Source: Rhodocollybia butyracea
Lineage: Eukaryota; Basidiomycota; Agaricomycetes; Agaricales; Omphalotaceae
Length of the DNA: 64,000 bases
NCBI GenBank assembly: GCA_015501585.1
Contig: JADNRY010000006.1
Coordinates: 248,001-312,000, forward strand
Direction: 5' to 3'
The first letter of the stretch is position 1, and the number at the start of each line of letters is the position of its first letter. The notes below the pieces were generated by a model. That model made no database searches. It worked only from the letters and a program-made list of their open reading frames with translations, and had not been told where the DNA came from. Positions 1-64,000 of this stretch are shown piece by piece. Position numbers and translations under genes: made by a program.

Positions 1-713
1 CAAGGGTGACGGACGAAGTATTCATTTTTTTGAAGGAGGTCGAAGGGGACTCGACAGCTTTGCGCTTCATGTATCAAAACTTTACCGGAAGCTGGGCCAA
101 TTTCAGCTCTGGTAGGATGTAAGTATGTGATCTATATATTATCTCTCTTGGATTAACTCTCAGTCTACTACAGATGGACCCTTCTTACACCGATGTTTAG
201 CCATAGTGGTTTCCAGCATATTCTCTTCAATATGTTCACCTTTTACTTCCTCGGTCGTTCTGTGCTGACGATTCTTGGAACCCGGAGATTCTTGAGCTTG
301 TACATCGGTGGTATGCCTATTTCAATGTTCGAGGAATAAACACTCACACCTTCATAGGCGGTCTTGTTTCCAGCCTCGGGAGCATGTTCTGGAACAACAG
401 CGTCAAAGGTCGTGATCCCAGCTCCCTAGGCGCGAGTGGTATGTTTCTCAAAAGCAGCATGTTTCTGTGACTAACCCTGTTTCCAGGCGCCGTCTTTGCT
501 ACTTGTTCCTTCCTTGCATGTGTCGCTCCATGGATGACATTCTCTATCTACGGGATAATTCCTGTACCTGCTTTTATATTTACTTCTGGCGTGTTTGCCT
601 TTGATCTGTACTCTGCAATGACAGACAAAAGGCAAGGCACTGATACAGCGGGGCATGTAGCGGGTATGCTTGCAGGAATAGGCTACTTTTTGCTTAAAAG
701 ATTCGGTCTTTAA
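1..713 (+). CDS. Rhomboid-family intramembrane serine protease (3' part)
   Basis: An intramembrane protease that cuts substrates inside the lipid bilayer. The catalytic serine lies in the GASGA motif near 430-490 (GxSG type, split by an intron) and the catalytic histidine in TAGHVAG near 650. Earlier, SHSGFQHILFNMF marks the conserved helix with the structural histidines. The frame is open from base 1 and is joined across short introns beginning near 120, 311 and 440. The first exon ends in phase 2, and splicing gives GRIWTLLTPMFSH, typical of the family. The 5' end is outside the window. The arrangement resembles the mitochondrial PARL/Pcp1 group, which processes inner-membrane proteins, but without the N-terminus the organelle assignment is inference. 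Confidence 0.85.
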
Positions 714-884
714 TAACAATGTCAGTGGCGGCGTCACGGTATGAATTAGAGTGAAGCCTGTTGTTGAAATAAGCGCAAGGTCGCGTCGCGTAAATATTAC
801 CAAACTCTGTTTCTTCGACGACCACCACCTACCTGTTCTTTGACTTTACACAACCGGGACGCTGTCCCTCAATACAGCGTGACA

Positions 885-3800
885 ATGGAATCTAATGAAA
901 AACTTGAAGCATTGCTCAACCAATGCAAGAGTAACGGTGAACCAACACTCTACCCCGAAACTGCATAAACTAATACTTCATAGACATCGATGTCAAGATT
1001 GATGCTCTAACGAAGATTCACGCAGAAACTGAACAGGGACTCGAGGTGTGTTTTTCACTCAAAATGAAGGAAACAACCGAACGAACGACTTTGCAAGATC
1101 CATGACCCCGACGCCCTCATTAGCGTTCTCAAAGCCTGTTTACGAACTCCGAACCAGCATCTCACGACGGCCGCGCTGTCGGCTTTACCAGCTCTTATTC
1201 CTCTGCTCGTTTCACGGCCTCTGAATGCCCCTCCATCGCGTAACGGGCAATCGTCGGTTCACTCTTCAACTTCTTCTTCTTCTCCGTCTTCCTTAATCGA
1301 TGCGTACGTCCTCCGCCAGTTGCTCAACTCTCTCCTGCCTACAGGAGGTATCTTCGAGAGGCTTGGCGATAGAGAAAAGGCTCAAATAAAAGCTCGTGAA
1401 ACTTTGGTCGCTCTTGGTGGATTTGCTTTTCGAGTCCCAGGGTCAACTATATCTGCAATGTCCACCGGGTCACGTAGTGGCAAAGGGGCTGAAACGCCTC
1501 TCGCGATATATGAACGCTTTTTGAGGGAAAATGGTTTGGCCAGCAAGGTCTGGAAAGTCCGGGAACAGGTATGTCTACTGTGTTTTCGACGTGTAGTTGG
1601 TCTCGTTTCACATCTTTCTGTAGTCTATTGTTACTCTGGTACACATTCGACGGCAACATCATATGTTCCCATTACGCCCTTACCTTTCACTGTTGGTCGA
1701 TTGCTTAGAGGACACTGATGCCCATGTACGCGATTGCACTAGGCAATCCATCGTCGAACTCTTTTCTGGACCCTCCGTTACCGATGCTGCTCGTACAGAT
1801 TTAAAGAAGGAAATGACCAAAAAGGGCGTTCGTAAGACTATAGTCGACGGTGTACTGTCGAAACTTCTCAGTGGCGGAAATGGAGTCGACAGTAACCCTC
1901 AGAGTCCTTCTGAATCAGAAAACGGCGAAGGACATCCTGCAACTAGTTATGTGCCACCGAGTATAGCTCTACAAGGTCGTAAACCGTCTGGACCAGCGGC
2001 TGCGTTACCTCGTTCACTCAGTCACTCCACTATCCCTAGGCCTCCGAGTCGAGCGGCGGCGTTAGATTCCTCGGTACCATCAACACCTACTACCGAATCG
2101 GCTGAGGTTAAACCTGTTTATGTCAGTATTCCATCCACTTTATTCGTGGACCCTTTCCTGATTTCCACAGACTGCTTCTGTCCGCGACCTCGAAAGCGAA
2201 TTTCATGGCATGGAGAAGGCCTTTGAGGTAAGACCACTGATTTGGAAACTATACGCTCGAGATTAAGATTGTATGACAGGGTAAAGAAACTGAGCACAAC
2301 TGGTCAGCAAGAGAACAGAGCATCTTGCGAGTACGCGGAATGTTGAAAGGTGATGTTCACCAGAGATATTTCGAATCGTTCATGGCCTGCCTCAAACAAG
2401 GCTTTATCCAGTGGTCTTTAAAGACGGTGCGTTAATAGTTGTTCCTTAGATATCACCACTTACAAAACACAGCTCGCCAGTCTACGAACGACAGTGTGCA
2501 TAAATACCTGTGCGCTTTATCATGAACTGGCGGTCGTACTTGGAACCACGCTAGATCCGTTGTGCGAGATCCTCCTCACCAATCTTCTCAAGATGGCTGG
2601 GTTTACGAAGAAGCTTACCGCCGACCGATCCCAGGCTACTGTGGATTCACTCATCACGTACACCTCTGGGACCCCACGTATCTTTCTTCCTCTTCTATCG
2701 CAATGTCTAAAGGAAAAAAATGTCCAGGCTCGGACTTTTGCAATAGGACATTTCAAAACTTACGTTGAAGTACACGGCCATCGCTCGAAACATGCGATTG
2801 AGGCTTCAGGTGGACTAGATATGCTGGAGAGTGGCATTAAAAAATCACTTGTTGACCCCAATGCAGGTGTCAAGTCCGGTGCTAGAGTGACCTTTTGGGC
2901 ATTCAACGAGATCTGGAGGGATAACGGCGCTGCCATTCTCGATACCTTGACTCCAATCGCAAGGAAAGAGGTTGAGAAAGTTTGTCCCAATCCTGAACTT
3001 GCTTCTTCCTTACCGCCCGCAACACCAAAGCCAAGCAAGAAATCGAGCGTTGCTGCAGCTATTGCCGCTAGCCGAGCCAAGGCCAAAGCAATTGCGACTG
3101 CTCCACCAACCTTACGACATCAAGCTACCTCTGCATCCCATGCTACCCCCACTAGACGCTCCGCCTCACCGAACTTTTCCAAGAGCACAAACCGTAGCCC
3201 TCCCCCTCGTCCTTCTTCGCCTCTACGGACCTCCACCAGTCCCAGTAGCCCTCCGCGTTCGCGTGTTGTCTCAAATGGTGCTCCTCGATCTGTCAGTACC
3301 CCTGCGATTCCACCTTTAAGCTCGCGATCCAATGTCGCACCTCGGTCTGATTCTCCTCCTTCACCAGTCTCAGACCACAGCTTTACCAGACGGCTTTCGT
3401 CTCCGTTGGGTTTGGGAGTATCCTCAACTCGACCATCGACGATACGGAGAGCCATGCAAACAGCATTACCCCCTTCTCCTCCATCTCCACAGCGGCCTGT
3501 TGCTCGAGTCCAACCTGCTAAGGCAGCTGCGGCGGCTCGGATGTCAAACTTAATGATGCCAATGCTAAACGGAGACGAGGATTCCCTTCTCCTCGCTACA
3601 GTGATCCCCATACCGGACAATGACAGTGATTCTGATGAACATTCCGTGAACCTAATGTCATTCTCGACTCCTTACGGAAAAAATCCTCCGGCACCTGCCT
3701 CAAATTCTCAAACACGTTCCTTATCACCTAAATCTACGGACTTTAAGCCCATGATGGGAGTCTCAAATGCGCTATCCACAGACTCTGTGACTGAATTAGC

Positions 3801-5333
3801 GCAGGCGGGCGGTGCCCCTGTTGTCGAAGATGCTTTGAGGGCGCGTGCGGAACAAGCAGAAAGTGCTGCAGAGCGACTTTTAGAGTTAGTCGAGCTAGAG
3901 GATGGGATCCCCCACCCCACCTTACCCCCTTCGTTGCTAGTGGGAAGCAGCGTCTCTAGTTCTCCTGGAAAGCCGAAGCCTTCACCAATACCTGTCGGGC
4001 AAATGCTAGCGCCCACCACACCAATCAATCGGGCTTCAGTTGTTATGCGACAAGCGGCTCTTTTCCAGGATAGTCCTGCCTACAATAATAAAGTTCCATC
4101 GCTACTAGATGACTTGCAAAATACCTCGAAATCGACAGGATGGTGGCTAAAACGCCAGACCTGTAAGACCTTTTCGTGACTGGCAGCGATATCCTCTGAT
4201 TCTTCTCATTCTAGTGCTTGGCCAGCGGGCAGTAAACCATATTAACAGATCTTCCGATCCCCAGGTCGAACTCGAAAATTATATTGCTGCGCTGGAAAGT
4301 GGAACTGCGGACCAGACCATACTGCAGAAACTCGTTTCCCTATCTATCGAGAACCCGGCCATCGATATGTTGTCTCCGCTTAGTCCTGACTCGATGTATC
4401 CTATGAGTCCGTCACCCTTTGTAACTTCCAGTTCAATACCTGCTCTTCACCACGATATGTGGGAGAAGAACAAGAATTTTGATAGATTACTCAGGTCCCT
4501 CAGCAGTTATCTGATCTCCACTCAGGTTTGTAACTTTGTTTTATCCGTTACATGGGATGCTTTAATGATAATGAATATCTTAGGACGAGCCAGTCTTAGA
4601 GTACGGCTTGATGCTAGTCTGGCAATTACTTGAAAGTCAGTCAACGCATCTCGAAGGACGGGAGGGAGACATCTTTTCTCTGTTATTGCGCGTCAGATAC
4701 TGTAACAAGCCCAATGTTTGTACACTCCCTAATTATCGAGAACAGGCTATCTCATTTGTTTTTAGGTCCTCCAGGCCACAAGCACCATTCGAGACGCCCT
4801 TACGGTGCAGATCGAACCTGTCTATGGTCTCACGACGCTCCATGCAAGCCTGCGAATGTTCTCTGCTGAAGCAGCCCCATCCGAAGATGATACCGAAGTA
4901 AAAGCTGCGTCTTATGCTTTTGGAATAATTGCATTAGGCAAATTCGTACTCCGACTCCCTGCCGAAATTGCCGAAGAAGAGCTTCCTCGTATTCGGGCGA
5001 CGTTAATTACGGTCTGACAATATTTCTGTTTCTGCTTTACTTACTGATACTGGCCCTCTTCAGGCCCTCAACGATACAAAATCATTGGTTGTTCGAGAGG
5101 CCGCTGCTGCTGCCATTATCTCGGCGCAACTGGTTCTGCGTGATGAAACGCATCTTTTCGCTCTTCTTGATGGTCTTGCAGATGAGAAGAAAAATTTTCT
5201 TACCTATCTCTTCGACAAACACGGCGCTCGGGGGCTGTCAAACTCTCTGGGTCGCACTGGAATCGACAAACTTGAGAAAGAGATGAGAAGGCTGGATACT
5301 AAAACCAGTACGCCTCCGAGAAGGCTTGCTTGA
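885..5333 (+). CDS. CLASP/Stu1-type microtubule-associated TOG-array protein
   Basis: A protein of about 1,200 residues that would bind and stabilise microtubules at kinetochores, spindle and cortex. The start MESNEKLEALL is followed by HEAT-like helices (first TOG region, about 900-1750). A second TOG region, the CLASP N-terminal domain, runs from about 2490 to 3000 with helices such as FLPLLSQCLKEKN and VKSGARVTFWAF. A long Ser/Pro/Arg-rich basic linker (about 3000-4000), typical of the microtubule-binding segment, follows. A C-terminal helical domain (4214-5333) resembles the CLASP C-terminal TOG. About ten short introns are needed. The single fungal CLASP orthologue is essential for spindle assembly in yeasts (known of the family). 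No break was seen. Confidence 0.85.
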
Positions 5334-5619
5334 TTTGATGCTTCCAATCCGGTTTTGGAATATGCTTTCACTGTTGTACATCGTATGCAATGCATAATCT
5401 TTCTTCGCTGTAGACTATTCTATAGATGACAGCTATTCAAGATTCCAGTGTTCCAGCCCGCCAAGATATTGAGGGTACTGAACTTGAAGAGCTTTTTATA
5501 GCCAACGAGCGAATCACTCATGGAAACATACAAAGTTCGAATTCAAGACTAACACTGAACACTATTACGACACTATTTCAAAGGTACCCTTTGTTTACAT
5601 CTCAAAAAGCTGCAAAGGT

Positions 5620-7282
5620 TCAAGTTAGCATTTTAGGGAATAACAAATACAGAGAGGGACACACTTCTCCCTCACCAGACTTCTGCCTCTCTCTCAGCAC
5701 TTCAGCTCCCATAGATTTCCAATCTTTTTCCACAATAGCAGCCACTCTCATCTTCAACGCATCCATAGTCATCTCGGGAACAATGTACCTTCATTCGGTT
5801 GTCAGCCCTAAGTTACCTCTGATCGATGCAGCACGTACCGTTCGATGGGATGCTCAACCGCCTCTTTTACCGCTTGCCAAAATCCTTCGCTATCTCCTTT
5901 CTTCACGTGATACACATACGGAGGATTCTGGTACTTCAGTCCATCATGCTGTGTGAACCACTTTGTCCTATCCTCCGGGTGGTTTGAATCAAACACCAAG
6001 ATGGGATTGATAAACGGGACTCCCATACACATGGCATCATATGGACTTGGACTGAGGTTCGGTCGACCGACGCCAATCAATGCACGACTCTTCCCAAGCT
6101 GTTCATAAAACGCCTCCTTATTTAATGTACCCAGATCATGAATAGCCTCGGGCACCTCCCCATCGGTCGCGGAACGCAATCCTGCTACGATCTTCAGATC
6201 GAATAATGATGGCTCATCTGAAGGGGGTACAAATGTCTGGTTTGGATAAGCGTAATCGTTCCCGCTGAAATAACCTGAATATTTAGCGAAGACATAGACC
6301 TGCTTCGGGCGTTCTCCCGATGGTACAAAGGGTATTTTCATGCATGCTCGTTCGATAGAGTACCCCAGATACACATTGTCCACAGAATTACCGTGGGGAT
6401 CGATGACACCGTAGTTTTCAGGGGAAAGTGTCCACTTGCTACCCAAAGGGTTAGCGGAGCCGCGCCAAAAGTGGAACGAAAGCATTTTCCACGCCGGTAT
6501 TCCAAGAGGATGGGTCGGACTCTTGATACACACGGGATCGTTGAAACATTGCATTGCTTGGTCCCCTTCGGCAATGACGACTTTGACAAGGTCTGGATAG
6601 GTTCTGTACGTCCGCGCGAGTTCGCGATTATCTGGAGCGAATATCGCAGTGTATCCCATTTCTGTGAGAGCATTAAGCTGAAGGGGATATCATTGCTTTG
6701 TTTGACCAAACCAAAGAACCAAGAGCTTACTATACTCAAAGCCCTGAATTTAAGGTCAGTACTTGAACGAAACTGCCAGATATGCCTAGAGCGCACCAAA
6801 TGTCTTCACCCGACACATGTCCATGAATAGAATTAGAAAAATGGAAAGAGCTCATCAGGACAATGCTCGTTTGATTCCCGCCACAAGTATTCGTTTTCAT
6901 ACACGCTATGAGTTTTCGCATCGCTTTGCTATTTTCATTCTCCCAGTTGTCCGTGCGATTAGGCATGCCGATAGGAAATAGATGAGACATGAATGATTCG
7001 AGGGCGTTGGACGCAGAGTTTGGGTAGGCCTTAGCGAAGGGATGAGGTATGTTGATGTAGACCACGTCGAACGTGAATAATAGAATACTGGCGAATACAA
7101 CGAAAGAAGCAACAAGGAGCTTAGAATTCCGGGACCGTCGTATTTCATTTCTGGATCTGGACGAATAATAAAAAGTCATGGCATGTTGAGAGGTTGGCCC
7201 TCCAAACTCACTGTGAAAACGGCGGGTTTATTTCTTCAGCGTCGTCGTCTTCGTGCGAAGCTAGAGGGAGATATGCAGACAT
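5620..7282 (-). CDS. Type II membrane glycosyltransferase, family-18 (MGAT5-like) domain
   Basis: A Golgi-type transferase of about 470 residues. The model starts at MSAYLPLASHEDDD (7282), because a first exon ends at a good GTGAGT donor and joins in frame to SRNEIRRSRNSK, followed by one membrane anchor (LLVASFVVFASILLFTF). The lumenal part has NxS/NxT sites and conserved stretches such as SGNDYAYPNQ, ALIGVGRP, SPYDAMCMGVPFINPI and FDSNHPEDR, as in the C-terminal catalytic domain of family GT18 (N-acetylglucosaminyltransferase V and fungal relatives). A 44-nt intron (5773-5816) leads to a last exon ending at 5620. The same exon layout in the decayed neighbour at 8.3-9.3 kb supports the model. 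Donor and acceptor sugars cannot be told from sequence. Confidence 0.75.
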
Positions 7283-8279
7283 GAAGGTAAGAAGTAAAGA
7301 TAAGCTGAGATTAAGGGAAAGTGTCAAGCGAAAGTTCAGCCCCTAAATATTTTCGTACATCTTGACGTTGGATATTGAATATGGAAGCTTGATCATACTG
7401 AAGCTTGAAAAGTTCTTCTTTACATTGATTCTTGAATAGTGCATTATCAATGATACAGACAAATCATTTGCCTGTTAGCTTGAGGACTTGTGGATTGTCG
7501 ACAAAAGGTTGGTGCTGCTGTGATTTGTGAATCGGCGACACTGATGACAGGTCCGGAGACAAAATGAAATGATCGGAAGTGCCTTTGCTCGTCGTTTTGG
7601 AATAAAAAGTCCGACTTCAAAACCTTGTTTATTTATGTATAAGGATACGATAAATCACGTTAATCACGTTTAACGATATCTCAGCCAGGAACTTACTCGA
7701 TAACAAGTTGTTGTTATAAGGAGAAATTGCTACTGTCTTGAGAGATTTCCTTTTCCTTGCAATTATGAAGAGCCTGTTTACGAGACTATGCCTATGGCAG
7801 CCTCTGTAGTTTCCTTATGTACGATCCGGGTTCAAGATTGTTAACAAATCTTTAATTTACCTCTTCGCATCGTGAATTATGATACGTTCCGGATTGTACG
7901 TTGTTCAGAGAGCCTTATTTCCGTTGTCTATACCTGTGTTTGATGAAACTAAATCTCAAAGAGGTGAATGGTAGTAATAAGTTAGTGAAAGGCTGTCGTT
8001 TCGTATCGACAGACACTCCGAAATGGTCACACGATATTGACAGAACCACGGTTTATTCTCCGGCGAGACACAATGTGCTACGAGCGGCAGAGAAACAAAG
8101 AAGACGACTAAACAAGAATAAGAACAATGATCATGGTGGGGATACTCTACTGAAGAAGGATAACGAAACGAAGATATAAAAGGACAGTGGCAGTGTAGAA
8201 GCACGTGTGAGTATGTGCCATACTTACAGTTAGCGTTTTATGTATGGTGGTACAATAAAAGAACGACGCACTTCACTCT
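7283..8279. other. Intergenic, no supported gene
   Basis: About 1 kb of AT-rich sequence between the glycosyltransferase and its decayed copy. It probably holds the promoter of the former (minus strand). A 92-codon open frame at 7901-8179 has no recognisable domain and an unremarkable composition, so it is not called as a gene. Confidence 0.5.
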
Positions 8280-9345
8280 CTCCATCGTACTTCTTTCTTT
8301 CTGTCAACACTTCCGCCGCCATTGACCTCCGATCTCTTTCCACAATAGTAGCCTCTTCAATGCATCTCTGGTCATCTCGGGAACAATGTACCTTCAGACG
8401 ATTGTCAACCCTAAGTTACCAATGGGATGCTCAACCGCTCTTTTACTGCTTGTCAAAATCCTTCATTATCTCCCTTCTTCACATGATACACATACGGCGG
8501 TTTCACGTACTTCAATCCATCGTGCTGCGTCAACCACTTCGTCCTATCCTCCACGTGATTCGAGTCAAACTCCATAATATGGTACAAAGGGAATTTTCAT
8601 GCAAGCTCGCTCAATAGAGTACCCCAGTACACATTGTCGGCGGCATTACCTTGTGGGTCGATAGTGCTGTAGTTTTCAGGAGAAAGCGTCCACTTACCCC
8701 CCAAAGGGTGAGGGGCGCCACGCCAAAAGTAGAACGAAAGCATTTTCCATACCGGTACTCCGAGGGGGTTAGTGGGACTCTTGATGCAGGGTGGATCATG
8801 GAGGTATCTCTCCGCGTCTGATCGTTCCCCTTCTGCGAGGATGGTTTTGACGAGGTCTGGAAAGAGTCTGTAGGCTCGCGCGAGTCCGTGATTGTCCAAA
8901 GTGAATATAGCAGTGTATCCCATTTCTTTGAGAGAGCCGATCTGAAGAAAATGTTGGTGATCAAGCTATTTGATCAGTCATTACAGGTACTTTGCATCGT
9001 TTTGCTATTCTCGTCCTCCCAGTTATCCGTGCGATTGAGTACGCCGATAGGAAATAGATGAGACATGAATGATTCAAGGGTGCTGGACTTGGCTTTAGTG
9101 GAGAAATTAGATGTATGTACAGTATATACTAGACGACATTGAACGTGAGTAGTAGAGCACTGGCGGGTATGAAGGAAAAAACCGGGAGTAGCTTGGACCG
9201 TCGCATTTTACTTGTAGATCTGGAACGGAAGGATGAGAAGATCATCATATGTTGAGAAGCTCGACCTTCAAAGTCACTGTGGAAGCGGCAGGTCTATCTC
9301 TTCCAAGTTGTTATCGTGCGAGGCGAGGCAAATGTAGGCAGAAAT
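8280..9345 (-). pseudogene. Decayed tandem copy of the family-18-like glycosyltransferase
   Basis: This is a diverged duplicate of the gene at 5620-7282. The first exon is recognisable (SAYICLASHD frame), but the start ATG has become ATT at 9343-9345. The middle (GYTAIFTLDNHGLARAY) is retained. A segment corresponding to about 320 bp of the intact gene, holding the conserved SPYDAMCMGVPF region, is missing at about 8575-8585, where FDSN-coding sequence is fused directly to the GTKGIF stretch. Several further frame breaks are present. The last exon and the preceding short intron still align. Loss of start, loss of the catalytic core and frame breaks together make this a pseudogene, not a truncated active enzyme. 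Confidence 0.85.
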
Positions 9346-9815
9346 GAAGGTAAGTAGGAAGGCAAGATAAGAAGAGTTAGTGACATTTCTACATCAAGTA
9401 GACATATTTGAGTTGTTGACATTGAGACTTGCGCAGCGCTTTAAATGGGCTGAATAGCGCATATAGCCAAAGAATATGAGTATTGATCTGACTGAGCAAG
9501 GAATAGCCCGGGAAACCCGGGCCGTAAAATTCTCCCAAATTAAGGTCCAAATCAAGAGGTACTTTACTTACCAGATCCAGAGAAATAAGCGTTAGTATCC
9601 TTTGTGACAGCGACGAGCATTCAACATCGTAGTTACTCGAACCAGATGTAAATCTTTCTGCAGTTCTGTCCTAAATAATTCTGCGGTATTCGTGAAGAGA
9701 GGAACATTCACTCAAGTCTTTGATGGTATAACGAATTACAGTACAACAGAACATTTTAAAAAATTCAGTTACCGTGATAGGCTGAAAATAAGAATTTCGT
9801 AGAAACAGCCTTTCA
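9346..9815. other. Intergenic, no supported gene
   Basis: Sequence between the glycosyltransferase pseudogene and the 3' end of the SR-protein gene. It contains short palindromes such as CCCGGGaaaCCCGGG near 9510-9525. No open frame has support. The last ~150 bases probably include the 3' UTR of the gene that ends at 9816. Confidence 0.45.
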
Positions 9816-10806
9816 CTAGGCAGGAGACCTTGACCGACTATCCCTAATATCATCCCGACTTATACTTCTTCTGCCCCGGCTCACTGACCTACCTCTACTC
9901 CTGCTCCTGCTGCGGCTGTACGATGAATATGACATTGAACGAGACCTCGAGCGAGTTCTTGAGCGCGAGTATGAAGGAGACCTGCTGGAGCGCACAGAAT
10001 AGCTTCTGGATCGGCTTCTGCTTCGACTAGAGAAGGAACGCGAACGTGACCTGCGACGACCATAACCACCTCGGGAGTAGCTGGGTGATCTCCGGCGAGG
10101 ACCTATGCCACCAACTCTGCGGATGGGGGACCGAGAGCGGGACAATCCACCGGCGCCCCGGCCAGCTCTGCGTGGTGGGGGGCCTCCGCGTCCTCCACGA
10201 CGGCCAAATCCTCCTCTTCCTCCTCTGAATCCTGGCCCATCGTCTTTCCGGCGACTGTATCGGTTCGGAGGCGGCGTTCGAGAACGAGACCGGGAAAATG
10301 ACCGAGAATAAGATCTGTTTCGTCCCCGTCCGTTTCGACGTGCAGGAGGTCTTGGAGAACGGGACACAGAAGACCGGGGAGAGCGTGTACGGATAGGTAG
10401 TTCAGATAATTCGACCCTGAGAACTGCGCCATCGAGTTGGCCGCCGTTCATATGTGACATGGCAGTATGTGCCTCAGAAGGAAGGGAGAATTCGAGGGCT
10501 GCTTTGCCTCGGTTTTGACCAGCTAAAAGTATAAATCATTAGCCATGCTAGGATAAAGAGCATACACATATGCTTACATTTGGAGAAAAGAGGCAAATCA
10601 AGTTTAACAATCTGTCCATAAAACCCAAACACAGTTTTCAAATGTGTCTCGACGACATTTCGCGTCAAGTTGTTGACTATGATTACTTTGGCGTCTGGCA
10701 TATCCTTTGTGTTTGCCGTATTTTCTGCGCCATTTTTCGAGTTGTCCATGTCAATGTCAGCGCCGTGCAGAGGACGGGGCGAAGTTGAGCGGCCTCGTTC
10801 GGACAT
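9816..10806 (-). CDS. RNPS1-like SR protein (one RRM plus RS domain)
   Basis: An RNA-binding splicing cofactor of about 310 residues. An N-terminal Ser/Pro region is followed by one RNA recognition motif: RNP2 reads VIIVNNLT, and RNP1 sits after the intron as GQNRGKAALEF. Then come Gly/Arg stretches (GGRGGFGRRGGRGG) and a long C-terminal run of RS dipeptides. This order, RRM followed by an RS tail, fits RNPS1, a peripheral exon-junction-complex and ASAP-complex protein, better than classic SR proteins that begin with the RRM. One 55-nt intron (10523-10577) splits the RRM. The start lies only 52 bp from the divergent DPH1 start, so the two share a promoter. Confidence 0.8.
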
Positions 10807-10858
10807 GATAGATGGGAGAAAAAACTAAATTAGCGCCCATTGCTCATCAGACGCCTTG
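10807..10858. promoter_or_regulatory. Very short bidirectional promoter (RNPS1-like / DPH1)
   Basis: Only 52 bp separate the two divergent start codons. The 5' UTRs and core promoters of both genes must therefore overlap each other or the neighbouring coding sequence. No TATA box is visible. Both starts are the first ATGs of well-supported reading frames. Confidence 0.6.
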
Positions 10859-12743
10859 ATGTCCTCAACATCCAAGAAAGATGCAAGCAAACCCCGGCGT
10901 CGCTTTGTTGGCTCAAAATCATCCAAGCCAGCCTCATCCAACTCACCCAGCTCTGCTCTACGGAACCAAGTACCCGCAGAAATACTTGAAGATTCAGAGC
11001 TAAACGCGATTATCGAGCAGGTTCTCCCCAAAAATTATGGTTTTGAAATTCATAAGACTATACACCATATAAGAAAAAATGGTAGCAATATGGTTGCGCT
11101 ACAGATGCCAGAAGGGCTACAGATGTTTGCCTGTGCTATCGCTGATATCATCGAGAGGTAAGCAAGCGTTTTATTCTCGACAAGAATTGTATTCTGATTC
11201 GTATGTTCAGGTTCACGTCAGCTCTAACCACAATAATGGGGGATGTGACCTATGGTGCTTGCTGTATCGATGACTATACCGCCATCGCTTTGGGATGCGA
11301 TATGTTGGTTCACTACGGCCATTCATGTCTCGTTCCCTCGAATTTCACTCAAGACATCAAAACATTGTATGTTTTTGTGGAGATCGGTATTGATTCTGTA
11401 CATGTACATCAGACTATTCGGGCCAACTTTCCTAGCGATCGGGAGGCATTTCGGGATGCTTTGATGTCTGTTGGAATGGGTGAAGGAGGTGAGCAGGAGA
11501 TCAAAGCAGGGGGAAGAATACCGGTTGCTGGTCCGGGACTGAGGATTGAGGCCCCGCCTTCACCTTCAAAATCTTCACCATCAACAGAAAAAGATAGAGA
11601 TGATGAAGTAGACTCTTCCGCTCCAAATCCAAATCCCACCAAGTTGGCACTGGTCTCGACGATCCAATTTGTTGCTGCTTTACAACGATTGAAAGAAGAT
11701 TTGAGTATCCCATACACTTCTGCATCATCTTCCTCCAGTGCGCTCTGGACCTCACCTTATGAAGCTATGATTCCAAGATCCAAACCCCTATCACCTGGTG
11801 AGATTCTTGGATGTACAGCTCCCAAGCTGGGAGAGGAGGCCGATGCGATTGTGTAAGTAGATCAGCATCTTTCTTTGTTCTGGTCTAACGGTCTCATTTC
11901 CAGCTACCTTGGCGACGGACGATTCCATCTCGAAGCCATCATGATAGCCAATCCCTCCATTCCGGCTTTTAGATATGATCCTTATTCGAAAAAGCTCACG
12001 AGAGAGAGGTATGAGCACGAAGAGATGAGAGCTGTGAGGAGTGATGCAATTGTCAGTGCGAGGAAGAGTCTTGGGTGGATTGAAGCTGGGTCTTCGTCGA
12101 TTACACTTCCACCCACCGTACCGCAAGATGATGATGTGGATGACAGCCCGCTTTGGGGGGTGATCCTTGGTACCCTTGGAAGACAGGGGAGTTTCAAACA
12201 GTTACAGGTAAATGTTTTTCTCCATACATGTATTGGGCCCATGTTCAATTATATCACTCTTCATCACAGGCAATAGTTAACCAATTACGGCAATCCCGCA
12301 CCCCCATCCCGTACATGCCTATTTTGCTATCTGAACTGTCACCCTCGAAGCTATCCCTATTCAATGCCAGTTCTGGGCGATCCCCACCCCCACCCTCACC
12401 TACTTCATCCTCCCTTTCTCTTCAACAAACCTACTCGAAACTGCCCTCTACAGCCCGTCCCCGGATATCCACCTTCATCCAGACATCGTGTCCTAGACTG
12501 TCCATCGACTGGGGGTATGCGTTTGAGCGCCCGTTATTGAGCCCATATGAATGCGCAGTGGTTTTGGGGACAGGAAAGAACACGGAGTGGTTCAATTCAG
12601 TGGGTCCGAGGGTGCTCGAGGCGGCGAAAGAGAGGAATGGGTTAGATGAAGGGGAGAAGAAAAAGGATGTCCATTATCCGATGGACTTTTATACTATGGG
12701 AAGTCCATGGGCTTTATCCAGAGTTAATGGGGTCTTCGCTTAG
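10859..12743 (+). CDS. DPH1: Diphthamide synthase radical-SAM-type subunit DPH1
   Basis: A subunit of the DPH1-DPH2 enzyme that transfers the 3-amino-3-carboxypropyl group of S-adenosylmethionine to a histidine of translation elongation factor 2, the first step of diphthamide synthesis (known of the family; cytosolic). The three cysteines that hold the iron-sulfur cluster are visible in [24 protein letters not shown] and [11 protein letters not shown]. An N-terminal basic tail and a low-complexity insertion (about 11480-11640) are fungal additions. Three short introns start near 11158, 11852 and 12209; each rejoins in frame. The first ATG of the frame is at 10859. Length, about 570 residues, is longer than yeast Dph1 because of the insertion. 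Confidence 0.93.
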
Positions 12744-13060
12744 GCCATACTACCATAGGGAAGAATACATTGATTACCCTCTCAGCAATCCTTAATAAAG
12801 GTCAACGTAGGAGAGCGGTTAACACTTGCATGGCCCAAAATTCATCGATTGGCGAAGATGGATCTCACGTTTGTCTACAGAGTTTTAGGGATAGATAGAT
12901 TGTACTGTACAAATTTTAATGCATGCTACAAATCGAGTTATATAGGTTGTACAACAGGTGATATGATAATGAACGTCGTGATGTGAAAGAGAGTCGTTGG
13001 TGCGAGTGAGAGTGCAGCGAGTGGAGTTAGGTTTGCGCGCCAGAGTGCAATTGTATGAAA
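12744..13060. other. Intergenic between convergent genes
   Basis: This 317-bp spacer lies between the convergent DPH1 and laccase genes and should hold both 3' UTRs. AATAAAG-like poly(A) signals occur near 12794 on the plus strand. Nothing else is supported. Confidence 0.5.
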
Positions 13061-15856
13061 TCAGATGGATTGGTTTCCGTTGGGAAGAATTCCGCCTATC
13101 TCCTCCTTTGAAAGTCGATCGTAAGCGGGGCACAAATCTTCCCATTGTTCTGTCGGGAAAAACCATGATTGACCAGTAGCAGATAGGGACAAGAGATACG
13201 CACGAGTAGGATGCACTGTTTTCGCGGTGTCAGGAGCGTCTTCAGCAAATACAGCCGCGAAACCCCTAAAAAGAGCAAGTAAGACAGCGAACTTGCATGC
13301 CTAGGGGGACTTACTTGTCGAGATGCCAGTCGATGTGGCTAAAAAGATGCGTAATGTATTGGGGGTCAGTAATGGAGCGTGACGAACACGACGTACCAAT
13401 GCAAAAACCAAGGACCACTGTTGTCCGTGCGGAACCTGATTGTTACATTATCTGTAGCATTTCCAGCTGAAAGGATGCACGGAGAAATGAGTAAGAGTAG
13501 GCAAAAGTGCCAGAGTGCCACGACGCACTGGTAGTCGCAGAAACAACGTCCCTTGAACGAATCGTCAGTATATATTGTGATTTCTAGGAAAAGCTGTTTA
13601 CCGTTTTACGGGGTTTTCGTAGTTGTAGTTTTCGCTACCAGCAGAACGAACGACAGAGAACGAGTGACCATGGAGATGGAAAGGATGCTAGCGATAACAG
13701 ATAAGAACTATAGTACACGACGCCAGAGATCACTGAAACTTACAGGACCACCGATTTTCCCGTTTGGTCCGACGGGGAAAGCCAACTGGATAGATTTATT
13801 TAGTGGGAGAGGATATACAGAGCCTTCAGGAGCGAGGGCGAGGGCCTCTGTCAAGAAAGCATCAGTTATGACCCGCAGACCGTAGAAACAGAATGCATAC
13901 CAGCGGATTTTGAACGATCGGCATTGAGAATTTGCAATAATACCGGGACGTCAGGAGGGATGAAGGCAACGTTATTGATAGTAAACAAACCCGTGCCGAA
14001 GTTCTTCACACAAGGAGCTAATCACAAACAGTTCGAAAACAACCGCTGCAAAACTTACAAGATCCAACAGCATGTTGATGTTAACATCAGCACCTTCGGG
14101 CTCAGGCCTACCAGGCTATGAACAGTGATCAGCATTAGACCGAGCGAGCCGAAAAGTAGCAACTTACTGCCTCACAATCATCGCGCGCCTAAGAAAGCAA
14201 GTCATAAGCATGAAAAAATGGTTAGGGAGAAACGAACATGGAGGTCTGTCTCGAGCATAAGAGGCGGGGGGTAGTCTGCTGGAGGCGTAAAGTCTGGCTC
14301 CGTTTCAGGAGCGCCAATGTATCTCAGAATAGCCGAGTTGATTCCGCCTTCGAATCCCGGGGGTCCTTCGTTAGGGTTGGCTCGAATTACGTAGTTGTCG
14401 ACAGGCTGATCGGCGCAAAGAATGAGGGAGTAGCGCTGACCTGCAGAAATAGTGACTATGATTAGCGATGGACGAAACAAGGGGATGAAGCAAAGTACCC
14501 GCAAAGACCTGGACAGAGGAAATGTCGCGCAGTGGTTCGGTGTATTCGCCATCAGCTTCGATGACCTGTTATAGGATGGTGGATCAACGAAAAAGGAAAG
14601 AAAAGGAAAAAGAGGTAACGCTTGCAGTGAACTTGTGATGGTCGATGGAAAAGATGAAATTGGGAGAGCAGGACATTCCGATTACACGCAAGCGGTATCT
14701 ACAGGTTGTTGGTATCAAGATGCAATATTTGTGAGTCGAGAAAAAAAGGCTAACCGCTTGGACTGTACGACGTTGATAACCGAAAGTTCAGTGTTCATGT
14801 TGCCCGCTTGCCAACGCCCGAGTCCGTTGATAAGAACGGAGTCCGGAATCGCAGGTCCAGCGATTTGATTGAGTACAGGAGCAGGAGTATGGTACCAGTC
14901 GGACAAGGTAATCACGGTGGACGCTAAACCAAGCAAGTTGAGACAAAGAGAAAGACGAGATGGGGATTGAATTTGCCATCATCACAATCGTACATATCAT
15001 TGTACTTGTCGTCAGGATCATATACGACGATAGGCCCGCGCAGACCATCACAGTATTGGGTTCCTAAGACAAAATCAGGATAGCGTTCAAAAGTGGTGAA
15101 GGAAAGATCCAAACCAAAATGTGAGTGATACCTAAAATACAAAGTCAGAACGCCATCTTTGCGAAGAGAAGATTCTCACCAATAAGTGCCAGCTTGATTG
15201 AGAGCCTGGAACTGGTATTCGAACGAATTTCCAGGCACGATAGGGCACTGGTTGACGGCTGGAAAGATTGGATAGTGAGCGAGTGTGCAATGGGGAGGGA
15301 GATGGATGAATTGACGTACAAGCGCCTCTAGAGTAGGAGATTACCCGTTAGAATGAGGGCGATGGAACATATTGCGTTTTACTTACCCATCGGCCCAGTT
15401 TGTACCCTTTTGAAATAGGCCGTGCCAGTGCTGGACAAAGAAGAGGCGTTAGGGAGGCCGAGAGCGAAAGTACAGAGCCGGATACACACGATGGAAGTAG
15501 CCCTCAACATGGAACTGTCCTCGAGCTTGTCAATGACGTTGATCTTAAAGTTGTCGTTCTTTGTATTATATACCGCGTCAGTACAGAGTCTAGCAAAGAG
15601 CGAGACGAGAAAAACACGCCTTGCTTCCTGTAATGAGAGGTCCGGGGTACGTTCCGCCAGCCAAAACAGCGGCACGCGTGAATCCGTCGGGCGCGATATC
15701 AGCGTTCTCGATGACGAGGTCGGTGACGGGTCCAATGGTGGGCGGACAGTCGGCGTTGTAACCAAGAGAGTGTTCGACATCAGAGATAACGGGATCCGCG
15801 ATAGCGACGGTGCTCAGCCCACCGACGAGGAGGAGAGAGAGCAGGCAATGGACCAT
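13061..15856 (-). CDS. Laccase (multicopper oxidase, secreted)
   Basis: A secreted blue copper oxidase that oxidises phenols with reduction of oxygen to water. A signal peptide ([20 protein letters not shown]) is followed by the four copper signatures: [43 protein letters not shown] and HCHIDWHL. The gene is cut into more than ten exons by short introns; the HCH motif is itself split. The residue ten after the type-1 cysteine is Phe ([12 protein letters not shown]), which in the family goes with high redox potential. In the second signature the usual Leu-Ser after HSH reads Phe-Gly. The first intron (15559-15619) fits only with a GC donor. A TATATAAAG box lies 57 bp upstream. It is divergent from NPC1. 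Confidence 0.93.
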
Positions 15857-15912
15857 GGTCGTAAGAGAAAAGAAGGAAAAAGAGAATGACCTTCAAGGTT
15901 CAAACTCGTACT

Positions 15913-15921
15913 CTTTATATA
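15913..15921 (-). promoter_or_regulatory. TATA box of the laccase gene
   Basis: TATATAAAG on the minus strand, about 57 bp before the laccase ATG. The spacing suits a core promoter of a strongly inducible secreted enzyme. Other divergent gene pairs in the window lack such a clear box. Confidence 0.6.
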
Positions 15922-16067
15922 GACGTCCATTGTAACGGCGAGGAATTCCTGGCGAGATTGACGTCACGTACACCGATCTTTGACATAAGCGCCCATAAAG
16001 ACTAAAGTAGCACGTGGCCGGCCCCCATCGCGTTTTGGGCGTCAGTTCCATCTTTTGTACTCGCATC

Positions 16068-19000
16068 ATGTCCGACCCTCCTCAACGATGTAGTATGCGA
16101 GATACCTGCGGAAGCAAGACTATCTTCGGCAAACAACTTCCTTGTCCTTATGATGGTCCGCCAGAAGAGGTTGGTTTGTTCTGCTCATTTGGAATCTCTT
16201 CTCATTCATTTCTTAGCCCGACAGCCCTACACGAAGTCTGTTACGCCAAGTTTGTGGACCAGATTTTGACTCTGGGCCTGTATGCTGTACTCAAGACCAG
16301 CTGTCAACGTTGGATGAAAACTTTCGAATAGTAGATAGGATTGTTTCAGCTTGCCCAGCTTGCAAGAACAACTTTCACGATTTCTTCTGCAAATTTACTT
16401 GTTCACCCAACCAGGGCTCCTTTCTCAATATCACCTCGACTCAGACGACAACGGACGATCGTATTGCCGTCAAATCCGTAGACTTTTACGTCGGGCCTCA
16501 ATTTGGTCAAGGGTTCTTCGATAGTTGCAAGGATGTCAAGTTTGACGCCAGCAATGGATACGCAATGGACTTTATCGGTGGAGGAGCCAAGAACTATCCT
16601 GACTTCTTCCGTTTCCTTGGAGAGGAAAAGGCACAACTGGGAAGTCCATTCCAGATCGACTTCCCTTCCACGTCTACTCCAGACTTTACACCACTTAGTC
16701 CCCCAGCAAGGAACTGCAGCGACAGTGATCTAGGTTCGCGGTGTACATGTATCGACTGTCCTTCTATCTGTCCCGCTCTCCCACAACTTCCTGATACAGG
16801 TCCAGTATGTCACGTCGGTTTACTCTCTTGTTTATCATTTACCCTCATCCTCACCTATTCCATTGCCGTCGTCGGCTTTCTTCTTGGGTTCTTTATCCAA
16901 AATACCATTCGTAAACGCCGGGATCGTCGCTATGAGCGTCTGGCGCTATCCGGTGAGACTCCAGCTTCTCCACGCGCACTGGTCGGCGCTGCTTCATTGG
17001 ACGACCATAACATCAGTCTGGCTCGCGGTCTGATCGACCCAGTCGAAACAGTACAACCGAAGCAATACAAACTCAACACCCTACTTCGTAGATTTTTCTA
17101 CAAGCTTGGCTACACGACTGCTACCTATCCCTTCCTCACCTGTGCCGTCGTTTTCACCATCATTGGCCTAATAAATATCGGTTGGACCAAGTTTGACGTT
17201 GAAACAGATCCCGTCCGTCTCTGGGTCGCGCCTAATTCAGACACACGCCTTCAGAAAGATTTCTTCGACGAACATTTCGGTCCTTTCTACCGCCCCCAGC
17301 AGATTTTCGTTACTTCTATAGACCAGGACAGTGATCCGGTGTTGTCTTTCGAGCACCTAAAATATGCTTTCGAGCTTGAACAGCACATTCGCCAAAACAT
17401 TGTCTCCACGCCCAATAATCTTACGCTTAACGACGTGTGTTTTGCCCCTGCAGGACCTGGCTCACCTTGTGTAGTGCAAAGTGTGGCAGGTTGGTTTGGC
17501 GGTAGTCTGGATACCTACAACGAGAAAACGTACAAGGAACGAATAGAAAGATGTGCTCAGAGTCCAGTGGAGTGTTTGCCTGACTTTGGTCAGCCGCTAG
17601 CGCCCCAATACGTTCTCGGCGGTGTCCGTGACGCGAATTTGAAGTCGATTATGGATGCCCCCGCTCTAGTTATCACCGCCGTCTTGTCTTCCTCCATAAA
17701 CCCTCCCGATGCCGAACAACAGCAGGCTTTCGAGCGTGCTGCTCAGGAGTGGGAACGGACTCTACGTGCTTTCCTCGAAGATGTGAGGGACAAAGCGCCA
17801 CTCGAGGCTGGATTAAATGTGGACTTTAGTACTGGTGTCAGTCTGGAAGAAGAGATCAGCAAAGAAGGGAATACAGATGTAAAGGTTGTTATTGGGAGTT
17901 ACATAGCGATGTTCATCTATGTTGGGCTTACGTTGGGCGGAGGAGGACGCAGCAGCATTTACCGTGCTACACAGAAGGGCAGCGTATTGAAGTCGTACTG
18001 GCGTACTGTAACAGCCGGAATCCGGAATTACACCTTGACGTCGCATACCCTGCTAGCACTTTTCTCCCTCGCCCTCGTCCTTTTGTCCATCAGCACCTCC
18101 GTCGCACTATTCTCTTTAATAGGCATCAAGGTGACACTGGTAATCGCAGAGGTGATACCGTTCTTGGTTCTCGCAGTGGGAGTAGACAACGTTTTCCTGT
18201 TAATGGGGGAACTTGAGCGGGTGGATGCTGTACATGGTCCACACTCAGGGACCAACAGCTTTGCCAATGCCGCAGGATGGGATCCTCGAGGTCGCGTAGA
18301 CGAGAGAAGACCACCTGGGAATGAAAACAGCGGACTCGCTACTGAAGGTGAAGACGGCGAAGCACGGATGATGTCACCTACACGAACGACACATTCTTCG
18401 CACCATTTCCTCAATCCTGCCCAACACGGTCATCAAACTTCCTCACTATCCTCGTACTCCTCCGCGCCCTCCTCAGCATACCCAAATCCCTCCTACCTTC
18501 CTCCTGCAACTCGAATCGCCCTTACACTCTCTCACATCGGGCCCTCGATTCTGCTTTCTACACTTGCTGAAGCAGTAGCATTCCTACTAGGTGCCCTAGT
18601 ACCTATGCCAGCTGTGCGGAACTTTGCGTTATACGCGGCAGGAGGAGTAGTGATCAATGGTCTCCTCCAAGTCTGCTTGTTAACTGGTGTAGGAATCGGT
18701 TTGGATGCAAGGAGAATCGAAGCAGGAAGAATGGATTGTATACCATGTATTCGCCTTCCCGGACAGATTGCGTTGCCGGAAGACCCGGAAGACTATAGGG
18801 ATACGTTAGACGAACCACCGTTATCGCCTCATGGACCTGAATTCTACAATAACAATCTCAGTACCGGTGCTGGAGGTTATGGTGAGAGTACATCGAGAGG
18901 TGGGAGCGCAGGCGGGGCTGGAGCATTGGGTTGGCTGGGAAGGCTGTTCAGAATACATTATGCTCCGTTCTTACTGAAGCCTGCCGTCAAAGTGGCCGTG

Positions 19001-20706
19001 ATAATCCTCTTTGGTGCTGCATTTGTTGCAGGTGTGATCGGAATGCAGGGTATTGAGTTGGGACTCGGTGAGTGTCGTTAGTTTTATTGGAAAGCTCTAC
19101 TTTCTAAGCAGGCATTCGTCATCTAGATCAACGTCTGGCGTTACCTTCCTCTTCGTATCTCATTTCCTACTTCGACAAGATGGATTCCTATTATGACTCT
19201 GGTCCTCCTGTGTACTTTGTCGTACGTGACCTGGATGCTACTCATAGAGAAGGACAAAGGAAATTGTGCGGGAGGTTCACGACTTGTGCAAGGACGAGTC
19301 TAAGTAACCTCCTAGAGGCTGAACGCACAAGGGGCCAGAGTCACTCAGCCATATCGGCCGCTTTGTCTGCTCAACTCGAGTCAAACTCGTTATTCGTCGG
19401 TTCTGCCGAGCTTTCCTTACTTTTGCCCTCTCAGTCGCCTTCCTTCATCGCAGATCCTGCTGCATCGTGGATCGACACGTTCTTTTCCTGGCTGAACCCT
19501 GAAATGGACACATGTTGTCGTGTACGGAAACGGAATCCGTCTGTACTCTGCGGTCCAAACGACGGCGCTCGTCTTTGTCGGCCGTGTTTCGAGGATCGAG
19601 AGCCTGCTTGGAATGTCACGATGGAGGGATTCCCAGAGGGTGAAGAGTTCATACATTATGCCAAATGGTGGCTGTCAAGCGAAGCTGGGGAGGAGTGTCC
19701 GCTTGGTGGTAGAGAAGGATTCGGTGGGAGTGTTGCGTTTGGCAAGGATGTAGGTGTAGATGGGAATGTAAGTGAGAAGGTCATTGCGTCACACTTCCGC
19801 ACATTCCACACCCCACTGAAAACCCAATCGCAACTAATCGAGTCGTTCTTTTCCGCTCGACGAATCGCTGAATCAATATCAGAATCGACTGGTGCAGATG
19901 TGTTTCCTTATTCTCTGCACTACGTCTTTTTCGACCAATACCTCACCATTGCCGCCACAACACAGATGATCCTCGGCCTTGGTCTCCTCTCAACCCTCGT
20001 CATTACAACGATTTTCCTCGGCTCTCTGCGGACAGGAGGGATCGTTACGGCTGTGACAGGTATGGTTGTTGTCAGCGTCATGGGTATGATGAGGATAGAA
20101 GGAGTGAGCTTGAATGCCATCAGTCTGGTGAACCTAGTAATGGCGGAAGGTATTGCGGTAGAATTTTGTGTACATGTTGCAAGGGCCTTCATGAGCGCAG
20201 GATCTGGGTTTGGACATACCGGAACTGGGAACGTATGGGGCGCAGTTGACCGAGTGAAAGGGCAGAAAGAAAGAGACGAGCGGGTTTATTCTGCTCTTGT
20301 CGACGTAGGACCCTCGGTTCTTTCAGGAATCACATTTACCAAGCTCATTGGAATGTGTGTCCTCGGGCTCACAAGATCCAAGCTTCTAGAGGTAAAGACC
20401 GTTGTTGATCATGTCCTTAAGTGTTTCTGACATTGGGTAATCCAGATATACTTTTTCCGCATGTGGCTCACCTTGATCGTCGCGGGAGCTTTGCACGGAC
20501 TGGTCCTTTTACCCGTGATTCTTAGTATAGCAGGAGGTGCTGCACTACCGGCTCAGCAAGAAGCAGATGAAGAGTGGATGGCAAGTGCGATCAGGAGTGG
20601 TTACGAGTATGCGTGAGTCTGCCCTCGTTATTCTGTGTGATTAGTGAAAAATCATATGTTAACTAGGCCCTTCCTCGCGGACGATGATTCTGTGGCGAGC
20701 GATTGA
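16068..20706 (+). CDS. NCR1: NPC1/NCR1-type sterol transporter
   Basis: A large polytopic vacuolar/lysosomal membrane protein that hands sterol from lumen to membrane. The cysteine-rich N-terminal sterol-binding domain is visible (CSMRDTCG, PVCCTQDQL, CPACKNNFHDFFCKFTCSP). The first lumenal domain follows, then a sterol-sensing domain (about 17880-18720: IAEVIPFLVLAVGVDNVFLL) and an RND-type C-terminal half (MILGLGLLSTLVITTIFLGSLRTGG, TFTKLIGMCVLGLTRSKLLE). Four short introns are needed (near 16168, 19070, 20390 and 20610). Two oddities: the only in-frame ATG gives no signal peptide before the N-terminal domain, and the sterol-sensing domain carries a ~100-residue Ser/His/Gly-rich insertion. 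A CACGTG box sits at 16011. Confidence 0.93.
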
Positions 20707-20923
20707 CTGTTATACTCGATGTAACGGATGGACCTTCTTGGACTGATATATTTACAACATATCCATTGTATCATACACCTTACAATAATCATCATTAACG
20801 GATCCCAGTCATTGATATAGCTGGGATTTCGGTGGCATTAGTATTCAGAAATAAGCATACAGGTTTGAGCAGTTCACTGTAGTACGAAGTAAGCATGCAT
20901 GTAACACCGATACAGGAATTGCC

Positions 20924-23522
20924 TCAAGGGTCTCTAAAGCTACCCTCTTGATCATCCCAACCAAGAGTGGCAGGATCAATACCGAAGCCCCTTAACATTG
21001 AACCCAAAGTGTATTCTGTCGTTTCTTCTTCCTCTTCCTCCTTTCTAAGTTCGGGATGCCTCATAGCTTCGTCTGTTCCATTCGAAGTATTCCATTCCCA
21101 TGATTCTTCAGGCTTAATTCGCTTCTCGTCTGGTTGACTTTCCCACCCCCAGCTTTCTTTAAACGGCCGTTTATCACCAATGCTTCTTCCCCAAGACCCG
21201 CTCGAAGAAACCCCGCTGTTTTTAACAAGCTCCCAGACTTCCCAGGCGGCCTCTCTTCCAGCTTCCGTCCAGCGCGTCATCAGATCGTTCAGTACTTCTT
21301 CCTCGAGATTCTTCTTCACTTTCACTGCCCTTCTGAGAATCTGGATTTTTCTCTCGAGAGCCTGTGTCGTAGGCGTCAAGCGAACCTCGGAGAGCAAACG
21401 AGAGGATACGGCGGAGCCAGCGGAAGATAGCGGGGATTTGAATTGAGCAGTAGCACGAGAAGTAAAGAACTTTTTCTTCGATTCGACAGCAGACGGCTCG
21501 TTCGGAGTAAGAGGAGCTGACGTGGGAGGTTTACTGAAAGCATGGGACGTAGCGGCTGAATTTGAGGAATTTGGTGGGCCCATCGGCATATCACCATTTT
21601 CCGTCTTCATTATCAATGGACACTTGAAGGGAGTGATGAGCTTCTGGTGTTGGCGCCTTTGAGAAGCTGGAGTCTGCCGTTTCGGTGCAGGAGGCAGAAG
21701 TAGTGCGCGCAACTTACAGAAGAAAAATATTCAGGGGCACGGGCGTTAAGATGAGCGGGAGACTTACTGGATGTTTCTTAGGCTCAGACGGTGATCCTGG
21801 AACAGAACGGCGGCCCTTCAAAAAACGGAAGTGAGTACTGGTGCATACCATTAGATATAGCCAATCATACTTTATCTTCATCATCGCGCTTTCTCTTCTT
21901 CGGCGGAGACGAAAATGCCAAAGGCGGATGATTTTGCGAGGAAACCGGAGACGACGAAGCGGTAATGCACGAAGGAGATGAAGGCGGAATAGGCGAACTT
22001 GACATGGGCAGATAAACTGTGTCACTAACCTATATACGAAGCATGAATATAATTAAAAAATTCGAGCTAAAAACGCACTGAATTCGGGTCAGCTAAGCCA
22101 TCCAAAGCGAAGCTATTCGACAGGATTGGCTGCGGGCAATTTTCAGTGTTGTAGAAAGATTGTTCTTGAACTGGTGACGAGCTGAGTTGAGTTGGTGGAC
22201 TGGAACTGGGAAGAGCTGGGTTCCACTGGCGGACGGGTAAGCACGAATGTACGTTATCGGTATCATGTTTAAGAATGGACTGCGAGAGCAATACGTGAAT
22301 TGGACCATATGAATTACAGTAAACAACTTACAGACAGAGGCGATTTTCGATTATGAGCGACCATTGGGCGCAATACAGGTGAAGAGGAAAATATCTGGGA
22401 AGGACTAGAGTTCGGAGAAGACGATATAGCTGTACCATCCTGGGGCGAAGAGCTGGGTATGATGGATTCGGAAGACGAAGGACCTTCATTATAGTCTTCA
22501 TCGTTATCTTCGAGGGTGAGGGCCACGATCTGGTCGTGAGACACCAATTTGTGCATAGAAACCAATGGTCCTGTAGCGGAGGGATATACAGTTGATTTAG
22601 ATTCAGGGAGCATCACCGAAGCAGGTCGAGGAGTAGACGGAGTCAAACATTGAGAACTATGTGAAGCTGATAGTACTTGGGTTCCAAACGATGAAAGCCC
22701 CATTACCGGATAGTCATGGTCCTTTGAGGAGCGGTCAGAATCCTCCAACAGTGCTTCCTCCACGAAGGTCGGTTTGATAGTAGTAGAGGCATGCTGAGAT
22801 GAAAATACAGGTGAAAATATGAGTACATTGCGGATAGGACTTGATGAGAACAGGTTGGGTAGAAGTGTTTCTTCAGCAGAATCAGAGTTTCTCAAGTTAT
22901 CATCGTTTTCAACGTCAAGCAAAGAAAGAGCAGATGTAATTAAGGATTCTTCGGTGGGACGCTGCATGATATCGTTGTTTGGACACATTTCAGACTGCGA
23001 CGAGTTCAAGGAATTTGAGGCAATATTTGTATGGGCTTGAGCGGTAGACGAGTCGGAGCTTGTTTCTATTTCGTGTGAAGTAGAAGATGGAGCATTTGAG
23101 GCAGAATTAGCGGCCGTACGGGTTGCGGTTGACAGCTAAGAAGAGATAGTTCGGATATGGAGGATTTGTTACTGATATTACACTTACTTGATCATCATTC
23201 GAGACTCCTTCATGCATTGGCTTAGTGGTCGAAGCCTGGCTGGGTGTCGGTGAGGCATCTTTCGTCGAGCACTGGATATATGCGCTAAATGATCATTTTA
23301 TAGGCGCAGAATGAGGTTGAGTCTTACCATCAGAGGGCTCTCATCTCCAAAGTATGGTCCACAGAAGATTGAAGGAGGCATCTGTCGCCGATGTTCCATT
23401 TGATGTTCAGAAAAGTAAATTGAAAATACTTACAGCGAGGGATGAAGAAGGCATCTGGGTATGAGTATAGGGTTAGTGGCTCATATTATTGTAGAGTGAG
23501 ATATTACCTCAATTTGTTCCAT
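20924..23522 (-). CDS. Probable Sfr1/Mei5-type recombination mediator
   Basis: A long, mostly disordered Ser/Pro/Glu-rich protein whose last ~110 residues are ordered. There a leucine-rich coiled coil (ALERKIQILRRAVKVKK) is followed by LMTRWTEAGREAAWEVWELVK and by LGSMLRGFGIDPATLGWD. This order matches the C-terminal Mei5/Sfr1 domain, the partner of Swi5 that assists Rad51 and Dmc1 filaments in strand exchange (known of the family). The gene starts at 23522 with a 15-bp first exon (MEQIE), followed by another very small exon (MPSSSLA) and about seven introns in all. The N-terminal half is not recognisable by family, as is usual for these fast-evolving proteins. Other coiled-coil nuclear proteins remain possible. 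Confidence 0.6.
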
Positions 23523-23685
23523 GCGACAGTTGGTTGGATGTAAAAGCTCAGAGAATCAGAATGTGTTACTATTTGACGCCGTTCTTAGTGTCTCGTTCAT
23601 CACGTGCTTGAGTCGCGAAGTGACTTCTCGCGCAGTCACGTGATGTCACACATCAGTGCTTTGAATTATCTTGTCCTGACTTCCT
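23523..23685. promoter_or_regulatory. Divergent promoter with two CACGTG boxes
   Basis: A 163-bp spacer between two head-to-head genes. It holds two CACGTG palindromes (23601-23606 and 23637-23642) that flank a GTCGCGAAG...CTTCTCGCG inverted repeat. CACGTG is the site of bHLH factors of the Cbf1/USF type (known); use by either gene is inference. Confidence 0.45.
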
Positions 23686-24371
23686 ATGCTCAAATATTCC
23701 CTAGTACTTTCTTCGAGGACATGCAAGGCGTGTCACCCTGTGCTGGTTTCCGCTCGAGGGTACAGAAGACTTAAGGCTGGAACTGGCTCAACTGCTGATG
23801 CCAGAGATGCCGCACTCATCAAGGTCTGCACTCAACGATTTCTCGTATTATATTTAGACTAACGAAAATTTCTAGAAATTACAAAGCCAACTAGAAGAAT
23901 TAAAGAAAAAGATTGCAGATGAAGAAGAGGATGCTCATACATTTTTGGAAAGACATGCATCTGGAGAACAGGCGAAAGCCGACAAGCAACGTGCGCTGTT
24001 ACCTGTATCTTCCTCATGCATGACCTCAAACTACATGTATAGATCAATATACCTGGTTCTGGGAAAAAGCTCTCTCAGATGGTGATCGGCAAAAACTTGC
24101 TAGCCTCAGTATTAAATCTTGTAAGACATTAATTCTCCTCTCCCGCCCCTCTTTCCGATATTTCGTGCCAGTGGATGACCTTCAAGCTGCATACCACGAA
24201 GCGGACGTTGCAATGACTACGCCTCCTTTCCCAAAGCCGGAACAACTTCAGCCAAGGTTAAGAATCGCGCATGATCTCCATATGCGGATTCCGGAAAAGA
24301 TTGCTGCAGCACGACGTCAAAGCAGCTTGAGTCGTCTCAATTTGAAAAAATTCTGGGGCGGTATGATATGA
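23686..24371 (+). CDS. Small basic protein with probable mitochondrial presequence, unknown function
   Basis: A protein of about 180 residues not recognised by family. The start MLKYSLVLSSRTCKACH is rich in Ser, Arg and hydrophobic residues and lacks acids, as in mitochondrial presequences. A charged coiled-coil segment follows (KKLQSQLEELKKKIADEEED), then QYTWFWEKALSDGDRQKLASLSI and a C-terminal basic region ending RLNLKKFWGGMI. Three introns (near 23823, 23992 and 24121) with GT-AG ends keep one frame throughout, which supports a real gene. It is divergent from the Sfr1-like gene. Targeting and role are inference. Confidence 0.6.
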
Positions 24372-24659
24372 GTGTATCCCAACCTCTTATAATTTATTAC
24401 TGCTATTGTTCACTAAATTCACTAAACACATATCTATTCAAATGGTTTTCATTCCAATGCTTGACGATAGGGTTTTACATCGGCTGCCCACGGCCTATGA
24501 ATCCAGAAAATCAGCTTTACGGAAACAGGCAATGTTAGCCACAACTGACGAAATGTCCACCTTCGGCTCGTGCTCCTTGCCCTTTCGCTTCATCCACCTA
24601 TTGGATGTAGGCTCCGCCTGATATATCTGGCCATGGTTTTTCTCTACTTTCAATGTACT

Positions 24660-25270
24660 CTAATGTTGTGAACCACCGTCATGTATCAGTTTCAAGAATG
24701 AGAACGCCTAATGAAGTACAGTCAGTTGGCACCCTGAGCACCGACATAGTCTGTTTCGTGGTAAGGGTATCTGAAAGTGACTACTGTAGCAGTTCATACC
24801 CTCAGCCAAAGTGTGGTAGATGATCATTGATGATGGCGAAACATCCTGAAAAGCGATTAGATTTCTCAGAGACAGTATAGTCCAGTTCCTCATTTGGATG
24901 ATAGTCTGCAGTGCGTGGAACATTGTATGTTCCTCAGTAACTTCCGCCGGCCACGATAAGTTTGTTTCTGGTGGGAAGAAGTCAATAAGCATCTCGCATC
25001 CAAGAGCCTCTTACACTGTAAATTTCGGAAATACGAATTTCTGTAAAAATTTTTTTTTGAGCACGTACTCCAAAGCAAAGTTATAGATATTATTGATGAT
25101 GCTCCCAAATGAGTACCCAGTCCCAATAAATAAGCTGTAAACTGACGCGTGAGTAGATACATCTTCCCAAATTATCAACCGTGAACGAGAATCAAGGGTG
25201 TCCGTCGTATGTGCTCGTGGGGCTTCAGACAAGCCTTGTACATTCGCAATCCAACGCTCAACAATGGACG
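24660..25270 (-). pseudogene. Possible gene remnant, unknown product
   Basis: Two minus-strand open stretches read as continuous protein: one with SRLIIWEDVSTHASVYSLF and GYSFGSIINNIYNFALEY (about 25090-25260), and one with EMLIDFFPPETNLSW and SLRNLIAFQDVSPSSMIIYHTLAEG (about 24740-24990). A 57-nt GTGCTC...AG segment between them could be an intron in phase 0. No start codon with good context, no family and no clear ends were found, so this is either a decayed gene or an unusual small gene. The rest of 24372-25512 shows nothing else. Confidence 0.3.
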
Positions 25271-25512
25271 TCTAGACAATGATAAAACTGCTGTGAGGAT
25301 TGTTGTATAGAAGCCACCATCTGGCGTGAATCTTATTACATCCATCGTAGGGTTAGGCCTAGGCTAAGCTCATTCCACTTCGAATTAGACAGCAACGGGT
25401 TTATATCCCGTGAAAAAGATTATCTGAGTTAAAGTATGACCATCCAACAAGACATCTAGAGGAATTGCGTCAGGTTATAACCAGTCAGACAGAAATGTAT
25501 ACAGACGGAGCT

Positions 25513-26109
25513 CTATAATCTTCTCCTTTTCTTTGCCCTCGTACCACCGATCTTTATAGGTGTCCTATCACCCACAAGCTCAATGAGGTGCCTGACGTTC
25601 CAACCCTCAGTCGCCAAGAGAGCCTTCTGCATCGCGTCTCTTCCCTGGCCAAAGCCTTTGAAATACAATGCTATCCTGACCGCCCCATTGGTTGCCGTCG
25701 TGGTTTCTATCTTTTTGAAAAGCCGTACTGCGCACTGGTATCCAGCTTCATAGCTGGCGCGCTGGCCTCTTTTGAACCCACAGGAACCACCGCTGCACCA
25801 GGCAATGGGCATTCCATTGGGGTCAGTAAAAGTGGTTATAGTGTTGTTGCGGGAAGAAAAGCAATGAAGCTTGTATTGTGGAAGGCGAGACATGGCTGTA
25901 GGTAGCGCCGATGAAAGACCATTTCCCTGAGATGTAGTAGCGCGTTCATAGCCGCCTTCAGCGGAAGGAGGGACATCGAGCTCGTCCAAAAGCGCACTTG
26001 AGGCCGAAGCAGCGCCGGTTACCGGGTGAGTATAGGCAACTGGAGTACTGTACGCTCTTTTAAGCGAATGCCTTGCAGCAGAACGTATTGAACAGAGACT
26101 GCTGAGCAT
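25513..26109 (-). CDS. Mitochondrial small-subunit ribosomal protein uS11m
   Basis: A 198-residue, single-exon gene. The N-terminus (MLSSLCSIRSAARHSLKRAYSTP) is a typical mitochondrial presequence with a likely cut near RAYS. The C-terminal ~125 residues are the S11 fold: the RNNTITTFTDPNGMPIAWCSGG stretch (shown here in part), GFKRGQRASYEAGYQ, FKGFGQGRDAMQKAL and IKIGGTRAKKRRRL. S11 binds the 3' domain of small-subunit rRNA at the platform and is universal. The gene is divergent from QCR9 with only 78 bp between start codons, which pairs two mitochondrial proteins on one promoter. Confidence 0.93.
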   Translation of the reverse strand: MLSSLCSIRSAARHSLKRAYSTPVAYTHPVTGAASASSALLDELDVPPSAEGGYERATTSQGNGLSSALPTAMSRLPQYKLHCFSSRNNTITTFTDPNGMPIAWCSGGSCGFKRGQRASYEAGYQCAVRLFKKIETTTATNGAVRIALYFKGFGQGRDAMQKALLATEGWNVRHLIELVGDRTPIKIGGTRAKKRRRL

Positions 26110-26187
26110 CGACGCGACGAAAGATAATTTTGACGCCGAAAAAAATCCTCCGGCTCTGTCCGGATAAGCTCTTTTCCCTCAACAACC

Positions 26188-26536
26188 ATGTCGGTCAGTT
26201 AATTTGAGTAATTTTATGTCAACAAGACCTTTATTAACGCTTTGCAGCTCTCGACAACCATTTATAACACATTTTTCAAACGAAACAGTGCGCCTTTAGG
26301 AATGACCCATGTACTCAACTGACGCTTGGTGATTTATAGGCATTTATGTTGCTTCCGTATTCACTGCTGCCTTTGCTTTTGGAATCGGATTTGACTCTGG
26401 TGTCACTACCTTCTGGGATACATGGAACAAGGGGGTACGTCTGTCTGCTTGTATTCGGTTTCGATTCGCCCGCTAATATCTTCTCAAGAAACAATGGAAA
26501 GACATTCGACACAAATATGTACAGGATGAGGAGTAG
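26188..26536 (+). CDS. QCR9: Ubiquinol-cytochrome c reductase subunit 9 (QCR9), complex III
   Basis: A tiny (about 60 residues) inner-membrane subunit of respiratory complex III, spread over four exons and easily missed. Exon 1 is only ATG TCG, followed by a 53-nt intron. Exon 2 gives LSTTIYNTFFKRNS, exon 3 the single membrane helix (VASVFTAAFAFGIGFDSGV) and TFWDTWNKG, and exon 4 KQWKDIRHKYVQDEE and stop. The order FFKRN-membrane helix-WxxxNKGKxWKD is diagnostic of Qcr9. Every junction has GT-AG ends and keeps the frame. It shares a 78-bp divergent promoter with mitochondrial uS11. Confidence 0.9.
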
Positions 26537-26925
26537 AGAAGGAACACGTATAATTAGAGGACTACGATGTTCCAACGCAAAATAACATCGCAACACGTTT
26601 CTTTCCGATTTACACTGGATGAATATACCTACTTGGTAGCCAGACTACCTGAAAAAGAGGCTCTTGCGTCTGGCAGTGAATGTTCACTCTACGCCTGTAT
26701 TCTTTCACTTTTTGAACCCATTGACAAACTTTGAGCTTAGAAAACGGTAAATCTACGCTGGACAGTTCTTGGTCTCCGATGAGTATTTACGCGATTATGA
26801 TGCAGTATATCAATAGATAACGCTTTTTTAGTGGCCATCGCCATCGTTTCAGAAGCTACAGCAATGTTTCCCAAACACACTCGAGCTCCTGTCAATTGCG
26901 TTCCACATCGTACCGCAGTCGTAGT
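26537..26925. other. Intergenic host DNA left of the nested transposons
   Basis: No supported gene. The first part should carry the QCR9 3' UTR. The host sequence stops at the hAT-like target site (26926) and resumes at 38186. Confidence 0.5.
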
Positions 26926-26933
26926 GTTGAGAT
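26926..26933. repeat. Left copy of 8-bp target site duplication (outer element)
   Basis: GTTGAGAT immediately precedes TAGTGCTGGGTGAT. The same eight bases follow the inverted copy at 38178-38185. An 8-bp duplication is the mark of hAT-superfamily insertion. Confidence 0.88.
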
Positions 26934-27363
26934 TAGTGCTGGGTGATGAACCCATATGTCAATAACATTCGTCACAAATAACACGTTATTAACCGTTATT
27001 TAACGTTAATAACAGACCAAGGGTCTGAAGTCCATGTTATATACCTGTTATTGGCCCTGATACACTGGGAGATCCTGGGAGGTACATACACTGAGCCTTG
27101 ACACTTACCATGCCTACTGGTACAGTCTGGAGTACGATGGTATCATCTGGTCTGGCCCCACTTGATATGTAAGGGGCATCAGCCCCTGGAGTCTGGAGTA
27201 TCAATGGTAGGACTGTTACAGATAATAACCTATAATAACACGTTAATAACGCGTTAATAACCTGTTAATAACATGTTAATAACTTTTTTTTTCTCGGCGC
27301 TACGCGCCGATTACATAAGACAATAACATGTTAATAACATGTTAGTTACTTTGTTCGGGAGGG

Positions 27364-27369
27364 CCCAAG
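27364..27369. repeat. Left copy of 6-bp target site duplication (KDZ element)
   Basis: CCCAAG directly precedes the left terminal inverted repeat and recurs at 38123-38128 directly after the right one. Confidence 0.75.
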
Positions 27370-27556
27370 CCACCTCGTCATCACACCCATCAATAGATAT
27401 GAGCCTGGTAAGATGGGCCCCACCTGCCAGGCCCCCTCCCCTTGATTTGTGTATTTCCCTACATCGCGAATATTCCCACCAATAATTCCAGTTATTTTCT
27501 AAAAGGCAAGAGTCTAGAAGGTCCATAGACCCTTGATGTAAACTACATAAAACCGG
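27370..27556 (+). repeat. Left terminal inverted repeat of the KDZ element (187 bp)
   Basis: Runs from CCACCTCGTCATCAC to ACATAAAACCGG. It is matched base for base, as far as can be read, by the inverted copy at 37936-38122; the same hypothetical peptide can be read from both copies. No coding role is suggested. Confidence 0.9.
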
Positions 27557-27794
27557 CCATGATAACGCTGCGGCAATCTGTTGCCAAGACTGAGATCTGA
27601 GAACCTGCATCCGATAATCGCCACTGATCACTGCCTGCCCGCCCGTCACTGCCCACCCGTCGCGTCGTCCCGCCTGTTAAGAGCAATAACACGAGTATTT
27701 TCATGCGGTAAACTGACGCTTGAGGACGCTGAGTATATTCATGGGATAATCTGATGCTTGAGAACTAAGTACAAGATACTTTAAAAACTAAGTA

Positions 27795-29346
27795 CTAAGC
27801 AGTACCGTCGCTAGCCTGAGCCCGCCGCTTGCGGGGCTTACCAGCATCGGAACGTTTCTTTCTTTTTGTTGATTTTACCGCAATGGCCGCACCACTCGCG
27901 TCGGTAACCACGCTCATGGCAATAAAACCAGTTGAAGGCCCAGCAGCTGTGTTCAGAGTACGAGCAGGAGCAACAGCCTGCGAAGTGCCAGGCGTTGCTC
28001 CACCCTCTAAACCCTGCCCCGCCGCTGCGCTAGCCTCTCCACCTCCAGTGCCGTCCCCGCCGTCGGGTCTGTGGTCTCCATCATCCAACTCGTTGGCAGT
28101 TAGAGAGGCTTCGTATGCAGAAACCCAGTCGCCGAACTCCAACGATGTCATACGGTAGAAATAAGTCGCGTCAGTATTCCACGAGCTCAATAGAAGTTCA
28201 AGTTCCGTCTTTGTCCCAATGGAACTTGGATTTTTGAACTCTCTGAGTGGCCAGTTCTTGACGACAACACCATAGCGCCGGGTGATCTGCTCAACAAAGC
28301 TCCGGTAGACCATGCGCCCAACCTTAGTTTTGCCCATGCACTCCTCTATAGTGAGCGGTTAGAAGCGAACGGAAAATAGAGGTAGGAAACTTACGCAGCT
28401 TTCTGAAAATAAGCTGGCTGATGTCCTTCTTCAGCTGCATTAGTACTTGCACTTGAGTACGAGCCAAGCCTTCGACGCCAGAGACCATGAAAGCATCCAT
28501 CCTGTAGCCCATGTCAACTGGAACTGCTTTGTATGCGTTGCTGAAGAATTCATCAACGCGGTCGCTACTGGTGTAGATGTAGGGCTTATGGAAGATTTTG
28601 CTGGTACCGCGAGTGGTGATCAGTAGGTGCTCGTCCCCTGTCCTCGCTGTTAAACGCCTCAACTGTTATATGCATGTTAGTGGGAAGCTCCAGTATAAAA
28701 ATCATAGGCGTACATTCTCTTTGACGCGCTCGAGCGTCAGGAGAGTGTCTTGGGCAGCAGCGGCGGGCACTTGATGCTCTCCAATCTCTTTATTGGCTCG
28801 ACGGTCACGGAGATGTGCTAGCTCCTCCTTTGTAGCTTCATTCTTTTCCGCTTCGGACAATTCCCGCCACTTCGCAGCAATCTCCGAAGACATCTCATGC
28901 ACTTTTCGACGGGGTTGGCCTTCAGGAACCTCTGTTGCCAGCATGCTTGAGATAGAAGAATAATCAAACAAATGAAACTCACCGGCGTTGAGGCGTTTTG
29001 ACTCAAGACTGACAAACGCGCTGTATCTCCCTACATCTTTAGTTGCAGACTGCAGCCTTTCAGACTGGAAGATATCGGTAAGAATGAGCTCGACGGCCAT
29101 TTTGGGGAACCGTTCGTGAATTTCTTCAGCAGCCGTGTAGACCTGTTGATGAACCTCCAACAGCGCGTCTTTGTAGCTAGCTTTTTGAGCAGCACGTCGT
29201 TTCTTTCTTTCAGCCTTCTGCCCAGCAGTAAGCTTAATAGCTACGCGTTTGGTTCGGACTCTCCAGGGTTTCCGAGCCGTAGCACCAACTCGCCGAGAAG
29301 CATGTAAAAGCTTGCTGAAGTTGCTGGATTTCTTCTGGCGAGCCAT
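27795..29346 (-). CDS. Transposon cargo protein with HMG-box-like segment
   Basis: A protein of about 480 residues in three exons (introns near 28663-28713 and about 28334-28393). The N-terminus is strongly basic (MARQKKSSNFSKLL, RKPWRVRTKRVAIKL). A segment from about residue 150 (PRRKVHEMSSEIAAKWRELSEAEKNE in pieces) has the spacing of an HMG box: the Lys/Trp-containing second helix and the KxxxEExAxLRxRR tail. The middle holds LRRLTARTGDEHLLITTRGTS, and the C-terminus is low-complexity with a KRKKR/KPRKRR nuclear signal. It is not recognised beyond that. DNA binding in support of transposition or of the dioxygenase is inference. The frame is open throughout. Confidence 0.7.
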
Positions 29347-29430
29347 AGCATGTAAAGTGAAGCTGAAGCACGTAAAAAATTTATTGCAAGTAGATATCCC
29401 TAAATCAAATTCTCAAATCCAGGGCTGAAT

Positions 29431-30611
29431 CTAAAACGCCTTGTACAAGTCCCAAAAAATCGCAACCTTTTCGGCGCCCAGCATGTCCAATGGACTTCCA
29501 GAACTTCCAACCTCGCTGCAAAAGTCATCAACTGAAGAAGCTGTGAGAAGCATATCCTCAAAGTCAGAAATGTGACGAGGGCTGAACCCCTCAGCAGTGA
29601 GGAGTCGGTGGCCAAATTCCTTTCCGCGTGAAGCACGCACTCGGGTAGGGGACCGAGGACCGGGGCTTGTAGCTGGACCTAGGCGTGAGACATAAATAAT
29701 CAGCCCTTCTCAAAGTCACATTCAAAGGAAGCGTAGGTACTTGGGCTATTAACACGGACGTCAATGCTTGGAGCAAAGAGAACGTTCCCCCAACGCAGCG
29801 TAGCTGGGGTGCTTGGAGTTGAGAGAGTTCCTTTCCGTCGTGGAGTAGACGGTGCAGAGGGGAGTGGGCTGCCGGGATCAGGAGCCAGAGCCGAGTCAGG
29901 GTTGCCAAGATCTTCGTCCGGGGTCTCGGCCTTGACAATGACTGGGGCTGGGTCAAGAAGAGTGCGACGCAAGGCAGCACTCCTCTCAGGTTCTTTGGCT
30001 GGGCTGTAGAAATGAAGGTGCGTTCTGGACACATCGTTCAACATTTCGCACTTGACTGCCTCAGTGAAACTACGAAAAGCAAAGGCTTCCTGGTAGATTT
30101 GACCTTCAGCGTTCCTTTTAGAGTTGTCAACTGAAGCAATCGCTTCAACGCTGTGAGTAGATGTTGTAGATATAAGTATTTGTATCAAGGAAATAAAAAA
30201 ATGACTTGCGTATCCAAAAATAACCCTGCCTTGCTGCCTTGCTTCACTGCCCATATCAACTCTCCTCGTTCTTCTATCATATCTGCAACGAGTTGGAATT
30301 CCGCCGTAGCAGTAAAATTCGTTACCACAGTACGCGGGGCAGGGGCCCAGTTGTTGCGGTCGGAAAAAAACGGCTGAAGCCTATCGTACACCAGCTGAGC
30401 AAACGGGTAGTCTGGGCACTGAATGTGTAGAGGTAGTGGCGGGGCTCTGTATCCTCCAACTTTGAACTGCCTGTAAGTAGCTGTTAGGCAAGAAAGCAAA
30501 GGATGAATGAAACAAAATAAACACACACATGGTTGGATAGAGGCCGGGCAAGGGCTTCTTGAGGTTTCTCTGCACCTCTGCGGGCCCAATAATAAGATAG
30601 CGTTGAACCAT
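29431..30611 (-). CDS. Transposon cargo protein of unknown function
   Basis: About 330 residues, four exons. Start MVQRYLIIGPAEVQRNLKKP at 30611; then KVGGYRAPPLPLHIQCPDYPF and VVTNFTATAEFQLVADMIEER, a Ser/Pro-rich middle (PGSPLPSAPSTPRRKGTLS) and a C-terminus ending EKVAIFWDLYKAF. The second intron fits only as GC-AG (donor AC/GCAAGT near 30209), a known minor splice type. The third uses a GTACCT donor near 29740 and restores SPSPATSPGPRSPTRVR. All joints keep the frame, so the gene looks intact. No domain is recognised. Its place between the HMG-like and TET genes suggests a role in the element's life cycle (inference). Confidence 0.65.
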
Positions 30612-31054
30612 CGATTGCAAACGAAGTAAGTAGTTGAATAGACGCCGTATAAAGAAGCGCCCGCGCAATTGATCTGATCAACCAGGTGACTTGCCACTGT
30701 TCACAACGCTCGATTCTCAACGCTCAACGTCCAACCTGCACGACCGGCATGAAGATTAAACTAAAGCTACAAAATGGTGAGTGATGTTATTCTTACCTTT
30801 CTTTTTGCCAGCCTAGCCGTTGGAAGCCTCGCAACCTCCCAGCCTCTAGGCGTTCTGAGTACCCGCGCCCCGGGAATTCGAAACAGCTGCCTAGCGACTT
30901 CTGAGGCTGAGGCTTGCCTTTGGCAGCTTGCTCGCGTCTCCTGACGCGTCCTTCTTTCTTCCCCTTGCTGCGCTGGCCGTCTCTTGCGTATCCGCGCCCT
31001 GGAAACGCGAGAGACAAGCTACGCCGTGCCTGGCGCGTTCTCGTTTGCTTCAGC

Positions 31055-32629
31055 ATGCCCCTGCGACGATTACTTACCTCCATACACCCCGTAGACGTCG
31101 CCAAGTCGCTAGGTGTCTCTGCCTACGTGATCACTCAAGATTTTGACTTCACTCAAGCCCTGATCCAAGCAGTCTCAACCGAGGGGCTGTACGACCACCT
31201 CGATGAAGTTCCGGTGCATCACCCACCTAGCTTCCCCTCTCCGACTTCCCCTCTATCTTCTCTCCCTTCCTCTCCGTCACCGCCGCCCTCTTTGCTGCTC
31301 CCAATGCCAAAACTCAGCCCGGCCCCTCCAGCCCAATCTAACGCCCGTAAACGGAAGGTTAGCCGCAGCAAGTCACACAGCAAGAAGAACAGGAAGAAGA
31401 GGAGGCAGGAAGCACCGCCGAAAGATGCTGACGCGATCCCAGCGCGCAAAAAACCCAGCTACTCGCTTTGTTCCCAGCGGTGCTGCGTTCGAGGTTGCAT
31501 TTTCCATGCAAGATGACGCACCTGTTGCGTCAACGTCATATGTCGGCCTTCTGGACACCGGCGAGGAAGGAGAAGGGCGGGCCTGGTCTTTGAAGGAGCT
31601 GGTGGACTTGGGCTTCAGCCTTATTTCAGCAGAACCGCAGTGAGTGCTAGTTTACATGCACCGTTATGCTAGGCTGATAGTTGAGTAAGCACTACAGTCC
31701 CTCTCGTCGACTCAAACCACCGTGTTATGGGACTCGTTGCCTACGGCGACGCCAGCATTACCCAATGTGCAGAGGATGCCGCCAACCTCATCCGCGAGAC
31801 CCGTCCTGATGCCTCGTTCACTGGAAAAGGAATAGACAACCGCCGGGGCAACTTTGGTAACCTCAACGCTGGTGTCGCGCATGGCGGAGGTCGCACAGTA
31901 GGTCCCTAGCTTTTCTCCACCTTCTATTTACTGAGCCTCTACTCAGCGACCTGCAAACGTCGTAAACGAAGAAGCCAACGCTGCGGTCATCGACACTCTT
32001 ATCAACTCAGCTCCGTTTCAACGTTTATCTGGCTATGCAACTGGTGGGTAGGATGGCCGCTTTTCCCCGCGTTGACTAACCTTTGACAGGTATCTTCAAA
32101 AGCTGGGCACCGCGACTATACGAGTATTGCAGTGTGCAGTTTGAGCGTCTTCTCTCAAGCGACGACTCTCTTATCCGCATTTTCGACAACAGTGCAATGG
32201 CCGCAGCGGCGTTTAATTTTCGGCCCTCGCACTGTCTGCCTTCCTCATATCGACTTCGGAAACCTGCCTTTTCTCTGGTGTTGGATATGGAGTCTTGGTT
32301 GGTTTAATTGGAGAAAAGGAGGTCACTTGGTGCTGTGGGACTTCAAGCTCGTCATTGAGTTTCCTCCAGGCACAGCTATTGCGATTCCCTCAGGCATTTG
32401 TAGACACGGCAACACGCGTGTAGGTAAGAATGAGATCCGTTACTCTTTCACCCAGTACTCGTCTGGAGGAAATTTTCGATGGGTTGACCATGGGTTTCAG
32501 ACGGAGGAGAAGTATCGCGCATCGATGACCGCCAAGGAGGCTGAGGATGAACGGATACGCAAGAAAGGGCGCTGGAAAATGGGTTTAAATCTATTCTCTA
32601 CGTTAGATGAACTTGGGCTTCATACATAG
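31055..32629 (+). pseudogene. TET/JBP-type 2-oxoglutarate/Fe(II) dioxygenase, frame-broken copy
   Basis: The family oxidises 5-methylcytosine or thymine methyl groups in DNA. The catalytic core is clear: HxD in TVCLPHIDFGNLPF, GGHLVLWDFKLVIEFPPG, the distal His in IPSGICRHGN, and the 2-oxoglutarate-binding Arg in RYSFTQYSSGG, with NFGNLNAGVAHGGGR upstream. The N-terminal part (MPLRRLLTSIHPVDVAKSLG) has a Pro-rich segment and a KRK/KKNRKKRR nuclear signal. However, the frame changes near 31357-31460 (a phase-0 intron could explain it), at about 31698-31700 after an intron, and at TTTT 32217-32220, where no intron is possible. Each needs one base fewer. Catalytic residues are present but the copy as written cannot make the full protein. 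Confidence 0.82.
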
Positions 32630-33596
32630 CATGCAAAATACACTTGTACATATTTTTTTGGCGTGAATTCGTACTTAAGAAAGAGTTCAAGAATAGCAGC
32701 GGAGTACGGCCCGCTAGCCAAACGCTTGACTTCACTGCTCGTAACGTTGAGCACGATAAATCTAAGAAGTTTTAGACTATCATTCTCACGTAGGTGTTTT
32801 TTGTTTGAGGTAACGAGCTTGTGTATGTACTTTGTAACGCATCGCTTGACATGTCAATGAGCTATATTCGTTCCAACGTTAAACATAAATGTAGTTGGGT
32901 TTTGGGCAGTCTCGATACACTTTTATACATCTTAAAATTTAGGGCACACCAAGATTACTCCACATTGTAAGGTACATCGGAGGGAGTCTTTGAGTGTTAC
33001 TAGATCTTCTGTTTGTATAAAAGTCCAGTGAAAAATGCGCCCGAAAGACTAATTTTTCTTGAATGCTGGGACCAATACTCGCTCATCTAGGTCACAAGAA
33101 GCTACATAGGCTGGGATTTATGAATTTTTTGACCATAATTACCTCTCGATACCTCGCATGCCTTTACACCTGCTCACAGGCAGTAGCTTGAGAGACTCTT
33201 TGGTTTTACCACCTTTTAAAGTATGGCGTAGTCACTACCAAAGTATTAAATAAAACGACTGCATAGTGGGGTGAAGCAAATACATCAAGGTATATTGGGG
33301 GTAGCGCGCCACTGCTCTAAGGCGCGGGTATTGCAGAAGCCTCAAAGGCGGGTGAAACGGCGCAACGCCGACGTGGTGGCGGGTGAATTGGCGCATGCCG
33401 ACAGCTCTTTATTAGGCAATAATGTGTGTGAAATGGCGCAAGTGGGCATAAACATCTTCTCCAGTGTTGTATGGCGAGTTATGCAGACTAAAAAATATAA
33501 CTGCTGCGCTGCAGCATCAACGTTTATTCACTATGCTACTAAGCTTGCTACATTGGTATATATTCAAAGAGTTAAGCCGCACAACAACGAACGCCC
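32630..33596. other. Non-coding interior of the KDZ element
   Basis: AT-rich spacer between the TET/JBP and small-protein genes. Around 33330-33440 there are three variants of a GTGAAxxGGCGCAxxGCCGACG-like unit in tandem. A 109-codon open frame at 33271-33600 overlaps these repeats and has no support as a gene. Confidence 0.45.
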
Positions 33597-34161
33597 CTAA
33601 GACGCGCGCGAAGTGTACTCAGCCACAAGAGGCATTGGACGGGGTTGCTGCTCAAGGAACGCAGGGCCTTTACCAGTCCAGATATACAATCCCGTTTTGT
33701 TGCACCTCTCTAACGTGCCAGTTATCCACCTTCCTGCTCGAACACGTTGCTCATATCTTCCGTTCCAAGTATACGTCCCGGTCGATGGACACCAGTCCAA
33801 CAGTCTTAGAATACGTGCCTCCCCATCCCATTGCCAAGCGTTATTTGCCTCATCTAAATCTGCTGCTCTTTCACTCTCCTTTGCCGCTGCAGCTTCTTGT
33901 TTTCTGCAACAAATATTTAGATGCTTATCAACAGTACGTCTCGGACTTACTTTTGCAACTCCATTGCCTTTTTTTCCAACTCCTGCTCCTTGCGTTTTTT
34001 GAAGTAGCGGGCATGCTCTTCTCTACCCAACTCAGTTCAAAGCCAGCCAAAAGGTAACAAAAAAGCGTAACTCACAGGGTGGCCTCATTGTCGTCACTTT
34101 GACACTGGAAATATTCGTCCAGAGCTTCCTTCGACAAGCGGTTTCTGAGGGGCAGTAGCAT
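33597..34161 (-). CDS. Small transposon cargo protein, coiled coil plus Trp-rich C-terminus
   Basis: About 155 residues in three exons, with introns ending at a TAG and a CAG acceptor. Start MLLPLRNRLSKEALDEYFQC at 34161; a charged helix (HARYFKKRKEQELEKKAMELQ, KKQEAAAAKESERAADLDEA); and a compact C-terminal half with spaced Trp/Tyr/Gly (DWCPSTGTYTWNGRY, NKTGLYIWTGKGPAFLEQ). The two WxxxTGxYxW units look like a short repeat fold. All splice joints keep the frame. It lies just downstream of the transposase gene on the same strand. No family is recognised; a transposition accessory role is inference. Confidence 0.6.
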
Positions 34162-34386
34162 GGCTGGTGGTAGGATGTGGAAGGGAAGGGAAGAGAGCAC
34201 GAATTTTGGACAGCAAAACTATTCAAATTTGATAGTAAATATGCACAGAAGTTGAGATATTGGTGCGGCAGCACCTATCCCTGCATCTTCAACGACTTAT
34301 CATTTTATGGCTCAAGGAATACAGTTGAACATATAGTAAAAATGTATTTTTTAAAACATAGTTGGTGCTACCAAGTCATTAAGAGT

Positions 34387-37300
34387 TTATAAAACGTTGG
34401 ACATAAAATCTACCATTGCACCTACTCCTTCAGTGAATTCGTCGTCGTCGTCGTTGTCATCATCTCCGATGTCGGATTCAGGATCTGGGTTAGTACGTAG
34501 ATCAGTGATGGGAGTTGCAGAAGTTTCAGAGGAGCCTTTTCGTTGCCCTGCAGTGCGATCACCAGTAAACCCTGGCAAATCATAAGTCTGATGAATACGC
34601 GCAAGCAGCAGCTGGTTTACTGCTTGGCGTCGTTGAATATAGTCAGAGACTGGGCCCAGCATTGGCGAATCTTGAAGCTTCTGTTGAACAGCATTGAATT
34701 TCTTTTTCTCATCAACGATGGAGGTGTGGAGACGTTTAATCTCAACGTTACAGCGTAGAACTTCTTCCTTCGCACGTTGAATTCGACAGTGCTGCTTCAT
34801 GAGGCTCCGAGTCACAGGTTTTGCCCACGGCTGGTCAAAGACGCTGTGCCGTGTGTCCTGAAGGATGTTGAACTGGTCAAGGAAGGTGAAGTGAGAGACT
34901 TTAGACCAGTCCAAGGTGTCACGAGGTGGGTCAAGAGCTAGAGCGGCAGTGTTGTAGGAATTTACTGCATTTCGAATAGCCTTAGAGCGGCGCTGGAGGG
35001 CGTTAGATATATGTGTACGCATTTTATAGCCTACAGGGCAAATAAGTAATGATAATTTGGAAGCTTCAAAGTATGGCGCACCTGTGTTTGAGAGATTCAT
35101 CTTATGAAGTTCAAACAAACGTTGTACAACCAGCTTATGCAGTTTCTCCAACGCCTGGCGGTACTTTCGGGTGTTAATATACTTCAACGCTTCCCTGTAC
35201 TCCCGATCGTTTGGTTCCCATCGACGAGCAACATTCATCGCAGTCTCAACCTGCACCACCTCGAACAAGATTTTATCACGCTGCTCAAGAAGATAACGGC
35301 GTCGGGTTTCTGCTTTGCGGCCTTCAGAGAGGTTGACGTTGTATGATGCTGCATCTGAGAGAAACTGGTAGTCGGCAGGAGTGTGAAGGCGGAAATTCGT
35401 GCTTGCATTTTCATACGCTGTACTGAACGCGTATAATTAAAGTAGATGAAGCAACGAAAGTTTTCATGGACTTACTTGACTTCCTGATACTTCCGAAGCA
35501 ATTCAACATATGCTACTGCATGTAAATCCTCTGCTGCTTCAGTGCCCAATGAAGCGAAGTGCTGCGATTCCTCTTCAATATACAGGTTAAGGTTGTCTTT
35601 TGTAAGGCCAAGAGCCTGGAGATCAGCATCAAACGACGGTTGTTCATACTCTAGTATGTCAAGCGCTTGAATGTAGTTGTTGTGCAGCATGGTAGCAAGA
35701 TTTTGATACTTGTCACGGTCCCATTGCTGCAAGAGTAAGTCAATAAAAACGCGACGTCGATAAGGGCTCATATATCGCGTAATAGAGGCAAGTTGGTTGG
35801 ACCAGGAGAAGACACGCTCCAGAGTTTCGAGATCCTCAAGACCCATGCCCGAGATGTTGAGAGGGTGGTATATCTGCTGGCAGAGCGCACAATGTGCGTA
35901 TCCATGAAATGCATTTACGCAGGTGCGACACCGCTTTTCTGTAAACTCGGGTCCCAGGGAGCTGCGACGTATCGTACCACTGAAACTACACCCAATGTCA
36001 TATCCGAGTATCCAACCAGGACTGAAAGTCTTGAGTGCCTTGGCCACCATTGCAAGGGGGTATTTTGCTCTGTAAAACGTCTCATTAGTAAAAGTACAAA
36101 AAAAAATTCATGGGCAGCATACAACTCTCCGCTTCGTATCATGTCTGCAACCCACATCACGAAACCATGCCTGCAGGCCATTGCAAAGTACCCTGTCTCT
36201 CGAAACGCATCCCACATCCTCTTGGCACCATCCGCATCAGCGGCTTTCCAGTTGTCAGTGCATTCCCGAAGTATAGGATCAGAATCTCCATCAGTGGGAT
36301 CTCCGTATTCGACATTCACCCAATCCCCTGGAAGATCCTCTTCAACTTCAGCCGTTGCATTTGGCTGAGGGCGAGCTGGAATTTCATCGGCGTAGCGGTT
36401 AACAAACTCTTCGCTGAGATAGTAGTCACTTTCACCGAAGACACGAGTGTCTGAAACTTCGCGTTTGCCAATACCATCCAGGCGTTTCAGTGAGTTGTTG
36501 CCATCAATGACAACCATGCGAGAAAACGTCTGCGGGGGTTCGCCTTCAAGCTAAGAGAAAATTTCTCTCAAGTCGTAGCAGCAATAGCATGAATTATGCC
36601 TACCTCATATGTGCACGGCGGGCAACTATTGCGCGCGCGGTAGTCTAATGAGTCTTGACCCAGCTCTTTGGCGACTTTGGATTGGACCTTCCGTATTATG
36701 GCTAGGTATATGTCGAAGGTATCAGAGAGAGCTGTGCGATAGCTGCGACGGTACGGTTCCTGTTTATAATAAGTCTAGAATTTTTGGAGAACATTGACCT
36801 GACGCACAGAGTGTAGATGGCACACTGTTTTGGCAAAGGCTTCAACGCTGAAGTTGGGCTTAAATAGTCGGGTTGCGTAGAATAATTCCAGCGTGCGCAA
36901 AGACACTGCAATGGATGGCGACTCAGGTGAAGCGGGTAGGTAGCCCGCTTGAACTAAGGCAGAGGTGGCCTTGGTTTCGCTGTTTCGGGGAACGGTTGCT
37001 TCACGAGTAAGAGTATACACGTCAATTATTTGGATAGAGAATTCCCAACCAGTGGTAGCAGGCTCTGCTGTTTGGGAAGGGATGCTATATTTCCAGCAGA
37101 TGTATTGCTCAACAAGTTCATCTATAATCGAAGCCCACGCGTCGTTGAATCGCTGAACACGCTGCTTCCAAGTTCGAGCGTCCTTATATTTACGGCGGCC
37201 ATGCCATTTATTGACTCCCATAAAGTCCCGTAAATCAACTACAATGTTCTGAGGCAAGTTGGCCTCTGCGCCACTGTCAGGGGCTTCTCCAGTATTGAAG

Positions 37301-37613
37301 TTGGGGACATCGTCGACCTCCATGTCGAATTCTTGAAAGTCCGGAGGAGTATCTCCAGAAATATCGTTTAGTGCACTCTGTAATTCTGTACTGAGGCCTT
37401 TGCAAGCAGTGAGATGCTGGCTGAAATTTATGAGAAGGGAGTAACACACACACCTTGAGAGGCTCTGAATCTTCTCGCTCCAGCTTCCTCGCGCACCTTA
37501 GCCAAAGCCCGAGGGCCCAGTGTTGTACTGATTGCGCCTCTCCCAAACCTCCCACCACCGACGTGCGAATGTACCGAACGCTGAATACCCCCTGACTTAT
37601 TTTTTTTGCCCAT
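34387..37613 (-). CDS. KDZ (Kyakuja-Dileera-Zisupton) transposase
   Basis: A transposase of about 950 residues with an RNase H-type core. Start MGKKNKSGGIQRSVHSH at 37613. The N-terminal region (RKYKDARTWKQRVQRFNDAW, GYLPASPESPSIAVSLRTLEL) resembles the cysteine-cluster-associated part of KDZ proteins and leads to NSCPPCTYELEG. The core follows: MVVIDGNNSLKRLD, SDYYLSEEFV, GYDIGCSFSGT, CVNAFHGYAHCALCQ and GLEDLETLERVFSWSNQLAS, in which acidic catalytic residues are expected. A coiled-coil C-terminus (DTLDWSKVSHFTFLDQFNIL, RAKEEVLRCNVEIKRLHT) and an acidic tail end the protein. About six short introns are needed. No stop or frame break was found, so it may be active. Confidence 0.92.
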
Positions 37614-37935
37614 GCTGTCAACTTAAAACCGTGGTTTAATTGTGAAAAAGCTGGGAGCCTGAGTGCACACGCGAAACCTAGCGAGAAGTTGATAAGGCAA
37701 GGATTGAAGAAGCCGCAAAGCGAGGATAAGTTGCGGGATGATGTGCAGGCACTGATTAAAGCTACAGAAATGAGACGCGACTGAAGCGCAGGCAGGCGAG
37801 GGAACGGCGGGATCCGTACGGGCTGCGATGAAAGATCAGTCGGGAGGAACGGCGGGACGGCAGGCGGTGTTTGATAGCCAGCCCAGCTTCTAAGCCTTGG
37901 CAACTGATGGGATTATTCGCTGAAACGTCGTCATA

Positions 37936-38122
37936 CCGGTTTTATGTAGTTTACATCAAGGGTCTATGGACCTTCTAGACTCTTGCCTTTTAGAAAATAA
38001 CTGGAATTATTGGTGGGAATATTCGCGATGTAGGGAAATACACAAATCAAGGGGAGGGGGCCTGGCAGGTGGGGCCCATCTTACCAGGCTCATATCTATT
38101 GATGGGTGTGATGACGAGGTGG
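37936..38122 (-). repeat. Right terminal inverted repeat of the KDZ element (187 bp)
   Basis: Inverse of 27370-27556 from CCGGTTTTATGT to GAGGTGG. No mismatch was seen by eye. It is followed by the CCCAAG duplication at 38123-38128. Confidence 0.9.
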
Positions 38123-38177
38123 CCCAAGCCCTTTCACAGTTATTAACAGCCAGGAATAGCATTATCACCCAGCACTA

Positions 38178-38185
38178 GTTGAGAT
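38178..38185. repeat. Right copy of 8-bp target site duplication (outer element)
   Basis: GTTGAGAT directly follows ATCACCCAGCACTA and matches 26926-26933. Confidence 0.88.
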
Positions 38186-38352
38186 GACTTTGCACTGAGC
38201 ATTGACACTCCCAAAACCCGGTTCTTATGAATGCCTATCGATATGTGCCTGCACTGTGCGGTGGGGTATTGAAGACGTTTGCACGGGTCAGACAATTATC
38301 TGAAAACACCAAAAAAATATACATGATATCAAAATAACAAATCAAACACCCT

Positions 38353-39785
38353 CTAGACATCAAACATGAAATCTTCTGTTGGCGTTGCAATGTTGTCCGT
38401 GTTTAACACAATCAGCTCTGGGACCATTGCTTTCGCTTTTGAGACGGCTACGCGAGAACCCGCAGACACAGACCTGCCGGAAGATACCGAAGTCACAGCC
38501 GGTTTTACTGCTACAGGTCTAGGCACAGTCGGCTTCTGAGCGAACATACTAGTATTATGCCTAGCGGATGGAGCAGCGGACCTGGACGAAACTTTAGTTG
38601 GAGCCGCAACAGTCGTGTTATTTCGAGATACAGTAGCTGTACGAGCGGGTTCGTGAGATACGGCTGACATCGGTCGACCAATTGTCGTTTTAGAGGTGGA
38701 GATTGTAGTTGCTCTTGAGACGACCCTCGAAGGCGCTCTGAGCGACGCCGATGTACCCGGTCGGGATGTCTTGGGGATCAATGGTCGTGAGCTAGGGATG
38801 CCAGCAAGAGCAGTTCGAGTAGGAACAGGTACCGGACGAGCGCCACTCGTGAATGTGGACTTTGGCTTCGACGCTGCTACTGCACGAATAGTCTGTACAC
38901 CTCGCAGATCGAGGAATGGATCGTCGTTGGCTACGGCTGATAGATGAGTGTGGTTCCAGGATCGCACTGAAGGATGGAAACTCACGGATTGTTGAAAAAT
39001 CTAAATCGATATTACATAGTTCGATATCTTCAGGCTTTATGTCGATTTCCACATCAGGGATTGGTTCGTAAAACGCGCCTTTGCGCGATGCGTCCATGAA
39101 TGACTTTCCGAGGACCTTGTAATCGGGCATTTCAAAGTCGAAAGGAGGCTGATATGGCAGATCTGTGTGGCGCCAGTTAGCGTTCTACCTAAGAACATCA
39201 TGAATAGATTGCTGGAAACACACCAAGAGTGTTCGGAGGCATGTATTCGATCTCGTCAAAGTCATCTTCAGGAACGTATACCTTTGGAGGCTCTTGCGCA
39301 ACCACCGGAATATTATCATCGCTAATATCCCAGTGGTTTTGCGTATTGACGGGCGTTTCGAACTTTTGCGATTTCCTCGGGACACGAACATGTCTTCTAG
39401 TAGAACTAGGTCGTTGTGCAGAGTCAGGAGTAGAGGTATGAAGAAAAGGTGTTTGTATAGGATTTTGAAAATTGACTGCAGTGGCGATACGGTTTGGAAA
39501 GGGAGTTTTGTCTAGAAAAGGGCGAGCTGGAGCGCGAACGCCTCCCTTCAATTGAGTGTCAGCCTCGGTAAAAAGCGGCTCTGCGGAAGAATGTTTGAGG
39601 AATGTTGTCAGAATAGAAATGGTATACACACTTTGAAATGGAGTCTTGGATTGAAACGGAGTTTGTAGAGCCTTTTTTCCATTGACTGTCCCAGTCGCAA
39701 GGCGATTTTCAGCTAGTGCGCGTGAAGGAGTCTTGAGAGTATGTTTATGCACATTGGTTTGAGGTGCAGGCCGATTAGAGAGCAT
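38353..39785 (-). CDS. Securin, Cut2-like separase inhibitor
   Basis: A disordered protein of about 410 residues. Securin holds separase inactive until the anaphase-promoting complex marks it for destruction (known). The key match is DDFDEIEYMPP, nearly the same as the EEDIEYMPP segment of fission yeast Cut2, the separase-binding region. A destruction box-like RALAENRL lies near the start (SRALAENRLATG), with TPFQSKTPFQ and KTPFPN repeats between. The C-terminal half is basic and Ser/Pro/Arg-rich (PSRVVSRATTISTSKTTIGRP). Three introns; the last (49 nt) gives STIPVANDDPFLDLRG. Securins diverge so fast that they are often missed; the short motif is the only family evidence. Confidence 0.65.
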
Positions 39786-40392
39786 CGAGTGATGGTAACT
39801 TTCGAGGAAGTGCTCAGTGGGCGTTAATGTTGAACGAGTGTCACATGGTGATGAGCAATGAGCAATATAGCGTGAATCAACTACATTTGCTAACTTGAAC
39901 AATTATATAACGACGCGTTGCGAGAACAGAGGGATTTATCAGTGATTTATCCCCATATTTCTGAACGGAAAGTGCTTATGGTAGCGCCGACAAGCGGCAA
40001 TGCCCACTCCAAATATGGGTCGAGGCTGTGTCAAATTTCAATATCAATGCAGCAAAGCCTTCACGCCTCCTTGACGAACACGACGACAGCTGCTTGGAAG
40101 TAATTTATCGAAACGGAATCACGTAGCGATAGAGTGGCTTGGGGAAGATACTTGTAATTCGGACCGACTCGCTCAGTGCGAGTTATTCAAAATCGTCAGA
40201 AACGTGCTGCCTACGCGAGGCTCGAACAGCTCCCAACCGCGTCCTTGATTGAAAGTTGATTCGAAGATCCCACACAAGACCAGACCAGACCCTCTTAGGT
40301 AGCGGTAGCGAGAATTTCCTGGAGAGCATTTACGTAGCATTAGGCGTAACATTACAAATGTCTGGCCGCGAAAGTCATTCGTCAACCTAAGT
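39786..40392. other. Intergenic, no supported gene
   Basis: Spacer between the securin start and the permease 3' end. It should hold the securin promoter. Only shadow open frames are present. Confidence 0.45.
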
Positions 40393-43195
40393 TTAAACCT
40401 CCTTTTGAGGATCATCAGATGTTCTCTCGTCATCCTCCTTCTCCAGCTCATTCATCTCCTCGAGTTTTCTAATATTCGACTGAGGGCCGTGATAATGACG
40501 GTGCCCGTCGATAATATACCAGGCGCTGTGAGGACGTGTTAGTAATTTGGCGGTTCCTGATAAGCAGGCTCACAAGGCAACCACCATCACTCCAACAGTG
40601 ATTACCTGTAAACATAAATCAAGATTAATCATAAACAGTAAAATGCAGACCATTTACCGATGCGTAGTTCATTGTTTGTGGCGTGACTGGGAGGATTGTA
40701 GGGAATGATAAAAGCACACAGACGAACAACGTCCAGCAAATACAAATCCAGTTGGCCCCCAGCCCGATAATCCCGTCACCCATGTAGAATGGACCTGGTT
40801 TGAACATAACCTCGGGATGGTTCTGAAACACTCGGCGCAGAAAAATTGGAATAATGTAGCTCAGGTCAAGAGATATAGCACAGAGTGCAAAAATGGCGTT
40901 GGCCGCAATGGGACTGGCCAAATCAAGAAGACCAGGGATGATGCTGAGGACCGTACACAAAATAATAGCACGAAGGGGTGTTTGGGTGAGCTTGGAGTTG
41001 TATCCAAAGTAACCCCGATCGGGAAACCCTTTTGGGAAACCATTAGCAGTGGAGCGAGGTGAGATGAGCCAGAAAGAGTATACCATGGTCACGGCTGAAT
41101 GCGTAGAATGTGCGCGAGACAGCCTGGAGAGCGGTTTGGACAACGAAGAATGCTGTAAAACAAACAGGGACCTGTTTTGGCCTGATCAACGAAGACACCG
41201 TTGACCTAATGTAGAAGTGGAACTAACCCATAGTATGAGTGCACCTGCTTTTCCCATCCTGAGATACATAATCTGCATATCAAAGGTCAAACGACTACAG
41301 CCTAATCAAACAACGAGGAAAGACCTGTAAGAAAGCCAAGTCAGCAGCCCCAGGAAGGTCTGTTCTAGATATTTTACGGTGTCAGGTGGGGCCGGACCAG
41401 CAAGAAGCTGAGATGGCTCACAGAGGGCCAGAGCATAATATGAGCACAATGTTCAGGAGCCACCCAAGCAACCCTGTACCAACGACTAACGTATCAAAGA
41501 TTAGAATGCAAACTACGAATTGGTGTACGATATTCCATACCGGCCACTAGGGCACATTAGAAATCAGAATGCAGGTCATGGATTGTAATGAGATTTTGCA
41601 TACCGAAGATAGCAGCCGGGGCTTATCGTTGCTTCATCAGTCTCAACTGTCCCCGGGGAAGAGGCAAAAGTTCACCTACCTGCGTATGCGGCGCGCTTCA
41701 CCTCTTCGCTATAAATATCAAGAAGAAAATAAGCATGAATATGACAACTTTTAAAGGAGAGAAACTTGCCAGATATGGGCTGTAGCATCGTAGTCCTATA
41801 GCAAGCGATTAGAGTCCAGTGGGCAGTTCTTTGGAAAGTGCGCCTACCGTCAGCTGTTAAACGATGTCAGTATTAACACGATACAAAAACTGGCAATCAG
41901 CTGACCGTCCATTGAACACTGAACAAGCCAAACACAAAAGCGAGCCCATTATTCCATCCACCGGTTTGATTGTTAAAACCCTCAGCCCCGAAGACATAGT
42001 TGGCGGCATGCATTTCAGAGCGAGGTGTCGTTGCGAGAAGAACAACGACGATCACTATAACGAAACTCTGGTTCAAAAATATCAAGGATAAAACGAGATA
42101 AAGTCAGCTCACAGATAGTTGCTCCCAAATTCACGAAAACATATCCTGAGGACATGCGCGCGAGCCAGCGAGTTCCCAGGCAATTCTAGGCTTGGGGTAT
42201 CAGAGACAGTTTTGGAAAGACAGAAAAACACCAACTAAGGACCCATGCACTATGAGAAGAATAACAAACAGCCACACAGTTTTTGCCTACATGAGGATAA
42301 GCTTGGACACTTCAGTCCACACGATTTTACGAACTTGTGTTACTTCAAAGTTCCCGTCCTAAGAATAATTAGCCTGTCACGAAAATTGCGTCAACAAATG
42401 CTCACTTTGCCTATTACCACTGCAGCCCATATCATCTCCGAGAGCCCGAATTCTGTTGACGCAACTCCGGCAATTTGACCTAGTTAACAAGTAAGCACCA
42501 CGACAACACATAGCGAAGTTATGTACCGAGCATGTTTAGCCACCCTACAACCCATCCAACCTGGGTTCTTCGGTTAAAATCTCGAGGTCAGGGAACACAT
42601 GTGAGTGCTTACTCGTGCACGATATTTTTTAGGGGTGAGTTGAGCAGAAGCAGTGTATCTTCGTCAATCGAGTAAACAAAAAATCATCAAGACATCACAT
42701 CAGCTCGAGCAGCGATAAACCCACAATCCACCCGAGGTAGGGTAAGCGCTTACGATCTCGGCGACGCTTGCGCCAAGTGTAAAGCACATACATGCTCCAA
42801 GGATCCAGCACCAGACCACCTACGGGGAAAGTACGAGGGGGCATCAGAAAGTTTGCAATTCTTAGTTGCTGAAAGTCGAAACTCACAGAAGATGGTCCTC
42901 CCGTTAAAAGTGGTGTGTTGAAGGTCATCGCGATACTCGAGCACAAACCCTTTCAGAGTGTCATGACCTTGAAAGTTGAAGTACAACGATAGACGGGGAT
43001 AGACACACTATGATACTAAAAGCAAAACTGATCTATGCCTATGAGTATGGGATTTCCCGACAACCCCACCTTGGACATACCGTGGCCAAGTTGGAGAATT
43101 CACGCTTGAACGAGGGCACATAGCCCAGGGTGACGAGCTCTCTGTCATCCTCAGATGTTTTGGTTTCTGTCATGCTGGTGGCCATGTTGGTAGCA
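40393..43195 (-). CDS. Amino-acid/GABA permease (APC superfamily)
   Basis: A membrane transporter with about twelve helices, broken by roughly a dozen short introns, some leaving exons of under 40 bp. Start MATSMTETKTSEDDRELVTLGYVPSFKREFS (read in parts) at 43195. Conserved segments are FSIIGLCSSIAMTFNTPLLTGGPSS, then VVWCWILGACMCFTLGASVAEI and VSAYPTSGG, which is the APC signature region. Later come RAIILCTVLSIIPGLLDL, FALCAISLDLSYIIPIFLRR and a C-terminus ending DERTSDDPQKEV. The layout matches the fungal UGA4/choline-permease branch of APC carriers. Substrate cannot be assigned from sequence. Confidence 0.8.
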
Positions 43196-45523
43196 GATAA
43201 GTACAAGTACAGATTGACCAAGTCTGTGATGCACTATTTAACTAAATCTTGTGAGAACGTGGGTGTGTACCAATGCTATAAAGTGTATACTTTTCACCAA
43301 AAACTTGGGTCGACAGGTTTGAACCTTATCCACTGGTTGGAGCAGGTGAAATAAATTCATTTCCTGGGAAAGCATAAAGATCATGCTTTCAAGTTTGCGA
43401 CATTCAGCGGGCTCTTCTTTGAGTTAATGTGCACTCAATTTCAAGCCCAACTACGGTTTCAAATTCACGGCGAATGCTGGAATTCGAACAGATAGGGGGC
43501 CGATCAGGAAAACTACCCTCCACGAAGTATGTCATAATTTTGAAAAATATTGTGAAAATATTGCGAAACCTACTGGCAAGTTTACATGATTCCACAAATT
43601 TGAATGGTAGTAGTGGTAGTATAACCGACGTGGTCCCATTTAGGAACTGCCCGGGATAATTCATGTAATTGTTAACGCAGTCGCTTTTCTGGAGTCTGAC
43701 CCTGACTTGTGCATTGGTGAGAGTCGCGACCTGCAGTTTCCAATGCAAGGCACTGTACCTGATGTATTTTACCTGCGTTCAGTATGTGGTTCAGGACTGA
43801 TTCAAAGCATCTGAATCGGCTCTGAAACGCGATTCACATCTGACCGACCACAAGTAATTTCAAAGTTTGCTTCATAAGGATGATTCATTTATAGTCCGCG
43901 GCGGTTGATGGGTTTGATGGGACGGCTCAACAGCGTCGGGTTATATATAAGGTTATATAATGAAGGCAACATGATTGCTCAATCTCAGTGAAAACCCGCA
44001 CTGGGATGGGCTGGGAAGATATGTTTGGGACTGTGATCTGGCCGTGATCAAACGAGATTAGCTGTTTTCCAGAAATCCGCCACACAGTATGTTGTTGTCT
44101 GGGCTTATCCGACTAAAAACGTGGAATCCATAATCATTATTGAGAACTATATCTGTTCTTGTCTGGGCTTATCTGACTAGAAACAGAGCAAGGATGAAAT
44201 CCATATAATCATTATTGAAGAGTACATATGTATATACATTGAACTGAGTACTAAGAAATATGTCATGTATGGCCTCCGACAGTACTTCCCGGAGCCGGGC
44301 TGAGTATCGCCGGCAATCGCGCGCGCACAAAACTTCGTAATGCGCAATGCGTAATGCGAGCGCGTAATATCATTTAGTCATCTGCTATTCTCTGTTCTCT
44401 GCGTTATTTGCAGGCCTCTAGCCTGGTTAGATATTCTTAACCCTCATTCTAACCTTGCAGAAACATGCCTTAGACCCTCGCCTAACATTTTATATGCACA
44501 CTAACCATAATATCACTTCTAATACAACAAGTTGATTGAACTACTAGATAAGAACTGAAGAGAAAGTCACGCTCCTCACATAATAGTGTACTATTGACAA
44601 TAGTATTGACAAAGTGGCCTTGTGAAAATGTCTGTACTTATACTCGATACAGTAAGTTTAACATAAGTAATAAAAAATGAAAAATAGGGTAAAAATATCT
44701 ACAGCTACCACCCCGGTTCAAACCGACAGGGCCAGGCTGAAGTACACGTGCCCAGCCACGCACAAACCACTACACGATAACAACATTATTAACGCAAGAG
44801 GTCACTCGATAAAGTGACCAACAAAAATTAACATGAGTTAAATCGCCTTACAAAGTTTTGTGCAGCCACGCTTTCCAGTATCGCCTAGGCTGCGCTGCCC
44901 GGCTGCTAATGGCCTTCCCGCCCTTCGGTCCGTAGGGGAAGCGCCGCGCAGAGTAGAAAACACTAGCATCCCCTCCTGCAAATCCAAAGCGGAGCGGATA
45001 CCTTTGGTTCAGCCAAAGTTCAAACGAAGTCAAACTCGTACTTTAATAGATTTGGGATTACAGCAGCTGTACGACGAATTATATTGAAAAAAATTGCCCC
45101 TCATTTGCCCAGCTGTACTTGAATATGCCGCAAATTCCCAGACCAGCCCAGTGCGGCTTTTCACTGGGGCTCAATGTGCATGCCAACGTGCTCAAGGAAT
45201 TTGCTTATAAAATGTATGTCCGTGGGTTTCTATTTGGCAATTCCTTAATAAAGAACTCTATCTCAGTCTATATGTGTAAAAGGAAGACCCTAAGGGGGGA
45301 AGACAAGAGGTGAGCTGGACATGACAAACGGCGAACATAGTTAGGTGCTACAGCGTCGAGCCCTAACGGTTTATCTGTGGCTGTACGAAACACGAAACGC
45401 GATTCACTCAAAGGTCGAACCAACTCCGGAGTTGGTTCACCCAAGGTTCACCTTTCGTGCGATTCAGGTTTTGGTTCAGCACCTAAAGTTTGAGCCCAAG
45501 TTGTGAATCACAACCTGAATCAC
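43196..45523. other. Gene-poor region with scattered short inverted repeats
   Basis: About 2.3 kb without a supported gene. Open frames at 43404-43748 and 44848-45087 lack homology or start context. GATTCA/TGAATC motifs recur at about 43795-43850 and again at 45398-45525, and both places contain GAAACGCGATTCAC. That may mark the two ends of an old repeat. Low-GC stretches and remnants of unidentified repeats are likely. Confidence 0.4.
45417..45438. repeat. 22-bp perfect palindrome
   Basis: The sequence is GAACCAACTCC followed by its exact reverse complement. It lies in a 130-bp patch with other inverted pairs (GATTCAGGTT/AACCTGAATC), just beyond the truncated end of the Helitron remnant. 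Confidence 0.75.
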
Positions 45524-47899
45524 CTAGGCTGACCGTAGATATAGTGATAGCACAGTGCGCTCTTGCTCATTATGAAAAGGTTTGCTATCTACTCGTGCAA
45601 GACAATCTGCGATAGCACGTATCGACTCCGCCGTAACAGAAGCAAACTTAGAGGCCAAGGACTGGAAATGTGATTTTTTAGTTTTAAGGGCAGTGCGCAA
45701 TAGAGGGGTACGCCGTTGGAGTATGTTGATGGCGAAACAGAATGAGTGAAGCTCCTGGAAACGTCTGTCATGTAAATTCAACAGGTGTTTAACATGGTGT
45801 TCCATGGACAGGCGTGCACTCCGAAGCCTCCGACACCATATGGAAACAGGGTTGGATAAATCTTGGGAAATACTAATAGGGGGTTGTGGAATTCGTTAAC
45901 AGGATCGGGATCGTGATAGAGAGCAACATAACTTTTTTCTTTTCAAAATGTCGTATCGCTGCTATGCGATGAGTCGTTCACTGATGCGGTGAGGTCAACA
46001 TCGGCAATAGTAACACTTTCAAAGGTAATTTCTTCCTGAGAAGGACTAGCACAAGGAACCTCTGTAGGCTGAATCGCAAGATCATAACTATTAGTCAGTG
46101 TGACCGACGGGGATATGCTTGACGTGTAAATCTAGAGGGAAGATAATCCAATAAATCAGAATTGAGCTTCACATCTTTGTGAAGAGGATTATGGATGACC
46201 AGCCACTCCAAAGCTTCCCGACTTGTGCAGGGCGGATTGACAACGGTTTAGCATGTTTATTGAGCCGTTCCTGCGTAGGCGGAGCAGAAACGACAAAAAT
46301 TATACATATCGGTGCCTGTAGTTCGTCAGCGACGGTGGCAAGAGTTTTGCAGCTGCTGATGGGCGCTGTGAAAAAACTATAATGTCCTTCCAGACCTTAG
46401 GCAATATAGTGTCCCCCTCTTTCATTCGTATGGTAAAACTTTTGGACCGACAGAGAGAAATCATGGATTCTTCAACAACGGTACATAAGATATTTCAGCA
46501 CATTAGGAACTTCCCCAAGGAACAGATGATTCGTGATCGACAATGGTGTCTTGTCTCTACGCAAGCAACCTCGACATTCCTTACACAAGTTAAGTTTAGT
46601 CTGTCCATTAACCAAAACAACACCTTGCGGCTCTATCAACACATCTGGGTATTCAACCAACGGTGTAAAGTGATCAAAGTGAGTAGACATAGAAGATAAC
46701 CACTTGTCATCGACTACATGGTTTGAAGGTGTGCTCAAGACACGACGACCTGGCCTGTAGAGGGGTTTCAGATTGACCTCGGACAGTGGGAAAGATGAAC
46801 ATTCTTTTTTAAAGTACCGTCCTGAACATAATGCACAGGTAAGCCGGGAAAGCAAAGCGCTGGATGTGCGTAGTCGGAAATTCGTGATTGCCTCGTCTTT
46901 TGTCGCGTCTGAAGGAGGCACAGGCCATTCGGCACGAGTTTTTTTGAGCTGATCCTCCACATACGCTTCAGCTATAGCCTGAGTTTGAAGTTCAAGACTT
47001 TTGATATGCTTGGTTAGTTCTTTTCGCAACGGCGACAATGTAGATTCGGGGTCATGCAAAATATCGAGAGAGTTTAGAAAGGCTTGCGTGCGATCTTGTA
47101 ATTAATTTCTGTCAACAGTTCATGAATATAGCGATCACGACCATTACTGCCTTCGTCGTAATCGTCACATCGAAAATAGTCAGTGATGTATCTGCACCCT
47201 AATGCACTCTGCGTTGTTTTAATATTGGGTTCAGCAGAAGCTGGCACAGCGTTCGAGTAATAGTCTCCATGTGCGATATGATCAGTTAAAGGTTGCCGTA
47301 GCACCTTAGAGGTGTCTGTAAACTGGTTGACCTGGATGGAATGGAGAGCACAATATTGAAGCAGAGTAGGTTTTTGAAGTGTGTCGTATTTTTTTGAAAA
47401 GAGAACTGATGCGAGGTGAGCGCGCCCCTACAAGTCGCTTCAAAGCGTTGATCATTTGACGTTGTAAATTTTGAGGTCGGAAAACTTCGCGTGTGTTCAA
47501 AGCCTCTAAGGTGTAACGCAGATTGTCCGAATTTAACGGACTGGCTGGAGAGATGGTTAACACATCAATACAAAACCGGGTGGTCTCTTCTTCATCGGTG
47601 AAATCTTGACTGAATTTTTATATATATGCTTCGTTGCTAGACTGGTCAGCTGTCAGGTGACAATCCCCGCTGAGGATGTGTTTAACATGCACAGACCGAC
47701 AAGCAGCTACGGAGGATAAAGATGAAGTGTTGAAACCGTGCAAAGTTGCATAGTGTTGTAACCTCGCTAAATCAGATATAAAACGGTGAGCAGCGTACAC
47801 GACTTTCAAAATGTCCAAAAAAACATCTTCCGATGACGGAAGTGAAGGAGCAGTCGAAATACGAGCAGATGAAGAAGCAGCCACATTTACATCATTCAA
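45524..47899 (-). pseudogene. Helitron protein remnant (N-terminal part only)
   Basis: A chain of minus-strand fragments matches the N-terminal part of fungal Helitron Rep/helicase proteins in order: VHVKHILSGDC (47.7 kb); CALCSGRYFKKECSSFPL and LCKECRGCLRRDKTPLSITNHLFLGEVPNVLKYL in pieces (46.5-47.0 kb; the DUF6570-type segment); IVFSQRPSAAAKLLPPSL (46.35 kb); LEWLVIHNPLHKDV (46.2 kb); and RRFQELHSFCFAINILQRR (45.6-45.8 kb). Stops and frame shifts separate them. The Rep nuclease and helicase domains, which should follow, are absent: the homology ends near 45524. So this is a truncated, decayed copy. Helitron end signatures were not identified. Confidence 0.75.
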
Positions 47900-48672
47900 A
47901 TAATTTGAGTGAAGGTGCCGCTCTCAACCTTGATGCTGAGGAATTCAATGCCGCTTAAGAACAAGGTTTTTATCAGAGTGGATAAGATAAACCGGGCGGT
48001 TTATGGGAGTCTATGGGACGTAACTGCAAAGATCGAACCTATCAAATCAATGAATGACTAGACCAGACACGCAAAAGAAGCGAACGAACCTATATCGACG
48101 ACCATATTATCACTAACTACATATGGCTCTGGGTTGTGAATGTATAAGCTTCATTGAGATTGTGGAAAATGGAGGGTTGCCGGGCTTATTGCGCATGGTG
48201 CCTGCGGTGGAAAATGTCGAACGCCAGAGGGCGCTGAGGAAAACTAGCTTGATGTTACCTGCATCGACAAATAGTTATCAGGTGGCAGGCCCATGTGTTG
48301 AGGAAGAAAAGGTAAATCTTGACCCGCATCGAGAGTGATGGGCGGCAAAGATGTGACCACCCCAAGACAGTTTGCTTGAACACATGAATTGGCGAAATCG
48401 TTACCGAAATCCAGACCCACGGTGGGAGGTAAGTGGTGCAAAGTAACTCATAGAGGAGCGGAGAACGCAAAGTGGGAGGTAGAATAGGTGAAAAGTTGGT
48501 GAAAAGTATAACGTTTGAAATTTGACGCGTGACGGCCCAGGAAAAGGTAACCCGTTGTGACGAAATACCTCGTAAGATAACAAAGTATGAGATCCCCGAC
48601 AATCCCGGAAGATATTAAGTTGCGAACTGTGTGACCTGCGACATCGAAAGAAAAAGCCTGGTAACCAAGCCC
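47900..48672. other. Intergenic, possible Helitron flank
   Basis: No supported gene. It may include the 5' end of the Helitron remnant, but no convincing boundary was seen. Open frames here overlap each other on both strands and look like chance. Confidence 0.4.
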
Positions 48673-49025
48673 AAACCTCGCTAGAGGGCTTGGGAAACCG
48701 GAAGCAAAACGTCGCAGAGACTTTGCCGCTGTCAAAACTGCCGTTAGGCAATCCCAATAAGGCAAGACCCAATTGGGATTTAGAGAGAGGAAGATTTTCT
48801 CGAGCGTTCATTAACGTTCAAACGTTCATTAATGCATTCGCTACGTCTCAGGTAGAATACGTCATGTTAAAAAGTCCCAAATGTAATGACGTAGTGCAAA
48901 AGGTCAAATGTGCGTCCAAATCCTAATCGGGTCTTGCCTTATTAAGTTAAGCGCTCAGGTCCGTCGCTCCGAAAAAGTCTGTGCGAAGAAAAACTGCCGG
49001 TTTCCAGGCCCCTCTAGCGAGGTTT
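48673..49025. repeat. Fold-back (long inverted-repeat) element
   Basis: Two arms of about 110 bp face each other across roughly 120 bp. Left arm: AAACCTCGCTAGAGGG..., GAAACCGG, then AATAAGGCAAGACCCAATTGGGATTTAG near 48757-48783. The right arm, read in reverse from 49025, gives the same landmarks (AAACCTCGCTAGAGGGG, GAAACCGG, AATAAGGCAAGACCCGATTAGGATTTGG). The arms are diverged, so it is not young. No coding capacity; a MITE-like or fold-back element is the simplest reading. Confidence 0.65.
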
Positions 49026-49366
49026 CTTGTTTAAACAACGTCAACCCCCTAGAGGGGTTTGCTTTAGGCCTAGTTGTGGGGGAAGAGAGCAGACCGCGCG
49101 TTGAGAAGCCGAATCAAAGCCGAAATAACGTCACCCGGCTGGACGGCTCAGATTTCGAAGTCGGCAACGATAGACCCGACTTACATCAAGTTGTGGTTAT
49201 CGTTGTCACTCGTAGAAAGACTTGAAATTCTTCATGATTAGAGAAATGTATTCTTCAGACCTCAAAGTTGAGTACGTTAATAAGTCGGGTCGCATCGTGT
49301 TGGGAAGCGTATTTTAGTGGGAATTTCGAGCGCTTATTTGCCTTCGTAACCTCTGTAGAAATCCCT

Positions 49367-50391
49367 ATGTCAGAGGACCATGATTCTCCGAAAATCACCC
49401 ACAGAGTGAAAGAAAAGAAGGACAGGAATGAGAGGAAGAGCAAAAAGTCGCAGGAGAGACCCGATGTGACGGAAGAGGCGTTAGTGCAGGTGGAGAAGGT
49501 TCAGGACTTGAAGGCAGAAAAGAAGGCGAAGAAGGACAAAAAAGCAAAAAAGGTCAAGGGTAAAGAATCACAGGTCGGGGAAGGTTCCTTAGCAAATACT
49601 CATCCGTCTCTCGTAGAGGAGGAAGGTCAGATGGACGAGGTACTATCAAAGGCAGAGCATAAGAAGGACAAAAAGAAGGAGAAGCAGAAAACTCTACCGG
49701 AGATAGGTAAAGAACACCAAAGGAAACGAAAGAGGGAGGAGGGTGCGCTTGAAGAATCCAAGATTATTTCATCGGAGGGAGAGCCGCAACTAAAGAAGAA
49801 GAAAAAGAATAAAACTGGTTTCCTTGATCCAGACGAAGAACCTTTACTGTCGGACCAAGCGCGCAAAGGTCCGTCTAAATACTGAAGTACTGACTTCCCA
49901 GATCATGATCTCACTCATGTCTCACTCTTAGCTCTCGTATACGCATTTACACAGTTCCGGAAACCATCCGAGTGGAAGTTTCACAAGGCACGGCAAAATT
50001 GGATCATTAGAAACGTATGGTCTAGTAATGCGAGTTGATTTTGCTTTAGGTAGACGAAACGTTTCAACTCATTATCCACGCAAGTAGGTTCCGGATTCAC
50101 AAGTCCCTCTCGTTCTCAAATATCTTTCCAATGTTCAGGGTAGTGTGCGTCAGGTCGGTGCTTTCCCAAACCTATCCACATCTTAACTCAGGATGAGGAA
50201 CCCGATAGAACTTGACCAAGACCTGCACGTCGATAATCGAGGAAGCATCGAAGGAAGCCTCCGCATTACCTGCACCAGAAGCTGCCAAGGATACCGAACA
50301 AGATACCACAGAGGCCGTTTCGCAGCCAAAATCACATAACCTGAAGACTTTACGGGCACAGGCTTTACTGGCTGTGTTAAATGGTGAATGA
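49367..50391 (+). CDS. Lysine-rich WKF-domain protein (C7orf50-like), nucleolar
   Basis: The N-terminal ~170 residues are a Lys/Glu-rich disordered stretch (KKAKKDKKAKKVKGKESQ, QRKRKREEGALEES). The conserved end is spread over later exons: ALVYAFTQFRKPSEWKFHKARQNWIIRN, then VPLVLKYLSNVQGSVRQ, then NLTKTCTSIIEEASKEAS and finally LRAQALLAVLNGE. WKFxKxRQxWIIRN is the WKF domain signature of human C7orf50 and fungal relatives, which localise to the nucleolus (known). The first intron must begin at 49868, because reading on meets a stop at once. The second intron is inferred as about 72 nt; its exact ends are uncertain. Confidence 0.75.
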
Positions 50392-50478
50392 GCGCGTGGC
50401 TGAACCCCCGGTGTTTGGTGTCAGGTAGATCGTAAATCGATCAATTAGTGTGGATTGCAGGGTATATTATCAATGATG

Positions 50479-51363
50479 TTATGTTTTTTGAATCGCGTTT
50501 ACCAACCTGCCAAGCAACGAATAAGTGCACTGTCCAATGGGTAAAGTTGAGACAGACACACCAATCTAGTCCTTCCTCTAGACCCTCTCCCTTCGTTGCA
50601 CAGCTGCCACGAACACTCCACGGTCTTGCTTTCTCTCCGCCGGCCAGTCCAAGTTCTTCACTGATTACTTCTGGTTTCAAAGCACCCTCAACATCCTGCT
50701 TATTGCAGAAGACGAGTAATGGTACGCCCTTCAGTTCTTCCTCCGATAACATCGTTAAAAGTTCTGAGCGTGATGTTGGGAGGCGAGCTTGGTCCGATGA
50801 ATCAATGACATATATGATGGCAGAAGTGTTTGGGAAGTAACACCGCCAGTATGGCCTGTTGAAGGAGTTAAATACACAATTGGGAACCATAACCAGAACG
50901 TACCGAATACTTGACTGGCCCCCCAGATCCCATACTTGGAATTTGATATTTTTATACTGTCTATAGATCAGAAGCTGTTTTCATGGCAGTCTCAGTAGAC
51001 GCAAACCTGCACTGTCTCCACGTTGAAACCGATAGCTAATTACAAATTTCAGCGTCCTTCACTCGAAACAAAGGTTTTTGAGCACACGTACTTGGTATTG
51101 TTGAAACAACCTCTCCAATCTGTATATCAAGCCCATAAACCTTCATAAGTTATTCAGCACAAACTCTTAAGTACCTGCAGCCTGTATAATATTGTTGTCT
51201 ATGGTCAATTCGACCAATGAGCACGAGCCAACACACAACCGGTTTAATAACGTACTTTTCCAGCGGAGTCCAAGCCTAGCATTAGTATACGGACATCCTG
51301 ATCTTTGCTCCAGCGAACCAAAGAGCTCAGAGATGAGAAAAGTGATGATATTGAAAGACCCAT
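50479..51363 (-). CDS. ARL1: ARF-like small GTPase ARL1
   Basis: A Golgi-resident GTPase of about 180 residues that recruits GRIP-domain golgins and works in trans-Golgi traffic. Start MGLSISSLFSSLSSLVRW, with Gly-2 for N-myristoylation. G1 is GLDSAGKTTILYRLQ (split by an intron), switch 1 holds the TIGFNVETV threonine, G3 is WDLGGQSSIRPYW, G4 is CNKQD and G5 lies in SCATKGEG. The end is LDWLVNAIQKT. About six introns, all GT-AG and in frame. The Ser-Ile-Arg after WDLGGQ and RPYWRCYFPNT identify ARL1 rather than ARF1. A CACGTG box lies 65 bp upstream of the start. Confidence 0.95.
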
Positions 51364-51708
51364 CGCAAAGGAGAAGGCGAAAGTAAATTAAACTCTACGA
51401 GTGTAGGGCTTACTCAGACCCATGTAGCACGTGCAGTCCGGAGATTCGGAGACCGGCGCCTATAATACTTTGATAACATATATGTATACTCAAGATTGTG
51501 TATACTACTACTAAGTAACTGTTTACAACAGGTTTATAAGTTTACAAGTTGATATTCATCTGTATCCAAAGTGTTCTCGGTAATCTTGCTTTACAAGTTT
51601 TGCATGATACTTTGATACGCTGGAATGAAAAACATCTGGGCTTACTAGTTCAGCCCTGGATGGGTGATCGGGTTCACGTTGGGATGTAAGTGTCCTACTT
51701 CTCACATT
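51364..51708. other. Intergenic between ARL1 and CDT2-like gene
   Basis: This 345-bp spacer holds the ARL1 promoter (minus strand), with a CACGTG palindrome at 51428-51433, and the 3' UTR of the CDT2-like gene. Nothing else is seen. Confidence 0.5.
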
Positions 51709-53433
51709 TTACTTTGCGCTGCGCGATGCCCAACACCATTTCCACTTGCTCGCTTCAGGGTCCGCCAGACAATCCCGGTAGACATCTACATCAGGCCGCC
51801 AAACGCGAACGGTCCTATCATCAGCACCACTGGCTAGCATTCCATCAGCCCAGTCTACCGCGTAAACTTCTCCCAGCTGAGCCTTCAATTCAACACCAGG
51901 CAACGCTGTCGCGTAAGGCTTCGCCGCTGCTGCGACATCAAACAGAATAGCACTTTCTCCGCCGCCGCTCGCTAACCAGCGTCCACACGGAGAAACCGCA
52001 GACGAGAGATAGAAAGAACCGTTAACGCGTAGGTTGGGATGTGTGAAATTGATAGGATAGGGAGTAAGAGATGAAGCGGAATAGGTATGGATGCGCGAAT
52101 CTGCTCCCAATGCAAACAAAAGACCAGAACTAGGACCTGTACCAACTGCTAAACTCAGAATTCCTCGTGTTCTGCGTGAACCATATAAGGTAGTTGGGTC
52201 GGTGTCAGAGTAGAGCGATGGAATGAATCGCTTAGATTTTGCAGGCTTCCGAATCCCTGATTCGGACAAGAAGCGGAAGTCCCAACAACGCAGAACACTG
52301 GAAGAAAGTGGTCAGTTTACAAAAATATAATTGAGCCTAGATGCCCACCCATCTGATGACCCACTACTGATGAGGGACATGTCTTCGGTGAATACAAGAT
52401 TGGTGACCGTTTTGGGTGTCTGGTGCTTTGCACGGCGCGCTTTAGAGTTTAATGGCTCATGCGCATCCGGAATGATGAAGACAGGTCCTTGAGATGATGA
52501 AGTTGTACACTGTGGAACACGTAGGTCCCAGACACAGATGGTACCGTCTCGGCCACCGGTACTCAGTAGAGAGTCATTTAAGGGATGCCATGACACCCTT
52601 TTGACACTGGAAGTATGACCTTCAAAAGTATGCAGTAACCGCGAGGTATTAGGACACGATATCCGCACGGATTTATCGCCAGAGCAGGTTGCTAGGAGAG
52701 AGTCAGACGGGCTCCATTTGACATCAAAAACACCATTGTTGTGGGGTTGTAGGGTAGTTCTAGAGGGTTCTACAGAGAACGGGCTTGAAGCAAGTCTCAA
52801 AACGGGGTATAAGAGTACAAACCTGTGTCCCATTCCTTTCGTTTGACAGTATTGAAAATGTGTACTGAACCTTCTTCAGTGGATACTGCCAAAAAGGGTG
52901 TACTTCCTCGTTTTGCCGCTGTTGAAAGAGTGAGAAATCTAGTATTCACTAGAATGACGATTGAACGCACCATTAGAATAGGAACAGGCATACGGCGGGG
53001 TCAAGAATTGGTGTTCGAGAGCGTCACATCGGAAGAGGTCAGACTGGCATGAGGATACAAAAGATTCGAGGATCGGAAGTGTGTAGACTGAGAGTCATAT
53101 ATGTTAGTACAAACGCAGCAAGTTTGATAATGGCTGACCAGTAAAACCACGAAAAAGATTAATATCCTGATTCAACGGACTGTAAACTCTTGTTCTAAAT
53201 CGCATACGCGAAGTTTCCATGAACCTCTCTTCACATTCACTGGAGGCAGCATATTCATCTTTCAAGGAAAGTTTGACGCGCTTAGGAGGTGATTCATCCG
53301 TTGCACACCACCGACGCTTCTGGCAAGTCGATGGAGTAGAAAGCTGAAGCCATAGATTTGATTCCTGGGGATTTTCGCGAGGAAGATTTGTTGAATTGTT
53401 TAGCGTTGAGACTCGAGGTAGACTGAGTGGCAT
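51709..53433 (-). CDS. CDT2/DTL WD40 substrate receptor of CRL4 ubiquitin ligase
   Basis: A WD-repeat protein of about 490 residues. In other eukaryotes it brings PCNA-bound Cdt1 and other replication regulators to the Cul4-Ddb1 ligase. Start MPLSLPRVSTLNNST. Typical segments: FLAVSTEEGSVHIFNT, HNNGVFDVKWSPSDSLLATCSGDKSVRI (in pieces), LHTFEGHTSSVKRVSWHP, GRDGTICVWDLR and DGVLRCWDFR. The later blades include GRWLASGGGESAILFDV and DGMLASGADDRTVRVWRPD. A 53-nt intron with a CTAAT branch site joins LTPP to FLTLSTAAKRG and restores the conserved alignment. WDxR motifs for Ddb1 contact are present. It ends soon after the propeller, without the long C-terminal tail of animal DTL. Confidence 0.85.
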
Positions 53434-53693
53434 TATGGTGGAGGAGAAAATGAAAACGCGTCTGTGTGGATCACTAGGGATCACTCAACGTCTCGTCACG
53501 ATCATGTGACAGTAGAGCATAAAATTATATAATACCGTCTGTCCATTCCTCGGAATACCAGTTTCGACATTCCTCTGAATTATTATCATTGTAGATTGTA
53601 GGGGCTGCTCCGGGTGCGCTGCCCAGGCCGCTGACGCCAATTATATTGTTTCTTCATTATCAGCATAATTACAGTAAGCCTAACTAACCACTC
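53434..53693. other. Intergenic between CDT2-like and Myb genes
   Basis: Short spacer with the CDT2-like promoter and the Myb gene 3' UTR. An AATTATATTGTTTC-type AT-rich patch is the only notable feature. Confidence 0.4.
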
Positions 53694-56287
53694 TTAAGAT
53701 ATCCTCAGTACTGATTTTGGTAGATTTTCCTCAGGAGTTTCAGCACCGACACCCTCACCAGCAGCACTCTTTCTCGCTGCTCGTCTCCCCTTTTGCACAG
53801 GCATCGAGCTCGAAGTCTCTGGTACATTCGGATCGCTTGCAGATATAGTAGTAGTTTCAGCTCCAGGGGTGTTTGTTTCACTGTTAATAAGATCAAACGA
53901 GGTCGAGTCATTGGCCTCCTCTGGTGTGCGTTTTCGGGAACGAGTATTTGTGCGGGCCGGAGACGCTCTTGCACCCCCTGCCCCAGAGACAGAGTCGGAA
54001 GTGGCACCGGTACCATTGCCAGCAGCTGATGCGGAACCTACACCTGAATCATCCAAATTCAAGCTTATCAAGTCTTGTGTTCCCAAGGCCTGCGAACGGC
54101 GGGTAGAACGTCTAAGAGGTAATTGTGCATAGGTAGCACGAGGTTTGCGCCTAGTCCGAGTTTTGGCAGCCTTCATAACAGTTGTATGAGCTTCGCCTGT
54201 ATCTGGGCCCTTGTCGGCTGCGGACAGTCCAGATGGGAAAGTAGAAGCTTCTGCAATATCTGGCTCCAGAGACTGCAGATCTTGTGCGATCGGCTCCTGT
54301 GTGCGGCGGCGTGAAGACTTCAGAGAACAAATTCAAGAGACACTCACCGAAAAAGATGAAGCTGTGGAAACAGAGTTGACGGTAGCCTGTGGTTGTGCAT
54401 GCAAGGACAGCGTCGCCTTTGTCCTGGGTTTCGGTTTCGGCCTTGGTTTGGCTGGTGCTTTAGCAAGTGTTACTGCGAGTCCGGATGCTGAAGTAGGCGC
54501 AGGCGATGTAGACGTTTGACCACTTGTTGTAGCATGAGTATCCGAGGGTGTAAGGTGAGGGGCCAAAACGAGAAAAGGTTTAAACGTCAGATTGGAGGAG
54601 GATGACGGAGTTTGAATATTGGTTTGGTTCTTGAGCTTGTTATATCTTTGTCGGCACTACGAAGCAATAATCTCGTTAGAATATCAAGACAAGACAAAAA
54701 TCTCACATACTTGATTATTTGTATGCATTCCGATGGCCTCACTGATTTGCAGCCATTTATTCCCTATCTCTCCAACCATCTTAACCAGCAAGCTATCTTG
54801 CTCCTCTGTCCAGCTTTCCTTTGTAGTCGCCTGCGAAGTTCCCTCTCCATCCTTCTCCTGGACCGGTTCTTCGTCAGATATAGCCTTCGCTTTACCCTTA
54901 CCCTTACTTTTAGTTCGGGGATCAGCTTTACTTTTGCTACGTTCCACGTATCTCTCTCGACACATTTCATTGGTTCGGCCAGGTAGATGTTTCGCCACCT
55001 CAGTCCAGTTTGAAGTGCCTAACGCACTGACAACTTTGTCCAACCTATCATCTTCGGTAGCATTCCAGGGTGACTTTCTCAGCAGAGGATTCAGAGATCG
55101 ATTGTAACGCATTAAACATTGGTTGGGAGTGACGTGAGGAGATACGTGAAGAGCAACTGTTGAAAATTTCAGTCAAATCTACATCTCAAAAACGAATTTG
55201 GCTGACCAAGTGCCCAGTTCTCCAATCCGTACACTTGTATACCGTCCACTAACTTCGCATCAGATTCGGGACTCCAACTATGGCGTTCTCGAATGAAGCC
55301 ATTGCGCATACAGTCTATTGGTGTACGATTTGTCTGTGTATGAAGTTTAGTAAGTACGAATGAAGAGGAAGACAGCACTGACGCCGAGCTCTTGTGAAAT
55401 TTCGACCCAATCTAGTTCATACTCTTCATCTGCTTCCTTTTCTGCGACGATTTCTTTTAGCTTTTTCAACTCGTCAGAGGTCCATTCATCGCGATTGATT
55501 CCTGGACGCTCATATCCTAACCATCTGGTTTTGCATTCCTCATCAGTACGATTGAATGATGATACATCGGAAACCTGGATTCATGATGGTAAATTTCGAA
55601 GAAGAGAAAGCAGAACTATTGGTACCTTTTCAGCGATTGTCTTCCAATTCAACTTCATGACGTCGACAGTGAGATCCACAGGGTCCTGGGCATTCACTCC
55701 ACTATGGGGGCATCAGTTCTACAAAGAGGAAACACTCTCGTACATATTACCGTTCGTTCCTCTCTAGAGCCCTTAGGCGTCGAGTTTCAGCTGTTACAGC
55801 GTCTGTGAGAGCTTCTAGTTCCTTTGGTTTCACTGGGACGCGTCAACCAATATCTTTATGAGCATGTGAAAACGCGTACTGTGATGTGCAGTTGTGAAAT
55901 TAAGATATCTGTCTCGTTTAATAGCGTCATGATAGAACGGAGAGATCTGGTAATTCTCTGAACACGGAAACAAGCGCGTTGGTGAAAAAGACGTACTGGA
56001 TTTAGAAATTCACTTTCGGGTATAGGTCCTGTAGCACGAACTGCACCTCGTATTTCAATGTCGCCAATCTCATCGTCAGAGTCGCCGATATCTGCTGCTG
56101 CCTGCGTGTATCCGAGAATGAGATCAGTAGCCAGCTTAACACAAATGAAACTGACCAGAAGTCTATCGATTTCTTGCAATTCAGCAGTCAGGCGTTGAGT
56201 GTACTTTTCCAGAGCATATTGATGATTTGTGTTGGACTGAATGGCGGTGAATATTTGCTGTCGGGGAGTGAGCGGCGATAAACTCAT
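53694..56287 (-). CDS. Multi-repeat Myb protein, SNAPC4-like
   Basis: A nuclear protein of about 690 residues with several tandem Myb/SANT repeats: NRDEWTSDELKKLKEIVAEK (with DWVEISQEL), HSWSPESDAKLVDGIQVYG, SPWNATEDDRLDKVVSALG (with NWTEVAKHLPGRTNEMCRERY), and ESWTEEQDSLLVKMVGEIG (with KWLQISEAIGMHTNNQCRQRY). An upstream partial repeat (LNWKTIAEKVSDVSSFNRTDEECKTRW in pieces) makes at least four and a half. This layout is that of SNAPC4, the DNA-binding subunit of the complex that starts snRNA transcription. The rest is basic and low-complexity, with KKKR-like nuclear signals. Reb1 or Bas1-type Myb factors are alternatives. Head-to-head with SND2, 93 bp between starts. Confidence 0.7.
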
Positions 56288-56380
56288 TGGAGCTTGGAAG
56301 AGCTGAGAAGAAGTGTAGAACCCTAATTTGGTTTGTTCGGCGCTAAACTTCTTTTCTCTTACCACGTAGTCCCAGCGGCA

Positions 56381-57102
56381 ATGGCGAACGCCTCTGCAAA
56401 ACGTATAGGTAAATCTTGTCGTTTCTCATAAATATCTCAGCCTTGACATTATTATAGCCAGTCAAAATGAGACTACGGTAAAAAACCTTCGTCTGGGCTT
56501 AATTCTTCCAACAATCGTATCTATAGTGTTGCGTCTGCTTTTCCGACGTGACTCGCTTCCACCATCTAAAGGATCTTTGGCTTTGTACCTAGCCACATTT
56601 TTCCCGGCCTTCTTCTTATCCAACTATCTCATTAAAATTGGTACAACAAGACGTGACCCAACTACTGGGATGCTCATCTCATATGGAGAAGACTTGAATC
56701 AACCAGGCTTGACTGAATGGGCTTTCGATATCCTGTACATCACCTGTGAGTCTATCTCAGGTGTATGCTACTATAGTACACTAACCCTTTGTAGGGGCAT
56801 GTCAAATTGGAAGTGGTGCTTTTGGTGAATGGGTTTGGTGGTTGTACACTGTGGTAGACCTATATTACTGTATCGGTTTATATCTCCCACTCATTCATCT
56901 TACTTCCTAGATTCCTCTATACGCGGTATATAAACTTTGGACCTCTGTCATATCACCTTTTGTTCTTGGTCGAGGCTCCCAGACTAATACCAATGCTCAA
57001 ACCACGCCAGAAGAGAACAGCGCACCGAGCAAACGACAGGAAAAACTTCGGAAGAGAAGTGAAAAGGGAGATCCGAGAGTTCGTGCACAAGTTAGGAAAT
57101 GA
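56381..57102 (+). CDS. SND2: SND2/TMEM208 ER targeting protein
   Basis: An ER membrane protein of about 185 residues from the SRP-independent (SND) targeting route. Start MANASAKRIASQNETTVKNL, a typical head of the TMEM208 family. Hydrophobic helices follow (LGLILPTIVSIVLRLLF, GSLALYLATFFPAFFLSNYL), then MLISYGEDLNQPGLTEWAFDILYIT, WACQIGSGAFGEWVWWLY, and IPLYAVYKLW after an intron. The basic tail ends KRSEKGDPRVRAQVRK. Three introns, all GT-AG and in frame. Divergent from the Myb gene with a 93-bp shared promoter. Confidence 0.87.
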
Positions 57103-57987
57103 AACATGGATCACTTCGCAAAATTGTACAGCTACTTTTATCGTTAGGTTGACTGGGATGTAACGCGTTTTCTAGCAGACTTTGCAATCTATAACCTAAT
57201 GTGCCCATCTCAGATTGCTTTTTCCGCATGATGAAGCTCCATCCATGACATGGGCGAGAGTGTACAACGTCTTAAGGTTGCAGGGGGTTTACTACTTATG
57301 ATAGAGTGAAGCCCGCTATCCAATGGAGGACACTCAGAATATGGACAATTAACTTTCTTATCCTTGATCTACTACTTAGGCGCAGGTGAGTCAGGGACTG
57401 CCAAGAAAACAGTCAGAGTCCATGTTTGGTGTATTTAAATCTGACACCTGGAATAGAAGTCGTTTACTTTCTAATTGGACATAGGAGTGAAAAGACTTAC
57501 AGGTCTCGTTTTCGAGATTTCAGCAACCAAGCTAAAAAAAATTCGATTACTCTGCAAATCTTCAACAGTTTAGGTGTTTCTACTGGTGTCCTCCTCCAGT
57601 GTGGGAAAGGAGTGAGCGTCCTGAGAACAGGACCATGCACCGCGATTGAACGATACTTCTCGTTGGAATCTTGACATGTGTAATTCGACGTGCATGACAC
57701 GAGGCAAAGAGGAATAGTAGTTGCGAGGTGTAGCGCATTTTTCCCAAGCGCTGCTGTATGTATGTATCTTCCATTGCACCCGTCATTCGCTCTTTTCAAA
57801 CAAGGAAATACATTGTGCATTGTGTAAATACGATAATCATAAGATACAATAGTTAGGTAGGTGGGATTTACATCGTAAAAGTACATGCAAGAAATGTACA
57901 GAAAGCAAGAACAAAGCTAATGCGACAGAAAGACGAAAAGATACACACCACAGATCGTTCAAAAGCAAACTCCTCCCCAAGTCCAAA
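57103..57987. other. Intergenic, mostly 3' UTR sequence
   Basis: Spacer between the convergent SND2 and GW-protein genes. Open frames here (for example 57426-57674 and its antisense) have no family resemblance and are not called. Confidence 0.45.
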
Positions 57988-60334
57988 CTACCAATCCACT
58001 CTGAAAAATTGCCACCACTTTCGTTTCTTCTTTGGTTTCCCATGTTTCGTCTCCTCGATAATCATCGGATAAGCGTCTACGTATTCGTGACGCGATGGTA
58101 GCGAAGCCCTCCGAAGTCGCTGGCCGATTCCAGTTTGTTTCTGTTTTGGAGTCTGTGCCCTGGGATATCTAACGGTAAATGTGTGTCTGAGCAAACAGCG
58201 ATCACTCAAAGTAGTAACATACTCATCCACATGCACGACATAATCTTCCTCCCTTCTCAATGCTGCTAACGCGAGTGTCGTCTCTGCCTGAAGCATTAAT
58301 CGAGTGTTATTTGGAACATTGATCTTTCGTCTCCACATCGCGACGCTGTTCCCACTTTTCGAAGGTAAGAAAACGAACACGATGACTTGCGCTGAAGGAT
58401 CGTAAAATGCTACGGACTCTTGCATGGTTTTGTCTCTGGTATCCTGTAGATCATCGAATGTAAGCCAGTCGAAGGCTGGTTCGTTTTTACCGTTGGGAAG
58501 GCGATAGTCGGCGTTGGCGACGAGTGCTCCACGCTCTCTGCTCTGAAGGAACCTATGAAGCTGGTTACCTATCAGGAGACGAGGTAGAAGAGAGAGCGGT
58601 GAAAGACTCACTCCGTAAGATCCTAGACTGTATGATACGGTTTGGATCCATGTTAATAGCGATTCGACACGCTCGTCTTTATTTGGAGGAAACATCCAAT
58701 GGATACGATCTTTTGCTTTGCGCTCACGACCAAATAACGCTCGGTAATAAGGTTCTAGAGCAGCACCTTGTGAATCGTGAAACTGGACATTAGTGTACTC
58801 GTTTATTTTGTTGCGAGGAATACCGGTGTTTAATGAAGTTGTCGTACCGCTATAAGCGTGTGCAAGAGTCCTTGAAGGCATGGTGTATGATGTATCTTTG
58901 GGTTTATTGGATCCCCAAAGATTCGCTGCTGAGGCTCTCGAAGATTCGGAGTCTCTGAAGCTGGGAACGGAACCGGGATAGAAGGATTCGGTGCCCCATC
59001 CTCCCCTGCCAGCCTTGGCCGACTTTGGAGAAAAATGCACCTTCCGGGGATCCTCTTCGTATTCATATTCCTCCTCTTCTTCTTCCGGAATGGGTCCCCA
59101 ACCACCGACGCTAGCAGAACCCCAGCCACCAGCCTCCTTACCCCAGCCACCAGCCTCCTTACTACCCCAGGCGCCAGCATCCTTACTACCCCATCCACCG
59201 TCATCTTGGCCCCATCCACCTCCACCATCATTTTGGCCCCATCCACCTCCACCGTCATTTTGGCCCCATCCACCAGCGCCAGTATCTTCTCCCCAACCGT
59301 AACTGTCGTCTTTGCTCCATCTTCTAGCATCCTGGTTCTTCGCATTCTTACCCCACCCGCCTGCATCCATTCCCCAACCCTCAGTAACGCTGCCTGCTCC
59401 CCGTGGATCAGCATATTCTGACTGTGAACGCTGATGCTTGGCCGGCTGCTCCTTCTTCTTTTCCTTCTTACTCACTGGCGCCCATTGGTACGGATTTCCA
59501 GTGGCCTGACGAGGAGGCTGAGTTTGCTTGTGCTGAGGTTGCTTGTGCTGCTGTTGTTTGAGCATCTGTTGTTGCTGTGCAGCTGGGATATAGCCATTTT
59601 GCGCTGGCGGTTGGTTCAGCAATGAGTTTAAGATCTGTGACTGCTGCTGATGAGATAAAACAGGTTTTCCTGGCGGCGTTGGAGCAGCTCCTTTTGGAAG
59701 TCGTTTAGCTTCTTCACTCCAGCTTTTCCAACCCGGCTGCGATGTACTACTTGGTTGTTGAACGCCCCAAGCACTGGCATTTGTTGTATGTCCCCATCCG
59801 TAGCCGTTTTCTTGCTCTTCCTCTTCCCATTCTTCATCATCGTAATCTTCTTCTTCTTCTTCCTCTTCTACAATAGCTCCGCCGCCCCAGCCGCCGGAGT
59901 TTCGTGGGCCCCAAGCAACTGTTTTCGAAGCTGTAGAAACTTTTTCTTTCACTGGTTTCGCTGGGTGAAGATCAGCACTAGCAGCCCATCCTCCTGCGCC
60001 CGGTCCCGGTGAAGGCCAAGCAGCCGGGGATCTCGTAGCCAATGGGTCGTCTCGAAAGCCACCTGTTCGTTTGGTACGACGGAGAGGATTCATAATTGGT
60101 TAGTGTACAAAGTTGACATCAGCGCACTTTGTATGTTTTTTTTCGCGTCTATCAACAAAAAACATACTGACCGTCGTCAACGATCTCCATCATTTCAGTT
60201 TGCAATTTATCATCTTCTACTTTTGGAGGCTCCTCCTGTGGAATAACTAGAGGCAACTGATCCTCCTCCTGTGGAATAACTGGAGGAGGCAGCTGATCCT
60301 CTTGTTTTTGTTTTCCCTTTTTGCCTTTGGCCAT
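57988..60334 (-). CDS. Gly-Trp (GW/WG) repeat protein with conserved C-terminal domain
   Basis: A protein of about 730 residues. The start is placed at MAKGKKGKQKQEDQ (60334): its exon ends at a GTCAGT donor, a CTAAC branch site follows, and the acceptor at about 60063 joins DDG to GFRDDPLATRS in frame. An acidic/Gln-rich N-terminus with scattered GGW motifs leads to a dense WG block (about 58990-59400) with more than ten GGWGxxDxGG-like units. The C-terminal ~250 residues are ordered (NVQFHDSQGAALEPYYRALF, DWLTFDDLQDTRDKTMQES, WRRKINVPNNTRLMLQAETT) and end RKWWQFFRVDW. GW repeats in this density are used by Argonaute-binding proteins (known); that role here is inference. One further intron lies near 58560. 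Confidence 0.75.
59195..59275. repeat. Minisatellite inside the GW protein gene
   Basis: Near-identical ~30-bp units (TTTTGGCCCCATCCACCTCCACC on the plus strand) occur two to three times in a row and encode GGWGQNDGG on the minus strand. The copy number probably varies between strains. Confidence 0.7.
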
Positions 60335-60661
60335 CGTTGTAATCGTGGGTACTTAGACGAGTATTTCGAATTTCGAATCTCTCAGGCGCGTCAAAACGCC
60401 AACAACAAAGTTTACGCACAAATCACTCTTTTCTTGTACTTTTACACTACTTTTACAGACTTTTACTCGTACCAAATTCAAAGTACACTTATCAATCACT
60501 GTACACCGTGTAATAATGATGTTAGTTTCAGCTCCGCTCCAGCGCATTGATGGCGCACTATATAAAGCTGTCCTGCTCGGTCTCACTTTTCCCTTTTATT
60601 CTGACTAGCAGTAACGTCTGAGACGGAGCTTGACTGGGTCTTGCAACTGCTAAGTACAAAG
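60335..60661. promoter_or_regulatory. Divergent promoter region
   Basis: A 327-bp spacer between head-to-head genes. A TATATAAAG motif lies near 60560, about 100 bp before the plus-strand start, and could be its TATA box. An ACTTTTACACTACTTTTACAGACTTTTAC direct repeat (about 60437-60465) is also present. Confidence 0.45.
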
Positions 60662-61651
60662 ATGTTCTCACTCCGGAGCTGGTACTTCGTCTTCTCTTTT
60701 CTGCTCGTTCGTTGCAGGTGCATTTCTGCAGCGCTGGAGAGCAATCATGGTCAACACGAAGAGATAGGTGGCTACTTGTAAGCTGATCCTTAATATTGGC
60801 TTGTCTTCTTATCAGTTACAACTTACAGAACTGGCGCTACTCGCTTGGTCCGCCGCGTCGTTGGTCACTCAGATACGGCAGTCTTCGGCATTCTCATTGG
60901 TGGCGTTATTGGCATTTTAGTGGTATTCGTGGCTGTCCTCCTCCTCTATACCAACGTGAGGCGCCGCCAAATCGAGGACATAGAGAAGCGCGTGGTCAGT
61001 CTGGACAGCGAAATATCGATACCAAAGCTATCTCCATCAAAGAGAAATACCTGGGCTTTCAGGCTGCATACTGCCCGAAGGAAACTCTGGACATCGAAGG
61101 AGAAACGACAAGGCCATCTGCACACTTTCGAGGACGTCGGAAAGACGTCGGACGCAGATACCAAGTCGATGTTTTTGCCGTTCGATGATATTCCTCCACT
61201 CCAGAAGCCCCCTGGTGCAGTCTCTCCCCATTACGAAGATCTCAGCCACTCCAGGGAAAAGACCACGCATTGTCCTACGCTCTTACCTGTCGAGAGAGCA
61301 GTGCTTCCCGTTGCACAGGTTTCCCCGGATGCTGAAAATTATCCTCGTTCTGGCCGTCGAAAAGTGCAATTCAGCTCCGACCCTCCTGTGGTAATAGCAC
61401 CGCTCCCTCCGGCCGCTCCCGTCAGTGTCAACTTGCCAGGTAACGCAGTAGCCCAAACTATCATTGCGAACAGGCAAAGATCTCGCTCTAATTCAAATCC
61501 GACCGAAAAGCGCAAGGGATCTTTACTGTCGGCCCCACCTTTGACTGCTCCGCCCAACGATTCAGTCTATATTGGTTCTTACTATGGGAATCCCGGGTGG
61601 TTCCAGGATGCAGAGAAAGAGGATGGGACTGATCACAGCACGCGTTTTTAG
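60662..61651 (+). CDS. Single-pass membrane protein with signal peptide, unknown function
   Basis: About 310 residues. The signal peptide MFSLRSWYFVFSFLLVRCRC is followed by a short lumenal part, then one membrane helix (VFGILIGGVIGILVVFVAVLLL) with GxxxG spacing that would favour dimers. A basic stop-transfer (YTNVRRRQIEDIEKR) and a long disordered cytoplasmic tail rich in Ser/Pro follow. The tail has SPxK sites and a GSYYGNPGWF motif near the end. A single intron near 60778 restores IGGYLTGATRLVRR. The layout (signal, short ectodomain, GxxxG helix, phosphorylatable tail) resembles fungal cell-surface sensors, but no family is recognised. Confidence 0.65.
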
Positions 61652-61732
61652 CACCATATTTCATTAGTCATGACCGAAATGAAAGTGAGAAATATCTATC
61701 AGATGCAATGTCGATTATAGATACCCATGAGC

Positions 61733-63240
<1,508 letters not shown>

Positions 63241-63432
63241 GTTGGTAGATGTAGGGAGAACGTGAAAGAGAAAATCTTCTTTAGCGCTCGAACCGTCGGC
63301 CGTCGGATATTTTCGGACTCTGGTGGTATAGTTAGGCGCTTGAGCAAGCAAGCCTTGACTCGAATAGCTCTTGACTCGAAACTCTTTATCCTTTATCCTC
63401 GCCCATATTATCGTTCATATATCTAGCGTGGT

Positions 63433-64000
63433 ATGAAACCCGCTTTGGTACTTGTTGACCTTCAAAATGACTTTCTACATCCTGATTACAAGTCTAAATC
63501 AGAACTTGTCACTAAATTTCCAAAACTCTTGGAAAACATAGCACTCAGCGTGGTTTCCTTCAGGCGCAGACAGCTTCCTGTGATATGGATTCGCTCGGAA
63601 TATGAACACCGTACAGCTCCTTTACCCCCACGGCACTTAACGCGCCCAAAAGGTGATAAATATCAAAATGCACCTTTGAACAATGACCGTCTTGCTGGCT
63701 CTCACTACGGGTCGAAAGTTATCTGTATCCCGGACTCACCAGGTGCAAACTTTCACCCTGACATTCAGAAACTAGTGCTTCCCAATGATGTTATCATCAC
63801 AAAGACATACTACTCTGCGTTTACGGAGACGTCTTTGAACCAGACGCTCCAACACCTAAACATTGATACTCTTTTTTTCGCGGGTGTGACAGCCAACACC
63901 TGCGTTCGTGCCACCGTTATCGATGCCTTCTTCCATGGCTATTCTCTTCATGTTATTAAATCTGCCATTGCCTCCTTCTCCAATAACAGTCTGGACACTA
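63433..64000 (+). CDS. Isochorismatase-family cysteine hydrolase (5' part)
   Basis: A hydrolase of the nicotinamidase/isochorismatase superfamily, incomplete at the window's right end. The catalytic triad is visible: Asp in VLVDLQNDFLHP, Lys in IITKTYYSAFTET, and Cys in VTANTCVRATVIDAF. The cis-peptide region (FAGVTANTCV) is typical. The frame is open without introns from the ATG at 63433 to the window edge. Substrate is not known; the family includes nicotinamidases, ureidoacrylate hydrolases and others. Confidence 0.88.
   Translation, partial: MKPALVLVDLQNDFLHPDYKSKSELVTKFPKLLENIALSVVSFRRRQLPVIWIRSEYEHRTAPLPPRHLTRPKGDKYQNAPLNNDRLAGSHYGSKVICIPDSPGANFHPDIQKLVLPNDVIITKTYYSAFTETSLNQTLQHLNIDTLFFAGVTANTCVRATVIDAFFHGYSLHVIKSAIASFSNNSLDT

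Follow-up and report, generated by a model that had tools for sequence, protein, structure and literature searches.

A five-gene KDZ transposon of Rhodocollybia butyracea that carries a predicted TET-like dioxygenase

Introduction

The association of TET genes with KDZ transposons was reportedly first described by Iyer et al. in 2014, in an abstract that is said to count a divergent HMG domain among the accompanying proteins. KDZ elements are on record from Pleurotus and Marasmius (excerpts of PMC7641404, PMC8290104), and the available parts of Kojima 2025 (PMC12730594) report complete TET-carrying elements in 11 transposon lineages, of which KDZ is one. The kind of element that we describe is therefore known; a sequence-only reading of this DNA had itself taken the association as established, and a complete KDZ unit with a TET gene is no new concept. 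As in our element, the TET-carrying KDZ elements of Agaricomycetes in that paper unite a transposase and a TET-type dioxygenase within defined ends. Zisupton and Dileera make 8-bp duplications there, as does the R. butyracea element, in which terminal inverted repeats and an 8-bp duplication of this type are present; TET-carrying Kyakuja elements, in contrast, have 7-bp duplications and no inverted repeats, against 8 bp and 186-bp repeats here. In the available parts of the same paper KDZ is not credited with HMG, U1 or U2 genes, whereas the R. butyracea element has U1, U2 and an HMG-box-like gene. These parts also record TET-carrying Plavaka elements in two species, Agaricus bisporus and Gymnopus confluens, with Plavaka placed in the PE type (HxE).

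In Cryptococcus neoformans the elements KDZ1, KDZ2 and KDZ3 measure ca. 9-11 kb with terminal inverted repeats of 139-241 bp, similar in kind to ours; their duplications are mostly 8 bp, as here (4-8 bp in KDZ2 and KDZ3), and they were caught moving in the laboratory (PMC12810828). The available parts of that report mention no dioxygenase, whereas the R. butyracea element has one. TET-JBP genes are many in Laccaria and Coprinopsis and few of them are expressed (excerpts of PMC8889193), while transposon-encoded TET/JBP enzymes are described as yet to be functionally characterised (PMC13297926, in part) and the function of transposon-borne TET enzymes as not experimentally validated (PMC12730594, in part). 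R. butyracea is not named in any of the papers listed in a literature search on KDZ or transposable elements.

The R. butyracea element is an unusually clear five-gene case of the known pairing of transposase and TET, with a distinctive enzyme. Its proof of insertion is new; three further points are apparently new as well, namely the pocket type of the enzyme, the presence of that type close to Plavaka transposases elsewhere in this genome, and the set of five genes under constraint. Our preferred reading, to which we give a probability of about 0.6, is a recently mobile cut-and-paste KDZ transposon with five selected genes, among them putative DNA-binding helpers and a TET-like 5-methylcytosine (5mC) oxidase that would act against the element's own silencing.

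The element, its ends and its insertion site

The window, that is the whole stretch of 64,000 nucleotides that was analysed, belongs to a 95.6-Mb assembly of 1381 contigs (here C followed by a number) from R. butyracea, a litter-decaying woodland mushroom. The KDZ DNA transposon with its five genes occupies positions 27371-38121 of the window (10,751 bp). It had been proposed to span 27370-38122 between identical inverted repeats of 187 bp. The unit is complete and its arms are identical, but over 186 bp, with base 187 as the first mismatch, and the earlier span took in one base of each target duplication. The ends and their surroundings are as follows:

26934..27362, plus strand: dispersed host repeat hit by the insertion, left part
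27363..27370, no strand: target site duplication, left copy, 8 bp, GCCCAAGC; single in 6/6 uninterrupted repeats
27371..27556, plus strand: left terminal inverted repeat, 186 bp, starts CACCTCGTC
37936..38121, minus strand: right terminal inverted repeat, 186 bp, terminates in GACGAGGTG
38122..38129, no strand: target site duplication, right copy, 8 bp, GCCCAAGC
38130..38179, plus strand: dispersed host repeat hit by the insertion, right part

Both flanks are matched by seven other copies of the dispersed host repeat. Six of these seven two-sided copies were read (on C6, C590, C140, C1, C873 and C357), and every one is uninterrupted with a single GCCCAAGC at the site. Anatomy, duplications and empty sites of the element are thus direct observations. 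Just left of the insertion, at 27223-27355, the host repeat contains arrays of 11-bp units like AATAACATGTT.

Three further near-full copies lie on C1160 and C442 (99.7% identical each) and C583 (89.2%); all three have the dioxygenase at the same place, as the sequence-only reading had expected, and none lacks it there. C442 and C583 have 8-bp duplications of their own. The copy at C1160:113600-125400 has no target duplication and shows many private one-base deletions, oddities that perhaps reflect recombination between copies together with assembly errors.

Nine smaller elements have related ends, with an 8-bp duplication in eight of them. The ninth, a 4.85-kb relative at C1251:3600-9600, is flanked by sequence that runs on as an inverted repeat (palindrome) rather than by an 8-bp direct duplication. 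Internal-deletion derivatives of 3.5-4.1 kb with related ends are found on C468, C748, C617, C459, C1027, C223, C217 and C497; they contain decayed pieces of the dioxygenase, transposase and U1 genes, and the 3.5-kb type and C497 also of the HMG gene. We considered the 3.5-4 kb relatives as dioxygenase-only elements and rejected this, as only decayed gene pieces lie inside: the 3.5-kb derivatives lack most of dioxygenase residues 361-414, including part of the distal active site, and in the 4-kb derivatives residues 316-475 are unmatched. The pairs C468/C459, C748/C617 and C1027/C217 share the same flanks on two contigs each, and the assembly therefore probably contains both haplotypes in part, which would inflate copy counts.

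Gene content

Read from the left, the genes are HMG (-), U2 (-), dioxygenase (+), U1 (-) and transposase (-). Models were built with a simple in-house splice finder, and earlier run-together models were discarded:

27795..29346, minus strand: HMG-box-like protein, 483 aa (HMG match under cut-off); exons 28714-29346, 28395-28662, 27795-28345
29431..30611, minus strand: U2; exons per copy C583 30529-30611, 30210-30470, 29431-30150 (last stretch approximate)
31055..32629, plus strand: putative TET-like 2OG-Fe(II) dioxygenase gene; exons per open copy C442 31055-31639, 31690-31897, 31947-32043, 32090-32629
33597..34161, minus strand: U1, ca. 170 aa; exons 34076-34161, 33597-34022
34387..37613, minus strand: KDZ transposase, 986 aa, six exons 37450-37613, 36808-37390, 36604-36759, 36123-36550, 35476-36069, 34387-35422

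The anticipated content of transposase, dioxygenase, HMG-like protein and two unknown proteins (U1 and U2) could thus be placed in full. The transposase is readable, as claimed earlier, and covers the whole of PF18758 (model 1-217 of 217; E 2.4e-76; 256.7 bits, cut-off 26.6). Its 986-aa exon model is common to three of the four copies, while C583 yields 1020 aa with fewer introns. Whereas the C. neoformans KDZ transposase combines KDZ and CxC1 domains (PMC12810828, in part), matches to CxC1 (E 0.0019) and CxC3 (E 0.0017) are here partial and under cut-off, and the stretch matching the CxC models, up to residue 226, has no cysteine.

The HMG-box-like protein was named with partial justification: an HMG-box model is listed in 10/10 scanned homologues (better-of-two-models E 0.00066 to 0.11), but always under cut-off, and the element's own match is weak (E 0.028) and likewise under it. 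Foldseek places seven GTF2I domains on top (E 0.096 to 0.50) and HMG boxes after them; because the structure model has low confidence (pLDDT 59.4), both sets of rows are only a hint. The GTF2I-like rows perhaps indicate a second DNA-binding domain. At least 17 homologues of this protein were found, three of them from R. butyracea; outside this species they occur in Gymnopus androsaceus and Lentinula species. In one Lentinula edodes assembly the contig that bears the dioxygenase P0010 and the contig that bears the HMG protein P0131 are both 9901 bases long and probably one and the same, and in two Gymnopus gene models U2 and HMG appear by eye to be run together. The three homologues of U1 are all from R. 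butyracea.

An open dioxygenase frame is present in one of the four near-full copies (C442, 475 aa), which counts against our preferred reading. The frame of the window copy is, unnoticed in the sequence-only reading, shifted in two homopolymer runs (exon 1 and last exon) relative to all three other copies; in C583, exon 2 differs by a single base private to that copy, and C1160 has lost single bases at several places. Single-base homopolymer shifts of this kind may be assembly errors. The dioxygenase models of the window and C1160 dodge the shifted frames by unlikely introns and were left unused; the C583 model contains one such dodge and entered the dN/dS analysis without its poorly aligned columns.

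Fold and pocket of the dioxygenase

Searched as a single sequence, the dioxygenase matches no Pfam family at E<=5, which counts against a TET assignment, and no PDB entry; the NCBIfam search gave no oxygenase family. When the low-complexity N-terminus was kept in the profile, the 27 PDB matches at E<=10 (best 0.011) were all unrelated; the core profile matched no PDB entry, CcTET included, and the homologue P0037 had no relevant match. As these searches are empty, TET membership rests on fold and residues. The profile match to TET/JBP that had been expected is accordingly missing for the protein itself, but a minority of its homologues match PF12851 (Tet_JBP) at E<=1: 7/40 in one set (best 1.2e-6) and 10/30 in another (best 5.5e-5), compared to 14/40 and 20/30 for the general 2OG-FeII_Oxy_3 model. 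Over the whole genome PF12851 has four matches, none above cut-off.

The predicted structure (pLDDT 93.9) contains the TET-type double-stranded beta-helix, a fold that alone shows no function. In the structural comparison the leading ranks belong to CcTET, NgTET1 and TET2, with CcTET and NgTET1 at the top; all of the first 11 rows are TET enzymes, at least 2.4 Z units above FTO and PHD2. Identity of NgTET1 and human TET2 to the dioxygenase is 11-14% in these rows. Residue roles were assigned by spacing to CcTET, with no gap assumed. The HxD...H iron triad and the 2OG-binding arginine are present: H142, D144 and H195 each occur in 39/40 and 30/30 homologues, and R206 in 39/40 (one gap) and 29/30. 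Two positions are invariant, Asn at H+5 and Cys at H+11 (each 40/40 and 30/30). By spacing, this Asn equals the base-contacting Asn1387 of TET2, and the Tyr at R+6 equals TET2 Tyr1902. Two pocket positions are unlike the solved TETs and count against the assignment, namely Cys at H+11 and S, P or A at R+8, where human TET2 has His1904. CcTET of Coprinopsis cinerea (8jkk, 7w5p, 7vpn; PMC11040006, in part) differs from our enzyme in having Gly331 and Asp337 in place of Asn and Cys. In the available parts of PMC12730594 the AG-type TET of Kyakuja likewise has Gly/Ser at H+5 and Asp at H+11, as judged by spacing, and the PE type has HxE, whereas our enzyme and its homologues have HxD in 39/40 and 30/30. 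By modelled fold and active-site residues, then, the enzyme is TET-like, and the earlier TET/JBP label holds for these but not for the protein's own family matches. The Asn at the position of TET2 Asn1387 and CcTET Gly331 suggests 5mC rather than 6mA as the substrate.

Conceivably the protein shares only its fold with TET and is a 2OG-Fe(II) enzyme for another substrate (protein, RNA or an N-methylated base), PHD/P4H-, FTO- or AlkB-like. The missing Pfam match, the better showing of 2OG-FeII_Oxy_3 over Tet_JBP among homologues, and the name prolyl 4-hydroxylase that some of these bear in their source annotation all speak for this. We nevertheless regard it as decidedly improbable in view of the lead of the TET rows over FTO and PHD2, the TET2-like Asn and Tyr, and the fact that a transposase and a protein that probably binds DNA travel with the gene.

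Diverged subfamilies and selection

Ten related loci were compared for gene content and ends. The order transposase-U1-dioxygenase-U2-HMG is kept in diverged subfamilies: C972 and C762 have all five genes in this order, with ends 83-84% alike to those of the window element; C740 has four genes, the last fifth of the transposase and one visible end; C2 has U1, dioxygenase, U2 and HMG with no transposase match; C335, C1061, C703 and C1267 have transposase, U1, dioxygenase and HMG with no U2 match; and on C1010 one end and transposase residues 1-757 are seen, but the contig runs out before any other gene is matched. The tenth locus, C906:9000-25000, carries a dioxygenase with up to 89% identity to the present one; neither a transposase, U1, U2 or HMG nor a related inverted repeat was matched in its 16 kb, and the gene is possibly a lone or freed one.

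Comparing C442 or C583 with C972, C762, C740, C2 and C906, we obtained dN/dS values of 0.05-0.21 over all five genes: transposase 0.07-0.08, dioxygenase 0.05-0.10, HMG 0.06-0.10, U1 0.21 and U2 0.10-0.16, by a counting method with synonymous sites near saturation, poorly aligned columns omitted, and two dioxygenase pairs and one U1 pair without a value. Between C442 and C583 the ratios are 0.11 (transposase), 0.16 (dioxygenase) and 0.20 (HMG). Two close pairs with few changes count against constraint: C972/C762 at 0.24-0.70 (dioxygenase up to 0.70) and C740/C2 at 0.34-0.53 (U2 and HMG; HMG 0.53). The subfamily ratios and the conserved order show, as far as sequence comparison reaches, that selection has retained all five genes as parts of the mobile unit.

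These data bear on the notion that the dioxygenase is a decaying passenger with no function for the element, as the shifted frames in three of four near-full copies and the spread of derivatives with decayed dioxygenase pieces could imply. Neutral evolution predicts a dN/dS near 1, and the notion is thus already disfavoured by ratios between subfamilies as low as those of the transposase; gene order is conserved, 65 of the 88 long dioxygenase matches in the genome have no stop, derivatives are movable in trans, and the homopolymer shifts may lie in the assembly. We think it very improbable.

Spread of the dioxygenase in the genome

The genome contains at least 151 dioxygenase matches, haplotypes not being separated. 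Among the 117 rows kept, 88 are long matches, spanning at least 140 of 206 residues. A KDZ match is found within 12 kb of at least 22 of these, and 66 have none within that distance. Thirteen of the long matches have a Plavaka match equally near (within 12 kb), against ca. 1.9 expected (p 6e-8, clustering ignored); these thirteen are on C437, C904, C533, C25, C561, C1094, C983, C158, C1008, C663, C855, C1027 and C713. The five Plavaka-linked dioxygenases that were read all have the HxD..N.....C motif, the same type as the KDZ-borne enzyme. Dioxygenase and Plavaka genes are co-located, which does not imply placement within a Plavaka element. A second KDZ-dioxygenase arrangement, with the genes ca. 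3 kb apart and divergent, in contrast to the convergent pair of the window, is seen on C74, C837, C905, C716, C676, C1090, C620, C531 and C1094.

So many copies, most of the long ones without a nearby KDZ match, would also suit a TET-like enzyme that oxidises methylcytosine in a non-targeted way or makes a stable mark, changing transcription or methylation across the genome and not freeing its own element. In Coprinopsis and Laccaria, retrotransposons carry oxidised methylcytosine, for which non-targeted action has been suggested (PMC12730594, in part), and this points the same way. On the other side, dioxygenase constraint within the mobile unit equals that of the transposase, favouring a benefit to the element, and a DNA-binding partner travels with the enzyme; non-targeted action stays compatible with both. 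We consider this alternative unlikely, if less so than the two given above.

CpG changes

Among the window, C1160 and C442 copies 34 single-base differences could be polarised, with C583, 11% diverged, as the sole outgroup. C-to-T and G-to-A changes make up 18 of them, and 15 of the 18 fall at CpG, compared with a share of 0.2175 (p 5e-8). A further 13 differences are T-to-C or A-to-G; some of these lie in TG or CA, and their polarity may have been misassigned. The pattern fits copies of the element whose CpG was methylated at some time; it is no sign of demethylation. For CpG observed/expected the four near-full copies give 0.80-0.89, the nine smaller elements 0.71-0.79 and the rest of the window 0.90-0.93, a comparison confounded by age and coding constraint. 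The window element itself, at 0.89, is no higher than its surroundings, which counts against our preferred reading.

Interpretation

According to the preferred reading, the transposase would recognise the 186-bp ends and insert with an 8-bp duplication, by a chemistry that we infer from its family. The TET-like dioxygenase most likely oxidises 5-methylcytosine at CpG, which would keep the element's promoters and ends from silencing by host methylation. DNA binding is the most likely role of the HMG-box-like protein, and perhaps of U1 and U2, which could either aid the transposase or recruit the dioxygenase to the element. For the window copy the enzyme might be supplied in trans by the open copy C442 or by related elements. 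The spread of deletion derivatives without an intact dioxygenase counts against this explanation.

A bolder reading, which we put forward tentatively and judge rather improbable, would see here a further TET type beside AG, PU and PE, defined by HxD, Asn at H+5 and Cys at H+11 with a TET2-like 5mC contact, and borne by the unrelated KDZ and Plavaka within one genome; the KDZ unit with its HMG-like partner would then be a self-targeted demethylation module.

Of interest is that one genome offers near-identical copies whose dioxygenase frame is open or shifted, diverged subfamilies, deletion derivatives lacking an intact dioxygenase, and empty sites, a set in which presence and absence of the gene could be set against methylation and mobility. 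The pocket predicts activity on 5mC and none on 6mA, unlike CcTET, the fungal TET among the solved structures found. The R. butyracea set thereby bears on whether transposon-borne TET enzymes free their own element from methylation.
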